A stretch of DNA of 64,000 bases from positions 1 through 64,000 of the forward strand of contig NZ_JAWDKA010000005.1 in assembly GCF_032714615.1 (NCBI RefSeq), written 5' to 3'. This stretch comes from Methanorbis furvi. Lineage in GTDB: Archaea > Halobacteriota > Methanomicrobia > Methanomicrobiales > Methanocorpusculaceae. A program made the translations under genes and the position numbers. Below are positions 1-64,000 of this stretch, piece after piece (the stretch's first letter is position 1; each line of letters begins with the position of its first letter). Under the pieces are notes generated by a model. That model saw nothing but the letters and a program-made list of their open reading frames with translations. It was not told the origin of the DNA and did not search any database.

Positions 1-626
1 GTAACTGGGGTGTTGTCGGCGATAAGGCTGGCAAAGCAACGTTTGTTGAGGTCTGTTCCGAGAAGGGTGCAATGCTCTTTGATGCAGCGGTGAAGGCAGG
101 AGCGATCAGCTCATCTGCACCGGACGCGAAGGGACTTGAGATCCGCGGAAAGATCGAGAACGTGATGATTAAGATGGGCAAGAAGGCGCAGGAACACCAG
201 TTCGGAGAACTTGGTACCGGCACCGAACGCCTCAACAAAATCATGGCCGAGGCATCCAAGTGTATCAAATGCTACGGATGTATCGAGAACTGTCCGATCT
301 GCTACTGTGTCGAGTGTTCGACCAAGAAGCCGCACCTCGTCCGCCCGGGAATTGTTCCTCCGGACTTTATGTTCCAGATGATCCGCTTTGCCCACATTGC
401 GGACTCCTGTATCAACTGCGGTCAGTGCAGTGAACTCTGTCCGATGGACATCCCGAACTCACTCTACATGCACTCCCAGCAGGTTGAGCTTGAGAAGATG
501 TTCGGCCACAAGCCGGGTTACGACATGACCATGCCGGTCCTTTCCTATGCTGAGGAGATGGAGGAACGCGAGCGTCTGCACGCAACCGGCTCGGACATGA
601 TCTACGACAATGTGTTTAACGAGTAA
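1..626 (+). CDS. fdhB: Formate dehydrogenase beta subunit (F420-reducing), C-terminal part
   Basis: The reading frame is already open at base 3, so the gene starts outside the window and only the last 207 residues are visible. It contains two ferredoxin-type clusters, CIKCYGCIENCP and CINCGQCSELCP, followed by a short acidic tail ending FNE. This is the typical C-terminal half of the FrhB/FdhB family, which carries FAD and passes electrons from the FdhA pterin site to coenzyme F420 in the cytoplasm. A terminator-like hairpin follows and carbonic anhydrase is the next gene, which fits formate metabolism. Another fdhB begins at 63800, so the organism has at least two copies. FrhB cannot be fully excluded without the N-terminus, but the DMTMPVLSYAEEMEERERL tail and the setting favour FdhB. 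Confidence 0.88.
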   Translation, partial: NWGVVGDKAGKATFVEVCSEKGAMLFDAAVKAGAISSSAPDAKGLEIRGKIENVMIKMGKKAQEHQFGELGTGTERLNKIMAEASKCIKCYGCIENCPICYCVECSTKKPHLVRPGIVPPDFMFQMIRFAHIADSCINCGQCSELCPMDIPNSLYMHSQQVELEKMFGHKPGYDMTMPVLSYAEEMEERERLHATGSDMIYDNVFNE

Positions 627-656
627 TTTTACTCCTTAAGCATACTTTTTCCGGAT

Positions 657-707
657 ACGCAAAGATACGCACTTTCTAACAGTGCGGATTTTTGCGTCTC
701 TTTTTTT
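657..707 (+). terminator. Hairpin plus T-tract after fdhB
   Basis: A two-part stem is seen: ACGCAAA (657-663) pairs with TTTGCGT (691-697) and CGCACT (668-673) with AGTGCG (681-686). A run of seven T follows at 701-707. This looks like a terminator for the fdhB transcript. The carbonic anhydrase start lies 33 bases further on, so read-through could also occur. Confidence 0.55.
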
Positions 708-739
708 CGGCCTACCGAACACCAAGAGGTGAAAAAAAT

Positions 740-1327
740 ATGATTGAGAGTTTTATTGAAGGCAACAAGATTTTCCTCGAAAAGGATTTCGAGCGAAAAA
801 AAGATCGGTATATGACTCTGGTTGAGTCCCAGCACCCGACTGTGCTGTGGATCGGCTGTTCTGATTCTCGTGTGAATCCTGAGCGGATTACCCACTGCCG
901 TGCAGGGGAGTTGTTTACCCACCGAAACATTGGAAATATTGTGCCAACCCATGACTGGAACTTTGCGACGGTTCTGGAGTATGCGGTTCGCCATCTGAAG
1001 GTGAAGGATATTGTGATCTGTGGTCATTCGGACTGCGGGGCACTGAAGGCACTGGACGTTGATATGAAGGACGATGCGTATATTCCGATGTGGATTAACA
1101 GTGCCCGCGAGGCGCAGACACGTGTGGATGCCCGTATTCCTGAGGCGCCGAAGACGCCGGAGGAGAAGGCAGCACGGAAAAAAGAGATCGAGATCGAAAA
1201 TATCCGCCTGCAGATCGAACATCTCAGATCATATCCTCTGGTTACCGAGGCAGAAAAGAAGGGATGCCTGGATGTCCATGGATTATATTATGATCTGAAA
1301 ACAGGCGTTCTGTCCCAGATCGTCTGA
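740..1327 (+). CDS. cab: Beta-class carbonic anhydrase
   Basis: The 195-residue cytoplasmic enzyme interconverts CO2 and bicarbonate. The beta-class zinc ligands are visible as Cys40 and the pair His96/Cys99 in CGHSDCGAL, with the Asp42/Arg44 dyad in CSDSR. I chose the ATG at 740 because AGAGGTGA lies just upstream; the frame is open further upstream to 692 but that part has no family similarity. A run of charged residues at about 130-155 is an insertion seen in many members. It sits directly behind fdhB, which suggests that it handles CO2 released from formate or supplies CO2 to formylmethanofuran dehydrogenase. A T-rich stretch at 1343-1350 may end transcription. Clear family assignment. 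Confidence 0.95.
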   Translation: MIESFIEGNKIFLEKDFERKKDRYMTLVESQHPTVLWIGCSDSRVNPERITHCRAGELFTHRNIGNIVPTHDWNFATVLEYAVRHLKVKDIVICGHSDCGALKALDVDMKDDAYIPMWINSAREAQTRVDARIPEAPKTPEEKAARKKEIEIENIRLQIEHLRSYPLVTEAEKKGCLDVHGLYYDLKTGVLSQIV

Positions 1328-1452
1328 TTTTTTCGGTCATTATTTTTTTTAGTTTTTGAAACTCGGGAACAAAATAATTTCAGGTTCCTCAGACTCTTCG
1401 TGTAACTCCCAAGTCAGAGTTTTTCTTGAAAGAAAAAATCCAAAAAAATTTC

Positions 1453-2049
1453 TTACCGCTTTCCTGCACATGCTGGACGCGAGATATAGAGCGGCAGTTT
1501 TTCTGCAAGAATGTTTACCGCATCCTCGGCCGTATCAACACCATAGACACGGTCGCCCTCTATCTGCGGGCAGCGATCTTTGTCATCAAGTTTTTTGTCG
1601 GCAACAATCGCACTCCAGTCTGCAAAAATTTCAGGAGAGCCTGCCGGATGCGGGACACGATATGCGAGAATCAGCCGCCGCATAATCCATGCATACGACA
1701 GTTCAGAAAGTGTCCCTGATCCTCCTCCGACCGCGATCACCGCATCACTGTTGGCGACGATAAAATTTCTTGCATGATCTAAACCTGTTGCGATCGGAAT
1801 GTCGATGTACGGATTTGCCGCGTCCGGAGTACATCCCGGCAGAACACCGATAACATCTCCGTCCGAGTAGACTGGCGATGCATGAGCCCCGCGGCCGGCA
1901 GCCTCCATTACTCCGCCAAGCCCGCCGCAGATGATCCGGTATCCTGCGGTGACGAGGGCAGTGCCGAGCTGTTCTGCAAAGATCTCTTTTTCAGAATTCT
2001 TCTGAAGGGATCCGTCACCGATTACGGCAATGATCGGCTTTCTATTCAT
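1453..2049 (-). CDS. LOG/lysine-decarboxylase-like nucleotide-binding protein (TIGR00725 type)
   Basis: The 198-residue protein has a Rossmann-like fold signature: GDGS near the N-terminus, GGLGGVMEAAGRGA around residues 43-56, and GGGSGTLSE around 100-108. These match the LOG superfamily, in which plant and bacterial members release cytokinin bases from nucleotide monophosphates; the archaeal TIGR00725 branch has no settled substrate. The frame is open 54 residues further upstream, but homology-like sequence begins at MNRKPIIAVIG, so I start at 2049. It converges with carbonic anhydrase and has no operon partner. Function beyond a probable nucleotide or phosphoribosyl ligand is not known. 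Confidence 0.8.
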   Translation of the reverse strand: MNRKPIIAVIGDGSLQKNSEKEIFAEQLGTALVTAGYRIICGGLGGVMEAAGRGAHASPVYSDGDVIGVLPGCTPDAANPYIDIPIATGLDHARNFIVANSDAVIAVGGGSGTLSELSYAWIMRRLILAYRVPHPAGSPEIFADWSAIVADKKLDDKDRCPQIEGDRVYGVDTAEDAVNILAEKLPLYISRPACAGKR

Positions 2050-2163
2050 AGATGTTGTTTGGACGGTAAAAGAGATGAACTGTTGCATTCTCAGGAATCG
2101 GCGTTGTCTATCGTTTTCTCTGGACGACTCAGGATGAAAAATGCAAAGTTGGACTGATACATT

Positions 2164-2284
2164 GTTATATATCCATGCAGCACCAATGTAACTCTGCAGT
2201 TTCGTCTGCATGAGTTATATGCGCATCAAACCCGTTTCGGGTTTTGTGCGTGCAGACTCATGAGCATGGGATTTGTATCCCGTG
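2164..2284 (+). promoter_or_regulatory. TATA box and folded 5' leader of the zinc-ribbon gene
   Basis: A TATA-like GTTATATATCC (2164-2174) would start transcription near 2195-2200. The following leader can fold into a long stem: GTCTGCA (2204-2210) with TGCAGAC (2251-2257), CGCA (2222-2225) with TGCG (2247-2250), AAACCCG (2228-2234) with CGGGTTT (2238-2244). A second hairpin pairs CATGGGA (2265-2271) with TCCCGTG (2278-2284). A separate SD sequence follows. The pairing is read by eye; no known RNA family was recognised. Confidence 0.5.
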
Positions 2285-2302
2285 TTCATGGAGTTAATAA
2301 AA

Positions 2303-2488
2303 ATGGAAAGAAGAAATTCCTACGGCGCACCGCGCCAATACAACGACGCACCCCGCGAGATGACCAAAGCAATCTGCTCCGACTGCGGAAAAGAGTGCGA
2401 AGTTCCCTTCAAACCGACCGAGGGTAGACCGGTTTACTGCCGTGACTGCCTCCCAAAGCACAGAGCACCGCGCACGCCCCGGTACTAA
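2303..2488 (+). CDS. Small zinc-ribbon protein
   Basis: The 61-residue protein has a single putative zinc site formed by CSDCGKEC and CRDC (CxxC-x17-CxxC type) inside a basic, proline- and arginine-rich frame. The start at 2303 is chosen because GGAG stands 9 bases upstream; two earlier in-frame ATGs (2273, 2288) lack this spacing. Small CxxC-x17-CxxC proteins are widespread in archaea and some bacteria and are often linked to RNA or ribosomes, but their role is not established. It is a single-gene unit with its own folded leader and a clear hairpin terminator, which suggests high and regulated expression. Confidence 0.75.
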   Translation: MERRNSYGAPRQYNDAPREMTKAICSDCGKECEVPFKPTEGRPVYCRDCLPKHRAPRTPRY

Positions 2489-2499
2489 AGAGATATTCT

Positions 2500-2532
2500 G
2501 CGGAGAAAAGTCTCCGCGTTAACTTTTTTTTT
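2500..2532 (+). terminator. Terminator of the zinc-ribbon gene
   Basis: GCGGAGA (2500-2506) and TCTCCGC (2511-2517) form a perfect 7-bp stem with a 4-base loop, followed by nine T at 2524-2532. Confidence 0.75.
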
Positions 2533-2552
2533 GATTCGATTACTTTGTTTGT

Positions 2553-2713
2553 GCTCCGCCCACGGAAATGCGGAAAACACAGAAAAAAACATCACGGAGC
2601 AGACGTGAACATCACAGAAATATTGTTTTAAATATGAATTCCGTGTTGTTCACGTCTGCTCCGTGCTCTTTTTTTCTGTGAAATTCGGTATTTTCCGTTT
2701 TTCCGTGGGCGAC
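2553..2713. repeat. Long palindromic repeat, family A copy 1
   Basis: Outer arms CGCCCACGGAAA and TTTCCGTGGGCG are perfect inverted repeats. Inside, ACGGAGCAGACGTGAAC on the left is mirrored by GTTCACGTCTGCTCCGT on the right. Related copies lie at 34211-34471, 35931-36110 and 45698-45858. This copy lacks the 31-bp inner module. It ends about ten bases from the fwdC stop codon. Confidence 0.85.
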
Positions 2714-2723
2714 CCAGAAAAAA

Positions 2724-3494
2724 TTATATTCGCGTGTAACTACCCACGCGGAGTGTTCCCTTCCCATTGCGGTGCGCGAGATCGCCCGTGAAGACCGTAA
2801 GCTCGCGGCCGTTTTCCACAACTTTGCCTACCTCGGCAAACGTTGGCATGAAATCATCCACATGCCCGAAGATCGTACACTCTCCGGCAAACATATCGCC
2901 GCAGGGCATCACCGCATTGCCCTCGATGATCAGTTTTCCTCCTTTCATGTTCACGCCCGCATGCAGTCCTGCACTGCCCATCACATGTACAACGCCGCCG
3001 AAGAGACACTCACCGCAGTAGTCGCCGACATCACCCTTCACGAAAATCTCGCCGCCGCGAACACCTTTGCGTCCGCCGCGGTAACCTGACCCGCAGTAGT
3101 TTCCGGCATTCCCATGACAGATGATTTTGCCGCCAAGCATCTCGCGGCCAAGCCAGTCTCCGGCATCCCCCATGATCTCAATCGTCCCGCCGGTCATAAA
3201 GTCGCCGCAGTGCATCCCGATACTTCCCTCAACAACAATTCTGCCGTCAGTCATGTACTCGCCCACACGTTTCACCCGTGAAGCGTCTCCGATGATCACA
3301 ATCTCGGTTGCGGCAGGACCCGCCGCCTCGCCATCCACGCGGATATCAAACACCTCAGAGAGCATCATCTTCTGGTTTCCCACATACACATTCACCAGAA
3401 CAGTTTTCGAAAGCGTCTCCGGCGTAATCACCTCTGCCTCAATTGGCAGATGCGGATCAATTGAGTCACGCATAATCAGAGTAATTCGTCTCAT
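2724..3494 (-). CDS. fwdC: Formylmethanofuran dehydrogenase subunit C (Eha-linked copy)
   Basis: The 256-residue protein consists mostly of a glycine-rich right-handed beta helix (repeats such as GDAGDWLGREMLGGKI, GNAGNYCGSGYRGGRKG, GDVGDYCGECLFGGVV between residues about 75 and 215), the hallmark of FwdC and of the C-terminal domain of glutamate synthase. In Fwd it is a structural subunit holding FwdA and FwdB together. Its ATG overlaps the fwdA stop by four bases (ATGA), so it is the last gene of the eha-fwdAC operon. The second copy is at 60585. The two proteins share the fold but differ clearly in sequence, so this is an old duplication or separate isoenzyme set. Confidence 0.93.
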   Translation of the reverse strand: MRRITLIMRDSIDPHLPIEAEVITPETLSKTVLVNVYVGNQKMMLSEVFDIRVDGEAAGPAATEIVIIGDASRVKRVGEYMTDGRIVVEGSIGMHCGDFMTGGTIEIMGDAGDWLGREMLGGKIICHGNAGNYCGSGYRGGRKGVRGGEIFVKGDVGDYCGECLFGGVVHVMGSAGLHAGVNMKGGKLIIEGNAVMPCGDMFAGECTIFGHVDDFMPTFAEVGKVVENGRELTVFTGDLAHRNGKGTLRVGSYTRI

Positions 3495-5194
3495 AACTTC
3501 GTCTCCGTTTCAATCTTCATACTGCGGGCGATGTAGTAGTTCTCATCAACCGGATAGTTCTCCTTCTGAATCGAGTAGAACCGCTCAAAGGTTCTGATAA
3601 GCTCAGGATCATTATCCATATCATATGCTTTCGGCACTTTCGGGCTGCACCAGAACATTCTGTTTTGGCTGCCTGCCAGAATCTCATCATCGCGCGAGAT
3701 CATAACACCTCCCTTGAACGTGTATCTGGTCTGGCCGAACCCGCGGATAACCTCTGCGTACTGTTTTGCCGGATCGATTTTATCAGGCCGGATCGGATAC
3801 ACCGCAATATCAGCTTCAGCACCGACGCCGAGATGTCCTTTGCCGCGTTCCAGTAACCCGAGTGCCCGCGCCTGCCCTGCCCGCGTCATTACTGCGATCT
3901 CATCAAACGTCATCTCGCGGTCGAGTGACGGGAGCACCACACGCTTCGCAGTCCCTGCGTGAATTGTCGCAAACTCCTTGTCCCGGTACTCGCGGCTCAT
4001 CAGAAGCCCGATGATCTCAGGATACTTCACGAACGGCGCTCCGTTCGGATTATCGGTTGTTAAAAGACACTGCCAGGGATTTTCCACCAGCAGTGCAAGT
4101 TCAAGACCGATCGCCCACATGATGCTGTTTACCAGATTCTTGCGCCGGTACATCACGGGAATAACACCGGACGCGGTCTCCAGCTCGACATCATGATTAC
4201 TCCATTTGTCCTGATGCAGACGATAGAGATTGAACTCCATCGGGCCGTCAGCGGTCATCGTGGTTGTTCGTCCAAACATTACCTGACCCATGTCGATGGT
4301 TATCTGCGGACGCAGGTTCACCATTCTGGAGACAGGTTCTGCTTTTGAACAGAAATCTCCCCAGCCGGATCCGCCGTAGGAGTGGAACTGGACATGCGTC
4401 AGATACGCGGTCTGCCGTTTCTCGTTCAGATCCTTCACCAGTCCCATCGTTCCAAGCGTGCAGGTGTAGTTGCCGGGCTTTCCCAGATTATTGCAGTGCA
4501 GATGGACTGAATGCGGCAGTCCGAGCATCTCGTTTGCTTCGATCACGCCGGTAATGAACTCTGCCGGACTTATGTCGAAGAAGGGAATCGGTTTTCTGAT
4601 GCATTCAACGTTTTTACCCCAGCTCCACATCTCAGCACCCAGAGGGTTGGTGACTTTTACGCCGTAACCTTTGACAGCGTTCAGCCGCCATGCAATGAGA
4701 GCCGCAGCGCGTTTGATGTCTCCTGCTCCGATCGCCCGCATAACGCCCCAGTCACCATCAAAGAGTGTGAGAATAAGACCGTCCTGTAATGGTGTGTGGC
4801 GGAACTCTTCATGCGTGTGCCTTGCTTCAAGAGGAGCCATCGCCCCTTCGGTGAGCGTGGTGTATCCCATCTGGGCGTAGCGGTAGCTGTTGCCGTACGT
4901 GGTCGGGATACTGTAGCCTGAGACCGCCCGCATGCCGCGTCCGCGGGGAGCACGGCCTGCCCGCATATCCTCAGGGCTCATGTATCTGCCGAAGTTCACT
5001 TTTGTTCCGCAGATATGGGTGTGGGAGTCAATACCGCCCGGAAGTACCAGCATGCCGCCACAGTCGATGACCTCGGAATTTTTGGACGGCTCTTCTGCGA
5101 TGCGTCCGTCAACAATCGCGATGTCCATTATCTCCTGCGAGATGTGGTTGACCGGATCGATCACACAGGCATTTTTCAAAAGATAGTCAGGCAT
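3491..5194 (-). CDS. fwdA: Formylmethanofuran dehydrogenase subunit A (Eha-linked copy)
   Basis: The 567-residue amidohydrolase-fold subunit condenses formate with methanofuran. Metal ligands are visible: His58 and His60 in DSHTH, a carboxylated-lysine candidate Lys180 in GYGVKVTNP, and downstream HVQFHSYGG and LTTDNPNGAPF motifs. I start at 5194 because AAGGAGGA stands just upstream; the frame remains open for 25 more residues that lie in the preceding gene. It overlaps the polyferredoxin gene by 8 bases and fwdC by 4, so translation is probably coupled. With FwdC it completes the enzyme whose FwdD and FwdB parts are fused at 12816. A second, full-length fwdA is at 58867. Confidence 0.95.
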   Translation of the reverse strand: MPDYLLKNACVIDPVNHISQEIMDIAIVDGRIAEEPSKNSEVIDCGGMLVLPGGIDSHTHICGTKVNFGRYMSPEDMRAGRAPRGRGMRAVSGYSIPTTYGNSYRYAQMGYTTLTEGAMAPLEARHTHEEFRHTPLQDGLILTLFDGDWGVMRAIGAGDIKRAAALIAWRLNAVKGYGVKVTNPLGAEMWSWGKNVECIRKPIPFFDISPAEFITGVIEANEMLGLPHSVHLHCNNLGKPGNYTCTLGTMGLVKDLNEKRQTAYLTHVQFHSYGGSGWGDFCSKAEPVSRMVNLRPQITIDMGQVMFGRTTTMTADGPMEFNLYRLHQDKWSNHDVELETASGVIPVMYRRKNLVNSIMWAIGLELALLVENPWQCLLTTDNPNGAPFVKYPEIIGLLMSREYRDKEFATIHAGTAKRVVLPSLDREMTFDEIAVMTRAGQARALGLLERGKGHLGVGAEADIAVYPIRPDKIDPAKQYAEVIRGFGQTRYTFKGGVMISRDDEILAGSQNRMFWCSPKVPKAYDMDNDPELIRTFERFYSIQKENYPVDENYYIARSMKIETETKL

Positions 5195-5798
5195 CTGCTG
5201 TTTCCTCCTTTTGTACTGCTTGAACGCGTCTTGCGACATGCATTGCCCCATTCGGGCAGGTGTCCTCACAGACCTTGCAGCCTTTGCAGAGCTCGTTGTG
5301 CAGAACCGTATTTCTTCCTTTCACCACTCTCATCAGAAGATCGTCAGAGACTGAAGTTCCTCCGGCTCCCATCTCTGGATCGATCTCGCGGTTTACGGGA
5401 CACGCTGTCGTGCAGTTGCCGCATCCCATGCAGAGTTTTCGATGAACCTGCACTTCATACTCGTGCGTGAAGGCAAGTCTCTGTTCGTGTTTGCGAGCGA
5501 GAATATCTCCTGCGGTCATCACTTCTTCAGGACATATCTCCACACAGTAACCGCACCGGAAGCAGTGGCCGCGAATAATCTGCGGTTCCCATTTTCCATC
5601 TTCCCGCATAACCACATCGATTGCTCCCGGAGCAGGACAGATCATTCTGCACTCAAGGCAGTGCGTACATTCGTTGCCGGTGAGTTCGGGAAAATCGCGG
5701 AAGTATGCGGGAGCTGAGAGCGGCGCAGTTTTTGCGGCAAAGAATTTTTTTATCCACGCAGGCCTTGCGAACTCTTTGAAGTAAGACAAAACGCTCAT
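5187..5798 (-). CDS. ehaP: Polyferredoxin subunit with four [4Fe-4S] motifs (EhaP position)
   Basis: The 203-residue protein carries four CxxCxxCxxxCP motifs: CTHCLECRMICP, CFRCGYCVEICP, CMGCGNCTTACP and CKGCKVCEDTCP. It follows the hydrogenase large subunit by one base and overlaps fwdA by eight. By position it matches the ferredoxin-like EhaP of Methanothermobacter, which is thought to carry electrons from the hydrogenase. Because fwdA and fwdC come next, it may link Eha electrons directly to formylmethanofuran dehydrogenase; that is inference. The start at 5798 (MSVLSYF) lies right after the ehaO stop; 12 more residues upstream are open but would overlap ehaO. Confidence 0.85.
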   Translation of the reverse strand: MSVLSYFKEFARPAWIKKFFAAKTAPLSAPAYFRDFPELTGNECTHCLECRMICPAPGAIDVVMREDGKWEPQIIRGHCFRCGYCVEICPEEVMTAGDILARKHEQRLAFTHEYEVQVHRKLCMGCGNCTTACPVNREIDPEMGAGGTSVSDDLLMRVVKGRNTVLHNELCKGCKVCEDTCPNGAMHVARRVQAVQKEETADA

Positions 5799-5799
5799 G

Positions 5800-6885
5800 T
5801 TACCGCTCCGCACAGGCAATGCAGGGGTCTGCACTGATGAAGGTCGAGGTCACGTCGGCTGCTGATGCGAGGTTTTTCATCATCGCATGCGTTCCCACTT
5901 CCACGTTCATGATTGACGGCGTCTGAATGGCGACCGAGATGACCTGACCTTCTGCATCCAGTTCGATATCGTACGTCAGATCTCCCCGCGGCGCTTCAAT
6001 CGTGTGTTTGCAGCGGCCGGCAGTCACGCGGCCGCCGAGCCGGATCGGTCCTTGCGGCAGAGCCGCAAGGGCGTTCTTGATGATTGTTGTCGACTGGAAC
6101 AGTTCGTCAAACCGCAACATGATGCGGGCGAAGTTGTCGCCTTCGGGTCGCGTGATCATCTTCCAGCCAAGTTCTTTGTAGAGCGGGTCGTTTGCCCGGG
6201 CATCGCGGGGAATACCGCTTGCCCTTGCTGTCGGTCCTACAACCCCGCTTTCCTTTGCATCTTTTTCGCTCAGAATGCCGATCCCTTTGGACCGGAGAGC
6301 AATCATCGGACCTGTTGCAAACATCTTCACAAATCTTGGAAGTTCTGCTTCCACATGAGCGATCGCTTCCCGAATTTTTTCCGCGGTCTCGTCTGTGATG
6401 TCCTCGCGAACGCCGCCCGGCACAACATATGCTGCCATAATGCGGGTGCCGGTCATGATCTCGATTGCATCCATTACGGTCTCGCGGAGATTTAACAGAT
6501 ACATCGCAAGCGTCTCGTGCTCGATTGTGTAGCAGTACGAGTAGTTTGCAAGCAAATGGCTCTGCATCCGGTCAAGCTCGTTGAGGATAATCCGCAGATG
6601 TGCGGCTCTGGGCGATACGGCGATACCGCTGATACTCTCCAGTGCTCCGACAATTACTGTGTTGTGGACGACCGAACATATTCCGCAGACCCGTTCTGCA
6701 AGAAAGATCGTCTCCTGCCAGGGTCTGCCGATCATGATTTTTTCGATGCCTTTTTTCACGTAGCCAAGCTCGACTTCGGTTGCGATCACCCGTTCGCCTA
6801 TGGTTTCGCATTTGATTCGTGCCGGCTCCTTGAAGCAGGGATGAACCGGCCCGATCGGGAGCGAGATGTCAACCACTTTCTTCAT
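5800..6885 (-). CDS. ehaO: Eha [NiFe] hydrogenase large subunit
   Basis: The 361-residue cytoplasm-facing catalytic subunit has both nickel-binding motifs: RVCGICS (Cys67, Cys70) and a C-terminal DPCIACAER (Cys355, Cys358). Residue spacing and length match group 4 energy-converting hydrogenases of the EhaO/EchE type. The protein ends three residues after the last cysteine, so no cleavable C-terminal peptide is visible. It overlaps ehaN by four bases. Together with EhaN and the membrane subunits it couples H2 oxidation with ferredoxin reduction at the cost of the ion gradient. Confidence 0.93.
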
Positions 6886-7346
6886 CGCTTCTCCTCCAAT
6901 CTGGTCTCATAGTTGTCAAAGAGTATGTCTGCTACGCTCAGTATTGCGTTGATGATCTCGGTCGGCCGCGGCGGACAGCCGGGAACGGCTGCTGCGACCG
7001 GAATATATTTGCTGACCGGCGGGTCGACGAGAGAGCCGGGCCTGTTGAACGCACAGCCTGAGATCGGGCAGTTGCCGATGGTGACAACTGCTTTCGGCTC
7101 AGGGACTTTGTCCCAGAGATCAGGAAGTTTGTCAATCCACTGCGCTGACATTGCTCCGGTCACTAATATTACGTCAGCCTCGCGGGGATTGTTATGGACA
7201 TAGATGCCGTACTGTTCGATGTCGTAACGCGGCGAGAGGCATGCGAGAATCTCAATATCGCAGCCGTTGCAGGAGCCGGTGTTCACGTAACAGACATGAA
7301 TGGAACGTTTGCGAACCGCGTTTTTCACTTTCTGTAAGAGTGTCAT
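6882..7346 (-). CDS. ehaN: Eha [NiFe] hydrogenase small subunit
   Basis: The 154-residue protein binds the proximal [4Fe-4S] cluster. The four expected ligands are visible: Cys26 and Cys29 (SCNGCD), Cys93 (GNCP) and Cys124 (PGCPP). It is homologous to NuoB and to the small subunits of Ech and Mbh hydrogenases. The start at 7346 overlaps the stop of the upstream ehaM by four bases, as in the rest of the operon. It has no signal peptide, so the hydrogenase faces the cytoplasm. Confidence 0.93.
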
Positions 7347-7714
7347 GAAACTACCTCCACAATTTCTGCGAGAAGTTCTGCAATCGCGGTGCCGGACTCT
7401 GCACGGCTGCGGAGTTTTGCGGCCGCTGCTTCAGAGAGAATGCCTGTTGCAGTTGTCAGATGCGGAAGAGAAAGAGCGTCTGAGATCTCGTCGCCAGCAG
7501 CCGCGGCAGCTTTTGCTGCCGCATCGGCTGCTTCAAGCCGTGGCCCCAGATTTTCCAGCGTCATCATGTCACAGTTGTTGATCAGAATTTTTCGCATTTT
7601 CTGTCGGTTTACGCCAAGCCGTTCGGCAAGAGCGACCACTGCCTGATCCTGCCTGGTTCCCTTGAGAACTGCAAGTTTCATCGGCTGAAGATTTCGTTCG
7701 TAGATCAGATCCAT
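7343..7714 (-). CDS. ehaM: Eha subunit M (soluble, alpha-helical)
   Basis: The 123-residue protein has no membrane segments. Its N-terminal half includes [23 protein letters not shown], and the C-terminal half is alanine-rich and helical. Length and place, just before the small subunit, match EhaM of Methanothermobacter, a member of a domain family of unknown function. I start at MDLIYERNL (7714), which overlaps the preceding small membrane gene by 10 bases; seven earlier residues are open. Its role in the hydrogenase is not known; identification rests on synteny plus length. Confidence 0.75.
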
Positions 7715-7962
7715 GGTATCGCTCCTGCCCAGCAAAGCACGCCGTAGACGACAAACAACAGAATCATCACCCAGACAAGAATCATCTCGCCGGTGTGAAT
7801 CTTCTCCTCATCTTTTGCGAGGAATACAAATGCAAGAATGCCAAGCAGCACTGCTCCGGCAACTGCTCCTCCAAGCACTTCAGGATGACTGATGACTTCT
7901 ATCGCCATCAGCAGAATGTAGAATGCGATTCCTGCAACAACTCCTTTTGCTATCCAGCTCAT
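7705..7962 (-). CDS. Eha small membrane subunit (EhaK/EhaL position)
   Basis: The 85-residue protein has three predicted membrane helices (about residues 5-24, 31-48 and 60-80). The start at 7962 forms an ATGA overlap with the ehaJ stop. In Methanothermobacter two small membrane genes, ehaK and ehaL, stand between ehaJ and ehaM; here only this one is present, so one was lost or I cannot tell which is retained. It probably belongs to the membrane arm of the complex. Confidence 0.7.
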   Translation of the reverse strand: MSWIAKGVVAGIAFYILLMAIEVISHPEVLGGAVAGAVLLGILAFVFLAKDEEKIHTGEMILVWVMILLFVVYGVLCWAGAIPWI

Positions 7963-8822
7963 AGTATCCCTCCAAGGACCAGCCACACGCATCCGCCGTA
8001 GAGCAGAACGACCAGAGTCCAGACTGTTTGAATCGTCACGACCTGATACGGGGTCAGCATCGGTGTTGACGCACAGACAAAGGAGACCGAGATCATCAGA
8101 ACGATCATCAGAATGATCATCAGCCACCATGGCACCGCTCCGATAAACAGCAGAACAAATGCCGAGAGCAGCACAACCGTCTTCAGACTCATCGCAATGT
8201 TCAGCATCGCCCGCCATCCGCCGAAGTGTTCGGTCCAGTAGCCGGAGATGAGTTCCTTTGCCTCAATCACCGAGAACGGGCCGTAGTGTGCTTTGGACAA
8301 AATGATCAGATACAATGATACTGCTGCCGGAAACGCGAGCAGAAGAAGCGGCGTATGCGTGGTGTTCCACTCAGCAATTTCCCCGATCGAAAGCGTTCCG
8401 GTAAACAGATACACGATTGCAACAGTTGCGAGCAGCGGAAGTTCGGCTGCCGCTGACATGACCGATCTGATTGCGCCGAACTTGGTGTACGGAGAGCCTG
8501 ACGACAGTCCGGTTCCATGTTCCACGATCTTATGCAGCATATAGAGTGCGAAGAGGATCAAGAGACTTGCGCCGGTAGCGACCACCCAGAGTGCCGCAAC
8601 CCAGATGCCGACCGCAATCAACACGATTGCAACATACATCACCTGACTTGCAGTCCTTGGTATCCATGTCTGTTTGAAGGAGAACTTCAGCGTGTGCAAA
8701 ATTTCCTGCCAGATAGGGGGGCCCGGCCGCAACTGAATGCGTGCGATGACCTTCCGGTGCAGGCCATGCAGCAGAAGTCCGGCAAACACTGCAATGATGA
8801 GGAGCAGAAGAAAGGGAATCAT
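7959..8822 (-). CDS. ehaJ: Eha membrane subunit J (NuoH-like)
   Basis: The 287-residue protein has about eight membrane helices and the NuoH/EchB-type loop RKVIARIQLRPGPPIWQE near residues 24-40 and PFSVIEAKELISGYWTEH near 180-200. NuoH-like subunits anchor the hydrogenase module to the membrane and lie next to the ion pathway. The start at 8822 is one base after the ehaI-position stop; the frame is open for 15 more residues that overlap that gene. Confidence 0.9.
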   Translation of the reverse strand: MIPFLLLLIIAVFAGLLLHGLHRKVIARIQLRPGPPIWQEILHTLKFSFKQTWIPRTASQVMYVAIVLIAVGIWVAALWVVATGASLLILFALYMLHKIVEHGTGLSSGSPYTKFGAIRSVMSAAAELPLLATVAIVYLFTGTLSIGEIAEWNTTHTPLLLLAFPAAVSLYLIILSKAHYGPFSVIEAKELISGYWTEHFGGWRAMLNIAMSLKTVVLLSAFVLLFIGAVPWWLMIILMIVLMISVSFVCASTPMLTPYQVVTIQTVWTLVVLLYGGCVWLVLGGIL

Positions 8823-8823
8823 C

Positions 8824-9015
8824 TCAGTACCCCACAAACGGAATGTCTCCGTCCTTTGTTCCTGCACACCACCAGTAAATGAAGCAGGCGAGTGCTGCCG
8901 GTATGCATATCACCACAACTGCAATGAGCGCGGGAATCTCTGCTACTGCGAGCGCAGCTGCTATTGCCGCCACGGCAAACACGATTCCAAGACCAAATGC
9001 TGTAGACTTTTTCAT
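8824..9015 (-). CDS. ehaI: Eha small membrane subunit (EhaI position)
   Basis: The 63-residue protein has two predicted membrane helices (about residues 5-27 and 31-51) and a short hydrophilic tail DGDIPFVGY. It lies three bases after ehaH and one before ehaJ. The gene name is assigned from order in the Methanothermobacter operon; the sequence alone is too short to prove it. Confidence 0.7.
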   Translation of the reverse strand: MKKSTAFGLGIVFAVAAIAAALAVAEIPALIAVVVICIPAALACFIYWWCAGTKDGDIPFVGY

Positions 9016-9018
9016 GAT

Positions 9019-9678
9019 TCACACCGTCAGGAGAATTTCCACTACCCGCAGGAAAAGCAGGAGCGAGCTTACATGGATCATCAGAATGTAGGGGGCGCCC
9101 GGCGCTCTGGTAATCTCGGCTTTACCGATATAAAACGGTGCCATTCCTTCGCCCAAGACTCCAACTAACAGCAGGAGTTTGGCAACGATTGGAACCGAGA
9201 TTCCGGCTGTTGCTTCCGCAGCGACGGCGAGTTCCCAGATCGAGAGCGTTCCACACGTTGCGGCAATAATTGCCGCTCCGGCAAACAAGGGAACGGTCGC
9301 CATCATCACAACAAGGCCGTAGGAGAACGCGGCGTTGAGCACCTGTTTGTTTTTGACTGCTGCAACGATACCGATATTGAGCACACCGATAAATGCCGCA
9401 AACAAGGTGAAGTTGAAGATGTCCCCTGTTGTGATTGCGCCAATCGTTGCGATACCACAGGCGATTGCCATGAATCGCTGGAACTTCATCAAATCAACAG
9501 GCACGTCTTTGGTGTAGTAGCCGTCAGTCCCAAACACAATGTCGATCGGTTTTTCCGGCAGGCTGATGATCGCGAGGATGACAAACATCGCCGCAAACGC
9601 AAACAGCACCACCGTGTAGCCGGAAAGATAGTGGACGATGTCGCCGAACGGCATTCTGATTAAGATCTGTTCAAACAT
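9019..9678 (-). CDS. ehaH: Eha membrane subunit H
   Basis: The 219-residue protein has about five or six membrane helices and a soluble loop FGTDGYYTKDVPVDLMKFQ near residues 48-66. Length (M. thermautotrophicus EhaH is about 228) and position between ehaG and the EhaI-position gene match. Its start overlaps the ehaG stop by one base (TAATG). It probably belongs to the ion-translocating membrane arm. Confidence 0.85.
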   Translation of the reverse strand: MFEQILIRMPFGDIVHYLSGYTVVLFAFAAMFVILAIISLPEKPIDIVFGTDGYYTKDVPVDLMKFQRFMAIACGIATIGAITTGDIFNFTLFAAFIGVLNIGIVAAVKNKQVLNAAFSYGLVVMMATVPLFAGAAIIAATCGTLSIWELAVAAEATAGISVPIVAKLLLLVGVLGEGMAPFYIGKAEITRAPGAPYILMIHVSSLLLFLRVVEILLTV

Positions 9679-10289
9679 TATTCACCACCCCGCATTGTTC
9701 CAACCAAAGACATTTTTGCCATAACTTTGAGCATGATGCCAACCGCCGCAAGCATGATCGCAAGGAACCACTGCGAAGGAAACAGCATGAAGATGAAGAA
9801 TGCAATTACCCAGAGTGCCCAAGCATAACCCGCGGCGTTTTCGATCTTTGCAAAATGTTCGCCCATATTTTTTCCAAGGAAAAAGATCATAAGACCAAGC
9901 GCTGCAATAAGTCCTCCGGAAAATCCGGTGAGAAAAATTCCGTACGCTGCAAGCAGAAGGCCGATGATTGGGGGGGCTGTCTTCATGACCTCGATGTCGA
10001 ATTTTTTTGCCGAATGTTTCTGCTGAAGTTTTTCTTTGGCGAGCCAGAGTTCAGAGACCGCCATAATCTCAGCAACGCCGACGACGAGACCCGGCAGAAT
10101 CAAAGCTTCTGCAAGATCGGTCGCAATGAGTGCGACCACGACAAGACCGGTTATCTCAATGAGGTCGATGATGATGAGTTTGTGGATGTCATCCTTTTCG
10201 CGAAGGATCGCCGAGAACGCAATGATGATCGCGATGAATGCAATTGCAATACCGATCTGGTACACGAGCGGCATCTCAATGGTGATCAT
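9678..10289 (-). CDS. ehaG: Eha membrane subunit G
   Basis: The 203-residue protein has about six membrane helices, with a cytoplasmic basic segment LWLAKEKLQQKHSAKKFD near 81-98. It is NuoK/MnhC-like at the N-terminus (short helices with acidic residues, EITGLVVVALIATDLAEALILPG). Order and length fit EhaG. It overlaps ehaF by four bases. Confidence 0.85.
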   Translation of the reverse strand: MITIEMPLVYQIGIAIAFIAIIIAFSAILREKDDIHKLIIIDLIEITGLVVVALIATDLAEALILPGLVVGVAEIMAVSELWLAKEKLQQKHSAKKFDIEVMKTAPPIIGLLLAAYGIFLTGFSGGLIAALGLMIFFLGKNMGEHFAKIENAAGYAWALWVIAFFIFMLFPSQWFLAIMLAAVGIMLKVMAKMSLVGTMRGGE

Positions 10290-10744
10290 TGTTTTGCCCT
10301 CCGGTAAAGGAACGAGGCTATGGCAAAAGCCGCAAAGAAGATACTTGCTTCAACAATCGTGTCAAGACCTCTGGTGTAGTAGAGGATCTCATCAAGGATG
10401 CCGCCCGGATGGCCGACGATGGTTGTTCCAAGGTACATGGTGGTGTTTGCCAAAAACCAGCTTGCAGGCGTTAAGTACGCGGTGACGTAGCCGATCGCAG
10501 GGGAGTTCTCAGGATACTGGGCGACGATCTGCGCCGGCTCGGTAAATGGTATACCGCCGCGGTCGTAAGGGTTTAAGGAGCTTTCAGGATTGATGGATTT
10601 TGGGTAGAGCTGAGACTCGTCGTAGACGAGGAATGGAACGGTGAGAAGTCCGATTACTGCGATGAGGCAGACGACGCCTGCGTAAATTTTTGGCAGATTA
10701 TTTGTGTCTGCAAGGTATTCGGAGATCTTCTGGACTTTGCTCAT
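10286..10744 (-). CDS. ehaF: Eha membrane subunit F
   Basis: The 152-residue protein has an N-terminal membrane helix (about 21-42), a long polar loop with SINPESSLNPYDRGGIPFTEP, and two further helices in the C-terminal third. Its length equals that of Methanothermobacter EhaF (about 156) and the gene order is the same. It overlaps ehaE and ehaG by four bases each. Confidence 0.83.
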   Translation of the reverse strand: MSKVQKISEYLADTNNLPKIYAGVVCLIAVIGLLTVPFLVYDESQLYPKSINPESSLNPYDRGGIPFTEPAQIVAQYPENSPAIGYVTAYLTPASWFLANTTMYLGTTIVGHPGGILDEILYYTRGLDTIVEASIFFAAFAIASFLYRRAKQ

Positions 10745-10992
10745 TGCTCTTCCTCCCTGGCCTGTTGTTTTTCGATGAGCCGCACGAAGATGAGAGTCGT
10801 AACAATGTTGACGGCGACGAAGGTCACAAGAGCGAGCATTTCGTCGAACGCGAGCATGATGAAGACGAGACCGAACTCGGCGACTTCCATGTTGATGAGT
10901 CTCGTGAGATAGGTTTTGTCACGAGGGTATGCGGTTGCGGCGACTCCTATCAGGAGCAGTACGCAGCCGATGATGAACTCGAGCTCGTTCAT
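10741..10992 (-). CDS. ehaE: Eha membrane subunit E
   Basis: The 83-residue protein has about three membrane helices, with a polar turn YPRDKTYLTRLINMEVAEFG between the first two. The charged tail EKQQAREEEQ is probably cytoplasmic. It is placed and sized like EhaE and overlaps its neighbours by four bases on both sides. Confidence 0.8.
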   Translation of the reverse strand: MNELEFIIGCVLLLIGVAATAYPRDKTYLTRLINMEVAEFGLVFIMLAFDEMLALVTFVAVNIVTTLIFVRLIEKQQAREEEQ

Positions 10993-11228
10993 TGGAGTCC
11001 CTCCGGTCGTTTGCGGCAGAGGAGGAGGACGAAGATGGTTCCAATCGGCATCATGAGAGAGACGACGATGGCAATATCAAGATAGCCCAGCTTTACGATG
11101 AGAATGACCGCTCCTGATACGAGAATTCCTAAGGTGATCAGTTTGTCAAACGGATTTCTGACGAGAACGGTTGCAATGCCTCCGATAAGGGCGAGGAATG
11201 CGGCGAGAAGAGTGACGAGCTCTATCAT
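10989..11228 (-). CDS. ehaD: Eha membrane subunit D
   Basis: The 79-residue protein has three membrane helices and the MnhB/Mrp-like stretch VRNPFDKLITLGILVSGAV. It is somewhat shorter than Methanothermobacter EhaD (about 97). Four-base overlaps on both sides support coupled translation within the operon. Confidence 0.8.
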   Translation of the reverse strand: MIELVTLLAAFLALIGGIATVLVRNPFDKLITLGILVSGAVILIVKLGYLDIAIVVSLMMPIGTIFVLLLCRKRPEGLQ

Positions 11229-11476
11229 GTCTGCTCACCTCTGAGTTTTTCCATGGCTGATGCGATGGCGTTTGCTTCGAGCGTTGCGCCGATAAGATAT
11301 GCCGCTGCGGCAACCAGCGTCAGCGGATGCGGGAGGATGAGGGCAATGACTCCTGTAACTGCGAAGTTCATGACAGTGACGAAGGGGAGTTTTTTTGCGG
11401 TGTTTTTCTCCAGCACTGCGCGAAGGGCTGCGTAGACGGCGATGACCGCACAGATTGCGAGAACAAGTTCGGTCAT
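11225..11476 (-). CDS. ehaC: Eha membrane subunit C
   Basis: The 83-residue protein has three membrane helices, similar in length to EhaC (about 87). The start at 11476 is preferred over 11482 because GGAGGAG then has a six-base spacing and the ATG overlaps the ehaB stop as ATGA. It resembles MnhC/NuoK-like small subunits in layout. Confidence 0.8.
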   Translation of the reverse strand: MTELVLAICAVIAVYAALRAVLEKNTAKKLPFVTVMNFAVTGVIALILPHPLTLVAAAAYLIGATLEANAIASAMEKLRGEQT

Positions 11477-11961
11477 GAGCATCTCCTCCAGAGTTTTCCA
11501 AGGATTCTGCTTACACGCTTGGGTGAAACACCCTGCACGATGAGAATGGCGATGACGATTCCTGCGATGAAGGTCTCGGGCGGAAATCCTGCGAAGGTGT
11601 CAAGCGCCCAAAAAACTGCGGTTGCAAGGAGAGTCCCGCTCACTGCGGCGTATCCTTTGTCTGCGCAGATTCGTGCGCCGATAAAGATGAGGACTGCTGC
11701 AAGGAGTCCTCCGGGGACGCCCCAGATCCAGTAACCGCATGCGGCAACGAGTGTTCCTGCGGATGCGTCGGGTGAAGTGACGATGTTTCCAATCATCCAG
11801 CCGCCGCACCGGTCGCCGCCATCAGCTTCGATTTCTCGTTCGATGGTCTCCGTTCCTGATACTCCGGCGTGAGCGGGGAGTTTCCAGAACAGGTCAAGGC
11901 CCACAAAGAGTATGAGGGTGATTACCGCAGATGCGGCGATATATGCTGGTTCAGGGATCAT
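11473..11961 (-). CDS. ehaB: Eha membrane subunit B, first gene of the eha-fwdAC operon
   Basis: The 162-residue protein has four or five membrane helices and a polar loop SGTETIEREIEADGGDRCGG near 35-54. Its length matches EhaB (about 165). No ehaA-like gene precedes it; the 320 bases upstream contain only a promoter and a palindromic repeat. Thus this operon starts with ehaB and lacks ehaA and ehaQ-T of Methanothermobacter. Confidence 0.8.
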   Translation of the reverse strand: MIPEPAYIAASAVITLILFVGLDLFWKLPAHAGVSGTETIEREIEADGGDRCGGWMIGNIVTSPDASAGTLVAACGYWIWGVPGGLLAAVLIFIGARICADKGYAAVSGTLLATAVFWALDTFAGFPPETFIAGIVIAILIVQGVSPKRVSRILGKLWRRCS

Positions 11962-12020
11962 GCTCTTCTCATTCTTTGAAAAATACGGGTTACCCGCAGG
12001 TGCGGCGGATTTTTCGGTAA

Positions 12021-12053
12021 TGATATGCTATTGACATCTGTTTCATTAATAAA
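12021..12053 (-). promoter_or_regulatory. Promoter of the eha-fwdAC operon
   Basis: On the minus strand CGCAATTTATTAATG contains a TATA box (TTTATTAA, 12046-12053) with a preceding purine-rich element. Transcription would start near 12021, giving a leader of about 60 bases before ehaB. Confidence 0.55.
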
Positions 12054-12070
12054 TTGCGGATTGGTACTGT

Positions 12071-12275
12071 GAAACGCGAATAGCGCGAATAGCACGAATA
12101 CAAAAAAATCGCCAATGACGATTTTTCAAGAGAAAAGAAATTTCCAGTCACACCCACCGAACAGATCTGTCTAAAAATGAGTAATATAGTAATATCTCAA
12201 AAATCGCCATTGGCGATTTTTATTCGCGCTATTCCGCGAAGCGGTGAGCAGGCCGAAGGCATGCGATTCGCGTTT
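12071..12275. repeat. Long palindromic repeat, family B copy 1, with inserted 31-bp module
   Basis: Left arm GAAACGCGAATAGCGCGAAT and right arm ATTCGCGCTATTC...GATTCGCGTTT are inverted; inner AAAATCGCCAATGACGATTTTT and AAAAATCGCCATTGGCGATT are themselves hairpins. The right arm is split by the 31-bp module (12235-12265, containing GCAGGCCGAAGGCATGC), which is also present in three family A copies. Copy 2 of family B, without the module, is at 47330-47495. The element ends ten bases from the mobB stop. Together with the eha promoter it fills the gap 11962-12284. Confidence 0.85.
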
Positions 12276-12284
12276 AAAAATATT

Positions 12285-12710
12285 TCAGCGCTTCTTTGGC
12301 ACGTAGACCTCAAACATATCCCGCATCGCAAACACTTCCTCAGCATTCGCATCCCGCATCACCACATTTTTCGCCGCAAGATCACCGAGCACCACACAGG
12401 AGAACCCTTCCTCCTTAAACCCCTCAACAACCGCGTACTCGTATCCCTTCCATGCATAAAAGTCCAGAATCTCATACACATCCATCGTCCGAAGACTCAT
12501 CACCGCTTTTTCTGCATCAATACCGGTTGTCGCAACTGCCCCTCCCTCAAAATGCACGGTAGTATCCTTTCCTTTCGGCAGTTCCCAGATGTGATGTCCC
12601 ATATGTTTTATTGTGGCAACCGTTGCAACGCCTGCAAGAAGCGGCACGAGCTTCGTGATCATGGTTGTCTTCCCCGAGTTCGAGTGGCCGATGATATTGA
12701 TGATCCGCAT
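12285..12710 (-). CDS. mobB: Molybdopterin-guanine dinucleotide biosynthesis protein B
   Basis: The 141-residue GTPase-like protein has a P-loop GHSNSGKTT (8-16), KHMGHH near 40-45 and the VEGFKEEG motif near 97-104, all typical of MobB. It assists attachment of GMP to molybdopterin, the form needed by Fwd and formate dehydrogenase. The start at 12710 is chosen because it begins the conserved MRIINIIGHS; a TATA box 28-35 bases upstream predicts a nearly leaderless mRNA. It diverges from fused fwdDB, a direct link between cofactor maturation and its client enzyme. Confidence 0.92.
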   Translation of the reverse strand: MRIINIIGHSNSGKTTMITKLVPLLAGVATVATIKHMGHHIWELPKGKDTTVHFEGGAVATTGIDAEKAVMSLRTMDVYEILDFYAWKGYEYAVVEGFKEEGFSCVVLGDLAAKNVVMRDANAEEVFAMRDMFEVYVPKKR

Positions 12711-12720
12711 ATCTATAGTA

Positions 12721-12754
12721 TTGCACCCTAAGATCACTTTATTAATTTGCACCC
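12721..12754. promoter_or_regulatory. Bidirectional promoter of mobB and fwdDB with two TTGCACCC boxes
   Basis: TTTATTAA (12738-12745) can serve as TATA box in either direction. It is flanked by two exact direct repeats TTGCACCC at 12721-12728 and 12747-12754, 26 bases apart. Such flanking sites are candidate operators controlling both genes; the binding protein is unknown. Confidence 0.5.
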
Positions 12755-12815
12755 GGATACATACTTCATAAGATGACCGGACGCAATCAACCGGAACGGT
12801 CGGGATACAACTCTC

Positions 12816-14537
12816 ATGAAACTGCTTATGAGCAGCGGACGAACACCCGAACAGGGTGCCCAGCTGTACTATAAAGACTCCGAATCCTACTCACGCGAAA
12901 CCTCCTACTGTTTCCTCAATCCAATGGACGCAATGGAAATCGGCGTCGAAAACGGCGAGCATGTTCTCATCGAAAGTAGTGCTGGAAAAACTGTATTCTC
13001 GGTTCGCGAGTCTCCCGAAACTCCCGAAGGAGTCGCCTACCTCCCCTGCGGCCCGTACGCAAACTTCATTCTTCACGAGTTCACCCACTCAACAGGAGCG
13101 CCGGACTTCAAAGGAGTCCCAGTTGAAGTCACGCAGACTGAGCTTCCGCTCCTGTCGGCATGGGACTTAATGGAAGAGCTCGGCGGCAGAAGATACAAAA
13201 TTCCTGCGGGAACAACAATTCCCGATCTCGAACAAGGCGAAAAAGTACTTAAAAACCATGCCTGCCCGCTCTGCGGCTGCCTCTGCGACGATATCGAGCT
13301 CCACATTGCTGACGGCATTGTCACTGACGTTGTGAACGGCTGTCTGCTCTGCGCGGGAAAGTTCCGTTCCCGCGGTCGGATGGCAGTTCCCGTCCGCCGC
13401 GAAGGAGATGAGTGGAAGGAGACGAGTTTTGATGAAGCCATCAGAACCGCGGCCGAGATGTTTGCGAATGCAAAGCGTCCGCTCTTCTACGGCTGGTCAG
13501 GAACATCCACCGAAGCGATGCATATTGGGCTTGAGATCGCCGAAGAGATCGGCGCGGTAATGGACAACTGTTCATCTGAGTGTCACGGCCCGACCATTAT
13601 GGCGGTACAGGAGGTCGGCCATCCCGGCTGCACGCTCGGACAGGTGAAAAACCGCGCTGATGTTCTTGTCTATTGGGGCTGCAACCCGATCGCAGCGCAT
13701 CCACGTCATCTCTCACGCTACTCAACCTTCTCGACCGGCGCGTTCCGTCCTGAAGGACGGGCCGACCGAACGGTTATTGTGGTGGACATCCGCGAGTCAG
13801 AGACCGCAAAACTTGCCGACATCTTCATTCAGGTAAAACCCGGCGGAGACTACGCGCTCTTCAATGCACTTCGGGCGATTGTCCGGGGCGAACGCGATGT
13901 GATTCCTGACGCGGTCGCGGGAGTTGAGCGGAGCGTTCTCTTCAAGGTCGCAGATATTTTACTGAACGCAAAGTTCGGCGCGTTTTTTACCGGCATCGGT
14001 CTGACCCAGTCGCGGGGCAAGTACAAGAATGTCCGCGCCGGCATTGAGCTGGTCGATGAACTGAACCGGCACACGAAGTACACGTTAACGCCGCTTCGCG
14101 GCCACTGGAATGTGGACGGCACGAACCAGATGTTTTCGCTCGCGGCAGGGTATCCATACGCGGTGGACTACTCCCGCGGCATCGTCCATTACAATCCCGG
14201 CGAGACGAGCGGGGTAGACATCCTTGCAAAGCACGAGGCTGATGCGGTGATGATTATCGGGACCGATCTTGGCGCGCACTTTCCCCGCGAGACGGTCGCA
14301 CATCTGGCAAAAATCAATACGGTGGTGATCGATCCGTTCATCTCGCTCTCTACCGCGATTGCGAAACTGCATATTCCGGTTGCATCCGTCGGTCTTGATG
14401 CGGAAGGAACGGCATACCGGCTTGACGGGGTGCCGATTCATGTGAGAAAGGCGTTTACATCAGGCATGCCCTCAGACGAGGTTATTCTGACTCGTTTGTT
14501 AGAGGAGATTAAGAAAATCAAGGAGGAACAAAAATGA
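12816..14537 (+). CDS. fwdDB: Formylmethanofuran dehydrogenase FwdD-FwdB fusion
   Basis: The 573-residue protein joins two subunits normally made separately. Residues 1-125 are FwdD, the pterin-dinucleotide-binding beta-barrel domain (SSGRTPEQGAQLYYKD, CGPYANFI, STGAPDFKGVPVEV). A linker at about 125-145 leads into FwdB, the CO2-reducing catalytic subunit: [4Fe-4S] ligands in ACPLCGCLCDD (Cys150, Cys153, Cys157) and Cys176/Cys179, and the probable Mo/W ligand Cys256 in SSECHGP. No in-frame stop or frameshift separates the parts. No strong SD precedes the ATG at 12816. With fwdAC at the end of the eha operon it makes a full FwdABCD set. A four-base overlap couples it to the next gene. Confidence 0.93.
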   Translation: MKLLMSSGRTPEQGAQLYYKDSESYSRETSYCFLNPMDAMEIGVENGEHVLIESSAGKTVFSVRESPETPEGVAYLPCGPYANFILHEFTHSTGAPDFKGVPVEVTQTELPLLSAWDLMEELGGRRYKIPAGTTIPDLEQGEKVLKNHACPLCGCLCDDIELHIADGIVTDVVNGCLLCAGKFRSRGRMAVPVRREGDEWKETSFDEAIRTAAEMFANAKRPLFYGWSGTSTEAMHIGLEIAEEIGAVMDNCSSECHGPTIMAVQEVGHPGCTLGQVKNRADVLVYWGCNPIAAHPRHLSRYSTFSTGAFRPEGRADRTVIVVDIRESETAKLADIFIQVKPGGDYALFNALRAIVRGERDVIPDAVAGVERSVLFKVADILLNAKFGAFFTGIGLTQSRGKYKNVRAGIELVDELNRHTKYTLTPLRGHWNVDGTNQMFSLAAGYPYAVDYSRGIVHYNPGETSGVDILAKHEADAVMIIGTDLGAHFPRETVAHLAKINTVVIDPFISLSTAIAKLHIPVASVGLDAEGTAYRLDGVPIHVRKAFTSGMPSDEVILTRLLEEIKKIKEEQK

Positions 14538-15220
14538 TACGTAGTTTAGTAATACTGCTGATTGCAGCTGCTCTTCTGGCAGTTCCTGCGGCAGCAGGAG
14601 TGACGGAGTTTGATGCGGATTATCTTCCAACCGGCCCGGTGATTGCGGGTCAGGAGATGACGGTGTATAAGGAGATCTTTGTCGGCGAGCGGTTCGCTCC
14701 GATCTACACGCTGGAGTTTGATACCGAGCTTTCAGACCCAGTCTGGAAGATCGATCTTGTTGTGGGCGGAAGAGTTACGCAGACCTGGGATTTCCCGTAC
14801 GAACACGGGACGATCAGCGGGTTTACGATCTCTACTGATGACAACGATACGAAGCTGACGACGACATTGACCGGAACGCCTGCGAGTTATGATGTTGGTG
14901 AGGAGATTATTCTCTGGCAGATGAAAGTGATGATGGCAAATGATGTCGCAAAGGATACGTTTGTTTCAAAGCCGGTGACGGTGGAGAGTAAACCTGCGCC
15001 AACCGCTGCTACTCTGCCGGTTACGACTGTAAGGACGGTTGAGACAACTGTTCCACACTCGGTAATTTTCACTACTGTTCCGACAACCGTTCCGACTACG
15101 TTGGTGACTGAGGCTCCTACTGAGATTCCAACTGAAGTCCCAACAACTCCTGCGAGTCCGTTCTACTTCGGCGCCGGACTGATTGCTGCTATGTCGCTTC
15201 TGCTGCTCTGGCGCAGATAA
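14534..15220 (+). CDS. Secreted, membrane-anchored surface protein
   Basis: The 228-residue protein has a signal peptide (residues 1-21, ending AAAG), a beta-rich domain of about 140 residues, a Thr/Pro/Val-rich stalk (about 150-205, for example VPTTVPTTLVTEAPTEIPTEVPTT), and a C-terminal helix FYFGAGLIAAMSLLLLWRR. This layout resembles archaeal surface proteins processed by archaeosortase-like enzymes (PGF-CTERM group), although the exact PGF motif is replaced by SPF. The ATG overlaps the fwdDB stop by four bases, so it is co-transcribed with a cytoplasmic CO2-fixing enzyme, which is odd. Function unknown. Confidence 0.75.
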   Translation: MIRSLVILLIAAALLAVPAAAGVTEFDADYLPTGPVIAGQEMTVYKEIFVGERFAPIYTLEFDTELSDPVWKIDLVVGGRVTQTWDFPYEHGTISGFTISTDDNDTKLTTTLTGTPASYDVGEEIILWQMKVMMANDVAKDTFVSKPVTVESKPAPTAATLPVTTVRTVETTVPHSVIFTTVPTTVPTTLVTEAPTEIPTEVPTTPASPFYFGAGLIAAMSLLLLWRR

Positions 15221-15268
15221 TTTTTTTTCTTTTTTGTTGTTGAATGATGAGCGTAGCTTTGCTTTGTA

Positions 15269-15442
15269 GGAAACACGAACCACGCGAAAAAACATAAAAA
15301 TACAAAAACACGAAACAGTATGAAAAGCACGAAATAATTTCATCACGGTTTTTGCAGAAAAAACCAACTAAATCATTTCGTGTTTTTCGTAATGTTTCGT
15401 GAGTTTACGATTTTCGCGTCATTTCGTGTGGTTCGTGTTTCC
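15269..15442. repeat. Long palindromic repeat, family C
   Basis: The ends GGAAACACGAACCAC and GTGGTTCGTGTTTCC are a perfect 15-bp inverted repeat, and inner parts (CACGAAATAATTTCAT with AAATCATTTCGTG) continue the symmetry. The element lies between convergent genes. Only one copy is seen in the window, but its plan is the same as families A and B. Confidence 0.8.
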
Positions 15443-15493
15443 CTCGAAATAAAACGTCATTTACCACTCAACAGTACCCATTTACGAAATTAT

Positions 15494-16024
15494 TCAGGTT
15501 CCCCGAGCATCCCGCATCGCCCTCAACACCCTCTCCCTCACCATATCAACCATCTCCTCCCGATTCTCCCGCGTCACCACAAGCACCTCAACTGCGGGAT
15601 GATCCCGCACAGCGTCCAAAAAAGCAAGCCGCTTATCCCGCACAACGCCTAAAACCGGCACATTTCCATCCAGCACCGCAAACACAGCCTGCTGAAACGC
15701 ATACGACGAACTCTCCATCCACCCAAGCTCATCCATCAAAATAAGAGGGGGCGCGGCCTCCCGAAGAAGCGGAACTCCGATAGCGACAAACACCTCCTCA
15801 CGCACCTCAGGTATTTTTCCCGGCACGCGATGGGCAAGATGACATTTTTCTGAACAAGTCGGATTCTTCGCATCAACCAGAAAAATATCCGAACAGCCTT
15901 CGACACCCGGCACCGCCATCGTCAAAAACCCGGAAACCGGAACATCAAGCTCATCCAAGACCCGCCGCAAAATCGTACTCTTCCCAACCTGCACATCCCC
16001 GGTTAGAAACAGATGCCGTCTCAT
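15494..16024 (-). CDS. THEP1-type nucleoside-triphosphatase
   Basis: The 176-residue P-loop NTPase has Walker A GDVQVGKST (9-17) and Walker B LILMDELGWME (about 94-104), the signature of the NTPase_1/THEP1 family. These enzymes hydrolyse several NTPs and their cell role is unclear. It starts one base after the modC-type stop, so it appears to be the last gene of the molybdate/tungstate uptake operon. Whether it serves metal delivery, for example an energy-dependent insertion step, is speculation. Confidence 0.85.
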   Translation of the reverse strand: MRRHLFLTGDVQVGKSTILRRVLDELDVPVSGFLTMAVPGVEGCSDIFLVDAKNPTCSEKCHLAHRVPGKIPEVREEVFVAIGVPLLREAAPPLILMDELGWMESSSYAFQQAVFAVLDGNVPVLGVVRDKRLAFLDAVRDHPAVEVLVVTRENREEMVDMVRERVLRAMRDARGT

Positions 16025-16025
16025 T

Positions 16026-17090
16026 TCAGATAAACACCTGAACAGCAGTCGCCTTAAACGTCACCGCAACCGTCTGGCCGGTCGCAAGACCAAGTCTCTC
16101 AATACTCTGCTGCGTCACGGACGCTGCAAGTGGAATGCCGATATCCACATGCACAAGCCGGTAAAGTCCGGTATCCTCGATCTTTGTGATCATTCCTGTA
16201 AACGAGTTGATTGCACTCGACACAAACCGCTCGCGGGAGATGATTAACTCCTCAGGCCGGATGCCAACGCTCACCGTTCCGGAAAGTGCGGTAGCCGCAC
16301 GAATCTTCACGCCCCCAACATCCACACAGACAACTCCGCTGCGGTTGACCACGACCTTTCCCCGGAACAGATTCAGATTCTCCGAAAACGTCGACATAAA
16401 CCCGTTAATCGGATTATGAATCATCTCTTCCGGCAGACCTGACGCAACAATTCTGCCCCGCTCAATCACCGCAATACGGTTCGCAAACGAAAGAGCGTCG
16501 ACGAGTGAATGCGTCACCAGAATACAGGGGATCTGCTCAGCCCGGATAACGGACGCAAGCTCTCTTCGCATCTGTTCCTGCGTCCGAACATCAAGTGCAG
16601 AAAGCGGCTCATCCAAGAGCAGCAGCTCAGGCTTTGGTGCAAGAGCGCGGGCAAGTGCTGTCTTCTGGCGCTGACCACCTGACATCCTCGTCACCCGCTG
16701 ATCCGCAACCTCCGAAAGCCCCATCCGCTCGCAGAGTTCACCAACACGGGCATCGATATCAGTTTGTGACGCATTCTGCACTTTGAGGCCATATGCAATA
16801 TTCTCCTTCGCCGTCATATGCGGAAATAGCGCATAGTTCTGGAACATATACCCGATTCTGCGATCCTCGGGCGGCAGAAGAACGCGGGCATTTGAATCAT
16901 AGAGAGTGCGGCCGTTCAGCGAAATCTTTCCTGACGCAGGTTTTAGAATGCCGGAGAGAATTCGCAGAACCGTTGACTTACCTGCCCCGTTCTCCCCGAT
17001 CAAAGCAAGCGTTTCGCCATCTCTCACCGTGAAGTTTTCTACGTTCAGATCGAAATCACGAAGCTGCGCAGAAAACGATCCTTCAAGCAT
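16026..17090 (-). CDS. modC: Molybdate/tungstate ABC transporter ATP-binding protein
   Basis: The 354-residue ATPase has Walker A GENGAGKST, signature MSGGQRQK, Walker B LLLLDEPLSALD and a C-terminal TOBE-like domain (about 235-354) that in this family senses oxyanions. The start at 17090 is preferred over 17096 because AAAGGAGA then has a normal seven-base spacing. It overlaps the permease gene by 8 bases. With 17083-18733 it forms a complete ModABC importer. Confidence 0.92.
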   Translation of the reverse strand: MLEGSFSAQLRDFDLNVENFTVRDGETLALIGENGAGKSTVLRILSGILKPASGKISLNGRTLYDSNARVLLPPEDRRIGYMFQNYALFPHMTAKENIAYGLKVQNASQTDIDARVGELCERMGLSEVADQRVTRMSGGQRQKTALARALAPKPELLLLDEPLSALDVRTQEQMRRELASVIRAEQIPCILVTHSLVDALSFANRIAVIERGRIVASGLPEEMIHNPINGFMSTFSENLNLFRGKVVVNRSGVVCVDVGGVKIRAATALSGTVSVGIRPEELIISRERFVSSAINSFTGMITKIEDTGLYRLVHVDIGIPLAASVTQQSIERLGLATGQTVAVTFKATAVQVFI

Positions 17091-17904
17091 ACGCATTCTC
17101 CTTTCGCCCGATATACTTCACTGCCAAAATGATCGCGAACGAAAACACCACCAGAAGAATTGCCAGCGCAATCGAAACCGCCATATCACTTTGCAGCTCG
17201 CTGTAGATAGCGAGCGGCATCGTCTGGGTTTTTCCTTGAAAGTTTCCGGCAAACATCAGCGTCGCACCAAACTCGCCGAGAGCTCTGGCAAACGTCATGA
17301 TAATACCTGACAACAGCGAACTTGCCGCAAGCGGAAGCGTCACCTTGAAAAATGTTTGAATCGGTGTTGCTCCAAGCGTCCGTGAGGCCGCTTCATAGTT
17401 TGGATCCACCGCCTCAAAACTCGACCGCGCCTGACGAATGAAAAACGGCGACGCAACAAATATCTGGGCGATCACGACCGCAAGTGTCGTAAACGCAATC
17501 TGGATACCAAACACGTTCAGGTACTGGCCCAACAGACCGTTTCTCCCAAACGCCATCAGAAGTGCAAGACCTGCGACCGTTGGCGGCAAAACAATCGGCA
17601 GATCGGTTAAGGTATCAACAATATCCCGGCCGGGATACGAGTAACGGGCGTTCACATACGCAAGAGGCGTTCCGAGAATTACCACCACAATCGTACTGAA
17701 TGTTGCCGTGATCAAACTGAGTGAGAGGGCATCGCGTGCGAGAGGGCTGGAAAGAGCCGTGATGAAATCTTCCGGACTGACCCGCGTAAACAGCGAGACT
17801 AAGGGAATGGTAATAAAAATAAGAAACAGAAAGATGAGTCCGGCAACAATCGCTTTTGTTCCGATGCGGGAAGCGTGATGATGTTTTGTGCGTGCCTGAC
17901 TCAT
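17083..17904 (-). CDS. modB: Molybdate/tungstate ABC transporter permease
   Basis: The 273-residue membrane protein has six predicted helices and the EAA-type loop EAASRTLGATPIQTFFKVTLP near residues 160-180 that contacts the ATPase. The PLAYVNARYSYPGRD segment is typical of ModB/WtpB. It lies 16 bases after modA and overlaps modC, so the three are one operon. Confidence 0.92.
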   Translation of the reverse strand: MSQARTKHHHASRIGTKAIVAGLIFLFLIFITIPLVSLFTRVSPEDFITALSSPLARDALSLSLITATFSTIVVVILGTPLAYVNARYSYPGRDIVDTLTDLPIVLPPTVAGLALLMAFGRNGLLGQYLNVFGIQIAFTTLAVVIAQIFVASPFFIRQARSSFEAVDPNYEAASRTLGATPIQTFFKVTLPLAASSLLSGIIMTFARALGEFGATLMFAGNFQGKTQTMPLAIYSELQSDMAVSIALAILLVVFSFAIILAVKYIGRKENAYA

Positions 17905-17920
17905 AGATTTTCCTTTGTCT

Positions 17921-18733
17921 TTATGCGGCTACCGGATCAAATCCGTAGTCCTTCAGAAGTGCGGTTCCAACAGGTCCCGTCATATAGGACTCGAATGCCT
18001 TCACTGCTTCAGGGTTTTTCGTTGTGTTGATGATACCGTACGGGTAGTCTGCAATTACATTGTAGTTGTCTGGGAGTTCAATTAAAGTGATATCATCTTT
18101 GTCTGCTTTGGAGATGTCAGACTTGTAGACAAGGGATGCATCTGCTTCGTCGAGGACAAGCAGCGGCTTGACTTTGTCGACTGCGTCAACTTCTGACTTT
18201 ACGTTTGCCATGAATGCGTCAACGTAGCCATCGTGACTGTCGTTCTGGTACTTGTTGATGATATCGCGGGTGTACTGGCCGAACGGAACATCTTTGTTAC
18301 CGATTACGAGCACGACGTTTTTTTCTGCCATGCCGGCAAGGTCAGTGATGTTCTTGCTGTTTGCTTTCGGGACAGCGATTGCGAGTTTGTTTTTGAGAAG
18401 GATCTTCTTCTCGCCAATGAGGCCTGCGTCAACAACCGGCGTGAACTGTGCGTTGTTTGCCGAGATGTAGAGATCAGCGTCAGCGCCTTCAAGAATCTGG
18501 GTCTTTAAGGTCTGGCTTCCGGCGAAGTTGAAGTTGACTTTGATGTTCTTGTTCTCTTCCATGAACTTGTTGCCGAGTTCTGTCATGACACCGGTCAGCG
18601 ATGCTGCGGCATAGACGTCGATTTCAACCGGTTGCTCTTCAGGAGTCGTTGTTCCGATACAGCCGGCCATGGCAACAGTCAGCACTACACACACCATCAG
18701 TGCTGTGAAAATGAAAGGTTTGTTCAGTCTCAT
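17921..18733 (-). CDS. modA: Molybdate/tungstate-binding lipoprotein
   Basis: The 270-residue protein has a lipoprotein signal peptide with a lipobox ending VAMAGC (Cys24), followed by the ModA core: VYAAASLTGVMTELG, FAGSQTLKTQILEGADADLYISA and a C-terminal PYGIINTTKNPEAVKAFESYM. Ser/Thr/Ala backbone positions in AASLTG and GSQ are those that hold the oxyanion in ModA. It delivers molybdate or tungstate to ModB. A separate tungstate system (TupABC) is at 53579, which suggests that this one serves molybdate or both. Confidence 0.9.
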   Translation of the reverse strand: MRLNKPFIFTALMVCVVLTVAMAGCIGTTTPEEQPVEIDVYAAASLTGVMTELGNKFMEENKNIKVNFNFAGSQTLKTQILEGADADLYISANNAQFTPVVDAGLIGEKKILLKNKLAIAVPKANSKNITDLAGMAEKNVVLVIGNKDVPFGQYTRDIINKYQNDSHDGYVDAFMANVKSEVDAVDKVKPLLVLDEADASLVYKSDISKADKDDITLIELPDNYNVIADYPYGIINTTKNPEAVKAFESYMTGPVGTALLKDYGFDPVAA

Positions 18734-18760
18734 ACGTATTCAGATCATTGTTCGTCTGAA

Positions 18761-18800
18761 TGATATTTAAGTGTAAGGTGATTTATGTTAACTGGTAAAC
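18761..18800 (-). promoter_or_regulatory. modA promoter with GTTAAC-type operator
   Basis: On the minus strand a TATA-like CACTTAAATATCA (18761-18773) stands about 30 bases before the modA ATG. Directly upstream (18785-18800) is GTTTACCAGTTAACAT, which closely resembles GTTAACCAAGTTAACAT at 50536-50552 between fdhC and tfx. Confidence 0.5.
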
Positions 18801-18832
18801 TTAACTCATTTAACAAACTTACTCGAAACCGG

Positions 18833-20347
18833 TCAGGAGCGGGAGAGTTTTTTCCTGAACTCTGTTGAGTCTGCAAGTTCGAGCACAGTTTTCGTGAGAG
18901 GATCGTTCTCCATTTCTTTGCGGCAGACCAGAGTCGCATTTTTGGTGAGTTTCTTCTGCACAATTGGCAGGTCGCCGAGCACAGCGAGGTCGGCCGTGTC
19001 GGTGATACAGACGAGATGGCAGGCGTTCTTCAGCAGAAGCATGAGTCCTGAGAGTCCGTTGAAGTTGCCGGTTCTGATGCGGATGTCTTTTTTGACGGCA
19101 AGTTCGGTGAGCGCTTCGATTGCGGGATCATAGACACCTGCAATCAAAACGGTTCGGTCGAGTTCCTCGGTCGGGGCGGAGAGGAGGGCAGGCACAACTT
19201 CTCCTGCTTCAAATCCTTCGACACCGTACGGAATTCGTATGATCACATTCGACCGAACACCAGTCATCTGGACGCTTGCGCCCCGTGACTGAGGGATTGC
19301 AGCGTACTCGCTGCCGACTTTTGCTGCTGCGTGAAGACTGAACTCATCAATGCCGCCTTCGGATGAGATGGAGTCGCCGAGTCTGACGTTGATGGTCTTG
19401 TGTTCAGGTCCTTTCCATCCCCATGCTTCGAGCAGTTCGCGGACAAAAATGCGGAGAACAGTCTGGGCAGAGAGCGGGTAGCCGGGCAGTCCGAAGATCG
19501 GTTTCTTTCCGGCGATGCCAAGCATAGCAGGTTTTGCCGGTTTGACGGCGACACCGTGGAAGAGAAGTTCGCCGAGTTCGCCGATGACTTTTGCGGTGAA
19601 GTCTTTGGTGCCGGCAGAGGATCCGGCAGAGACGATAGCGATGTCGTTTTCTGAGAGAATTTTTTCGAGTGCGCCCCGGATGAGAACCGGGTTGTCGACG
19701 ACCGGAGGGTAGCGGATGACATCAACGCCGAACTGGCGGAGGTAGGATTCTGCCATGGTGGTGTTGCTTTCAACGACCTGACCGGGGGCCGGCCTCTCAC
19801 CCGGCATGATGAGTTCGTTGCCGGTCGGGAGGATTCCAACCGAGACGGATCTGACGCTGACATGCGTGAATCCATACGAGGCGATCGCGCCAATATCAAA
19901 TGGGCGGATGAGGGTTCCGGCAGGAAGGATGAGCTGACCTGCTTTGATGTCTTCGCCGACAGGCCGAACATTTGTTCCCGGGTTGACGGATTTCCGGATG
20001 GTGATTGCATCAGGATCGTCTCCGTCAAACCAGACATCTTCGACGCGGACGACTGCGTCGAACTCTTTGGGGATGACGTTTCCGGTGTTGACCCGTGCGA
20101 AATTTTTGAGGGAGAGCGGTGTCTGGTCACCTGCTTTGATAGTCTGCGATGATTTGACCGCAAAGCCGTCCATCGCAGATACCGGAACCTCGGGAACCGA
20201 GTACTCGGCGTAGAGGGACTGCGCGAGCCTGTGACCAACTGATTCAACGATCGGAACGCGGCGCACGGTGGTGTGCGGCGGGATGCTTCTGATGACCGCG
20301 AGTGCTTCGTCGACGGTTATCTGGTGTAGGTATCGTTTCATTGCCAT
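18833..20347 (-). CDS. moeA: MoeA paralogue with short periplasmic-binding-like C-terminal domain
   Basis: The 504-residue protein has a complete MoeA core (about 1-400): SAMDGFAV, PTGNELIMPGE, SAGSSAGTKDF and GLPGYPLSAQ. MoeA inserts molybdate or tungstate into adenylated molybdopterin. From about 400 a further 100 residues (LIAGVYDPAIEALTEL, GNFNGLSGLMLLLKNACHLVCITD) resemble the N-terminal lobe of the substrate-binding-like domain often fused to archaeal MoeA, but it is roughly half the usual size. The start at 20347 (MAMKRY) has GGAGG seven bases upstream. It overlaps the first moeA by 10 bases and is followed after 99 bases by modA. Confidence 0.9.
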   Translation of the reverse strand: MAMKRYLHQITVDEALAVIRSIPPHTTVRRVPIVESVGHRLAQSLYAEYSVPEVPVSAMDGFAVKSSQTIKAGDQTPLSLKNFARVNTGNVIPKEFDAVVRVEDVWFDGDDPDAITIRKSVNPGTNVRPVGEDIKAGQLILPAGTLIRPFDIGAIASYGFTHVSVRSVSVGILPTGNELIMPGERPAPGQVVESNTTMAESYLRQFGVDVIRYPPVVDNPVLIRGALEKILSENDIAIVSAGSSAGTKDFTAKVIGELGELLFHGVAVKPAKPAMLGIAGKKPIFGLPGYPLSAQTVLRIFVRELLEAWGWKGPEHKTINVRLGDSISSEGGIDEFSLHAAAKVGSEYAAIPQSRGASVQMTGVRSNVIIRIPYGVEGFEAGEVVPALLSAPTEELDRTVLIAGVYDPAIEALTELAVKKDIRIRTGNFNGLSGLMLLLKNACHLVCITDTADLAVLGDLPIVQKKLTKNATLVCRKEMENDPLTKTVLELADSTEFRKKLSRS

Positions 20348-21543
20348 AAGTGAACCTCCACGGTTTCGCCGGCTTCGCATCCGTCGAGGCCTGCGGGGAT
20401 GCGGATGTAGCCGTCGCTGTGAATGAGGGTGTTGAGGAGTCCGGATTTGCCAAGGACCGGCTCGGCGCTTCCGTCCGGTAATATTTTGATTCTGATCAGG
20501 TCTTCGCGTCCTTTTTCCGAGGGAAAACTCATGGAAAGTTTTGCAGGAACAATTCGGTCGCGGGTCTGGTCCCCGGTCATCTTCTGAATCATGGGTTTTG
20601 CAAAGACGGTTGCGATCATGTAGGTTGAGGCTGGGTGACCGGGGAGACCGAGGATGGGTTTACCGGATATTGAACCGATTATGGTTGGTTTGCCTGGCGC
20701 GATTGAGACGCCGTGGACGTGGATTGTGCCAAGTTCTGCGATGACGTTGGCGGTGACGTCGCGTTCGTCTTTGGAGCTGCCGCCGGAGAGGATGACTGCG
20801 TCGCACTCGGCCACTGCCCGTTCGAGAACGTTTTTGAGTGCTTCTGCAATGTCAGGGATGATTCCGTAGAACGCAGGAATCCCTCCTGCTTCAATGACGA
20901 AGGACTGGAGAAGGGTGCTGTTGGTGTCGCGGATTTTTCCAAGTTCGAGTTTTTCGTTTGGTGCTATGAGTTCGTTGCCGGTTGAGATGATACCGATTTT
21001 CGGTTGGCGGATGACGGGTACCGGATCGATACCAAATGCGGCGAGAACTCCTGCTGCCTGGGCGGTGAGTTTTGTTCCAGCTGGAAATATGTTCTGATCT
21101 TTGGCGAAGTCTTCGTCCTTACCAAGGACGTCTGCACCTGGGTTGACAGGGGTTTTGATCATGACGAGGTCGCCTGCGAGTTCGGCGCTTTCCTGCATGA
21201 CAACTGCGTCTGCACCCTCTGGCATAACTCCTCCGGTCGGGATGTATTTGGCGGTTTTTTCGTCAAGAAATCCTGAGTTGTTCTGGCCCATCAGGATTTT
21301 TCCGGTGAGTCTGAGAATTTTTGGTTTTTGTTCGGCTGCTCCGAGAGTGTCTGCGGAGCGGACGGCATAGCCGTCTTTGACTGAACGGTCAAATCCCGGG
21401 ATGTTTTCGGGGGCGGTGATTGAACAAGAGAGGATTCTGCCGCAGGTTTTGTCTAAGGGTATCAGTTCTTCGGGGAGAATTTTCGTGAGGGCGAGGAGTG
21501 CCTCCTCTGCTGCGGCTGCGGTTTGCAGCCTGAGAAATCTCAT
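20338..21543 (-). CDS. moeA: Molybdopterin molybdotransferase
   Basis: The 401-residue protein is a standard-length MoeA: PGFDRSVKDGYAVRSADT, MQESAEL, STGNELIAPNEKLELGKIRDTNS, LSGGSSKDERD and LGLPGHPAST are the family motifs. It catalyses metal insertion into the pterin. The start at 21543 forms ATGA with the stop of the small Cys-rich gene upstream. The second MoeA (18833-20347) is about 30-35% similar by eye; pairs of MoeA in archaea have been suggested to separate Mo from W, but that is inference here. Confidence 0.94.
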   Translation of the reverse strand: MRFLRLQTAAAAEEALLALTKILPEELIPLDKTCGRILSCSITAPENIPGFDRSVKDGYAVRSADTLGAAEQKPKILRLTGKILMGQNNSGFLDEKTAKYIPTGGVMPEGADAVVMQESAELAGDLVMIKTPVNPGADVLGKDEDFAKDQNIFPAGTKLTAQAAGVLAAFGIDPVPVIRQPKIGIISTGNELIAPNEKLELGKIRDTNSTLLQSFVIEAGGIPAFYGIIPDIAEALKNVLERAVAECDAVILSGGSSKDERDVTANVIAELGTIHVHGVSIAPGKPTIIGSISGKPILGLPGHPASTYMIATVFAKPMIQKMTGDQTRDRIVPAKLSMSFPSEKGREDLIRIKILPDGSAEPVLGKSGLLNTLIHSDGYIRIPAGLDGCEAGETVEVHLWQ

Positions 21544-21725
21544 TTGAAGCACCCGAATTTGCAGTGTTTGAATTTGATGTGTTCTATGTCGCAGTATTTG
21601 CCGATGTGGAAGGGATCGATCTGGTAGGTTTCGCAGATGGCTGAGGCTTGTTCACAAGTGATCTCAGAGGTGATACCTTCCTCTGCAAAGATGGATCTGA
21701 TCTTCTCTTTGGTTTCACTTTTCAT
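21540..21725 (-). CDS. Small five-cysteine protein, copy 1 (unnamed family)
   Basis: The 61-residue protein is not recognised. It has five cysteines in the pattern C-x6-C-x13-C-x9-C-x3-C followed by Phe-Lys at the end. A second copy of 63 residues at 53194-53385 keeps all five cysteines and the segments EITC, AIC, IDP, YC, HIK and FGCFK. It is the first gene of the moeA-moeA unit and its stop overlaps the moeA ATG by four bases. A TATA-like AATCATTATTTG upstream suggests a short leader. The context of both copies (moeA here, fdhA/tupABC there) suggests a role in Mo/W or pterin-enzyme handling, for instance metal or cluster binding. Confidence 0.85.
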   Translation of the reverse strand: MKSETKEKIRSIFAEEGITSEITCEQASAICETYQIDPFHIGKYCDIEHIKFKHCKFGCFK

Positions 21726-21788
21726 ATCATAGATGATGGTTGACTGAACAAATAATGATTAGGATTTGCCGCCTTGCTCTGAAGGTGC

Positions 21789-22580
21789 ATGGTATCAGAC
21801 GGCATAGCCACTCGTTCTACAATTGTTATCAACGACACAACAGGAACAACGAAGGTCCTTGCAAACTATCTCTATCTCGATGAAGCTGGACAGTATGTCG
21901 TTATCGGTGAGGTTCCGCTCAAGGAAAAAACGAGACCGGTAAACAACAGTGTCTGGACAACTGTTCCGACCGGACTCTATGAGGAGCCTGACTGGGACGG
22001 AAGTTGGTATGTTTTCCAGAATGCTGATGGAACTCTTGTTCCCGCTACCCTCACGTTCAAAAATCCTGCGGTGATTGATAACCGTCCTCATGTCATCTAT
22101 ACGATTGAAGGAAACCTTACCCGGGTGGTGAACACAACTCCGGTCACCTATCCGTCAATCATTACGATAGTCATTGATGATGATGCGAACAGTGTATCAG
22201 ATATCTATGTCACCGAAAAATCTGATGAGATCTGGGGCAGCAGATCAAATGCATGGGGAAACACCACGATTCTTTCCGGTGATGTGTTTGTGCCGAATCT
22301 GGAGATTTATGATCCCGAAAGCGATGAAATATCAGTGATTGCTTCATCGCAGAAGATCGTCTTCGGTGAGAGTCCTCGTGAGAGCCTGATCTATACTGAA
22401 CTGAATCCTGACAACTGTTACTGGATGGTTGAGCTGGACGACTTCATTGATGATGACGCGTTCTATCTGGAAGGACCCGGGATGACTTCATCATCTCCGA
22501 CTCAGGCACAAACTCCGTTATGCATCGCAGGAGTTTTCGCAGGACTTCTACTTGCCGGAGTTATTTGCAGAAGAACATAA
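21789..22580 (+). pseudogene. Surface protein lacking its signal peptide; probably 5'-truncated
   Basis: The open frame of 263 residues has the body and end of an archaeal surface protein: acidic beta-rich sequence, several N-x-T sites, and a C-terminal segment SSPTQAQTPLCIAGVFAGLLLAGVICRR in the style of sortase-processed anchors. However the N-terminus (MVSDGIATRSTIVINDTTG) has no signal peptide and an in-frame TGA stands at 21780, nine bases before the ATG. Without export the protein would be pointless, so I suspect that the 5' end was lost by deletion. An expressed start from another frame was looked for and not found. If expressed at all, its role is unknown. Confidence 0.5.
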
Positions 22581-22620
22581 ATTCTTTTTTTTAAATTCAG
22601 AAGAAAAGAGAAAGGAAAAA

Positions 22621-23070
22621 TCAGCGGATCTGCTTCTGTGCAGAAGCATAAATCTCCTGCATACGCTGCTCCACCGCTGACATCTGACTCTGCAGTTTTC
22701 CCAGAGATTCGGAAAGCCGTTTGCCGGATGCATCCATCTCGGTGATCCGGTCGCGCAGGAAGGAAAGTGCATCCTCGGTTGACTTCTCAACCGTAACTCC
22801 TGCGCCAATCCCAACAAGCATCCTCTTCGTGTCCGTAACAGTTGCACGAACCGACACGCCGCCGCCAAGACTGAGAAGTGTGGAAACTTCACCATCTGCT
22901 GCGGCGAGAGCCTCAAGTGCCTCAACTGACGCAAGAGCCTCAGCACGTGCCGTCTCGATGAAACGCAACTGCTGGGAAAGAAGATCAAACTGCTGGGAAT
23001 ACTCTGCGGCATAGGAACGGAGGGCTTGTACCTCCTGTTCCAGATTTGCCTGATTTACATTACTCGCCAT
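22621..23070 (-). CDS. pfdA: Prefoldin alpha subunit
   Basis: The 149-residue protein has the prefoldin plan: N-terminal coiled coil (about 10-50), central beta hairpins (SLGGGVSVRATV and GVTVEKS), C-terminal coiled coil (100-149). Two alpha and four beta subunits form the hexameric chaperone that passes unfolded proteins to the thermosome. It overlaps the L18a gene by 11 bases and is the last gene of this operon; ftsY, which often follows in archaea, is absent. Confidence 0.93.
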   Translation of the reverse strand: MASNVNQANLEQEVQALRSYAAEYSQQFDLLSQQLRFIETARAEALASVEALEALAAADGEVSTLLSLGGGVSVRATVTDTKRMLVGIGAGVTVEKSTEDALSFLRDRITEMDASGKRLSESLGKLQSQMSAVEQRMQEIYASAQKQIR

Positions 23071-23245
23071 TGACAGCCTTTACAGAATCAACGGTAATAT
23101 ATTTGCGCTCGAGCCGGTGCTTGCTGCCAATCGTTGCAAGAGTGAACTCTCCTGCAAGACGCTCGCTTGGTGCATCGACTGTCTTTGTGTAGGGCTTCAT
23201 CTGTCCATCATTTTTGAACGTGCCCTTAACCTCAAATTTCGGCAT
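23060..23245 (-). CDS. rpl18a: Ribosomal protein L18a (LX)
   Basis: The 61-residue protein matches the archaeal LX/L18ae family: FEVKGTFKND, PYTKTVDAPSERLAGEFTLATIGSKHRLERKYITVDSV. It is a large-subunit protein. It lies 11 bases after the IF6 gene, which is the usual archaeal order. Confidence 0.93.
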   Translation of the reverse strand: MPKFEVKGTFKNDGQMKPYTKTVDAPSERLAGEFTLATIGSKHRLERKYITVDSVKAVNGE

Positions 23246-23256
23246 GTTTTTTCACC

Positions 23257-23925
23257 TCACAGAAATCCAAATACATCTTCAATTCTACCGAGTTCAAAAC
23301 CCGTGGTAGCGTTTCCTGCCAGATAACCCTTGCTGTTCACGAGCAAACCAGTTCCGATCAGATTGGATCCCATATTTACTGAACCCGTTCCAACCGAAAT
23401 GTCCGCTGTCGGAAGACTGCTCTCAAGATGTTCCAGCTCTGATGGTGCGCTTCGGGCCGGCAGCAGTACCCCTGCATTCGTGCAGGCTCCTACCATACCA
23501 ACCGTTCCGACACCGCCAAAAGACATGGGAACAGTCTCAACTTTCAGGAACTCACTGACCATCTTGCGCATCGCTGACGACATGTCAGGATGCACAACTG
23601 CGAATGAATCATTGGTAAGAATTACGTTCCCTGCCGCATTCATCTCTTCGCCGAGGAGTAAGACATCGCCGTACTCCTGCAGAAGTTCAAGTTCTGAATC
23701 GTGAATGAGACCGGAAACAACAAATCCGCGGGAATTGCCGGTGAGAAGAAGACCGATAACGGATGATCCTTGAATAAAGGTTGGAATAACCTCGACATCA
23801 AGAGCTTCCGCTATTTTTGATCCGAACTCCTCGGGGGAGTCTATTGGAACAAACGCAATGTCTTCAAAGACACGGGCAAAGACGCCGATGTTCGGGTCGC
23901 CATTCAGTGACAGGGTGTGGTCCAT
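23257..23925 (-). CDS. eif6: Translation initiation factor 6
   Basis: The 222-residue anti-association factor binds the 50S subunit. It shows the five-fold repeated alpha/beta pattern of IF6 with NSRGFVVSG, TNDSFAVVHPDMS, VGMVGACTNAGVLLP and GTGLLVNSKGYLAG. It abuts the L31e gene directly with no gap (stop at 23926, start at 23925). Confidence 0.95.
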   Translation of the reverse strand: MDHTLSLNGDPNIGVFARVFEDIAFVPIDSPEEFGSKIAEALDVEVIPTFIQGSSVIGLLLTGNSRGFVVSGLIHDSELELLQEYGDVLLLGEEMNAAGNVILTNDSFAVVHPDMSSAMRKMVSEFLKVETVPMSFGGVGTVGMVGACTNAGVLLPARSAPSELEHLESSLPTADISVGTGSVNMGSNLIGTGLLVNSKGYLAGNATTGFELGRIEDVFGFL

Positions 23926-24189
23926 TTATTCCTCAGCAAGTTCTGCCTGGACCTGTCCGTCTTCGAACTTCATAGCGCGAACACGAATACGTCTTGGCGG
24001 TTTCTGGGATCCGCGTGCCCAGACAGCTTCGTTAATGCTCTTGTCGAGCTTAACGTCATCACTTTTCATGTGATGCTCAAGGTAGCCGCGGATGTCTTTG
24101 ATTGCTGCGTTTGCACGCTTGTAGCATGGCACGCGCTTGACATCACGGAGCGGAATTACATATACCTGTTCCTTTTGTGCTTCTACCAT
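23926..24189 (-). CDS. rpl31e: Ribosomal protein L31e
   Basis: The 87-residue protein has the L31e motifs [34 protein letters not shown] and [16 protein letters not shown]. It is placed between L39e and IF6 as in most archaea. Confidence 0.95.
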
Positions 24190-24193
24190 TTTT

Positions 24194-24346
24194 TTACACC
24201 TTCAGAGTGCTGCGTCTCCAGTTGCGTCTGCATGGGTGAGACACAACATTGCGCTTGGTTTTGATCATGACCCAGGCAGGAACACGGCGGTTCTGCTGAG
24301 TTGCCTTTGCAAGACGAATCTTACGGCTTTTGGTAAGTTTGCTCAT
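24194..24346 (-). CDS. rpl39e: Ribosomal protein L39e
   Basis: A 50-residue, very basic protein reads from ATG at 24346: [18 protein letters not shown], then [13 protein letters not shown] and [11 protein letters not shown]. This is the typical L39e sequence, which lines the exit tunnel of the large subunit. It ends with TAA four bases before the L31e start. It is short but unmistakable. Confidence 0.96.
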
Positions 24347-24348
24347 GG

Positions 24349-24942
24349 TTAATCACCAGTCTTTTTTCGAATTATCAGAGACTGTTCATGGTTTTTCGGG
24401 AAGAGCGACGTAAAGTCGATTCCTCGCTGAACCATTTCGGCTCTGATCTCACTTTCGAAATCTCCGTTTGGAATTGATCCTGTTTCGCCGTAGGCGACTT
24501 CAAAGGATTTTTCACACAACCGGATGATCTCTTTTTTTCCTATGCCAAGCAGAGGCCGCATGTAGCTGACCCCGTACTTCATCTCAAGACTCTGCACTTC
24601 TGACTGTGTCCGCATGGGAACCCGGTCATCACGACGGGTTCCATCGGCGACCACCTCATATTCCTGCGCAATTGCACAGAGAGACCGTCGGTGGATTTCG
24701 TTGATGGCATTTGCAGGATGCCCGTCATCAACAATCATGCTGATGATTTCGTCAAGGAAACCTGACGCAAAGGCCTGTGTTTTCCAGGGAAAACCGGTTG
24801 CCTTTGCCGCCGCCTCTATGGATGGAACAGCATGGGAGGAATCGAACACGAATGTTATGAGCTCTACGTCATAGTCCCGCGCAAGCAGAACCGCGGCAAG
24901 AGTACTGTCTTTGCCGCCGCTGTAGAGCACACCCGCTTTCAT
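24349..24942 (-). CDS. PP-loop ATPase, archaeal ribosomal-operon type
   Basis: The 197-residue protein begins with the PP-loop [11 protein letters not shown] (7-17), as in ATP pyrophosphatases that adenylate tRNA bases or amides. Further conserved stretches are [11 protein letters not shown] and [12 protein letters not shown]. Members of this family sit in the archaeal S19e-L31e operon, but their substrate is not known to me; a tRNA or translation-related role is inferred. It overlaps PDCD5 by four bases and is two bases from L39e. Confidence 0.85.
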
Positions 24943-25271
24943 CCGACCCTGCGGATATTGAATTCCTTTTTCTGCGGAACAATCTGGGTGAGCAGCTGTT
25001 TGAGTTGTGCATCGGTTATTTTCTGACGCAGGCGGCCTGACTGGGCGAGAGCGACGATCTGCTGCTCGATTGATGCGGCAAACTCGGGTTTGGCGAGTCT
25101 GATTGTGTTGAGCCGCTCGCGGGCTTCAGGTTCCATTGCCTGCATGAGAACATTCTGAATCTGCGCCTGCATTGCCTGCTGACGCTGTACTTGTTCCTGT
25201 TCTGCCATCTGCTGCTGCTGGAGCTGCATCATGCGCTGCCGGCGGATATCTGCGAGTTCATCGTCTCCCAT
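24939..25271 (-). CDS. PDCD5-family DNA-binding protein
   Basis: The 110-residue protein has the family's Gln-rich N-terminal helix (RRQRMMQLQQQQMAEQEQVQRQQ) and the triple-helix core ARERLNTIRLAKPEFAASIEQQIVALAQSGRL, ending in the C-terminal [10 protein letters not shown] motif. Archaeal members bind DNA without known sequence preference. It stands between S19e and the PP-loop ATPase in the usual order. Confidence 0.93.
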   Translation of the reverse strand: MGDDELADIRRQRMMQLQQQQMAEQEQVQRQQAMQAQIQNVLMQAMEPEARERLNTIRLAKPEFAASIEQQIVALAQSGRLRQKITDAQLKQLLTQIVPQKKEFNIRRVG

Positions 25272-25303
25272 TTCTGGTCACCATTATGTTTGTCAGATGT
25301 TCG

Positions 25304-25753
25304 TTAGTACTTCTCAAGACCGGGGGCTGCCTTGACTGCTTCTTCCTTTAAGGAGTAGGCGATGTTGTCAAGGAACTTGCGGCCTTTTGCGGAAACGTTG
25401 CGGCCGCCGGTAACTTTCTCAATGAAACCTGCTGCCTCAAGCTGCTGCATTACTTTGCGGGCAATGCTGCCGCTTCCCTTTCTGAAGTGGGACGGTTTGG
25501 AACCATTGTCCTGCATACCACCGTAAACGGAGCGCATGCGCTCAACGCCAATCGGGCCGTCAACATAGATACGACGCAGCACTGCTGCGGAACGGATATA
25601 CCACCAGTCCGGGTTTTCCGGCGGCATCTGTTTGTGTACTCCCGTCTTTACGTACTCGGACCACTCGGGTGCCTTGATTGCGGACTCGTTCTTGAGTTCG
25701 TCGGCGACCTTTGCAATGAGATCGTTGGCCGGGATATCAAATACTGTAGTCAT
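25304..25753 (-). CDS. rps19e: Ribosomal protein S19e
   Basis: The 149-residue small-subunit protein shows S19e motifs [36 protein letters not shown] and [25 protein letters not shown]. It is the first gene of the operon, 32 bases before PDCD5. Confidence 0.96.
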
Positions 25754-25789
25754 AGACTTTTCCTCACTGTAAGCCCATGCCTTTCGGCA

Positions 25790-25868
25790 TGATTTGGTTG
25801 CGAGAGTTCATCTCTGCAACGCATGACATTAACAGTCTGTATCAATTGGTGTTGGAACAATAAATATG
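25790..25868 (-). promoter_or_regulatory. Promoter of the S19e operon
   Basis: On the minus strand CATATTTATTG (25858-25868) is a TATA box. The resulting leader of about 80 bases contains a small hairpin (CATGCC with GGCATG, 25794-25809). Promoter assignment by eye. Confidence 0.5.
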
Positions 25869-25943
25869 TTCGTGAGAGGAAAAATTTTGCATGTTTTGAT
25901 ATGCGTTCCGTTTAAAAGACAAAATCTGAAAAGAGAAAGAAAA

Positions 25944-26294
25944 TTATTTTTTCTCAAGATAGAATGATTTGATCCGGTCACGTGCGGACTGTTTTTTCAC
26001 AGGTTTCTTTCCTTTTGCAGGAGTTACTACCGGAAGTCTGCCGCGATTCTTTGCCCCGAGCACCACCATTCGCCCGCGGGAGTCGAGAACTTCGGCAGAT
26101 GTCCTCGCGGCAAGTTCAAGGATCTCAGCCTCGTCCATGTCCGAGCTCTGAAGCCATTTGATCTTGATTACTTTGCGCGCATCAAGCTGGCGGCGTGTCT
26201 CCTCGACGAGATCGTCGGTACAGCCGTTTTTGCCGACCCAGATGGTGGGTTTTAATGTTTGAATATAGGATTCGGTATCTGATGGATTGGGCAC
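25944..26294 (-). CDS. YhbY/CRM-domain RNA-binding protein
   Basis: The 116-residue protein has the CRM domain of YhbY: a start helix, PTIWVGKNGCTDDLVEETRRQLDARKVIKIKWL and the C-terminal strand TSAEVLDSRGRMVVLGAKN. A basic tail follows. CRM proteins bind rRNA precursors and group II introns; the archaeal ones accompany ribosomal protein genes. TATATATTAG at 26316-26325 is a TATA box only 22 bases or so from the ATG, so the mRNA is probably leaderless. Confidence 0.88.
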   Translation of the reverse strand: MPNPSDTESYIQTLKPTIWVGKNGCTDDLVEETRRQLDARKVIKIKWLQSSDMDEAEILELAARTSAEVLDSRGRMVVLGAKNRGRLPVVTPAKGKKPVKKQSARDRIKSFYLEKK

Positions 26295-26514
26295 GTGTGG
26301 TATTCCCTCGTGCCGTATATATTAGAGAGATATGATGATAAGAGTTCCCCTCAAAAATATTTTTTCATGATCGACTTTGACGAACCATTTTCTGTTTATT
26401 TCATGCCATGAAGACAGATCGCGCCAAATGACAGAACAGATGAGTAATCGTAAAAAATATTTCAAACATGATGAAAAATGCAGGGGACACATCGGGATAA
26501 AAAAATTAAAAAAA

Positions 26515-28197
26515 TCAAGAGGGGATCGGATGTGAATCCAGTTTGATGGAACCTGCAATAAACCACTCATCATCTACCGGCTCAACATACATGAGGGAGA
26601 TAGTAAAGAGACCATCCTCAGCATTCCGTGACTCCACATACTCAAATCCTCCGCCCTGTTTTGCGATCAGAACAAAATCACGGAAAGTGGACGTTCCGTG
26701 AGGATCAACAACTGAGAACATATCAATGCCGATCAAATCAGAATTGAAAATATCAGCAAGAAGTTCTCCTTCGTAACTGACCGCAGCGAATCTGACATCA
26801 GGATAAATCAGATCCCCGGAAGGATCATTCAGTGTTGCCAGTGTTTGTTCCTTTCCATAAACGCTGACATACTCCTGTACCGGCTGGACTGCCCGAACCA
26901 GTTTCGATCGCACTTCAGGATCAAAGGAGACCGTGTGGTTCAGTAATGATTTCTGGGATCCGACAAACCATGTTTCATCCACCGGAATCACATACGCAAG
27001 ACCGAAAATAGTTTCATTTCCTGCATAGGGCAGTTTGGAGTAGTAATGCACATATCCACCGCCCTGGTTGACACGGTTAATCATCGTGGCTACCTGACGT
27101 ATGCCGTACGCATCCTGATAGTTTATCTGGTTCCCCCCCATAAGGCCCCTTTCCGTTGGCATGGAAAGTACAACACCATCTGTTGAGATCGCGAAAATCT
27201 CGGTTTCTGTATTGGAGAAAGGACCGGAAGGATCACTCATCGCTACAAGAGTGGCCTCTTTGCCGTATTTTTTCGCATAGATAAAAAGGGCTTGAGTGAC
27301 GTCAGTTACCTCTTTAATATTCACATTTTCTGGGAACGTCACATCCGTTGCCTTGTACGGATAGTCCACTAGCACCAGACGCAGGTCCTGACCACCGAAC
27401 GACAGAGTATTCCAGATGCCCACTTTCTCAACAACATCAGAACTTCTCAGAGAATAAGACAAATATTTGAGAGTCCCTTCACTGTTTTCAATAAATGGAC
27501 GAATATCTGATATTTTTGAGTGTTCCTGGTAATAGTGACTGGTGTAGTAATTTTTGCCAATGGTTGATGTATCCGGATGGTAGATGATCGTACCATTCGA
27601 GTTGACAATCCACAACTCATACAGTGTATCTTTGTAGTACGGGGTATCCGGCGTTTCATTCAGCAGTATAATCGGCATATGGGCAAAACAGAGATACCCA
27701 TTGTAACTGCCGTCAGCTGTATAGACCGGAACGACAAAACACACGACCATGCCGTAAACATTTGACATAACAGGATCAGTTAAGATCACATCCTGTCCGG
27801 CAAACGACTGTTCCGTAATATTTTGAAATTCACTGGAGGTCAGAACACTGCCCATGCTGTATATCGGGACACTGATAACAGTGTTGTCAGCAGATACCCA
27901 GGCAATTCCGGCACTGTTTGGGTACTCGTTAAACAGATTGCGCAAAATTGCCTGAGCTTTCGGGTCATCAGGAGTGAGGGGGGACAGTTCCTTTGCAGCA
28001 GCCTGCATGGAGGCAGTAATATCGTCAGTTATGTTGTCGATGCTTTGATAGAACTCCTCAGACATCTGCATCATATCATCAGAAACTGAGACGTTCATCT
28101 GCCCGGACGAAGGGGTCAAGGCTATCGAAATCAGCACTATGGCACTCACGCACACCACAGCAAGAACGATAAGAGAGAGAAGAAGTCGCCGACTCAC
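26515..28197 (-). CDS. Membrane-anchored multi-Cache sensor protein, paralogue 1
   Basis: The 560-residue protein has one N-terminal membrane helix (about 5-27) and is otherwise extracytoplasmic. A double-Cache region (about 35-270; WVSADNTVISVPIY, MVVCFVVPVYTADGSYNGYLCFAH) is followed by two single-Cache repeats with the typical YAKKYGKEATLVAMSDPSGPF ... GGGYVHYYSKLPY ... VIPVDETWFVGS pattern. No kinase, methyl-accepting or other output domain is present. The start is taken as GTG at 28197, which aligns with the MNRR start of the two paralogues; TTG at 28200 is equally open. An AT-rich tail follows the stop. Probably binds a small ligand outside the membrane; how it signals is unknown. Confidence 0.8.
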   Translation of the reverse strand: MSRRLLLSLIVLAVVCVSAIVLISIALTPSSGQMNVSVSDDMMQMSEEFYQSIDNITDDITASMQAAAKELSPLTPDDPKAQAILRNLFNEYPNSAGIAWVSADNTVISVPIYSMGSVLTSSEFQNITEQSFAGQDVILTDPVMSNVYGMVVCFVVPVYTADGSYNGYLCFAHMPIILLNETPDTPYYKDTLYELWIVNSNGTIIYHPDTSTIGKNYYTSHYYQEHSKISDIRPFIENSEGTLKYLSYSLRSSDVVEKVGIWNTLSFGGQDLRLVLVDYPYKATDVTFPENVNIKEVTDVTQALFIYAKKYGKEATLVAMSDPSGPFSNTETEIFAISTDGVVLSMPTERGLMGGNQINYQDAYGIRQVATMINRVNQGGGYVHYYSKLPYAGNETIFGLAYVIPVDETWFVGSQKSLLNHTVSFDPEVRSKLVRAVQPVQEYVSVYGKEQTLATLNDPSGDLIYPDVRFAAVSYEGELLADIFNSDLIGIDMFSVVDPHGTSTFRDFVLIAKQGGGFEYVESRNAEDGLFTISLMYVEPVDDEWFIAGSIKLDSHPIPS

Positions 28198-28316
28198 CAA
28201 TTAGATCATCCATCTCTTTCACGTGTGGAGTTATCAAGCTTGTGAACGGTATCATGAGCTTGGAGACGAAAAAAGATGCAGGTAACTGTATTGTGATAAA
28301 AAAAATTAAAAAAAAA

Positions 28317-30008
28317 TTAGGAGGATATGATTCGATGTGAGTCGAGTTCGATCGCACCTGCGATGAACCACTCATCATCTACCGGTTCAACATACATGAG
28401 AGAGATAGTGGCGAAGTTCGGATCAGCATCCCGTGACTCCACATACTCAAACCCTCCGCCCTGTTTTGCGATCAGAACAAGATCGCGGGTAATGGATGTC
28501 CCGTGAGGGCCGACACGTGAGAACATGTCAATGCCGATCGACTCGGGATGGTCGGCGTCGGCAAGAAGTTTTCCATCATAACTGAACGCTGTGAACCGAA
28601 TCTCAGAGTTGTTGAACTCCCCGAAAGAATCATTCAGCACTGAGAGTGTCTGTTCTTTTCCATGAGCATCGACATACTCCTGCACAGGCTGGACTGCCCG
28701 GATCAGTTTCGATCGCACTTCGGCGTTAATGGGGACTGTGTAGGTCAGTACTGAATGCCGTGATCCAATAATCCATGTTTCGTCCACAGGAATCACACAC
28801 GCAAGACCGAAGATCGCCTGATCTGTCGAGTAAGGCAGTTCGGAGTAGTAGTGTACGTATCCTCCGCCCTGACTGGCACGATTGATCAGCGTGGCCACCA
28901 GGCGTATGCCGTACGCATCCTGATAATTGATCCTGTTCAATCCCACAATCTTGCTTTGTGACGGCATGGAAAGAATGACACCATCAGTTGAGACCGCAAA
29001 AATTTCGGTTCCGGTATTGGAAAAAGGACCGGAAGGATTATTCATCGCTGCAAGCGTTGCCTCTTTGCCGTATTTTTTCGCATACAGATAGAGAGCCCGC
29101 GAAACATCGGTTATCTCCTCCAGATCGATGGTTTCCGGGAGAGTCACCTCCGTGACTTCATAAGGAAAGTCCACCAGCACCAGACGCAGGTCCTGACCGC
29201 CGAACGACAGGGTTTTCCAGATAGATGTTTTTTCAACAACATCAACGTTGTTCAGTTCATAGAACTCATATTTGGTGGTTCCCTCGCTGGTTTCAATAAT
29301 GGGGCGAATGCCGGAGAAGGCATTGGCAGGCCCCCGATAAAACGAGTTCGTGTAGTAATTATATCCGATCGTTGAGGTGTCTGGATGGCAGAAGACCGTT
29401 CCTTCCGAGTTGGCTATCCACAGCTCATACTGGGTGTCTTTGTAGTACGGTGTATTCGGCGTCTCATTCAAAAGGGTAATCGGCATATGGGCAAAGCAGA
29501 GATATCCATTGTAGCTGCCGTCAGCTGCATAGACCGGAACAACAAAACACACGACCATGCCGTAAACATTTGACATAACAGGATCGGTTAAGATCACATC
29601 ATGTTCGGCAAACGACTGTTCTGTAATGTTTTGCAGTTCGGATGAACTCAGAACACCTGTCAGGCTGTGTATCGGGACACTAACCACATTTTTGTCAGCA
29701 GATACCCAGGCAATTCCGGCACTGTTTGGGTACTTGTTAAACAGATTGCGCAAAATTTCCTGAGCTTCCGGGTCATCCGGAGTGAAGGAGGACAACTCCT
29801 TTGCAGTGTCATGCATCACGGCAGCAATATTATCAGTTACTGCATCAATGCTTTGGTAAAAATCCTCGGACTGCTGTATCATGTCCTCGGAAACAGAGAC
29901 GTTCGTCGGTTCAGGCGAAGGGGTCAAGGATATCGAAACCATCACTATGGCAACCACACATGCCACAGTAATAAGAACGACAAGGGGGAGTAAAAGACGT
30001 CGATTCAT
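28317..30008 (-). CDS. Membrane-anchored multi-Cache sensor protein, paralogue 2
   Basis: The 563-residue protein has the same layout as its neighbours: N-terminal helix MNRRLLLPLVVLITVACVVA, double Cache, then two single-Cache repeats ending VDDEWFIAGAIELDSH. The ATG at 30008 has GGAG nine bases upstream. Long stretches of DNA, for instance around 29500-29630, are nearly identical to the matching parts of paralogues 1 and 3, which points to recent duplication or gene conversion. No output domain is present. Each gene keeps its own short upstream region (AAACTTGAT here), so they may be separately transcribed. Confidence 0.82.
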   Translation of the reverse strand: MNRRLLLPLVVLITVACVVAIVMVSISLTPSPEPTNVSVSEDMIQQSEDFYQSIDAVTDNIAAVMHDTAKELSSFTPDDPEAQEILRNLFNKYPNSAGIAWVSADKNVVSVPIHSLTGVLSSSELQNITEQSFAEHDVILTDPVMSNVYGMVVCFVVPVYAADGSYNGYLCFAHMPITLLNETPNTPYYKDTQYELWIANSEGTVFCHPDTSTIGYNYYTNSFYRGPANAFSGIRPIIETSEGTTKYEFYELNNVDVVEKTSIWKTLSFGGQDLRLVLVDFPYEVTEVTLPETIDLEEITDVSRALYLYAKKYGKEATLAAMNNPSGPFSNTGTEIFAVSTDGVILSMPSQSKIVGLNRINYQDAYGIRLVATLINRASQGGGYVHYYSELPYSTDQAIFGLACVIPVDETWIIGSRHSVLTYTVPINAEVRSKLIRAVQPVQEYVDAHGKEQTLSVLNDSFGEFNNSEIRFTAFSYDGKLLADADHPESIGIDMFSRVGPHGTSITRDLVLIAKQGGGFEYVESRDADPNFATISLMYVEPVDDEWFIAGAIELDSHRIISS

Positions 30009-30122
30009 CAGATATGTCTCCTTATTGATTGTGAGTCTCGGCTAATCAAGTTTCTGAACAGATAGCACGAACGTAGAGAAAAAAATGCCTGAAACTGTCT
30101 CACGATAAAAAAATTAAAAAAA

Positions 30123-31811
30123 TTAGACGGGGACCTGGTGTGAATCGAGTTCGATCGCACCTGCGATGAACCACTCATCATCTACCGGTTCAACATACAT
30201 GAGAGAAATGGTGGCGGAATTTTCATCGGCATCCCGTGACTCCACATACTCAAACCCTCCACCCTGTTTTGCGATCAGAACAAGATCGCGGGTGATGGAT
30301 GTTCCGTGAGGACTGACGCGTGAGAACATCTCGGTGCCGATCAACTCAGGATGCTCGGCGTCGGCAAGAAGAATTCCTTCATAACTGATCGCATTGAACC
30401 GAATATCAGCATTGTTGAATTCCCCAAAAGGATCATTCAGCACTGAGAGTGTCTGTTCCTTTCCATAAGCATCGACATACTCCTGTATGGGCTGGACTGC
30501 ACGAATCAGTTTCGACCGCACTTCGGCGTTAATGGGGGCGGTGTTGGTCAGTACTGAATGCCGGGATCCGACAAACCATGTTTCGTCCACAGGAATCACA
30601 CACGCAAGACCAAAAATCGCCTGATCGGGTGAGTAAGGCAGTTCGGAGTAGTAGTGTATGTATCCTCCGCCCTGATTGGCACGGTTGATCATCGTAGCCA
30701 CCAGACGCATACCATACACATCCTGATAGTTGAGCCTGTTCAATCCCACAATCTTGCTCTTTGACGGCATGGAAAGAATGACACCATCAGTTGAGATCGC
30801 AAAAATGTCGGTTCCGGTATCTGAAAAAGGACCGGAAGGATCATTCATCGCTGCAAGAGTCGCCTCTTTACCGTATTTTTTCGCAGACAGATAGAGAACT
30901 TGCGCAACATCGGTTATCTCGTCCATGTCGATGGTTTCCGGGAACGACACCTCCGGGGCCTCATAGGGATAGTTCGTCACCACCAGACGCATATCCTGAC
31001 CGCCGAACGTCAGAGTATTCCAGATACATGTTTTTTCGACAACATCAACGTTGTTGAGTTCATAGAACTCATATTTGGTGGTTCCCTCGCTGGTCTCAAT
31101 AATAGGACGAATGCCGGAGAACGATTTGTCAAGTCCACGATAAAGCATGTTCGTGTAATAGTTGTATCCGATCGTTGAGATGTCTGAGTGACATAACACC
31201 GTTCCTTCCGAGTTGGCTATCCACAGCTCATAGTTGGTGCCATTGTAGTACGGCGTATTCGGTATATCATTCATGAGCGAAATCGGCATATGGGCAAAGC
31301 AGAGATATCCATTGTAGCTGCCGTCAGCTGCATAGACCGGAACGACAAAGCACACGACCATGCCGTAAACGTTTGACATAACAGGGTCGGTTAAGATCAC
31401 ATCATGTTCGGCAAACGACTGTTCCGTAATGTTTTGCAGTTCAGGAGAGCTCAGAACACCTGTCAGGCTGTATATCGGGACATTGACCACATTTTCGTCA
31501 GCAGATACCCAGGCAATTCCGGCACTGTTTGGGTACTTGTTAAACACATCACGCAAAATTTCCTGAGCCTCCGGGTCATTCGGGGTGGAAGAGGACAATT
31601 TCGTTGCAGTGTCCTGCATCTCAGCAGTAATATCTTGATTTATTCTGTCGACATTTTGGTAAAAATACTCGGAGAGTTTTATCATGTCCTCGGAAACAGA
31701 AACGTTCGTCGGTTCAGACGAAGAGGTCGAGGATATCGAAACCATCACTATGGCGACCACACACACCACAGCAATGAGAACGACAAGGGGGAGTAAAAGA
31801 CGTCGATTCAT
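30123..31811 (-). CDS. Membrane-anchored multi-Cache sensor protein, paralogue 3
   Basis: The 562-residue protein is closest to paralogue 2. The start at 31811 (MNRRLLLPL) is chosen over the longer open frame to 31955, because the extra 48 residues are not membrane-like and absent from the sister genes. A TATA-like GATTTATCGA at about 31840 would give a very short leader. The upstream 450 bases contain an array of TGTTACCG boxes, so this gene may be the regulated entry to the cluster. Differences among the three copies concentrate in the first Cache region, where ligand contacts would be expected (inference). Confidence 0.82.
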   Translation of the reverse strand: MNRRLLLPLVVLIAVVCVVAIVMVSISSTSSSEPTNVSVSEDMIKLSEYFYQNVDRINQDITAEMQDTATKLSSSTPNDPEAQEILRDVFNKYPNSAGIAWVSADENVVNVPIYSLTGVLSSPELQNITEQSFAEHDVILTDPVMSNVYGMVVCFVVPVYAADGSYNGYLCFAHMPISLMNDIPNTPYYNGTNYELWIANSEGTVLCHSDISTIGYNYYTNMLYRGLDKSFSGIRPIIETSEGTTKYEFYELNNVDVVEKTCIWNTLTFGGQDMRLVVTNYPYEAPEVSFPETIDMDEITDVAQVLYLSAKKYGKEATLAAMNDPSGPFSDTGTDIFAISTDGVILSMPSKSKIVGLNRLNYQDVYGMRLVATMINRANQGGGYIHYYSELPYSPDQAIFGLACVIPVDETWFVGSRHSVLTNTAPINAEVRSKLIRAVQPIQEYVDAYGKEQTLSVLNDPFGEFNNADIRFNAISYEGILLADAEHPELIGTEMFSRVSPHGTSITRDLVLIAKQGGGFEYVESRDADENSATISLMYVEPVDDEWFIAGAIELDSHQVPV

Positions 31812-31988
31812 CAAATGTTCTGTTATAATTTGTGAGTATCGATAAATCAAACTTGTGTATTTTTTGGCGTTGTGTTTTTGAGTTGCCCCAAAAAAACGCA
31901 GAATGCCTGCCTGCTCCTGATTGTTGTTTCGCAGAAATATCATCGCAAATCTCAAGGATGGCGAGTATTTTCTGATGACCGCTGAGAT

Positions 31989-32241
31989 GTTACCGGAGTA
32001 TGCGGTAACAAATTAAGATAGTTATTCGGTTGCTTTTTGAAAATAATTCTGTTTCAGAGGTTTTGTGTTTTTTTTGTTACCGATGTTTTGTACTGTTGTA
32101 TGTAGTTAATATTTTGGTAAGAGGTATATTGGATTTAGCGGTAACAGAGGTAACACTTTTTGGAAAAATCATTACTTATCGTTTCGTTTTCCGTTTGAAT
32201 GGCAACTCACAGGTATTTTTTGTTGCCGCATCCCGGTAACA
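31989..32241. promoter_or_regulatory. Array of TGTTACCG boxes upstream of the Cache genes
   Basis: The 8-mer TGTTACCG occurs at 31989-31996, 32075-32082 (plus) and, as CGGTAACA, at 32003-32010, 32139-32146 and 32234-32241; AGGTAACA at 32148-32155 is a near copy. The first two form an inverted repeat with a 6-base gap. Five exact copies in about 250 bases are far beyond chance. They lie in the gene-free stretch 31812-32258, which otherwise shows only AT-rich DNA and a T-run at 32067-32075. Confidence 0.65.
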
Positions 32242-32258
32242 TTTTCCCTGCACGTATC

Positions 32259-32561
32259 TCAGGAGAGAGGATATCTCACAACCGCACCGCAGACAAGGCA
32301 GGTGCAGATAACTTTTCCATGCTGAACGCGGACACGGAAATTTTCCCCGGGCACAAAGTATGCGTGACATGTCGGACAAAAAGATCTGCGGAACTGTTTT
32401 GGCATCCGCAAGCGCTGACGCATGGCAATTTCGCGTGCGAGGAAAACATACCGGTTCGCAAGAGCTGGATTTGAGCGATTCAAATACGCCTGATCAAATA
32501 AAATTTCGATCCGTTCGGATGCAATTTTTTTGGGCGATGCGCCCTTGTTGTGCTGAGCCAT
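32259..32561 (-). CDS. rnp4: RNase P protein component 4 (Rpp21 family)
   Basis: The 100-residue protein has an N-terminal helical part (ASERIEILFDQAYLNRSNPALANRYVFLAREIAMRQRLRMP) and a zinc ribbon with CPTC and CLVC, as in archaeal Rnp4. It assists the RNase P RNA in 5' processing of tRNA precursors. In other archaea it often lies in the S19e operon next to YhbY; here it is separated from it by the Cache genes, which suggests that the Cache cluster was inserted between them or that the gene moved. Confidence 0.92.
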   Translation of the reverse strand: MAQHNKGASPKKIASERIEILFDQAYLNRSNPALANRYVFLAREIAMRQRLRMPKQFRRSFCPTCHAYFVPGENFRVRVQHGKVICTCLVCGAVVRYPLS

Positions 32562-32565
32562 GAAA

Positions 32566-33177
32566 TTATTTTTTCTCCAGAATTTTCACGTGACGACCCG
32601 ACACCACAAGCCGGTCATCACAGAAAAGTGCAACCGCCTCGGGAAATGCAATATGTTCCTGCGTCAAAATCCGATCATCAAGAGCCTCTTCATCATCATC
32701 ATCCAGAACAGGAACTGCTTTTTGTAAAATGATCGGACCCGAGTCAAGCCCTTCGTCCACGAAGTGTACTGTGCATCCTGCAATTTTTACTCCGTACTCC
32801 AGAGCCTGTCTCTGACCGTGAAGACCGGGGAATGCAGGCAGGAGAGCCGGATGAATATTGATCATCCTTCCTGCAAACTCGCGGATAATTTCTGTACCAA
32901 TTATCCGCATATATCCTGCGCATACAAACAGATCAGCATTCGCCGCTTTCATCGCCGCAAGCATCTCAGCTTCATACGCAGCTTTGGTGGGATAATCTTT
33001 GAAGTGAATCACATATGCAGGAACGCCTGCGGCCTTCGCCCGCTCAATTGCGTAGGCATCCTTGTTGTCGGTAAAGAGCCCGATGCACTCTCCGTTAATT
33101 TCCCCGCGGGAGAGTGCGTCCAGTATCGCCTGAAAGTTTGAACCGCGACCGGATGCAAGCACTGCAATTCGCTTCAT
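32566..33177 (-). CDS. purN: Phosphoribosylglycinamide formyltransferase
   Basis: The 203-residue enzyme transfers a formyl group from 10-formyltetrahydrofolate (or its archaeal counterpart) to GAR in purine synthesis. Motifs: LASGRGSNFQAIL (7-19), CAGYMRIIG, and the catalytic region MINIHPALLPAFPGLHGQRQALEYGVKIAGCTVHFVDEGLDSGPII. It is followed after four bases by rnp4 and likely co-transcribed. Confidence 0.94.
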   Translation of the reverse strand: MKRIAVLASGRGSNFQAILDALSRGEINGECIGLFTDNKDAYAIERAKAAGVPAYVIHFKDYPTKAAYEAEMLAAMKAANADLFVCAGYMRIIGTEIIREFAGRMINIHPALLPAFPGLHGQRQALEYGVKIAGCTVHFVDEGLDSGPIILQKAVPVLDDDDEEALDDRILTQEHIAFPEAVALFCDDRLVVSGRHVKILEKK

Positions 33178-33224
33178 GATACAGATATATTGGACATAAA
33201 TGGATTATTACGTTTCGGCAGGAG

Positions 33225-34136
33225 TCACAGAGTCCAGGCCCTGCGGCCGAGGTACGGATACGCAATTCCGAAAAATATCAGCGCAACGCCAATCCACTGC
33301 ATCCATGAGACCGCTTCTGACAAAATAAGTACCGCACAGATGATGGATGCCGGCAGCTCGGATGAACTCAGAATGGTTGCAGCGCCCGTAGATATCTTCG
33401 GCGCTCCAATCGAGAAAAGAAACATCGGCAGAGCGCACCCGATACCTCCGAGAACAATTCCATAGACCCAGATGCCGGAAAACGCCGTCCCGTTCAGCAC
33501 GTAGGCAGGAGAGAAAATGCAGATCAGGAGCGCAAGGGAGCAGGACATGATGACAAAACTTCGCGTCAGCGGATGCATCTCGGTCTCGGTGCGGCCGAGC
33601 AGGAACATGTAGACTGCATAGAACAGTGCCGAGAGCATCCCAAAAACAACGCCCGGAACTGTCAGGTGAGCATCAGTTCCAATAAATCCGGTGGCAAGGA
33701 CTGTTCCAACAATCAGAACAGCGACAGCAGTAAGCGTCCGCCGCGACGGCAGACGACGCTCCACCAGAGACTGGATGATTACTCCAATCCAGGTAAACTG
33801 GAATAACAAAATGACCGAGACGTATGCGGGAACGCTCTGCAAAGAAAAGCAGTAGCACATACTCACGAGAGCAATGGATGCACCGGTCGCAATCAGTCGA
33901 AGGACACGCTTGGCAGTCCATGGTACGGCAGTTTTCTGCCGACGCAGAAATCCAAAAGCAAATCCTGCGGCAACCAGCACTAAAAGAATCATCCAGCCGT
34001 AAAAATACTGGGTCATTACTACATCGTTGACCGAAAAACCTGCGGCATAGGCAAGCTTCACCGTTGGCGATGACGGACCGTAACAGCACCCGCCAAGAAA
34101 AACCAGAAAGGGAAACAGAAGCCAGCGGCCGTTCAT
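33225..34136 (-). CDS. EamA/DMT-type transporter
   Basis: The 303-residue protein has ten predicted membrane helices in two repeated halves, the layout of the drug/metabolite transporter superfamily. LLFQFTWIGVIIQSLVERRLPSRRTLTAVAVLIVGTVLA near 110-150 and the GAPKISTGAATILSSSELPASIICAVLILSEAVSWMQWIG stretch near the end are typical EamA segments. The substrate cannot be read from the sequence. It stands alone, 47 bases from purN. Confidence 0.85.
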   Translation of the reverse strand: MNGRWLLFPFLVFLGGCCYGPSSPTVKLAYAAGFSVNDVVMTQYFYGWMILLVLVAAGFAFGFLRRQKTAVPWTAKRVLRLIATGASIALVSMCYCFSLQSVPAYVSVILLFQFTWIGVIIQSLVERRLPSRRTLTAVAVLIVGTVLATGFIGTDAHLTVPGVVFGMLSALFYAVYMFLLGRTETEMHPLTRSFVIMSCSLALLICIFSPAYVLNGTAFSGIWVYGIVLGGIGCALPMFLFSIGAPKISTGAATILSSSELPASIICAVLILSEAVSWMQWIGVALIFFGIAYPYLGRRAWTL

Positions 34137-34210
34137 AAAGATATAATTTTATGAGGGTTGTATCCTCATAAGTGCTGTCCTTTTTTTTTTGGCTTTGGAT
34201 TATTATTTCT

Positions 34211-34471
34211 GCTCCGCCCACGACTCACATGCCTTCGGCCTGCTCACTGCTTCGCAGGAAAAACGGAGTACACGAAATTTTGCGGAAATAAAAACATCAC
34301 TGAGAGGCGTGAACAACACGGAAAATATTTCTGATACTTCGTATCAAGCCTCCGAATGAAAATGAAATTGGAATTTCATACCAATTAATTTAGGATTCCG
34401 TGATGTTCTCGTCTGCTCCGTGATGTTTTTCTGTGAAATTTCGGTGTGTTCGGTTTTTCCGTGGGCGGAGC
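34211..34471. repeat. Long palindromic repeat, family A copy 2, with 31-bp module
   Basis: GCTCCGCCCACG and CGTGGGCGGAGC are perfect 12-bp terminal inverted repeats. The inner CACTGAGAGGCGTGAAC is a diverged form of the family core and is mirrored by TGATGTTCTCGTCTGCTCCGTGATG. The module (34228-34258) is inserted just inside the left end. This element occupies most of the 361-base gap between the DMT and site-2 protease genes. Confidence 0.85.
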
Positions 34472-34497
34472 TGAACAAAAAAACGCAACGCTCCGTT

Positions 34498-35829
34498 TCA
34501 ACGGAAAAAGTACGGCATGATGATTGGAATAATAATTACCACAATCAGCAGATTTGTGATCATACTACAAACGGTCTGCGTGTAGTCTCCTTTACCGCGT
34601 TTGGAGAGGAAACTTTTCACACCCTCGCGAAGCATCTGACCTCCGTCGAGCGGACCGATCGGCAGGGCATTGAACGTGCCCAGCAGAATATTCACCCATG
34701 CACACCAGTAAAAGATGTGAACAACCTCCCAGAATCCATCGAATGGTGCGGACAAATATGCAGGATCCGGAGTTTCGGTAACCAGCATGCTGAATGCATT
34801 GTTGCCGGTAATGGATGAAAACGGCAGGACCAGGAAGTTCAGGAACGAAACAACTGCACCTGCCGGGGACGTCGGATGAGTCCATGCATGCAGCGTGTCC
34901 GTGACTGCTTTCGGGTCACCATAGAACACACCCATAAATCCTGAGCTGAGATTGCCGGCAACTGAGCCGGCGGCCTCGGAAGGAATGGAGGTGAGGGTGA
35001 TGTCATACATCTGTTGTTCCCCTTTGTACTCGCCCAGCACCTCAATGGTCTGACCGGGGACGGTTGTGGAAAGAATTTTCGCAACATCGGTGGTATTGGA
35101 AACCGGCATGCCGTCAATTGAAAGAATCACGGTGCCCGGCTGCATTCCTGCAAGGTCTGCCGGGTATCCTTCATAGATTCCCTGCACGAACGGCAGGGTC
35201 CCGGGGACAACCATACCAAGCAGTGCGACAAGCACGAGAATGCACAGTGCTCCAACAACCATATTGTTGGTGACTCCTGCGGCAAACATCCGCAGTTTGG
35301 TTGGAAGCGGGGACTTTTCGATCTCCTCCTCGTCAGGTTCAACAAATGCTCCGATCGGGATCACAAGAGCAAGGATACCGGTATACTTCACCCGGATTTT
35401 TTCCACACGCGCCAGAAGACCGTGACCAAACTCATGGATGACTACCGCAAACACCAGCGCAAACCAGACCGCAAATGTTGAGGGAACAAAGTCGTTGATG
35501 CCGGGAATCAGAAGAAGATTCTGCGGCTGGATAACAGGGGACGGGTCTGGTTGAAGAATCATCGTCAGATATGCCGTGACAATGATGAGAGCGGTCATCA
35601 CCAGGCCGCAGAGCGCAGTGACGACAACGCCAAGCGTTCCGTAGACAAGAAACGTTCTGCGAAACCGCGCAAATACATCAAAGATGCCGGTACGGGACGT
35701 GCGAATCATCAGGCACGGCCCCATAAACGCAAAAATATCAGGCCGGTAGTTGTGTTTTTTGATCGCCAGGCAGATTAGAGCATAGACGATTACACAGATT
35801 AGTACCGGGACTACCCAACCAAACTCCAT
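34498..35829 (-). CDS. Site-2 protease family membrane metalloprotease with PDZ domain
   Basis: The 443-residue M50-family protease has HEFGH (His ligands and catalytic Glu) at about 131-135 and the third ligand in NALPIGPLDGGQ near 392-403. A PDZ domain (GYPADLAGMQPGTVILSIDGMPVSNTTD) lies between them. At least six membrane helices are predicted. Such enzymes cut membrane-bound regulators inside the bilayer; the archaeal substrate is unknown. It stands as a single gene between two family A repeats. Confidence 0.92.
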   Translation of the reverse strand: MEFGWVVPVLICVIVYALICLAIKKHNYRPDIFAFMGPCLMIRTSRTGIFDVFARFRRTFLVYGTLGVVVTALCGLVMTALIIVTAYLTMILQPDPSPVIQPQNLLLIPGINDFVPSTFAVWFALVFAVVIHEFGHGLLARVEKIRVKYTGILALVIPIGAFVEPDEEEIEKSPLPTKLRMFAAGVTNNMVVGALCILVLVALLGMVVPGTLPFVQGIYEGYPADLAGMQPGTVILSIDGMPVSNTTDVAKILSTTVPGQTIEVLGEYKGEQQMYDITLTSIPSEAAGSVAGNLSSGFMGVFYGDPKAVTDTLHAWTHPTSPAGAVVSFLNFLVLPFSSITGNNAFSMLVTETPDPAYLSAPFDGFWEVVHIFYWCAWVNILLGTFNALPIGPLDGGQMLREGVKSFLSKRGKGDYTQTVCSMITNLLIVVIIIPIIMPYFFR

Positions 35830-35930
35830 TTCTCTGTAATGGTCTGATGTGAAAGGTTAAGATGTTGATGTTCGGGAGGATGGTGAATCCAAGTTCGTTT
35901 GCTGACAAACATCACTCATTATTCGTCGTA

Positions 35931-36110
35931 GCTCCGCCCACGGAAAAACGGAACGCATGCCTACGGCCTGCTTACCGCTTCGCGGGAACACACAGAAATT
36001 TCACAGAAAAAAACATCACGGAGCAGACGTGAACAACACGGAATTTGAAAATAATTCGTTTCTGTGAAATTTCCGTGTACTCCGTTTTTCCGTGGGCGAC
36101 TCAGAAAAAA
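35931..36110. repeat. Long palindromic repeat, family A copy 3, with 31-bp module; overlaps rnhB end
   Basis: Ends are GCTCCGCCCACGGAAAAACG and CGTTTTTCCGTGGGCGA-type inverted repeats. The core ACGGAGCAGACGTGAAC is identical to copy 1. The module lies at 35954-35984. The right-end tail CGTGGGCGACTCAGAAAAAA matches CGTGGGCGACCCAGAAAAAA of copy 1, and in this copy it reaches into the last codons and stop of the RNase HII gene. Confidence 0.85.
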
Positions 36111-36742
36111 TCCGACAGACTTTGTTGGGAGCATCTGGCAATGACTTCATCAATGGTCTTCCATGTCCTGCGGGCACAGGATGGCGGCGTGCCAACTCTT
36201 CGAATATATGCTTCAAGAAAAGCAATGGTTGTCGGGTCTGATGGATAGCCGCTGCCGATATCTCCAAACTCATGAGATAATTCTTCTATCAGCCGGTCGC
36301 GGGTGACTTTTGCCACAATACTTGCTGCTCCGACAATCAGAAATTTGTCATCAGCTTTGTGCTCGGAAACGATCTCAACCCCGGGAATCCCTGAGAGACT
36401 TTTCACCGTTGTGCCAAACCTTGCCGCATTCACATCGCATGCATCCAGATATGCCTTCTCCGGCATAAGCCGCTGGATCACTTCAGCATGACAGGATGCA
36501 GTGAAAGTATTCATCGTTCCGGGCCGCAAGTCAATCTCCAGAGAACTTTTCACCACCGCCGTAGTTTTCCACCGCCCAACAATTATCTCATACAACTCCT
36601 CACGTTTGCTTGGCGAGAGTTGTTTGGAGTCCTTCAGACCGAGACCGTCAAGCTCTGAGGAATCCACAACAAGAATACCTGCGGTAACCATGGGTCCCAG
36701 AACCGAACCCTTGCCTGCCTCATCAACTCCGCAGATACTCAT
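36101..36742 (-). CDS. rnhB: Ribonuclease HII
   Basis: The 213-residue enzyme removes RNA from RNA-DNA hybrids. Catalytic acids are visible in CGVDEAGKGSVLGPM (Asp7, Glu8), in YLDACDVN and near HKADDKF, and the family motif GSGYPSDPTT is present. The start at 36742 fits a TATA box at 36769-36779; an ATG at 36760 would be too close. The last residues (LSDFF-stop) are encoded by DNA that matches the tail of a family A repeat, so the original C-terminus may have been replaced. Confidence 0.93.
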   Translation of the reverse strand: MSICGVDEAGKGSVLGPMVTAGILVVDSSELDGLGLKDSKQLSPSKREELYEIIVGRWKTTAVVKSSLEIDLRPGTMNTFTASCHAEVIQRLMPEKAYLDACDVNAARFGTTVKSLSGIPGVEIVSEHKADDKFLIVGAASIVAKVTRDRLIEELSHEFGDIGSGYPSDPTTIAFLEAYIRRVGTPPSCARRTWKTIDEVIARCSQQSLSDFF

Positions 36743-36768
36743 CTGATCAGTATCTATCACAGGGAATA

Positions 36769-36779
36769 GGTATAATACC
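36769..36779. promoter_or_regulatory. Shared TATA element of rnhB and trkA
   Basis: GGTATAATACC is nearly palindromic and stands about 23-30 bases from both the rnhB ATG (36742, minus) and the trkA ATG (36802, plus). Both mRNAs would be almost leaderless. Confidence 0.5.
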
Positions 36780-36801
36780 CCATGATAGCATACGATTCAG
36801 C

Positions 36802-37458
36802 ATGTATCTCATCGTCGTCGGGCTTGGAGGTATCGGCAGAAGTCTTGCAGGCATTGCATCCGAAAACGGACACAGTGTGGTGGTAATCGATCGCGATGAG
36901 GAGCGGTGTGCAGATATTCTTGCCCAGTACGATCTTCTGGCAATTGCCGGAAACGCCACGGACAAGGCGGTGCTTGAGGACGCAGGAATTGATCGAGCTG
37001 ACGCGCTCGTTGCAACAACGAGTGACGATGCGCTCAATCTCATGGCATGCTGGCTTGCAAAACGCTACAATGTCAGAACACTTGTCTCGATCGTAAACCA
37101 GAAGGAGCATGCCGAGCTGTTCAAAGAGGTGGGGGTTCGCATCAGCGAAAATCCTGACGAGATCGTCGCACGAAGTCTGTACGTCTGGGCGGAAAATCCG
37201 GAGACACAGCTGCTCGCATCCATTGAAGGGGGAAGCATCTTTGAAGTAACCATCAGAGACGGAGCTGAAGGCGTCAACAAAACCGTGCGGGAAACGTCCG
37301 ACGTCAAGGATATGCTCTACATCGCAATCAGGCGCGGAGGAAAACTGATCATTCCGTCAGGAAACGTAACGTTTCAGCCAAATGATGTTGTAACGGTGTT
37401 CACCAAAAAAGAGTCGGAAGGCAGATCAGTTGAGTATATGGACAGCCTGTTCCATTAA
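36802..37458 (+). CDS. trkA: TrkA-type NAD-binding potassium uptake regulator
   Basis: The 218-residue cytoplasmic protein has a Rossmann RCK_N domain (VVGLGGIGRSLA, VVIDRDEERC, GNATDKAVLEDAGIDRADALVATTSDD) and a C-terminal RCK_C domain (about 140-215). Such proteins gate TrkH or other K+ channels in response to nucleotides. No channel gene is next to it in this window. Confidence 0.92.
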   Translation: MYLIVVGLGGIGRSLAGIASENGHSVVVIDRDEERCADILAQYDLLAIAGNATDKAVLEDAGIDRADALVATTSDDALNLMACWLAKRYNVRTLVSIVNQKEHAELFKEVGVRISENPDEIVARSLYVWAENPETQLLASIEGGSIFEVTIRDGAEGVNKTVRETSDVKDMLYIAIRRGGKLIIPSGNVTFQPNDVVTVFTKKESEGRSVEYMDSLFH

Positions 37459-37597
37459 CTTTTTTTTTAAACGGCGTTGCATTTTTTTCATCCTGAGCCG
37501 CACGCGAAAAACACTGAAGTAAAATCATTATGGAATTTGAAAAACCGAATGAAAAAAATTATTTAAAAACAGGTGTCAGGAAAAATCCTCGAAAGGA

Positions 37598-38692
37598 TTA
37601 TCCAAGTTCGTCCCAGTCGTCGTAACCTCTGCGGCGGATAAGAATAACCGCACCAACAATTACAATCACTGCGACAATACCGATTACGATGTAGATCGCG
37701 TACGGTCCAACTGCGGCAAGCGGAGACTTCTGTGCCTCTTCCCAGAGTGTATTTGACTCGGTCAGCGTGCTGGCAGAGTTCTTCAGGGCATCCAGAGCCT
37801 GAGTCTTGGTTGAGGCGGAGACCGAGCTTGTCGACGAATCATATGCATTCTTGGCAGTGTTGTACTGGTTTTGTGCAGTCTGCTTGGATGTTGACAGAAG
37901 AATTACTCTGCTGTCGGAGCCCCAGTTCTTTGCATTCAGGTTTGCAATATTCTGTTCGATGAGATCCAGATTATTTTTGGCTTTCGTTAAAGCTGCGTTC
38001 ACCATCAGTTTTTCTGCATCCACAACAGCTGCACTTGCTGAAACGATCTCCTTTGTTGCGGTAGGGATATCATTCTTGTAGTTGTCAGCAGCTTTCACAG
38101 CAGTTCTTGCTGTGTCCAGTTTTGCAAGAGCTGAGGATACATCAGCACCCTGTTTGGACATCTCGGTCAGTTCAGCGTCAAGTTTGGTGATAGCGTCGTT
38201 GATCTCAGTGATCTGTTTTGGGATGTCATCAGGATTGTAAACTGTTTGCTTCGGCGAAGAGTAGGTCGAGATAACACTCTCGGAACTGCTGACCTCCTCA
38301 ACAGACATGACGGTAATTTCACTACCTGCTTTGTTCTCAGGAACTTTTCCGTCAAGATAGATGGTAAGAATAGTGTCTTGCCGCAACTTCGTCAACGGAT
38401 AACCATCGATGTACCTCTTTCCTGCAGGGAACTCGGTAATCGGAGTGCCATCAGCTCCAGTAAGAGAACCGGTCCAGACTGCAGAGGTCAGATCCGTGTA
38501 CATGTTAATCCGGTACACCGTACTATCCTCTAGAATTTTGATAGTCATCGTTGCAGATACAGAATCTCCCGGCATCAGACTGCCGGACGGATTGATGTTT
38601 GCCGCAGAATTACTGTTCCATGCGCTTACCGTGCCTGCAAATGTGGCACAGAGCAGAAGAGCGATTAAAAAGTATGTGACTTTCTTCATCAT
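37598..38692 (-). CDS. Surface protein with coiled coil and C-terminal membrane anchor
   Basis: The 364-residue protein has a signal peptide (about 1-24, ending TVSAW), a beta-rich domain (about 25-150), a long helical coiled-coil part (about 158-325) and a membrane helix near 332-354 followed by a cytoplasmic tail RRRGYDDWDELG. The ATG at 38692 is five bases after the cetZ stop; a second ATG at 38689 has a better distance from GAGGT. The linkage with cetZ is notable: the acidic tail faces the cytoplasm and could touch a cytoskeletal polymer, but this is speculation. Confidence 0.8.
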   Translation of the reverse strand: MMKKVTYFLIALLLCATFAGTVSAWNSNSAANINPSGSLMPGDSVSATMTIKILEDSTVYRINMYTDLTSAVWTGSLTGADGTPITEFPAGKRYIDGYPLTKLRQDTILTIYLDGKVPENKAGSEITVMSVEEVSSSESVISTYSSPKQTVYNPDDIPKQITEINDAITKLDAELTEMSKQGADVSSALAKLDTARTAVKAADNYKNDIPTATKEIVSASAAVVDAEKLMVNAALTKAKNNLDLIEQNIANLNAKNWGSDSRVILLSTSKQTAQNQYNTAKNAYDSSTSSVSASTKTQALDALKNSASTLTESNTLWEEAQKSPLAAVGPYAIYIVIGIVAVIVIVGAVILIRRRGYDDWDELG

Positions 38693-38697
38693 CTACC

Positions 38698-39903
38698 TCA
38701 TTCGAAAAGCGGGTCAACGCCTCCGTCATCAAACATTGCGGTGTGAGATCTCTCACGCGACTTAACGACCTCTTCCTTTGCCTCCTTTGCAAGCTCCATC
38801 AGCTCGCGGATACGCGGGGCGTCGCCGATCGTTGCAAGCAGAACAACTGCCGCAACATAACCGCTGTCAACTGGATAGTCACCACCACGGACCTCAACAC
38901 CCGCGATGTTTTCCTCAACCCAGCTCTTGGATTTTTCAACACCCTTACGATCAAGTTCGCTCGGTGGGCCTGCAACAAGAACAAGAGCACGTTCCGCAGT
39001 CGAGTAGTCGCACGGAAGTGTGAGGCGGCCGAGCATTGCACGGCGGACGAGACCAATTATTTTTGCAGACTTGTCTTCACCTGAGGCGATGTCCACATGC
39101 GGCTCAGACTTCTTTTCCTTCTTGCCAAGGATGCCTGAGAGAAGACCTCCGCTGTCCTTCTTTGCGGCTGGCTTTCCTCCCTTCATGGTAGGAATTGCTT
39201 CGCTGATGGCGTAACCCACAGAGGAGATACCTCCGCCGCGGAGTGTGTTGATGATTTCACTGGAGTCGACAACCATCTCACCAACACCGTACTTGCTGAC
39301 CTCTCCTGCACGGAACAGGACACCAAAGCGGCGGACGATCTCTTCATTGAGGCGCTCGTACGCACTCTTGACACTTTCGCCATCATTTTTCCATGCGCTG
39401 TTGTCAAACACAATGACGTTGTCAGCCTCGTTGACCAGAGTCGAGAGACTGCGTGCAGCGTTTAAGGAGTAGAGGCGTCCCTCTTCGGGAGCCGGAATAA
39501 CACCGACCGCGTAGACCGGCTCGCGGTAAATGCGTTTCAGGTGACGGCAAAGTACCGGAGATCCTCCGGAACCTGTTCCACCGCCAAGACCTGCACAGAC
39601 AACGAATGCATCGATGTCATGCGTTCCGCGGCGGTCGATTGCACTAATAATAGTGTCAATCTCATCTGCTGCTACTTTTGCACCGGTCACGTTGTCGGTT
39701 CCAACTCCGTGACCTTTTACCATTGTCTGACCGATCAGGAGACGATCTTCCATGGGAATGTGTTTAATTCCCATCAGATCGGTCCGGGCAGTATTGATAA
39801 CAATACCACGGAAACTTGTGGAACCGAGTTTTCTGTCCTGTGCAAGGAACATATCCACAAGTTTGCCTCCTGCCTGTCCGAATCCTATAAAAAATACCCG
39901 CAT
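38698..39903 (-). CDS. cetZ: CetZ tubulin/FtsZ-family protein
   Basis: The 401-residue protein begins MRVFFIGFGQAGGKLVD and has the GTP-binding tubulin signature GGGTGSG (107-113). Other family segments are GTDNVTGAKVAADEIDTI and VIPAPEEGRLYSLNAARSL. CetZ proteins in haloarchaea shape cells and the motility apparatus; methanogen members are little studied. An internal low-complexity segment (KKDSGGLLSGILGKKEKKSEP, about 247-267) is an insertion not typical of FtsZ. It is co-transcribed with a membrane-anchored surface protein. Confidence 0.92.
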   Translation of the reverse strand: MRVFFIGFGQAGGKLVDMFLAQDRKLGSTSFRGIVINTARTDLMGIKHIPMEDRLLIGQTMVKGHGVGTDNVTGAKVAADEIDTIISAIDRRGTHDIDAFVVCAGLGGGTGSGGSPVLCRHLKRIYREPVYAVGVIPAPEEGRLYSLNAARSLSTLVNEADNVIVFDNSAWKNDGESVKSAYERLNEEIVRRFGVLFRAGEVSKYGVGEMVVDSSEIINTLRGGGISSVGYAISEAIPTMKGGKPAAKKDSGGLLSGILGKKEKKSEPHVDIASGEDKSAKIIGLVRRAMLGRLTLPCDYSTAERALVLVAGPPSELDRKGVEKSKSWVEENIAGVEVRGGDYPVDSGYVAAVVLLATIGDAPRIRELMELAKEAKEEVVKSRERSHTAMFDDGGVDPLFE

Positions 39904-40025
39904 TTACACTGACACCTTTTTGTTGAGTGTATGTATGTCATTTCTTGGATATATATGACTGCATTAGTTATACGGCTACGTTAGTCAAAAACTTTCTTAT
40001 GAAGCAGGTAACATCTAATAGAGTA

Positions 40026-41270
40026 ATGAAGATCGGTGTTCTCGGTGCAGGCCTTACCGGACTTGCTGCTGCCCTTCGTCTGGCAAAGGTCGGAGAAGTA
40101 GTTGTCTTTGAGAAGAATGCAATGGCTGGCGGATGCCTTGCGTCGATGAAGTACGAAACATATACGCTGGAAACATTATATCATCACTGTTTTTCAGGAG
40201 ACACCGAGCTGTTTGCTCTTCTCGAAGAGCTGGGGCTCAAAGAGGATCTCATCTGGCTGAAGGGATCAACCGGCTACTACATGCGAGGGCAGCTCTATCC
40301 CTTAACAACACCGATGGAAATTTTGCGTTACCCGTGTCTCAGCTTTTTCCAGAAAGTGAGGCTCGGAAAGTTTGTCCTCAGCTCAAGAAAAATCGATATG
40401 GCTGCTCTTGACAACATCACGGCAAAGGAGTACCTCTATGAAAAAGTCGGTGAGGACATCTATGACGCATTTTTTGCGCCGCTTCTTGCAGGAAAATTCG
40501 GCTCGATGAAGGATGAGGTCTCGGCAGCCTGGCTGATGAGCAGGATTGCGATTCGGTCTGATCGCGGAACACAAGGGGAACGGCTCGGGTATCTGAAAGG
40601 CGGCTGGCATCTGCTCATCGATGCAATGGAAAAAAAACTCGTTGAGAGCGGGGTTGAACTTCGGCTGAACACCGCCGCAAAAGATCTCAGGCTCAAAGAA
40701 AAATGGATCATCGATGGCGAGGAGTTTGATGCGGTCATCTCGACTCTGCCGCCACAGGTTACTGCGTCCTTGATGGACGAAGAGACGAAAAAGAAGTGCA
40801 GTCTTGCAGAACTCCCCTATCAGGGAGCGGCATGCATGACGCTCGGCCTTGGGGCTGATCCGGCGAAAGGAATCTACTGGACAAACATGGGCGACCCGGC
40901 ACCTTACGGGGCGGTCGTTGTTCACACAAACTTTGTTCCCTACGACTGGTATGGGGAACACGTGGTCTACCTTGCTTCATACTTCAGGGGCGAGCCCGGC
41001 GAAAATCTGAAGGAAAAAATGATCGATGATTTCTGTGAGAGGTTTGGAATCGGCAAAGAGATAATCCATCACGCCGACCTGTACATCGATACATTCGCAG
41101 GCCCTGTATACACAACCGGATACCGGAACAAGATTCCGGAGGTTGATGCAGGATGCAACCTGTTCCTTGCCGGAATGTTTTCTCTGGAAAATTATCCGGA
41201 ACGGAGCATGGAAGGATCAGTTCGTGCAGGACACCGCGTTGCTGCCCTGCTTGAGGAGAAAAATTTGTGA
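40026..41270 (+). CDS. FAD-dependent oxidoreductase, protoporphyrinogen-oxidase/amine-oxidase fold
   Basis: The 414-residue protein starts with a dinucleotide-binding motif GVLGAGLTGLAAALRLAKVGEVVVFEK and has the C-terminal FAD motif NLFLAGMFSLENYPERSMEGSVRAGHRVA. Members of this group in glycan clusters act on polyprenol or sugar substrates, but its own reaction is not known. The start at 40026 gives the conserved N-terminus; ATG at 39999 would fit a leaderless mRNA from a TATA-like TTAGTTATACGG. It is the first gene of a five-gene unit, overlapping the next gene by four bases (GTGA). Confidence 0.82.
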   Translation: MKIGVLGAGLTGLAAALRLAKVGEVVVFEKNAMAGGCLASMKYETYTLETLYHHCFSGDTELFALLEELGLKEDLIWLKGSTGYYMRGQLYPLTTPMEILRYPCLSFFQKVRLGKFVLSSRKIDMAALDNITAKEYLYEKVGEDIYDAFFAPLLAGKFGSMKDEVSAAWLMSRIAIRSDRGTQGERLGYLKGGWHLLIDAMEKKLVESGVELRLNTAAKDLRLKEKWIIDGEEFDAVISTLPPQVTASLMDEETKKKCSLAELPYQGAACMTLGLGADPAKGIYWTNMGDPAPYGAVVVHTNFVPYDWYGEHVVYLASYFRGEPGENLKEKMIDDFCERFGIGKEIIHHADLYIDTFAGPVYTTGYRNKIPEVDAGCNLFLAGMFSLENYPERSMEGSVRAGHRVAALLEEKNL

Positions 41271-41983
41271 GTTCTGTACAAGTCACCGTGGTACTGCCGG
41301 TCTACAATGATGTGGAGGCGCTCAAAGTTGCTATCCCGAGATCTCTTGAAGCACTCACCGAGTTTGGGAGAACGTTCGAGTTGATTGTTGCTGAGGACGG
41401 AAGTACTGACGGCAGCCGCGAGTGCGTGGAAGAGTGGGAGAAAAAAGATTCGCGAGTCCGCCTTCTCCACAGCGACGAGCGGCAGGGGAGGGGAAAAGCA
41501 CTGAACCGTGCTCTCGCAGAGTCGCGCGGCGAAATATTCTGTTACTATGACGTGGACCTTGCAACAGACATCAAACATCTGCCCGAGCTCATAACAAGAG
41601 TTGAGAACGGTGCTGCTGTTGCGACAGGCTCACGACTGATGCCGGAGAGTAACATCATCCGCAGCGGAGACCGCGAGGTTGCAAGCAGGGGATACAACAC
41701 GCTGGTCAGACTGTTTCTTGGAAGCAGGCTGCATGATCATCAGTGCGGGTTCAAGGCATACCGGGCTGACGTTTTGAAGGAACTTGTTCCAAAAATCCGC
41801 GCTCCTCACTGGTTCTGGGACACCGAGTCTTTAGTGCTTGCAGAGCATGCAGGATTTCTGGTGGAAGAGTTTCCGGTCGTCTGGACCCAGGGGCCCGGAA
41901 CAACCGTCCGGTTCAAAGATGTGTACGGAATGGGCAGTGATATTTTGAAGATGTGGTGGCGGCTGCATGTGGAAAAAAATTAG
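41267..41983 (+). CDS. Glycosyltransferase family 2, dolichyl-phosphate sugar synthase type
   Basis: The 238-residue GT-A enzyme has VVLPVYNDVEALKVAIP, EDGSTDGS, YYDVDLATD (metal-binding DxD) and HDHQCGFKAYR, as in dolichyl-phosphate glucose synthases such as ALG5/AglJ relatives. It would charge dolichyl phosphate with a sugar for protein N-glycosylation or a surface glycan. The start is GTG at 41267, with GAGGAG eight bases upstream. No C-terminal membrane helices are present. Overlaps the next gene by 17 bases. Confidence 0.9.
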   Translation: MSSVQVTVVLPVYNDVEALKVAIPRSLEALTEFGRTFELIVAEDGSTDGSRECVEEWEKKDSRVRLLHSDERQGRGKALNRALAESRGEIFCYYDVDLATDIKHLPELITRVENGAAVATGSRLMPESNIIRSGDREVASRGYNTLVRLFLGSRLHDHQCGFKAYRADVLKELVPKIRAPHWFWDTESLVLAEHAGFLVEEFPVVWTQGPGTTVRFKDVYGMGSDILKMWWRLHVEKN

Positions 41984-42944
41984 TGCCATTCTCATCCCGA
42001 CTCTGATTGCAGCCGCTTTGATCGTGTTCATGCTCTACCGGGTATGGGACGATCTGCTGGAAGCAATCCAGCATATTGTTCCGGTTTACTTAGTAGCTGC
42101 GATTCTGATCTGCTTTGGCGCATGGTATCTCAGAGGCTGGAGGTACCAATATATAATAGAGCGTCTCGGGACTACGATTAGTCTGTCCTTTTCCACAGCC
42201 TGTATTTACCTCTCCCAAACGGCGAATCTGATACTTCCGGCGCGTCTTGGAGACTTTGTCAGGTTGTTCATTCTCAAGCATGAAAAGGGAACTCCTTACA
42301 CAAACGGTTTCACCTCCATCGTTGCCGAACGGGTGTATGATATTGTCATCATCGCCGTGCTCGGCCTTCTGGCGCTGCCGCTTCTCATCAGCATCGTTCC
42401 TGAATGGTTTGTCTGGACAATTTTTATCGTTCTCGCTGCCGGAGCAGCGTTCTGTGCATTTTTGATCTTTTCCAAACGACTGCATGCAGAAAATAAAATT
42501 CTGAAAAAAATTCTGGAGGTTCTCGATCAGCTCAGACAGGTCTCCTCAACACCAAGATCTCTTGCGGCGCTCTCGCTCTCATCAGCAGTAATCTGGATGA
42601 TGGACATCATCATCTGTTATCTCGTCTCCCTGATGTTTGGCGTGACACTCTCGTTCATGCTTGTGTTGCTGGCAATTGTTATCGGCAACCTTGTCAAAGC
42701 TGTCCCCATCACGCCGGGAGGAATCGGAACCTACGAACTTGCGCTCGTGGTAACGTTTGAGCTCGGCGGCGTTCCCGCAGCAACAGCGACGCTGATAGCA
42801 GTCGTTGATCATCTCGTGAAAAATCTCATCACGCTCACGGGAGGAGTGGTCTCTCTCTACTACTTTGGTGACTGGGCGGTCTCGTTACTCAAGAGACTGT
42901 TCCGCGAGGATGCAAAAAAGATCAAAGAGGAAGGGGGCGTATGA
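41967..42944 (+). CDS. UPF0104/AglD-like multispanning membrane protein
   Basis: The 325-residue protein has about eight membrane helices and motifs LPARLGDFVRLFIL, ERVYDIVIIAVLGLLALPL and VPITPGGIGTYELALV, typical of the lysylphosphatidylglycerol synthase/flippase-like TM family, which is fused to a glycosyltransferase in haloarchaeal AglD. Here it is a separate gene next to a GT2 enzyme, so the pair corresponds to a split AglD. It may move or use a lipid-linked sugar; the reaction is unproven. Confidence 0.88.
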   Translation: MWKKISAILIPTLIAAALIVFMLYRVWDDLLEAIQHIVPVYLVAAILICFGAWYLRGWRYQYIIERLGTTISLSFSTACIYLSQTANLILPARLGDFVRLFILKHEKGTPYTNGFTSIVAERVYDIVIIAVLGLLALPLLISIVPEWFVWTIFIVLAAGAAFCAFLIFSKRLHAENKILKKILEVLDQLRQVSSTPRSLAALSLSSAVIWMMDIIICYLVSLMFGVTLSFMLVLLAIVIGNLVKAVPITPGGIGTYELALVVTFELGGVPAATATLIAVVDHLVKNLITLTGGVVSLYYFGDWAVSLLKRLFREDAKKIKEEGGV

Positions 42945-44944
42945 TCTCTCCTGAGATGCAGATAGTAACGGTCGTTCTCTGGCTGATAGTAATCAAGTTC
43001 TGTCAGATGACGGTCTATCCGTATCTGAAATTGGCAGTGACTGATCTCGCATACGGCCTATCGTACCCGTTTTCCATTCTCATACTCACGTTTGTCTCCT
43101 GGTATCTCGGTGTGGTTGGTCTTCCAATTCAGCTTGCCCTGCTGCCGTTCGCGCTCGCAGGAGTTTACGCACTCATCTGCAGAAAGTACGACATTGAAGA
43201 GATGAAGAAAAATCTCCGCTGGGATTTGGTGTTCCTTGGAGCGTTCGCGCTGATGCTGATATCCCGTTTCCTGACTCCCGGGATTATTCCAAGCGGCGAG
43301 AAGTTTATGGACGCGGCGTTTCTTGGAAGCATCATGCTTGATCCTTCCGTAACACCGCTCGACCCATGGTATGCGGGAGGGGAGCTGTCCATCTACTACT
43401 ATCTCGGCCACTGGATGTGCGGGGTTCTGGGAGTTTTCACCGGCGGGGCTTCAACCGTCATCTTCAATCTGATGCTGCCGACAGTTTTTGCTCTCGCCGC
43501 AATCTCTGCGTACGCGGTTGGTGTTCTGCTGCTGAAGCGGCATCAGTGGATTCCGATGCTCGTTCTGGTCATCCCGAACGCAGCCCTCATCTGGCATATC
43601 TTCTCTGGAGCCGGAGCGGTTGGCATCTGGTGGGCATCAACCAGAGTGATTGAAAATACCATCAACGAGTATCCGCTCTTTTCTTTTCTCTGGGGCGACC
43701 CGCACGCACATGTGCTCGGCTGTTTCAATCAGCTGTTTTTCCTCTGTCTTCTATCAGTGATGCTTGTGCGGTGGAAACTGCTGCCAAAAGCTGGAAAGTA
43801 TCTGCTTGCTGTCATGCTTGCCCTCTCTCTTGGAACAATGCCTGCGATGAACTCGTGGGATGTGATGGTGTATGCGGCAGTCTATATTGTGGTCGCAGCA
43901 GTTGTCTGGATTAAAGAGGGCCATACGCTCCGGGACGCAGTGCCGTTAGCTCTTGTTCCCGTCCTTTCTCTTGCCTCGTACGCTCCGTTTTTGTACACGA
44001 TGATCTCCGAAGGAGGGTCCAGCGTTCAGGGATTTTTCCTCGTGACAACTCCTTCCGCGATCAATGAGTTCCTTGGCGTTTACCTGTTCTTTGTCGCGGT
44101 GTTTGTCATCTACGGATTTTCTGTGCTGAAAAAATATCCCTGGCTGATTGCCGTGCCGATTGTTTTCGCGGTTGTCGGTTATGCAGCTGCCGGAGTTGCA
44201 CTCTTCTGCATCCTGCTGCTGCTTGGAAAGAAAAGCAGTACGCCTGAGATTGTGTTCGGCATTCTTGGTATGGTAATTGTGTTTCTGATGGAGGTTGTGT
44301 ATCTGAAGGATTACATGGGCGATGTCTACTACCGGATGAACACCGTATTCAAATTCGGATTTTGTGCATGGTTTATGCTTGGCGCTTCCGCACTTCTGAT
44401 GATCGGCAGCTGGGTCTCAGACCGCTTTGCCGAAGTTTCCAGGAAACGTGCCGTCGCGGCCGCAGTCGTGGTCTTCATCGTTCTTGCGAGCATGATCGGA
44501 TTTTTTGGCATTCATCTCGGGTACCCGGGAGGAACACTGGATGGTGCGGCATGGCTTGAGGTCTCACACCCCGCAGACGCGGCAGGAATTTCTTTCCTGA
44601 CCGGCGTTGCCGTGCCCGGCGATGTGATTGTGGAAGCGGCTGACGGGTCGTATGAGTACAACGGCCGCGTGTCTGCAATGACCGGACTTCCGACCATTGT
44701 CGGCTGGGTTGGTCATGAGGTAGGATGGCGGAACGGTGTCGGCGATGCCGGAACACGCTGGACTGAGGTGCGGGCAATCTATGAAGACCCGTCCCGGACG
44801 CTTGATCTCATGGACAAGTACGGCGCGAAGTATCTGTTCGTGGGTGAGGTTGAGCAGCAGAAGTACAACCTGAACCTGCCGGACGAAGGCCTCATCGAGA
44901 TCTTTACCGCGGACGGCGTGAGTATTTATCAGCGCGGTGACTAA
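42941..44944 (+). CDS. DUF2298 (YYY-motif) multispanning membrane protein
   Basis: The 667-residue protein has a dozen or more membrane helices and contains the hallmark SIYYYLGHWMCGVLG near residue 146-160, together with ISRFLTPGIIPSGEKFMDAAFL and LWGDPHAHVLGCFNQ. DUF2298 proteins resemble GT-C glycosyltransferases in layout (luminal acidic loop, many helices) and often neighbour GT2 genes. A soluble C-terminal part (about 540-667) is probably outside the cell. A role in transfer of a sugar from a lipid carrier is plausible but not shown. Confidence 0.88.
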   Translation: MISPEMQIVTVVLWLIVIKFCQMTVYPYLKLAVTDLAYGLSYPFSILILTFVSWYLGVVGLPIQLALLPFALAGVYALICRKYDIEEMKKNLRWDLVFLGAFALMLISRFLTPGIIPSGEKFMDAAFLGSIMLDPSVTPLDPWYAGGELSIYYYLGHWMCGVLGVFTGGASTVIFNLMLPTVFALAAISAYAVGVLLLKRHQWIPMLVLVIPNAALIWHIFSGAGAVGIWWASTRVIENTINEYPLFSFLWGDPHAHVLGCFNQLFFLCLLSVMLVRWKLLPKAGKYLLAVMLALSLGTMPAMNSWDVMVYAAVYIVVAAVVWIKEGHTLRDAVPLALVPVLSLASYAPFLYTMISEGGSSVQGFFLVTTPSAINEFLGVYLFFVAVFVIYGFSVLKKYPWLIAVPIVFAVVGYAAAGVALFCILLLLGKKSSTPEIVFGILGMVIVFLMEVVYLKDYMGDVYYRMNTVFKFGFCAWFMLGASALLMIGSWVSDRFAEVSRKRAVAAAVVVFIVLASMIGFFGIHLGYPGGTLDGAAWLEVSHPADAAGISFLTGVAVPGDVIVEAADGSYEYNGRVSAMTGLPTIVGWVGHEVGWRNGVGDAGTRWTEVRAIYEDPSRTLDLMDKYGAKYLFVGEVEQQKYNLNLPDEGLIEIFTADGVSIYQRGD

Positions 44945-45689
44945 CGTGTTAGACAGAATGGAGAGTCCAGTACTGAGTGTCGTCATCCCTGTCTACAATG
45001 ACGCAGCTTCGCTCAACCTTGCGGTTCCCGCATCAATAGAAGTACTGGAAGGTTTGGGCCTACCGTTTGAACTGATCCTCTGTGAGGATGCAAGCTCTGA
45101 CGGGAGTCTTGAAGTGGCAAATGAGTTCGTCGCAGCAGACAAACGGATCATCGTCAATCACAGTGATGTCAGGCGAGGAAAAGGCGGTGCACTTTCCGAG
45201 GCGCTGGCAATGTCACGCGGAGATATTTTTTGTTTTTACGACGTGGACCTCTCAACTGATCTCGCCGCTCTTGGAACACTGATTCAAAAAGTTCAGGAAG
45301 GAACTGATATCGCAATAGGTTCACGGTTCCTCGATGAAAGTGCAGTCACCAGAACCGGCGAGCGCGAGGCAACAAGTGTCGGCTTCAACCGGATGGTACG
45401 AATACTGCTTGCGAGCAGCATCCGTGATCATCAGTGCGGGTTCAAGGCATTCCGCCGCGAGCGGCTGATGCAGCTGATGCCGTACGTCCGCTCGCGCGGA
45501 TGGACCTGGGACACCGAGGTTCTCGCACTCGCGCAGGCGTGCGGCTACACGGTAGAAGAGATCCCTATTGTTTGGAAACAGGGAGATAAGACCAATGTGC
45601 GGACCGGCGATGTGTTTTCCATGGGATGGTCGGTGGTGCGCCTTGCCTGGCGTATCCGCGTTGCCGGAGATTATCCGAAAAATATCTGA
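44937..45689 (+). CDS. Second glycosyltransferase family 2, dolichyl-phosphate sugar synthase type
   Basis: The 250-residue enzyme is a paralogue of 41267-41983: VVIPVYNDAASLNLAVP, CEDASSDGSL, FYDVDLSTDL and RDHQCGFKAFRR. The two probably load different sugars on dolichyl phosphate. The start is GTG at 44937, overlapping the previous stop; GTG 44946 or ATG 44958 are possible too. It ends eight bases before a family A repeat. Confidence 0.88.
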   Translation: MTNVLDRMESPVLSVVIPVYNDAASLNLAVPASIEVLEGLGLPFELILCEDASSDGSLEVANEFVAADKRIIVNHSDVRRGKGGALSEALAMSRGDIFCFYDVDLSTDLAALGTLIQKVQEGTDIAIGSRFLDESAVTRTGEREATSVGFNRMVRILLASSIRDHQCGFKAFRRERLMQLMPYVRSRGWTWDTEVLALAQACGYTVEEIPIVWKQGDKTNVRTGDVFSMGWSVVRLAWRIRVAGDYPKNI

Positions 45690-45697
45690 TCAAACTT

Positions 45698-45858
45698 CAG
45701 CCCACGGAAAAACGGAACACACGGAAGAAAAAAAAACATCACGGAGCAGACGTGAACACAACGGAACTCTAAAACAATTCATTTCTGTGATGTTCTCGTC
45801 TGCTCCGTTTTTCCTGCGAAGCAGTAAGCAGGCCGAAGGCATGCGAATCGTGGGCGGC
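45698..45858. repeat. Long palindromic repeat, family A copy 4, with 31-bp module
   Basis: Ends AGCCCACG and CGTGGGCGGCT are inverted. The core ACGGAGCAGACGTGAAC is identical to copies 1 and 3. The module (45815-45845) lies close to the right end and in the opposite orientation to copies 2 and 3, between TTTTTCC and the terminal CGTGGGCG. With the L7Ae promoter region it fills the gap 45690-46017. Confidence 0.85.
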
Positions 45859-45912
45859 TCATGAATAGAAGTGTGAAGGCTATTAAGTCCAAACCTTTAT
45901 GCCGGACTCTTG

Positions 45913-46017
45913 CCCATATATAGAGTTACGCCAGCAACGGTCTGTTACATAACCAGTAAAGCCCGCTGATGAGCGATGACGGATGGTCTTAGAACTGTCC
46001 CGAGTGAAGTGAGTATT
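45913..46017 (+). promoter_or_regulatory. Promoter and leader of the L7Ae operon
   Basis: CATATATAG (45913-45921) is a TATA box, giving a leader of roughly 70 bases. The leader holds GCTGATGAGCGATGACGG (about 45967-45984), which contains CTGA and GATGA elements like the D' and C' boxes recognised by L7Ae. It may be a self-binding site; see findings. Confidence 0.5.
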
Positions 46018-46386
46018 ATGGCAAAGATTTACCAGATGTTTGAAGTCCCAGAAGAACTTCAGAACAAAGCTCTCGAGGCTCTCGAGCTTGCACGCGACAC
46101 CGGAAAGATCAAGAAAGGCGCAAACGAGGCAACCAAGGCCGTCGAGCGCGGAACCGCAGCACTCGTTCTCATTGGTGCAGATGTCGCACCAGAAGAGATC
46201 GTTATGCACATCCCCGGAATTGCAGACGAGAAAGAGATCCCGTTCGTTTTCATCAACAAGCAGGCAGACATTGGTGCTGCATGCGGTCTTGACGTCGGCT
46301 GCACTGCAGTTGCAATTGTAAAGGTCGGCAAAGGCAAGGAAATCATCGAGGACCTTGCAAACCAGATTAAGGCACTCAGAGGATAA
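46018..46386 (+). CDS. rpl7ae: Ribosomal protein L7Ae
   Basis: The 122-residue protein binds kink-turn RNA in the 50S subunit, box C/D and H/ACA sRNPs and RNase P. Family motifs are [32 protein letters not shown] and [16 protein letters not shown]. The start at 46018 (MAKIYQMF) is conserved; the frame is open for 14 upstream residues. First gene of the usual archaeal L7Ae-S28e-L24e-Ndk unit. Confidence 0.97.
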
Positions 46387-46391
46387 ATACC

Positions 46392-46601
46392 ATGCCTGAT
46401 GATGCAACGCCAGCAGAAGTCATCGAGGTCATCGGCCTTACGGGTATGCACGGAGAGGCATCCCAGATTAAGTGCCGTGTACTTGATGGCCCGAACAAGG
46501 GGCGGATTATCACCCGCAACACCTTCGGTCCTATCCGCGAGGGTGACATCCTGATGCTCCTTGAGACAGAACGTGAAGCAAAGAAGCTCTCAAGACGGTG
46601 A
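46392..46601 (+). CDS. rps28e: Ribosomal protein S28e
   Basis: The 69-residue small-subunit protein ends in [16 protein letters not shown] and has the OB-fold signature [37 protein letters not shown]. It is 5 bases downstream of L7Ae, in the standard order. Confidence 0.97.
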
Positions 46602-46607
46602 AGAGAA

Positions 46608-46799
46608 ATGGTTGATACGTATACCTGCAGTTACTGCGGCAAACAGCTTGAACCGGGAACCGGTAAACTGTTCGTCAGAAAGGATGGCGCAGTCTTCTAC
46701 TTCTGTTCCTCCAAATGTCAGAGCAACTACAAACTTGGCCGTATTCCGCGCCGTGTTGCATGGACTGCAGCAGGACGCAAGGCACGCGGTAAGGAGTAA
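46608..46799 (+). CDS. rpl24e: Ribosomal protein L24e
   Basis: The 63-residue large-subunit protein has the zinc ribbon [17 protein letters not shown] and [10 protein letters not shown], followed by [10 protein letters not shown]. Six bases separate it from S28e. Confidence 0.97.
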
Positions 46800-46802
46800 A
46801 CC

Positions 46803-47252
46803 ATGGAACGCACCTTTGTCATGATTAAGCCGGACGGCGTCCAGCGTGGTCTGGTCGGTGAGATTCTTTCCCGCTTCGAAAAGAAGGGGTTCAAGATCGT
46901 TGCCGCAAAGTTCGGTGTTCTGCCGGAAGCAATTGTGGACAAGCATTACGAGGAGCACCTCGCAAAGCCGTTCTACCCGGGAATGAAGGCATACATTACT
47001 TCAGGCCCAGTGTTCAGATTCGTGCTTGAGGGCGACAATGTTATTGCAACTGTCCGCAAGATGAACGGTGCAACCAATCCGACAGAGGCCGCACCCGGCA
47101 CTGTCCGCGGTGACTATGCTCTTTCTATCGGCAAGAATGTGATTCACGCATCCGATGCTCCCGAGAGTGCAGCCCGCGAGATTGGTATTCACTTTACCGC
47201 AACTGAGCTCGTCGCATACACAAAGATCGACGAGACCCAGCTCTACGAGTAA
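46803..47252 (+). CDS. ndk: Nucleoside diphosphate kinase
   Basis: The 149-residue enzyme equalises NTP pools. Phosphorylated His115 lies in [16 protein letters not shown], and [15 protein letters not shown] and [17 protein letters not shown] are family motifs. It is last in the operon; the IF2 gene that often follows in archaea is not here. Confidence 0.97.
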
Positions 47253-47256
47253 AGTT

Positions 47257-47285
47257 CCGGAAATTTTTCCGGTCAATTTTTTTTT
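47257..47285 (+). terminator. Terminator of the L7Ae-ndk operon
   Basis: CCGGAAATTTTTCCGG (47257-47272) forms a 7-bp stem and is followed by about ten T at 47276-47285. Confidence 0.7.
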
Positions 47286-47329
47286 GAAAAGTTTTTTTGA
47301 AATGAGACTTTCGCGATGGCAAATATTTC

Positions 47330-47495
47330 GAAACGCGAATAGCGCAAATAAAAAATCACCAATGGCGATTTTTCAAAATAAATTCCTATGCATCTCTAAA
47401 TAGACAGCTATGCCCAAAAAATAATTTTGGTAATATCTTAAAAATCACCATTGGCGATTTTTATTTATTCGCGCTATTCGTGTTATTCGCGTTTC
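47330..47495. repeat. Long palindromic repeat, family B copy 2
   Basis: GAAACGCGAATAGCGC on the left and GCGCTATTCGTGTTATTCGCGTTTC on the right are inverted, and both arms contain the hairpin AATCACCAWTGGCGATTTTT. Unlike copy 1 (12071-12275) it has no 31-bp module. It lies between convergent genes; the rest of the gap 47253-47553 is the ndk terminator and AT-rich DNA. Confidence 0.85.
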
Positions 47496-47553
47496 AAAAG
47501 ATATCTCATCGCGTAACTCCCGTGAAAAAAATTTAAAAAAAAGTTTTGAAAAA

Positions 47554-48771
47554 TTATTTTCTCAAATAATCGTACGCCGACAATAATGCCTTCACGCCTT
47601 CGCCGACAGATGATGCAATCTGTTTTGCAGAGATCGAGGTTGAGTCTCCTGCTGCAAACAATCCTTTGACATTTGTCTTGCAGTTGATGTCAACGAGAAT
47701 TTCTTTCTCCGCATTCATGGAAACAAATCCTTCAAACATTGCGGTGTTGGGATCAAGACCGACGCCAAGGAATGCGCCGTCAACTTTGAGTTTCTTTTCA
47801 GGAGATGACGGAAGAATGTTTGCGAGGAATCCTTTCTTCTGCTCTGGCCCGGCATTGACCGGCACCATTTTCACGTACTCAAGAAGTTTTCCGCCGCCGA
47901 ACTCGGTGATGGTAAATCCTGTGTGGAAAGTGACGTTCTTCATCTCAGTCAGCCGGCCGATAAGAATTGCGTCGGCATCCAATGGGGTTGCGGAGATGAC
48001 ATGGACCTGGGATGCAATGCCTGCCATCTCAATTGCCATGTCCATTGCAGTGTTGCCGCCGCCAAGAATGGCAACAGTTTTTCCCCGATATAAGGGCCCG
48101 TCACAGGTTGTGCAGACGGCAATTCCTTTGCCCAAGTACTCAGCTTCGCCTGTCGCACCGCTGAGGCGGGGAGATCTGCCGGTTGCGGCGATGACGGACT
48201 TTGCAGTGTACTCTTTTTCTGAGAGGGTTTCGATAACGAATCTGCCGTTCTCGGATCTGATGGAAAGTCCGACATCCTCAATGATTGTAACGCCTGAGGC
48301 ACGGGCATGCTCGGCAAACTTCTGCATCAAATCGTCACCCGGGATGTCAGGGAATCCCGGATAGTTCTCAACCGAGCTGCTTTTTGTTGCCATGCCGCCG
48401 ACAGCCCCGCCAATCACGAGCGTCTCAAGACCTTTGCGGCCAGCATACATCGCAGCTGAAAGACCGGCAGCACCCGAGCCGATAATGATCAGTTCATGAT
48501 CCTTTGGAATTTCTTTTGCTTCAGAGGCCGGCGAGGGCGCGTCAAGCAGTACTGCAACCTTCATCAGATCATCGCCAATCACAATCTGGCCGTCAATGAT
48601 GGTGACCGGGACACCGCGCTGACCGGTGAGTTCGATCATTCTGTTTGCCGCGACCTCGTCCTTGCCGACATCAAAATTGGTATAGGAAACATTCTGTTTT
48701 GCAAGAAACTCCTTGAGGTTGCGGCAGTGGGGACAGCCCTCAAGCGAGTACACAGTTATCTCATGAGTCAT
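47554..48771 (-). CDS. Glutaredoxin-thioredoxin reductase fusion
   Basis: The 405-residue flavoprotein starts with a glutaredoxin-like domain (about 1-78) with Cys13 and Cys16 in EGCPHC and the cis-Pro region RGVPVTIIDG. A thioredoxin reductase follows (about 92-405): FAD motif IIGSGAAGLSAA, redox pair Cys220/Cys223 in VCTTCDG, NAD(P) motif LGGGNTAMDMA and the final FAAGDSTS. Electrons would pass from NAD(P)H or another donor through the reductase to its own glutaredoxin domain. The gene is single. A short insertion KKGFLANILPSSPEKK near 310-325 is unusual. Confidence 0.93.
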   Translation of the reverse strand: MTHEITVYSLEGCPHCRNLKEFLAKQNVSYTNFDVGKDEVAANRMIELTGQRGVPVTIIDGQIVIGDDLMKVAVLLDAPSPASEAKEIPKDHELIIIGSGAAGLSAAMYAGRKGLETLVIGGAVGGMATKSSSVENYPGFPDIPGDDLMQKFAEHARASGVTIIEDVGLSIRSENGRFVIETLSEKEYTAKSVIAATGRSPRLSGATGEAEYLGKGIAVCTTCDGPLYRGKTVAILGGGNTAMDMAIEMAGIASQVHVISATPLDADAILIGRLTEMKNVTFHTGFTITEFGGGKLLEYVKMVPVNAGPEQKKGFLANILPSSPEKKLKVDGAFLGVGLDPNTAMFEGFVSMNAEKEILVDINCKTNVKGLFAAGDSTSISAKQIASSVGEGVKALLSAYDYLRK

Positions 48772-48827
48772 GATTGAATGGTTTCACGCGAGACCATTAA
48801 TATCCTATGATTGAGGGACAAAAAGAG

Positions 48828-49388
48828 TTAGTATTTTTTTATGCGAACCGGTTCTGCCGGCTCTGTTTCGGTTTCTTCTTCAAAAGGTGTCAGGTTCTCC
48901 ACTTTTTTGATGCCGATTGCATGAATCATCATATCGCCAAAGATTGTGAATCTGCGAACGACCATGCCGACCACCTCAACATTGTCACCGACAGCGATAT
49001 CAATTTCAAGGGGCACGGATTTTTTTGCGGTGATGGCAGCTGAACCGTCAAAGATGGTGACTGCGGGGCGGCAGAGCCACTCTCCTTTTTTTGCCTGAAC
49101 AACTCCTTCAACGCGGACAGGTTTTCCAAGGGTTTTGAGATTGATGTTTTTGATCCTGACGCGTTTGGATTCAGCCTCATACTCAGGAAGGAGACGCACA
49201 TACTGCGTGCCCACACTGTAGCTGTTGTAGATAGGAATGATCAGCAGTGCAAGCGATAACGGGATACCCCAGTACAGATAGGCTGGATCAGTTGTGACAA
49301 TGTAGGACACTATGAATAGTGCCAGGAAAAAGATCACCACAGCGATATGCAGCGGGGATATGCCGATTGTTATACCACGAATTTTCAT
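48828..49388 (-). CDS. Membrane-anchored OB-fold-like protein
   Basis: The 186-residue protein has two N-terminal membrane helices (about 14-32 and 38-55) and a beta-rich domain (about 75-160) with KPVRVEGVVQAKKGEW, VTIFDGSAAITAKK and VGDNVEVVGMVVRRF, similar to OB folds of NfeD or of nucleic-acid-binding proteins. A Glu-rich segment EEETETEPAEP precedes a basic end. Not recognised as a named family; function unknown. It stands alone. Confidence 0.7.
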   Translation of the reverse strand: MKIRGITIGISPLHIAVVIFFLALFIVSYIVTTDPAYLYWGIPLSLALLIIPIYNSYSVGTQYVRLLPEYEAESKRVRIKNINLKTLGKPVRVEGVVQAKKGEWLCRPAVTIFDGSAAITAKKSVPLEIDIAVGDNVEVVGMVVRRFTIFGDMMIHAIGIKKVENLTPFEEETETEPAEPVRIKKY

Positions 49389-49501
49389 AATAATTCACAC
49401 AAAGCCCCGGGATACCGGAATTCTTACTGTAAATATATTCCGCTCCCATAAATAGATGTATAGTCTGTAAGTTTTGGAAAATCAAAAAGAGGTGGGATTG
49501 A

Positions 49502-49525
49502 AAGATCGACGAGTCAGTCGATCTT
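49502..49525 (-). terminator. Hairpin downstream of fdhC
   Basis: AAGATCGAC (49502-49510) and GTCGATCTT (49517-49525) form a perfect 9-bp stem with a 6-base loop, 18 bases beyond the fdhC stop; a CTTTTTG run follows further downstream on the minus strand (about 49483-49490). Confidence 0.5.
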
Positions 49526-49543
49526 CAATCTCGACGAATGTGA

Positions 49544-50404
49544 TTATTTGGTTTCACAGAGGGCGCAGATTTCGCTCTTGTAGCAGTAGTAGTAGATAAC
49601 TGCCATGAAGATGACTGCACCGACAATGTTTCCAATGGTGGACCAGATGATGTTGCTTGTCCACATTGTACCCCAGTTCAGGATCTCGGTGTTTGCCGAA
49701 CCGCCACCAATTGCATTGGTGATGATACCTGCCGGAATGAAGTACATGTTTGCGACACAGTGTTCGTATCCGCTGGCAACGAAGGCCATGATCGGGAACC
49801 AGATTGCAACGATCTTGCTGATTACTTCGTCGGCTGCGAGAGCGAGGAAGATTGCAAGACAGACAAGCCAGTTACAAAGGATACCTTTGAAGAAGACGGA
49901 AAGGATACCCATCGGGCCGAAGTAGGATACTTTTGCTGTCGCAATGGCGATTGCACGTGTTCCAAACGCACTGATGGTTGCAACACCTGCTGCGTCCCAG
50001 ACAGTGTACGGACCATAGCTGACGAGAACTGCCATGAAGAGGGAACCAATCAGGTTACCGATGTAGACAACAATCCACAGATAGATAAGGCCTTTCAGAG
50101 AGGTCTGACCCTGAAGAATTGCCATCGGGGCAAACATTGCGTCACCGGTAAACAGTTCTGCACCGGTAAGAACAACGAGAACTAAACCAACCGGGAAAAG
50201 AGCACCCGTGATGAGCTGGCCGAATCCTGGACCAAGGAAATCTGCAACGCCGGTCGAACCAACTGTTGCGAGAGCCGCACCCATTGCGATGTAAACACCC
50301 GCAAGGAAGGCACGGACAAACATGTTGCCTGCAGGAAGACAGCATTTGGACTTACCTGCCGTACCAATTTTGACGCAAACCTGCGCCGGGCTGAATGTTA
50401 CCAT
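49544..50404 (-). CDS. fdhC: Formate channel/transporter of the FNT family
   Basis: The 286-residue membrane protein has six helices and FNT signatures: FLAGVYIAMGAALATVG, GAELFTGDAMF, GNLIGSLFMAVLVSYG, KGILCNWLVCLAIFLALAA and SGYEHCVANMYFIPAGI (the conserved His is in EHCVANM). It lets formate into the cell for formate dehydrogenase. The start at 50404 has GAGGTG nine bases upstream. A TATA box at 50475-50487 gives a leader near 50 bases. Confidence 0.94.
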   Translation of the reverse strand: MVTFSPAQVCVKIGTAGKSKCCLPAGNMFVRAFLAGVYIAMGAALATVGSTGVADFLGPGFGQLITGALFPVGLVLVVLTGAELFTGDAMFAPMAILQGQTSLKGLIYLWIVVYIGNLIGSLFMAVLVSYGPYTVWDAAGVATISAFGTRAIAIATAKVSYFGPMGILSVFFKGILCNWLVCLAIFLALAADEVISKIVAIWFPIMAFVASGYEHCVANMYFIPAGIITNAIGGGSANTEILNWGTMWTSNIIWSTIGNIVGAVIFMAVIYYYCYKSEICALCETK

Positions 50405-50474
50405 AAATACACACCTCACATCTCCTCCGCCAGACAAGCGTACAGAGTTGTGCTATTTGAAAATTGGAAGAGGG

Positions 50475-50552
50475 CATATTTATAATCTGTCTATTGATTT
50501 GTCGGGTTCGAAGCCTTTATTGGGGAGATTTGGGATGGTGGTATAGTTAACC
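50475..50552 (-). promoter_or_regulatory. fdhC promoter with GTTAAC repeat
   Basis: GATTATAAATATG on the minus strand (50475-50487) is a TATA box for fdhC. About 50 bases further upstream, two GTTAAC hexamers (50536-50541 and 50545-50550) form the symmetric site GTTAACCAAGTTAAC. It resembles the site upstream of modA (18785-18800). This and the tfx promoter account for the gap 50405-50754. Confidence 0.5.
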
Positions 50553-50754
50553 AAGTTAACATGACCAATAAATTAATAAAAACATGAGCGTGATTTCGTT
50601 CACAGATACTGCGCGTGGTTCGTTGAATCACGAAATGCAGAATAGGGGGACAGTTATCGGAGAAAAATGAGTTTGAGGTATGATGAGAAAAAATATTCAT
50701 AATCTCTCCGGCAACAACAGATTTTATAGGGTGAAAAACGTAGAGTATCTCACA

Positions 50755-51159
50755 GTGAAAGAGGCAATTCTCACTGAACGGCAGAAGACTGTTCTGCAGT
50801 GCAGGAAAATGGGCATGACCCAGCAGCAGATAGCAGATATGCTCAACACAAACAAATCCAATATCAGTCTTATTGAAAAGTCTGCGCTGAAAAATGTCCG
50901 CATGGCAAAAGATGTTCTGGAGTTTGTCTACTCCATGGACGCGGCGCATACTTGCGTGCTTGCCCGGGGCACCAACATCAATCGTGCCCCGCAGGTTTTG
51001 TATGAGGCAGTCCAGCCTCTCGGCATCAAAATACAATATGATATCGGTGCTCTGGTCACTCAGATCCGGACAGCTGTTCCGGAAAAACTGCGGGAGAACG
51101 AGATCAGAGCCGACATTCACATTTACCTCAATGATACCGGCATACTCTACATAGGATAG
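50755..51159 (+). CDS. tfx: Tfx-family DNA-binding transcriptional regulator
   Basis: The 134-residue protein has an N-terminal helix-turn-helix (LTERQKTVLQCRKMGMTQQQIADMLNTNKSNISLIEKSALKN) and the Tfx C-terminal domain (GIKIQYDIGALVTQIRT). Methanothermobacter Tfx binds downstream of the fmdECB promoter and is thought to activate the molybdenum formylmethanofuran dehydrogenase. I place the start at GTG 50755 because a TATA-like TTTTATAGG (50721-50729) predicts a leaderless mRNA there; ATGs at 50680 and 50683 are open too. It is five bases before an fdhA and diverges from fdhC, so formate genes are likely targets here. Confidence 0.88.
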   Translation: MKEAILTERQKTVLQCRKMGMTQQQIADMLNTNKSNISLIEKSALKNVRMAKDVLEFVYSMDAAHTCVLARGTNINRAPQVLYEAVQPLGIKIQYDIGALVTQIRTAVPEKLRENEIRADIHIYLNDTGILYIG

Positions 51160-51164
51160 CAGCA

Positions 51165-53201
51165 ATGAACCTGAAGTACGTTCCCACCACCTGCCCGTAC
51201 TGCGGTACTGGATGCAGTTTTTTTCTGGTTGTACGGGACGGCCGACTCGTCGGAGTCGCGCCCCGTTCCCGCTCGCCGGTCAATGAAGGAAAACTCTGTC
51301 CGCGGGGAATGGCTGCATGGGAGTTTGTGGCAAGTCCGGAGAGGCTGACACATCCACTCATCCGGAAAAACGGGGAACTTGTTCCCGCAACATGGAACGA
51401 AGCGATCACGCTGATTGCAGAAAAGTTCAGACAGTACCAACCGTCTGAGTGCTGTGTTCTCTCATCACCAAGAACATCCAACGAGGACAACTATGTGATG
51501 ATGAAGTTTGCCCGCGGTGTGTTGAAAACAAATCACATCGATCACTGCGAGAGATTGTGCCATGCATCCATCGTTGATTCACTCGCCGACTCGTTCGGTC
51601 ATCCGGCAATGACCGGCAGTATCCCGGATCTTGCCAAGGCAAAATGCATCTTTGTTATCGGATCAAATGCATTTGCCCAGCATCCGCTGATCGGCAGAAA
51701 AATTATTGAGGCACAAAGATCAGGCGCAACCTACATCTGTGCTGACCCGAGAAAAACATTCACCGGTTCGCAGGCAGACCTGCATCTCCAGTTCCATGCT
51801 GGAACCGACATCATGCTTCTCAATGGCATCATGCATGAGATTTTGCTGCAGAAACTGGAGAACACAGAGTTTATTGCAGAGCGAACGAACGGATTTGATG
51901 AGTTCAGAGAAATAATTCTGCAGCCCGAGTACTCCGCAGAAAATGTTGCCGAGAGTTGCGGGGTTCCGGCAGAAAAAATCCGGGCCACGGCAAAACTGAT
52001 GGCGCTGCCCGGCTGTGCGGTAATCTACTCGTCTGGTATCACCAAACAGGGAAACAGTGCAGAAAATATTCACAGTCTTGCAAACCTTCAGCTCCTGACA
52101 GGAAACGTCGGGCGAGCAGGCACCGGCGTACATCCTCTTCGCGGTCAGAACAATATTCAGGGCGCATGCGATATGGGAGCGCAGCCGTTCTACTTCACCG
52201 GCTATCAGCGCGTTGAAGATGCTGACGTCCACAAAAAATTCGAAGAAGCCTGGAGTTTTTCGGATGGCATTGCACCGGCAAAAACCGGTTACGAAATCAC
52301 CGAGATGATGGACTCCTTAATCTCAAAGAGTGGGGAGCTGAAGGCGATGTACATCATGGGGGAAAATCCGGTTCTCTCTGATCTTGACATCAATCATGCG
52401 AAGGCTGCCTTGGAACAGCTGGAGTTTCTGGTTGTGCAGGATATTTTTCTGAACGAAACCGCAGGCTTTGCGGATGTTGTGCTGCCGGCGGTCTGTTTTG
52501 CAGAGCGTGACGGAACCCAGACAAACACCGAGCGACGTGTTCAGCGCTGGCACAAAGCTTGTGAACCGCCGGGCGAAGCAAAAGCTGACTGGGAGATCAT
52601 CGCCTCCATTGCATCAGCGATGGGGTATGCAGAACAGTTTTCCTGGAAAACTTATGCTGAAGTGTTTGATGAACTTGCAAGCCTCACACCACCGTATGCA
52701 GGCATCAGCTATGACCGCCTCGCCTCAGCAGACAGCATTCAATGGCCGTGTCCATCAGGAGATCATTCGGGAACGCAGATTCTCTACACTGATACCTTCG
52801 CAACAGCTGACGGGCGTGCGGTGTTTCTGCCGGCAGTGCGGCAGATTGAGAACGAAAAAACTGATGAACAGTATCCGTTCCTGTTTACTACCGGCAGATG
52901 TATTTTTCACTGGGATACCGGCTCGATGACACGAAAAAGCAGCGCGGCAAACACGGGAAACTGGCTTGAGATAAATACTGCTGACGCGAAAAAGTTGGAG
53001 ATTTCCACAGGAGATTCAGTCCGCCTCATCACACATGATGCGGAAATTTCAGCAACTGCCCGCGTCACCGAAGAAATTCTGCCGGGTACCCTCTTCATGC
53101 CGTCGCATTATGTTGAGTTCACTACAAAAGAGCTGGTGCAAAATACGATGCCGACGCCTGGATGCGGCGGACGGTCGGCAAAAATTGAAAAAATTATTTG
53201 A
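51165..53201 (+). CDS. fdhA: Formate dehydrogenase alpha subunit without adjacent beta gene
   Basis: The 678-residue molybdopterin oxidoreductase has the [4Fe-4S] site CPYCGTGC (Cys10, 13, 17) plus Cys45 in KLCPRG, and the metal ligand Cys132 in CERLCHAS (cysteine, not selenocysteine). Pterin-binding segments such as NPVLSDLDINHAKAALEQLEF and FTTGRCIFHWDTGSMTR are present. It follows tfx by five bases and no fdhB follows; instead the small five-cysteine gene converges and overlaps by eight bases. Compared with the copy at 61724 it is 12 residues shorter and clearly diverged. It may share FdhB with the other set or use another partner. Confidence 0.92.
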   Translation: MNLKYVPTTCPYCGTGCSFFLVVRDGRLVGVAPRSRSPVNEGKLCPRGMAAWEFVASPERLTHPLIRKNGELVPATWNEAITLIAEKFRQYQPSECCVLSSPRTSNEDNYVMMKFARGVLKTNHIDHCERLCHASIVDSLADSFGHPAMTGSIPDLAKAKCIFVIGSNAFAQHPLIGRKIIEAQRSGATYICADPRKTFTGSQADLHLQFHAGTDIMLLNGIMHEILLQKLENTEFIAERTNGFDEFREIILQPEYSAENVAESCGVPAEKIRATAKLMALPGCAVIYSSGITKQGNSAENIHSLANLQLLTGNVGRAGTGVHPLRGQNNIQGACDMGAQPFYFTGYQRVEDADVHKKFEEAWSFSDGIAPAKTGYEITEMMDSLISKSGELKAMYIMGENPVLSDLDINHAKAALEQLEFLVVQDIFLNETAGFADVVLPAVCFAERDGTQTNTERRVQRWHKACEPPGEAKADWEIIASIASAMGYAEQFSWKTYAEVFDELASLTPPYAGISYDRLASADSIQWPCPSGDHSGTQILYTDTFATADGRAVFLPAVRQIENEKTDEQYPFLFTTGRCIFHWDTGSMTRKSSAANTGNWLEINTADAKKLEISTGDSVRLITHDAEISATARVTEEILPGTLFMPSHYVEFTTKELVQNTMPTPGCGGRSAKIEKII

Positions 53202-53385
53202 AGCAGCCAAACATACAGTTGCGAATTTTGATGTGCATGCTGCTGCAGTACGCACCAAATGACGAAGGATCAATATCATATTTTTTGCAGATCGCTTGGG
53301 CCTTCGGGCAGGTGATCTCGTTTTCGATTTTCTCAGCTGCAAGAGCCGCGCGGATACTTTCATCAGAACTTGTCGGCATATACAT
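53194..53385 (-). CDS. Small five-cysteine protein, copy 2 (unnamed family)
   Basis: The 63-residue protein is a clear homologue of 21540-21725: EITC, AIC, IDP, YC, HIK and a C-terminal FGCFK are shared, and the spacing C-x6-C-x13-C-x9-C-x3-C is identical. It has its own TATA-like element GTATAATTA (plus strand 53404-53412), about 20 bases from the ATG. The gene converges with fdhA and diverges from tupABC. Not recognised as any named family; soluble; likely metal- or cluster-binding. Confidence 0.85.
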   Translation of the reverse strand: MYMPTSSDESIRAALAAEKIENEITCPKAQAICKKYDIDPSSFGAYCSSMHIKIRNCMFGCFK

Positions 53386-53578
53386 ATCGTTAGGGGTTTT
53401 CTGGTATAATTACTCGCGGTTTTCGCACCAGAGAGATATTTGGCGTAATTTTATGCTGAAAATAAAAATAGATAAACAAAACAAAAAATGATATCAAACA
53501 TAGTTACCCAGGAGTATATACAGTTCATTAAATCAACTATACCTATTTTATCCAAGGAGCAACAAACGACTTAGTTCG

Positions 53579-54574
53579 ATGAAGAAATTATTACCTGTGT
53601 TTGGTATGGTTCTTCTGCTTGTCGCAGTAATTTTCGCTGCCGGGTGTGTGGGCACCGGCGACGATAGCGGCAACCAGACCGCAACCCCTACTACTTCTGT
53701 TCCGACCGCAACGCCGGACCAGCTGAAGATCGCAACGACCACGTCCCTGTACGATACCGGACTCCTTGACTCTGTTCAGGATTACTACCTTGACACCTAC
53801 AATGTTGATCTCCTGATCACATCACAGGGTACTGGTAAAGCAATTCAGTCCGCAAAGAACGGCGATGTTGATGTTCTCTTAGTCCACGCTCCGGCGCAGG
53901 AAGCAGAGTTCATGGACTCCGGCTACGGTGTTAACCACCGCGGTGTTGCTTACAACTACTTCGTAATTGTCGGCCCTGAGTCTGACCCTGCAGGAATCAA
54001 AAACATGACTCCTGAAGAAGGTCTCACCACCCTCAAGAACCTTGGCGAGGCTGGCGACGAGTCCATCATCTTTGTCTCCCGCGGCGACAACTCCGGAACT
54101 CACTCCGCAGAAAAAGCCATCTGGGCAGCAGCAGGACTCAACTACACCGCAGAAGTCAGCGGCAACCCGGGCAGCTGGTACGTTGAGACCGGCTCTGGAA
54201 TGGGTGACACCCTGACCGTTGCCGGACAGAAACAGGCATACACCCTGACCGACGAAGCAACGTTCCTGACCTACAAGAAGAACAACAACCTCCAGCTTGT
54301 TCCGATCATCGATGAAGGCGAGACACTTCTGAACCGCTACACCATCATCACGATCAACCCGGAGAAGTTCCCGAACACCAACGTTGTCGCTGCAACCGAC
54401 TTCACCAACTGGCTCATCTCTGCTGACGGTCAGAAGTTTATCGGCGACTACGGCAAAGAGGTCTATGGAAAATCCCTGTTCAGCCCGATGGTAACACTCG
54501 CTGACAGCACCCTTCCGCCGTTCAACATCGACAGCACCACTGCGGTAACTGTCCCGACTGTTGCAACCGCGTAA
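53579..54574 (+). CDS. tupA: Tungstate-binding lipoprotein
   Basis: The 331-residue protein has a lipobox ending AAGC (Cys22), a Thr/Pro-rich linker, and the TupA signature IATTTSLYDTGLLDSVQDYY with TSQGTGKAIQSAKNGDVDVLLVHAP. The TTTS motif is the tungstate-contacting part in TupA. A C-terminal Thr/Pro-rich tail (TLPPFNIDSTTAVTVPTVATA) is longer than usual. It feeds TupB and TupC downstream. A TATA box AGTATATAC stands at 53512-53520. Confidence 0.93.
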   Translation: MKKLLPVFGMVLLLVAVIFAAGCVGTGDDSGNQTATPTTSVPTATPDQLKIATTTSLYDTGLLDSVQDYYLDTYNVDLLITSQGTGKAIQSAKNGDVDVLLVHAPAQEAEFMDSGYGVNHRGVAYNYFVIVGPESDPAGIKNMTPEEGLTTLKNLGEAGDESIIFVSRGDNSGTHSAEKAIWAAAGLNYTAEVSGNPGSWYVETGSGMGDTLTVAGQKQAYTLTDEATFLTYKKNNNLQLVPIIDEGETLLNRYTIITINPEKFPNTNVVAATDFTNWLISADGQKFIGDYGKEVYGKSLFSPMVTLADSTLPPFNIDSTTAVTVPTVATA

Positions 54575-54619
54575 AACCAAAATCAAATTTATTTTTTTCC
54601 CGAATTTTTCGGAGCAGCA

Positions 54620-55330
54620 ATGGACGATATTATCAATGGCGTCACTGAGGCAATTCATCTGATTATCACCATGGACCCTGAGGTCATGGAGATAGCGCAG
54701 CGAAGCCTGACGGTGTCATCGGAAGCTACGCTTATTGCTGCATTGATTGCAATTCCTCTCGGCGCTGCGATTTACTACTTTACCTTTCGGGGAAAACGTG
54801 TCGTGATTGGAACAATTCAGACTCTGTATGCACTGCCGACCGTTCTTGTGGGACTTCTCGTGTATCTGCTGGTTTCAAACTCTGGACCATTGGGCGGACT
54901 CAGGTTTCTATACACAACGAACGCCATGGTTTTGGCACAGGTGCTTTTAGTCATTCCAATCATTGCCGGTCTCACAATTGCAGGACTTTCGAGTCTTGAC
55001 AAGGAGATGAAGTACACCATTCAGTCGCTGAACGCAAATGCAGTACAGGCGATCATCACCCTCTGCCGTGAAGCAAAGTTTGCCATTCTTTCCGGTGTTA
55101 TGCTTGCGTTTGGCAGAGCGATCGCAGAAGTCGGTGCGGTGATGATGGTTGGAGGAAACATTCGCCACTTCACGCGAACGTTAACGACAGCGATTTCACT
55201 CAACACTTCGATGGGCGAGTTTGCCACATCGATTGCTCTTGGAATTATTCTTTTGTCGATTGCGTTGATCGTCAACTTTGCGATGAACATAATTCAGAAC
55301 TGGCACTCGGGAGGACAGAAGGATGTCTGA
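54620..55330 (+). CDS. tupB: Tungstate ABC transporter permease
   Basis: The 236-residue membrane protein has five or six helices and the EAA-like loop KYTIQSLNANAVQAIITLCREAKFAILSGVMLAFGRAIAEVGAVMMVGGNI, a strong TupB segment. It lies 45 bases after tupA and overlaps tupC by eight bases. Confidence 0.93.
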   Translation: MDDIINGVTEAIHLIITMDPEVMEIAQRSLTVSSEATLIAALIAIPLGAAIYYFTFRGKRVVIGTIQTLYALPTVLVGLLVYLLVSNSGPLGGLRFLYTTNAMVLAQVLLVIPIIAGLTIAGLSSLDKEMKYTIQSLNANAVQAIITLCREAKFAILSGVMLAFGRAIAEVGAVMMVGGNIRHFTRTLTTAISLNTSMGEFATSIALGIILLSIALIVNFAMNIIQNWHSGGQKDV

Positions 55331-56420
55331 GACACAACCTGTGGTGGAGCTTGCAAACATCAGCCGCGTCTACGGAGAAAAGTATGCACTCAATGAGGTG
55401 AGTTTTTCTGTACAACGCGGAGAGATTGTTGCGGTGATCGGTCCTTCGGGCGCAGGCAAAAGTACGCTGATGCGTATCTGCGATATGCTTGAAGAGCAGA
55501 GCAGCGGAGATCTTACGCTGTTTCAAACAGTGGTTGAAAAGAAAACCCGCAAATCCCTTCGTGAACGTGTGGGTATTCTGTTTCAGAAGACCGTACTGTT
55601 CGACCGCAGTGTTTCTGACAATGTGGCGCTCGGCCTTCAGTATCGCGGGTACAGACATGAAGAGATCCAGCGGCTGACTATTGAGTATCTCAAAAAACTC
55701 GGGATGGAAACATATGCGGACCGCAACGCACGTACTCTCTCCGGCGGCGAAGGACAGAGGATTGCGTTTGCCCGCGTGCTGCTGACGGGACCTGAACTTC
55801 TTCTTCTGGATGAGCCAACCGCAAACCTTGATCCTCTGGCAACCAGAATGATCGAGGAGATGATCAAAACAGAGAATGCGGAACACAACACGACGATCAT
55901 TCTCAACACGCATGATCAGAATCAGGGCATGAGACTTGCCGACCGGATTATTGTTTTAATGAATGGGAAAGTGATGCAGATTGGAACACCTGATGAGGTG
56001 TTCTATCATCCGTCAACTGAAGAGGTTGCTGCGTTTGTCGGGTTCCAGAATCTGATCTCTGGAACCGTCACAAAAATTCAGAGCGGTGTTGCAGAGATGA
56101 CAACTGCTGCGGGAATATTCCGCGTTCAGGCAGGGGACGCACACGTCGGCGATGCCGCGACACTTGCTCTTCGCGGCGAAGAAATTCTCGTGCACAACGC
56201 AGGTGTTCCTTTTGAAAAAGATCCGGAGAACAGTGTTTGTGGTGCCATTCTTTCATCACAGAAGATCGGGCCGGTAATGGAACTTGTCGTTGACTGCACC
56301 ATTCCGATCACCGTTGTTGTTCCGGCACGCCACCGGTTTGCCGAAGAGTTTGTGCCGGGAACTCCGGTGTGTCTCTCCTGGCTGACGGCCGCAGCCCATC
56401 TGATTTCCCAGACCAGATAG
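55323..56420 (+). CDS. tupC: Tungstate ABC transporter ATP-binding protein
   Basis: The 365-residue ATPase has Walker A GPSGAGKST, signature LSGGEGQRIAFAR, Walker B LLLLDEPTANLDP and a C-terminal TOBE-like domain (about 240-365) with MELVVDCTIPITVVVPA. It powers TupB. The extra C-terminal domain suggests sensing of the oxyanion. The next gene (fwdD) is 718 bases away. Confidence 0.93.
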   Translation: MSETQPVVELANISRVYGEKYALNEVSFSVQRGEIVAVIGPSGAGKSTLMRICDMLEEQSSGDLTLFQTVVEKKTRKSLRERVGILFQKTVLFDRSVSDNVALGLQYRGYRHEEIQRLTIEYLKKLGMETYADRNARTLSGGEGQRIAFARVLLTGPELLLLDEPTANLDPLATRMIEEMIKTENAEHNTTIILNTHDQNQGMRLADRIIVLMNGKVMQIGTPDEVFYHPSTEEVAAFVGFQNLISGTVTKIQSGVAEMTTAAGIFRVQAGDAHVGDAATLALRGEEILVHNAGVPFEKDPENSVCGAILSSQKIGPVMELVVDCTIPITVVVPARHRFAEEFVPGTPVCLSWLTAAAHLISQTR

Positions 56421-57138
56421 GTTACCATCTCTCATTTTTACCCCTCAGGTTTTTGCGCGGGCTTCAAAAATACCGGTAAATATACGTTGGTTCCGCACGC
56501 CCCTCATTAGTAAACCAAGATTATTTTACACGTGTGATCATCGGGAAAATGGTAAATCGTTTATGATCAATAATGGGATTTGTCAACGTAAAATAATTTA
56601 TGAAACCCCGCCCGAAGCTATTTACGTAGACTGGCGCAACCTTGAATATGACTATACGCAAAACCAGCGTTAGTTATGTCTCCGTAAAGGAGTTGGAGCA
56701 GCATCAGCACAATCCGAGAACGTCTCAACTTGGTACGTTGTCCATCCGGTAACAACCGGAATGGAGTCAGAAGTTCGTTGGACATGTTGATATGCGGGTC
56801 GATGGTAATCGTCGGAATGGTCAGCAGTTATGCAGAAGCCTCGAACGGGAAGTGAGTAATCTGTTTCTAATCGTTGAAAAATATATCGACACAACATCAA
56901 GCCCGACAGCAGAGATTCTTTCCGGCCTTGAGCCGGAAAAAAATCTCGCTCCTGTCAGAATGTCACGTTGATACCGCTGCAGTTGGTACCATTTACCTGG
57001 TGGTTCGTTTGCCGCTTCCCGCTACACAAAGACAACGATTACGTGCCGCCGCCTGATGTCAGGACTCTATCTTTTGCAGTTTTTCGTATCACTCAGTCGC
57101 ATTTTGAACATATCTCTCATACAAGATCTCCGGAGAGG
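56421..57138 (+). promoter_or_regulatory. 718-base gene-free region upstream of fwdDBAC with a folded leader
   Basis: No convincing gene was found. Seen from left: GTAAACCAAG (56510-56519), similar to the fdhC/tfx site; TATA-like AATAATTTATG (near 56592-56602) and AAAATATATC (about 56878-56887). From the second, transcription would begin at about 56905, exactly where a hairpin starts: GACAG (56905-56909) with CTGTC (56952-56956), AGATT with AATCT, and TTTCCGGC with GCCGGAAA around the loop CTTGA. The fwd leader would then be about 230 bases. A frame from 56648 to about 56971 has only one stop (TAA at 56750-56752) and could be a decayed gene. Confidence 0.5.
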
Positions 57139-57543
57139 ATGATTTACTTGACAAAAATAACCGTGAACCTGATTACCGGGCGGACAATCCAACAGGGTGT
57201 CTCCATGGAAGCAGGAAAAGAAAAAGAGGATTACATGAAATCCTGCGGCATCATCGAACTGGACGCAGTCGATATTGCCAAACTTGGAATCTGGAAGAAC
57301 AGCAATGTCAGAGTCGTCAGTGACTTTGGCAGTGTTGTGGTCAAGGCAATTGAAGCCACCCAGGGACCTCACCCGGGCCTTGGCTGGATTCCGATGGGTC
57401 CATGGGCCAACATGGTGATTGACACCAACACCTACTCAACCGGTATGCCAACCTTCAAAGGCACACCTGTCACCATTGAACCGGCAGAAAAAGAGACTGT
57501 TCTCAGTTCCATCGACCTGGTTCTCAACGCATGCAAGGAGTAA
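57139..57543 (+). CDS. fwdD: Formylmethanofuran dehydrogenase subunit D
   Basis: The 134-residue protein is the pterin-dinucleotide-binding subunit: VNLITGRTIQQGVSMEAGKEKEDYMKSCGIIELD, HPGLGWIPMGPWANMVI and STGMPTFKGTPVTIEP. I give ATG 57139, but TTG at 57148 has a better nine-base spacing from GAGG and would give a protein starting at MTKITVNLITG. In the other Fwd set this subunit is fused to FwdB. First gene of fwdDBAC. Confidence 0.92.
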   Translation: MIYLTKITVNLITGRTIQQGVSMEAGKEKEDYMKSCGIIELDAVDIAKLGIWKNSNVRVVSDFGSVVVKAIEATQGPHPGLGWIPMGPWANMVIDTNTYSTGMPTFKGTPVTIEPAEKETVLSSIDLVLNACKE

Positions 57544-57550
57544 ATGATTC

Positions 57551-58870
57551 ATGACACAACTGGTAACAGACATTATCTGCCCGTTCTGCGGAACATTATG
57601 CGACGACATTGAAGTCGAAGTCAGCGATGACGGAAAAAAGATCATCAAAGTCACAAACGCATGTGCGATCGGAGCAGAAAAATTCCTTCACGCACAGTCT
57701 CCCGACAGAATTGTCCGCCCCCGCATGAAGCAGGAAGACGGCAGCTGGAAAGAGGTAACCTACGACGAAGCAGCAAAGTACACCGCAAAAATTCTGTGCG
57801 ACGCAAAGAAGCCGCTGATGTACGGCTGGTCTTCGACCTCCTGTGAAGCACAGGCAACCGGTCACATGATTGCTGAACTTGTCGGCGGCGTTGTGGACAA
57901 CACTGCTACTGTCTGCCATGGCCCGTCCCTCATTGCAGTCCACGATGTTGGTATTCCGTCCTGTACTCTTGGAGAAGTCAAGAACCGTGCAGACCGCGTG
58001 ATCTTCTGGGGATGCAACCCGGCACACGCCCACCCGCGTCATATGTCCCGGTACTCCATCTTCTCCCGCGGTTACTTCACCACCAAAGGATCCAAGAGCA
58101 GAAAGATCATCGTCGTTGACCCACGCCCGACCGATACCGCATCGGTTGCTGACTATCACATCCAGATTCAGCAGGGACGCGACTACGAACTGATCGATGC
58201 ACTCCGCGTTGCACTGCAGGAAGGCCCACTGCCGGAAACGGTTGCGGGAGTTCCGAAAGAAAAGATCTACGATATTGCACGCCTTCTGAAGAGCGGCCGG
58301 TTTGTCACCATCTTCTTTGGAATGGGGGTCACCCACTCGCTTGGGAAAAATCACAACATCGACATCGCAATCGCTCTGACGGCAGACTTAAACAAGTACA
58401 CCAAAGCTGCCATCATTCCAATGCGGGGCCACTACAATGTTACCGGTTCCGGACAGGTTCTCGGTTGGCAGTTCGGATTCCCGTTCTGTGTGGATCTCTC
58501 CCGCGGCTTTGCCCGCTACAACCCCGGGGAAAGCAGTGCAAATGATCTTCTCATGCGTGGAGAAGTCGACGCAAACTTTGTGATCGGCAGTGACCCGGGA
58601 TCCCACTTCCCGTTCAAGTCCGTCAAAGTCATCAACGAACTTCCGTCGGTATGTATCGACCCGCACATGACACCGACCGTTGCCGTGTCCAAATGCCATG
58701 TGCCGGTTGCACTCGTTGGCATTGAAGTCGGCGGCTCCTGCTACCGTATGGACAACGTGCCAATCGAGTCCAGAAAAGTCGTTGACCCGCCGGCAGGAAT
58801 GCTCACTGACGGTGAGTTCCTCGAACTCGTTCTCACTGAAGTACAGCGCATCAAAGGAGTTGCAGCATGA
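57551..58870 (+). CDS. fwdB: Formylmethanofuran dehydrogenase subunit B
   Basis: The 439-residue catalytic subunit reduces CO2 to formate at a Mo or W bis-pterin centre. [4Fe-4S] ligands are Cys10, Cys13, Cys17 and Cys38 (IICPFCGTLC, NAC), and the metal ligand is Cys122 in ATVCHGPS, so no selenocysteine is used. Other family segments: WGCNPAHAHPRHMSRYS and MRGHYNVTGSGQVLGW. An AGGAG lies nine bases before the ATG. It overlaps fwdA by four bases. Confidence 0.95.
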   Translation: MTQLVTDIICPFCGTLCDDIEVEVSDDGKKIIKVTNACAIGAEKFLHAQSPDRIVRPRMKQEDGSWKEVTYDEAAKYTAKILCDAKKPLMYGWSSTSCEAQATGHMIAELVGGVVDNTATVCHGPSLIAVHDVGIPSCTLGEVKNRADRVIFWGCNPAHAHPRHMSRYSIFSRGYFTTKGSKSRKIIVVDPRPTDTASVADYHIQIQQGRDYELIDALRVALQEGPLPETVAGVPKEKIYDIARLLKSGRFVTIFFGMGVTHSLGKNHNIDIAIALTADLNKYTKAAIIPMRGHYNVTGSGQVLGWQFGFPFCVDLSRGFARYNPGESSANDLLMRGEVDANFVIGSDPGSHFPFKSVKVINELPSVCIDPHMTPTVAVSKCHVPVALVGIEVGGSCYRMDNVPIESRKVVDPPAGMLTDGEFLELVLTEVQRIKGVAA

Positions 58871-60576
58871 CCGAAATTCTGATCAAAAACGGATTCGTCT
58901 TCGACCCGGTATCGGGCATCAAAGGCGACAAGAAAGACATCGCCGTAAAAGACGGTGTGATTGTTGAGTCGGTCTCAGCCGCGGCAAAAGTTATCGACGC
59001 ATCAGGCATGACCGTCATGGCAGGCGGTGTGGACATTCACTCCCACGTTGCCGGAGCAAAGGTCAATGTCGGCAGAAACTTCCGCCCGGAAGACAAACTC
59101 CAGGCAGTCTACGAACCTGCCCGCGGTGTCCGCCACATGGCAGGAGGAAACTCTGTTCCGACCGTCTTCAAGACCGCATACAAGTATGCGGACATGGGAT
59201 ACACCACCGTCATCGAAGCTGCAATGCCACCTCTCTATGCACGCCACACTCACGAAGAGATGCGTGACACCCCGATCATCGATCAGGCAGCACTGCCGCT
59301 GTTCGGCAACAACTGGTTCATCCTTGAATACCTCAAGAACGGCGAGATCGACAACGCATCCGCCTACATTGCCTGGCTGCTCCGCAGCACCAAAGGCTAC
59401 GGTATCAAATGCGTGAATCCGGGAGGAACTGAAGCATGGGCATGGGGTCTGAATTGTATGACCGTCAACGATCAGGTTCCGTACTTTGAGATCACCCCAA
59501 AAGAGATCATCGCAGGCCTCATGACCGTCAACGAGTCGCTGCACCTGCCGCACTCTCTGCACCTGCACTCCAACAATCTCGGCAACCCGGGCAACTACCA
59601 GACTACACTTGACTCGCTGAAGATCGCAGAAGGCTTCAAGGCAAACAACAACTTCGGCCGCGACCAGGTCATGCACCACACCCACATTCAGTTCCACTCC
59701 TACGGCGGAACCGGCTGGGGCGACTTCGAGTCCAAGGGTGCTGAAGTTATGGACTACATCAACAAAAATCCGAACATCACCTGTGATATCGGATTTGTTA
59801 CGCTTGATGAGACCACCACCATGACCGGTGACGGACCGTTCGAGTACCACCTCTCAGCACTCAACCACCTCAAGTGGGCAAACACTGATGTGGAAGTTGA
59901 GTGTGGTTCCGGAATTGTTCCCTACATCTACAGCAAAGACGTCTATGTCTGCGGTGTTCAGTGGTCGATCGGTCTTGAGATGGCGCTTCTTGCAAAAGAT
60001 CACATGCGCTGCTACCTCACCACTGACCATCCGAATGCAGGGCCGTTCACCCGCTACCCGCGTGTGATGAAGTGGCTCATGAGCGAGAAGGCTCGTGATG
60101 AAGTCTTTGCATCCATGAAAGCAGAGGACAAGGTCCGCGACAGATCCACGCTCGGCTCCATTGACCGTGAGCTGACCCTCTACGAGATTGCAATGATGAC
60201 CCGTGCAGGAACCGCAAAGGCTCTTGGTATGGGCAAAAAACTCGGAGGCCTTGTACCCGGCATGCAGGCAGATATTGCTGTGTATCCGTACAACCCTGAG
60301 ACCGCAAGCGACCCTGAACAGATCGAATACGCATTTTCGAATGCAAAGTATCTGATCAAGTCCGGTGAGATCATCATCAACGACTCCGAGATTGTCAGCA
60401 ACGGCAACAAGCAGACCTACTGGGTGGATGTCAAGACCAACCCGAGCAAACAGGTTGAGCATGACCTCAGAGAGATGTTCCTGAAGTACTACACGGTTAC
60501 CGAACGGAACTATGAGGTCGAAGAGCACGCGTTCATGAAAAACCCGAATGTCATCTCGATTGACGCAACCCAGTGA
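58867..60576 (+). CDS. fwdA: Formylmethanofuran dehydrogenase subunit A
   Basis: The 569-residue amidohydrolase-type subunit joins formate from FwdB to methanofuran. Metal ligands His58 and His60 (DIHSH), the lysine in GYGIKCVNPGG (carboxylated in the known structure), HIQFHSYGG and LTTDHPNAGPF are visible. It is in the complete fwdDBAC operon; the paralogue at 3491 is Eha-linked. Confidence 0.96.
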   Translation: MTEILIKNGFVFDPVSGIKGDKKDIAVKDGVIVESVSAAAKVIDASGMTVMAGGVDIHSHVAGAKVNVGRNFRPEDKLQAVYEPARGVRHMAGGNSVPTVFKTAYKYADMGYTTVIEAAMPPLYARHTHEEMRDTPIIDQAALPLFGNNWFILEYLKNGEIDNASAYIAWLLRSTKGYGIKCVNPGGTEAWAWGLNCMTVNDQVPYFEITPKEIIAGLMTVNESLHLPHSLHLHSNNLGNPGNYQTTLDSLKIAEGFKANNNFGRDQVMHHTHIQFHSYGGTGWGDFESKGAEVMDYINKNPNITCDIGFVTLDETTTMTGDGPFEYHLSALNHLKWANTDVEVECGSGIVPYIYSKDVYVCGVQWSIGLEMALLAKDHMRCYLTTDHPNAGPFTRYPRVMKWLMSEKARDEVFASMKAEDKVRDRSTLGSIDRELTLYEIAMMTRAGTAKALGMGKKLGGLVPGMQADIAVYPYNPETASDPEQIEYAFSNAKYLIKSGEIIINDSEIVSNGNKQTYWVDVKTNPSKQVEHDLREMFLKYYTVTERNYEVEEHAFMKNPNVISIDATQ

Positions 60577-60584
60577 GGCAGAGT

Positions 60585-61385
60585 ATGAATACTGTAACAA
60601 TTACCATCAAAAAACAGCCTGACCTGTTCATCGAGGCCGAGTGCTTTACGCCGGATGCTCTGGCAGGTAAGAATGCCGAAAGAATCGCAGAACTGCCGGT
60701 CTATATCGGCAGAACAACCGAGAAGGTCGGCGACTACTTTGAGGTCTCAGGCTCTGCGGGTGCAACCGCAGCAGAGACAAAACTCGTGGTCGCTGGAGAT
60801 CTCACTCGCGTGAAGTACATCGGATCAAAGATGACTGCAGGCGAGGTTGTCATCAATGGTGACACCGACATGTATGTCGGAGCCTGGATGACCGGCGGAA
60901 AAATTACTGCCAACGGTAACATCGGTCACTTCGCAGCGACTGCAATGGCAGGCGGCGAGATTGTGGTGAGCGGCAATGCCGGCAACTATCTCGGAGCGTC
61001 CTACCGCGGTGACTGGAGAGGTATGAGCGGCGGAAAGATCACCGTTGCCGGCAATGTTGGTTCTGACTGCGGAACCTTCATGCTCGGCGGCGAGATCTGC
61101 GTCGGTGGAAACATCGATGTGCATGTCATGACGCATGCTGACGGCGGTAAAGTGGTTGTCTTCGGCAACGCAAAGAGCCGTCTCGGTGGCCAGGCATCCC
61201 GCGGCGAGATGTACGTCTTCGGAACAGTTGATGTGATGCTGCCGGGCTATGTTTATGCACGCGACGAAGAGGTCGAAGTCTGCGGTAAAAAGGCACTCTT
61301 TGCAGTCTATAACGGCGACATTGCCGACCGTCACCCGACCCGCAAGGGCGAGACGATCTACGCAAAGCTGTATCTGAAGAAATAA
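60585..61385 (+). CDS. fwdC: Formylmethanofuran dehydrogenase subunit C
   Basis: The 266-residue beta-helix protein has glycine-rich repeats (MTAGEVVINGDTDMYVGAWMTGG, GNAGNYLGASYRGDWRGMSGG, GNVGSDCGTFMLGG) across about 75-220. The start at 60585 has GAGG six to seven bases upstream. It closes the fwdDBAC operon and is followed by a T-run at 61403-61409. Confidence 0.94.
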   Translation: MNTVTITIKKQPDLFIEAECFTPDALAGKNAERIAELPVYIGRTTEKVGDYFEVSGSAGATAAETKLVVAGDLTRVKYIGSKMTAGEVVINGDTDMYVGAWMTGGKITANGNIGHFAATAMAGGEIVVSGNAGNYLGASYRGDWRGMSGGKITVAGNVGSDCGTFMLGGEICVGGNIDVHVMTHADGGKVVVFGNAKSRLGGQASRGEMYVFGTVDVMLPGYVYARDEEVEVCGKKALFAVYNGDIADRHPTRKGETIYAKLYLKK

Positions 61386-61723
61386 TTCCTCCAAACATTT
61401 TCTTTTTTTCATGCATTTTGGTTTGGTCGAAATGCACATTCAGAAAAAAATGTCCCTGCCGCATGCAGTTGTGCGACCCACCGATAATATACAAAAATAC
61501 GGGTTTTTCTGCGCGTATCATGGTCCTGAAGAGAAATGATTCCGGTCCTGAGAAATACAAAAAACATGTACAAAATTATTTCGTCATCTAAAAACACTAA
61601 ACTATGGTCGATAAAAGCATTTTAGTAAAATAAACCAATTGAACAAACACTAAAAAAGATTTACACTCACCAACCTTAATATGTCAAGTTTGAAACCTAA
61701 ATGTAGATGAGGTTATGAAAAAC
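61386..61723 (+). promoter_or_regulatory. 338-base region upstream of fdhA with repeated motifs
   Basis: No gene is seen. The left part holds a T-run and a hairpin TGCATTT (61412-61418) with AAATGCA (61430-61436), a likely fwdC terminator. Further on, GGTCCTGA is repeated at 61522-61529 and 61544-61551, exactly 22 bases apart. ATAAACCAATTGAAC (61630-61644) resembles the GTTAACCAAGTTAAC site of fdhC/tfx. A TATA-like CTTAATATG (61675-61683) predicts a short fdhA leader. Confidence 0.5.
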
Positions 61724-63796
61724 ATGACGGACCTGAAATTTGTTCCAACTACCTGTCCCTACTGTGGTACAGGCTGTTCCTTCAACCTCGTTGTCAAAGA
61801 CGGCAAAGTCGTGGGCACCGCCCCGGCTCAGCGTTCTCCTGTCAACGAAGGCAAACTCTGTCCGAAAGGCATGTACGCCTACGAGTTCATCAACTCGCCG
61901 GACCGGCTCACTCAGCCGCTGATCCGCAAGAACGGTGAACTTGTCCCAGTTTCCTGGGATGAAGCAACCACGTACATTGCTGAAAACATGAAGAAATATA
62001 AGCCGTCAGAGCGGTGTGCTCTGTCTTCGGCACGTGTTTCCAATGAAGACAACTATGCAATGATGAAGTTTGCCAGAGGTGTTCTGAAGACAAACCACCT
62101 TGACCACTGTGCACGTCTCTGCCACTCCTCAACGGTCGCAGGACTTGCAGGCTCTTTTGGCTCTGGTGCAATGACCAACAGCATTCCTGACATCGCAGAA
62201 GCAAAATGTGTCTTCATTATCGGCTCCAACACGTTTGAACAGCACCCGCTGATCGGACGCCGCGAAGTCATGGCAAAACAGAACGGCGCAAAGTACATCT
62301 ACGCCGACCCCCGCCGCACCCACACCTGTGGACCGGCAGATCTTTTCTTACAGTTCCACTCCGGAACCGACGTTGCTCTCCTGAACGGTCTGATGCAGAT
62401 TATCATCAAGAACGGCTGGGAAGACAAAGAGTTCATTGAGAAGCGTACCAAAGGCTACGAAGATCTCAAGAAGATCGTCATGAAAGAGGAGTACTCTGTC
62501 GAAAACGTCGCCAAGACCACCGGCCTTGACCCGAAAGACATTGAGACCGCAGCAGACTGGATCGCAAACTCCGGCGCAACCGCACTCATCTACTCGATGG
62601 GTATCACCCAGCACACTGTTGGTGTTGACAACGTTCACGCCTGTGCAAACATCCAGCTGCTTACCGGCAACCTCGGCAAACGCGGAGCAGGTGTCAACCC
62701 GCTGCGTGGCCAGAACAATGTGCAGGGCGCATGCGATATGGGTGCACTGCCGGTCAACTTTACCGGATACCAGAAGGTCACTGACCCTGCAAACCACAAA
62801 AAGTTCGAGGATGCATGGAAGTTCCCTGACGGAATCGCTCCGGCAGAAAACGGTTACGAAGTCACCATCATGATGAACGTCTTAACCGACAACCCCGGTG
62901 AACTGAAGGCAATGTACATCATGGGCGAGAACCCGCTTCTCTCTGACCCGGATATCAACCACGTCAAGGAAGCATTCGAGCACCTTGAGTTCGTCGTTGT
63001 GCAGGATATCTTCTACACCGAAACCTGCGACTATGCTGACGTCATCTTACCGGCAGTCTGTTTCGCAGAGCGTGACGGAACCCAGACCAACACCGAACGC
63101 CGTGTCCAGCGCTGGAACAAGGCAGCTGACGGACCCGGAGAAACAATGGACGACTGGAGAATCCTCTCCATGGTTGCAGCCAAGATGGGTTACGCAGACC
63201 AGTTCGCATGGAACAATGTCTCCGAAGTCTTCGACGAAATTGCCGAACTTACTCCGCAGTACCATGGTATGAGCTACGAGCGTCTCTCCCATGCAGACTG
63301 TCTCCACTGGCCGTGCAAGACTCCGGAAGACCCGGGAACCCCGATTCTCCACAAAGAAAAGTTCCTCACTCCTGACGGACTTGGCGTGTTCCTTCCGGCA
63401 GACTGGCAGCCGCCGGCAGAAGTTCCGGACGCAGAGTACCCGCTCCAGTTCACGACCGGACGTTGTCTGTTCCACTGGCATACCGGTACCATGACCCGTA
63501 GAAGTGAGACTCTTGACAAAGAAGTTCCGACCGGCTGGATCGAGATCAATGCAGAGGATGCACAGGAACTTGGTATCCGTGACGGAGAAACCGTTCGTGC
63601 AACCACCCGCCGTGACTCTCTCACCGTTGCCGCACGTGTTACGCCGACCATCAAGAAGGGAACCACCTTCATGCCGTTCCACTTCATCGAGTGCCCGGCA
63701 AACCTGCTGACCCACAATGCCTTAGACCCGGTCTGTAAGATTCCGGAGTACAAGGCCTGTGCAATAAAAGTTGAAAAGATTTCCAAGGAGGCCTAA
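61724..63796 (+). CDS. fdhA: Formate dehydrogenase alpha subunit (with fdhB)
   Basis: The 690-residue enzyme oxidises formate to CO2 at a Mo or W bis-pterin centre in the cytoplasm. [4Fe-4S] ligands are Cys11, 14, 18 (CPYCGTGC) and Cys46; the metal ligand is Cys133 in CARLCHSST. I chose ATG 61724 over 61715 because GAGG then has a normal spacing and the N-terminus matches the other FdhA. AAGGAGG inside its end serves fdhB, four bases downstream. This is the normal fdhAB pair. Confidence 0.95.
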   Translation: MTDLKFVPTTCPYCGTGCSFNLVVKDGKVVGTAPAQRSPVNEGKLCPKGMYAYEFINSPDRLTQPLIRKNGELVPVSWDEATTYIAENMKKYKPSERCALSSARVSNEDNYAMMKFARGVLKTNHLDHCARLCHSSTVAGLAGSFGSGAMTNSIPDIAEAKCVFIIGSNTFEQHPLIGRREVMAKQNGAKYIYADPRRTHTCGPADLFLQFHSGTDVALLNGLMQIIIKNGWEDKEFIEKRTKGYEDLKKIVMKEEYSVENVAKTTGLDPKDIETAADWIANSGATALIYSMGITQHTVGVDNVHACANIQLLTGNLGKRGAGVNPLRGQNNVQGACDMGALPVNFTGYQKVTDPANHKKFEDAWKFPDGIAPAENGYEVTIMMNVLTDNPGELKAMYIMGENPLLSDPDINHVKEAFEHLEFVVVQDIFYTETCDYADVILPAVCFAERDGTQTNTERRVQRWNKAADGPGETMDDWRILSMVAAKMGYADQFAWNNVSEVFDEIAELTPQYHGMSYERLSHADCLHWPCKTPEDPGTPILHKEKFLTPDGLGVFLPADWQPPAEVPDAEYPLQFTTGRCLFHWHTGTMTRRSETLDKEVPTGWIEINAEDAQELGIRDGETVRATTRRDSLTVAARVTPTIKKGTTFMPFHFIECPANLLTHNALDPVCKIPEYKACAIKVEKISKEA

Positions 63797-63799
63797 GCA

Positions 63800-64000
63800 A
63801 TGTCAGCAAAAGGCGATATGTACTATGCATGGGCAAACCAGAGCTCATGCCCGATCAAGGGCGAGTGCGGCGGTGCTGTTACTGCAATTCTGAAGTACAT
63901 GCTGGACAACAAAGTTGTTGACGCAGTCCTGACCGTGAAGAAAGGCCGTGATGTCTACGAGGCGGTTCCGGTTCTCGTGCACAGCTCTGAAGAGCTGTCC
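63800..64000 (+). CDS. fdhB: Formate dehydrogenase beta subunit, N-terminal part
   Basis: The first 67 codons are visible and run off the window. The start has AAGGAGG eight bases upstream. The N-terminus with SSCPIKGECGGAVTAILKYMLDNKVVDAVLTVKKGRDVYEAVPVL is that of the FrhB/FdhB family, where the Cys-rich KGECGGAVT stretch begins the F420/FAD domain. It pairs with fdhA just upstream. Confidence 0.93.
   Translation, partial: MSAKGDMYYAWANQSSCPIKGECGGAVTAILKYMLDNKVVDAVLTVKKGRDVYEAVPVLVHSSEELS

Follow-up and report, generated by a model that had tools for sequence, protein, structure and literature searches.

Two mini-proteins encoded in a stretch of archaeal DNA of 64,000 nucleotides (the window) were found to belong to an uncatalogued protein family, whose membership of the molybdenum/tungsten (Mo/W) cofactor pathway is well supported by operon structure, gene fusion, an associated riboswitch and co-occurrence across genomes. 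The family lies inside a known class of Mo/W cofactor genes and represents no new kind of system. With moderate confidence we take the mini-protein to be a small winged-helix-like, cysteine-bearing accessory of molybdate or tungstate insertion, working with MoeA/MobB.

Copy 1 (61 amino acids, 21540..21725) and copy 2 (63 amino acids, 53194..53385) both lie on the minus strand, a point absent from the earlier sequence-only reading of this DNA; that reading had correctly given their lengths, the spacing C-x6-C-x13-C-x9-C-x3-C and the FGCFK end, all of which are present in both ORFs. The two copies share 51% identity, and their likeness is not due to chance, because it gave E = 5e-23 in the pairwise comparison and 7e-17 in the whole-genome search. 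The latter found exactly these two copies in the source genome, and both ORFs are real genes. The translational coupling of copy 1 to moeA, also claimed earlier, was seen as a 4-nt overlap, ATGA (21540..21543, minus strand), which contains the TGA stop of copy 1 and the moeA start. This moeA (20338..21543, minus strand), whose start was set at ATG 21543 rather than at GTG 21552 of the mechanical ORF, is of the canonical type according to its Pfam domains (MoeA_N, MoCF and MoeA_C) and the MoeA tree. A second moeA (18833..20380, minus strand) was identified by Pfam and NCBIfam searches; its product has 515 amino acids and no PBP-like match, and the orthologues of about 620-650 amino acids have a C-terminal PBP-like domain. 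The operon of copy 1 appears to run on, on the same strand, into modABC-type transporter genes, namely those for a modA-type molybdate-binding protein located 3' of the second moeA (17921..18733; TIGR01256, over cutoff), a modB-type permease (17083..17904; TIGR02141 and TIGR01581, over cutoff) and a modC/wtpC-type ATPase with a TOBE domain (16026..17096; profile match).

Copy 2 had been described as sitting between fdhA and tupABC, which is right as to position, but its orientation is opposite to both. It is convergent with fdhA (51165..53201, plus strand; TIGR01591, over cutoff), with an 8-nt overlap at the 3' ends, and divergent from tupA, with a gap of 193 nt between the two starts (53386..53578). 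The tup genes, all on the plus strand, encode a tupA-type tungstate-binding protein (53579..54574; NF041772, E 3e-59, under the curated cutoff), a tupB-type permease (54620..55330; NF041773, E 4e-58, under the curated cutoff) and a tupC-type ATPase (55323..56420; NCBIfam search). Lying near tupABC, fdhA and fwd genes, copy 2 appears to occupy a tungsten side of the window, as against a molybdenum side for copy 1. An Rfam scan of the window gave no match.

The archaeal searches covered the window's phylum, where the profile detected members across the whole of the window's order; no convincing match came from the rest of the phylum, the best there having an E-value of 0.005 and internal stops. 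In the window's class, members were present in 178 of 199 genomes, 130 of the 135 good ones, and in 36 of 37 genera. The restriction to archaea implied by the sequence-only reading did not survive, the family being widespread in bacteria. Bacterial members were sought with a DNA pattern for G[IVM]K[IVM]xxCQLGxFG (random expectation estimated at less than one match); the bacterial CQLGxFG motif served only for the design of the pattern and was afterwards tested by profile. A total of 23 genome contigs were matched, all bacterial, from Clostridia, Sporomusa, Symbiobacterium, Chloroflexi, Planctomycetota, Bipolaricaulota and deltaproteobacteria. Profiles built from the archaeal and the bacterial members recognized each other reciprocally (E between about 1e-10 and 4e-17 for a database of 100,000), and a joint profile matched 113 of 299 genomes in the phylum of Sporomusa and 120 of 247 in the phylum of HGW-Deltaproteobacteria-15 (the deltaproteobacterial phylum below). 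Two main forms were distinguished, a stand-alone domain ending in CQLGCF and a tandem protein whose first domain ends in CQLGLFG. The tblastn search of plasmids returned only chance matches, in hypB; no member was confirmed in the viral collection, and two viral pattern matches were rejected as chance, being antisense to a phage gene.

The earlier statement that the pattern belongs to no described family was borne out, as Pfam, NCBIfam and PDB sequence searches with single sequences and profiles gave nothing credible for the mini-proteins, and no paper describing the family was found in the literature. Among the profiles looked for, the P-loop GTPase domain PF03205 had no match in the stand-alone mini-proteins, HTH_1 and TOBE had none in the mini-proteins in Pfam or NCBIfam, and FeoC had no Pfam match at E up to 1 with the copies or up to 10 in the profile search.

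Gene neighbourhoods tie the family to Mo/W genes strongly in two lineages and weakly in a third, so that the link proposed earlier stood for the methanogen order (46/48 loci) and the phylum of Sporomusa (40/40) and failed in the deltaproteobacterial phylum, where Mo/W genes are a minority among the neighbours. Among the archaea, moeA lies directly downstream in 48 of 61 loci, and in 46 of the 48 outside the source genus. In these methanogen loci the mini-gene mostly overlaps moeA, with a second moeA after it, and the estimated distance between mini-gene and moeA is -19 to +34 nt in 46 of the 48. Twelve of the 13 loci of the source genus adjoin moeA, fdhA/fdhB or fwdBAC: six are convergent with fdhA (copy 2 included), three come after fwdBAC, one is beside fdhB-fdhA and two precede moeA, the remaining one having no such neighbour. 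In the phylum of Sporomusa, all 40 sampled loci, picked by sequence alone, are in Moco operons of the type moeA-moeA(-moaA) or with moaA; 35 have moeA within 300 nt, two have moeA one gene further on and three adjoin moaA directly. Of 13 stand-alone loci from the pattern scan, 12 were near moeA, tup, MobB-like, FdhD, MoaD-like or AOR genes. Members in other bacterial phyla have among their neighbours tupABC and the genes for MoaD-like, MobB-like and FdhD proteins, aldehyde ferredoxin oxidoreductase and MoaA.

The deltaproteobacterial loci (n=20) were different. Two of them directly adjoin Mo/W genes (fdhD, in one case followed by moeA-moeA), two more have tup or AOR genes within five genes, and a universal Mo/W role is thereby weakened. 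In five loci the mini-gene is followed by a radical SAM gene and a gene for a BcrAD/DUF2229 activase of 1391-1395 amino acids, which suggests another use of the domain, and three adjoin MBL-fold and MrpORP-type ATPase genes; ORP-type systems bind a Mo-Cu cluster. The remaining loci have unrelated neighbours. Six tandem two-domain loci, read by eye, have neighbours seemingly without relation to Mo/W (ACT domain, CoA ligase, threonine dehydratase-like and cytochrome genes).

Three further lines of evidence concern the pathway itself. Firstly, of 28 stand-alone loci examined in the phylum of Sporomusa, 17 have a same-strand RF01055 Moco/Wco riboswitch, a class described in PMC2408646, just upstream; none was found upstream of the mini-gene in the 12 deltaproteobacterial loci tested. 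Secondly, in five proteins of 192-217 amino acids, which are among the weaker family matches, the mini-protein domain forms the C-terminal part of a MobB-like P-loop protein (TIGR00176, E 2e-4 to 5e-10, under the curated cutoff); three of the five genes lie directly before moeA, one of these three also after tup genes. Thirdly, among 299 genomes of the phylum of Sporomusa, counted regardless of kinship, MoeA was present in 111 of 113 genomes with the family and in 92 of the 186 others (Fisher p about 3e-22), and a TupA-type protein in 95 of 113 and 51 of 186, respectively (p about 2e-22).

In the MoeA tree, the canonical MoeA of the methanogens groups with the MoeA of the bacterial operon (SH-aLRT 99), and both second-MoeA groups are set apart from the rest (SH-aLRT 100); the two MoeA found in other Halobacteriota fall elsewhere in the tree. 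The grouping of methanogen and bacterial operon MoeA implies that mini-gene and operon share a history, and this points to horizontal transfer. The branching together of MoeA from Methanomicrobiales and some anaerobic bacteria is noted in PMC11733289, where horizontal transfer is proposed. Transfer from bacteria to methanogens, the reverse of the direction suggested there, would fit the wide bacterial spread of the family and its absence from other Halobacteriota.

Conservation within the family is uneven. All five cysteines, previously regarded as strictly kept, are retained only inside the source genus; four are kept in the archaeal relatives (C1, C3, C4 and C5), three in stand-alone bacterial members and two in all forms. 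Outside the source genus, nearly all relatives have Ser, Ala or Thr in place of C2, and C3, in a YC pair, is kept in the archaeal order and absent from most bacterial members. Of 131 stand-alone members, 129 retain C1, C4 and C5; the other two are decayed copies within the source genus, where some second copies have acquired stop codons or lost the tail. C5 is replaced by Leu, Ala or Thr in many tandem domains and by Leu or Ile in the MobB-fused forms, leaving C1, C4, G58 and F60 (copy-1 numbering) invariant in all forms. The family ending is of the type IKIxxCQLGCF, and conservation peaks in this KI..CQLGCF tail. A fixed four- or five-cysteine site in one chain was rejected, as C2 and C3 vary and C5 also varies in tandem and fused forms; the loss of C5 in many tandem domains and in the fused forms makes a fixed one-chain four-cysteine site unlikely.

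AlphaFold2 predicted helix-strand-helix-turn-helix-strand for copy 1 (mean pLDDT 82.6, pTM 0.59) and the same fold twice for a tandem protein (mean pLDDT 79.0, pTM 0.48), the two models agreeing on a topology that resembles a winged helix without the wing. In the model, each of the two short strands is immediately followed by a cysteine, C1 in one case and C4 in the other, and C5 comes four residues after C4; C1 and C4 could thus be near each other in space. Foldseek comparison of the single-domain and tandem models with the PDB gave no match at E < 0.001, and weaker matches (FtsK gamma, other winged helices and the N-terminal helices of NuoE/FdsG) were not counted as evidence.

The accessory that we favour would act late in molybdopterin cofactor assembly, in the final steps that are specific to the metal. 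It may bind MoeA and/or MobB and use its conserved thiolates to hold a small cluster or an ion, the site probably being shared between the subunits of a dimer or, in the tandem and MobB-fused forms, between two domains; the ion or cluster so held would help in molybdate or tungstate insertion or in the selection of the metal. Binding of a metal, an Fe-S cluster or an oxyanion, and a role as chaperone, as suggested in the sequence-only reading, may thus apply to the mini-protein. With copy 1 by moeA-moeA-modABC and copy 2 by tupABC, fdhA and fwd, the two copies in the window may serve the two metals. A role beside MoeA/MobB is favoured because conservation centres on the KI..CQLGCF tail and not on the would-be DNA-reading helix, and because the bacterial operon already has a cofactor-sensing riboswitch. 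Against it, many MoeA-bearing genomes lack the family, including those of other Halobacteriota, so that the cofactor is evidently made there without the mini-protein, and the predicted wHTH-like fold would be compatible with DNA binding as well.

The main rival, a minimal winged-helix DNA-binding regulator whose cysteines sense Mo/W, cofactor or redox state and which controls moeA, tup and itself, is in our judgement rather unlikely, although several observations agree with it. The predicted core is helix-strand-HTH-strand, weak Foldseek matches include winged helices, the mini-gene heads its operon, copy 2 is divergent from tupABC, and a 13-nt block, AGTAAATCCTATC, does not vary among 16 species of one genus, the only genus in which such a conserved element was found; it stands a few tens of nt before the mini-gene, in most of these species inside the inverted repeat GATAG-N6-CTATC. 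This upstream element was, however, not found in the window's genome, and there was no sign of an operator regulon: ATAGTAAANNCTAT occurs once per genome, at the mini-gene only, in four of seven genomes from that genus, the other three having at least one mismatch to it, and exact matches in that genus were confined to the mini-gene, with one unrelated match in a genome of another genus. Moreover, the would-be DNA-reading helix is close to neutral, with a mean charge of +0.1 in bacteria and +0.6 in archaea, the strongest conservation is in the tail, no structural match reached E < 0.001, the operon in the phylum of Sporomusa is already under riboswitch control at 17 of 28 loci, and fusion to a MobB-like GTPase better fits an enzyme partner.

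The deltaproteobacterial members beside radical SAM and 2-hydroxyacyl-CoA dehydratase activase genes or MrpORP/MBL genes, together with some tandem forms that have unrelated neighbours, would be expected if the domain were a general thiol or Fe-S module of several anaerobic systems, with Moco assembly merely its commonest setting. We consider this improbable, as the single-domain branch is almost exclusively linked to Mo/W in two distant lineages, with the riboswitch and the MobB fusion. A mere passenger role in the operon, for instance as a leader peptide that does nothing as a protein, would agree with the small size and the translational coupling to moeA, but is very unlikely because of the fusions and the distant conservation, residues being kept across bacteria and archaea and the domain occurring in stand-alone copies far from moeA and in tandem and fused versions.

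Beyond the accessory role, we tentatively put forward a broader account, possible though doubtful as a whole, in which the mini-protein would be an overlooked, widespread component of Mo/W cofactor assembly that decides or assists the choice of metal with MoeA/MobB, moved as one operon with the MoeA pair between anaerobic bacteria and Methanomicrobiales, and was duplicated here into Mo-side and W-side copies. A conserved gene that heads a moeA pair, stands behind a riboswitch and is fused to a MobB-like protein offers a specific target for the study of how anaerobes and methanogens choose between Mo and W and of what MoeA pairs need for that choice; it also marks an operon apparently common to bacteria and Methanomicrobiales, and the family merits a model in the annotation libraries, which have none at present.

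Several known systems resemble the mini-protein in part. MobB (PF03205/TIGR00176) is the GTP-binding adaptor of molybdopterin dinucleotide synthesis. MobB and the MobB/FeS-domain fusions (PRK14494) belong to the same pathway, and the mini-protein domain is fused C-terminally to, or encoded beside, MobB-like proteins; it has, however, no P-loop or GTPase domain and is not homologous to MobB. FeoC, whose gene accompanies a metal-handling system, is a very small protein of winged-helix fold that carries a cluster of cysteines. The mini-protein is likewise tiny, winged-helix-like by prediction, cysteine-bearing and encoded beside metal-handling genes, but it has no FeoC Pfam match and its cysteines are spread over the fold instead of being in the wing loop. 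ModE and other Mo/W-responsive regulators also adjoin Mo/W genes and have an HTH-like core, which in the mini-protein is predicted, whereas the mini-protein has no HTH_1 or TOBE match and no oxyanion-binding domain. MoeA pairs of which one member has a PBP-like domain are treated in PMC11733289, whose passages on such pairs do not mention the small gene, and the mini-gene sits before exactly such a contiguous pair. At one locus a separate HTH_1 protein gene adjoins the mini-gene, and a SECIS_3 selenocysteine insertion element was recorded in a formate dehydrogenase region upstream of one mini-gene operon (locus positions 1196-1254).
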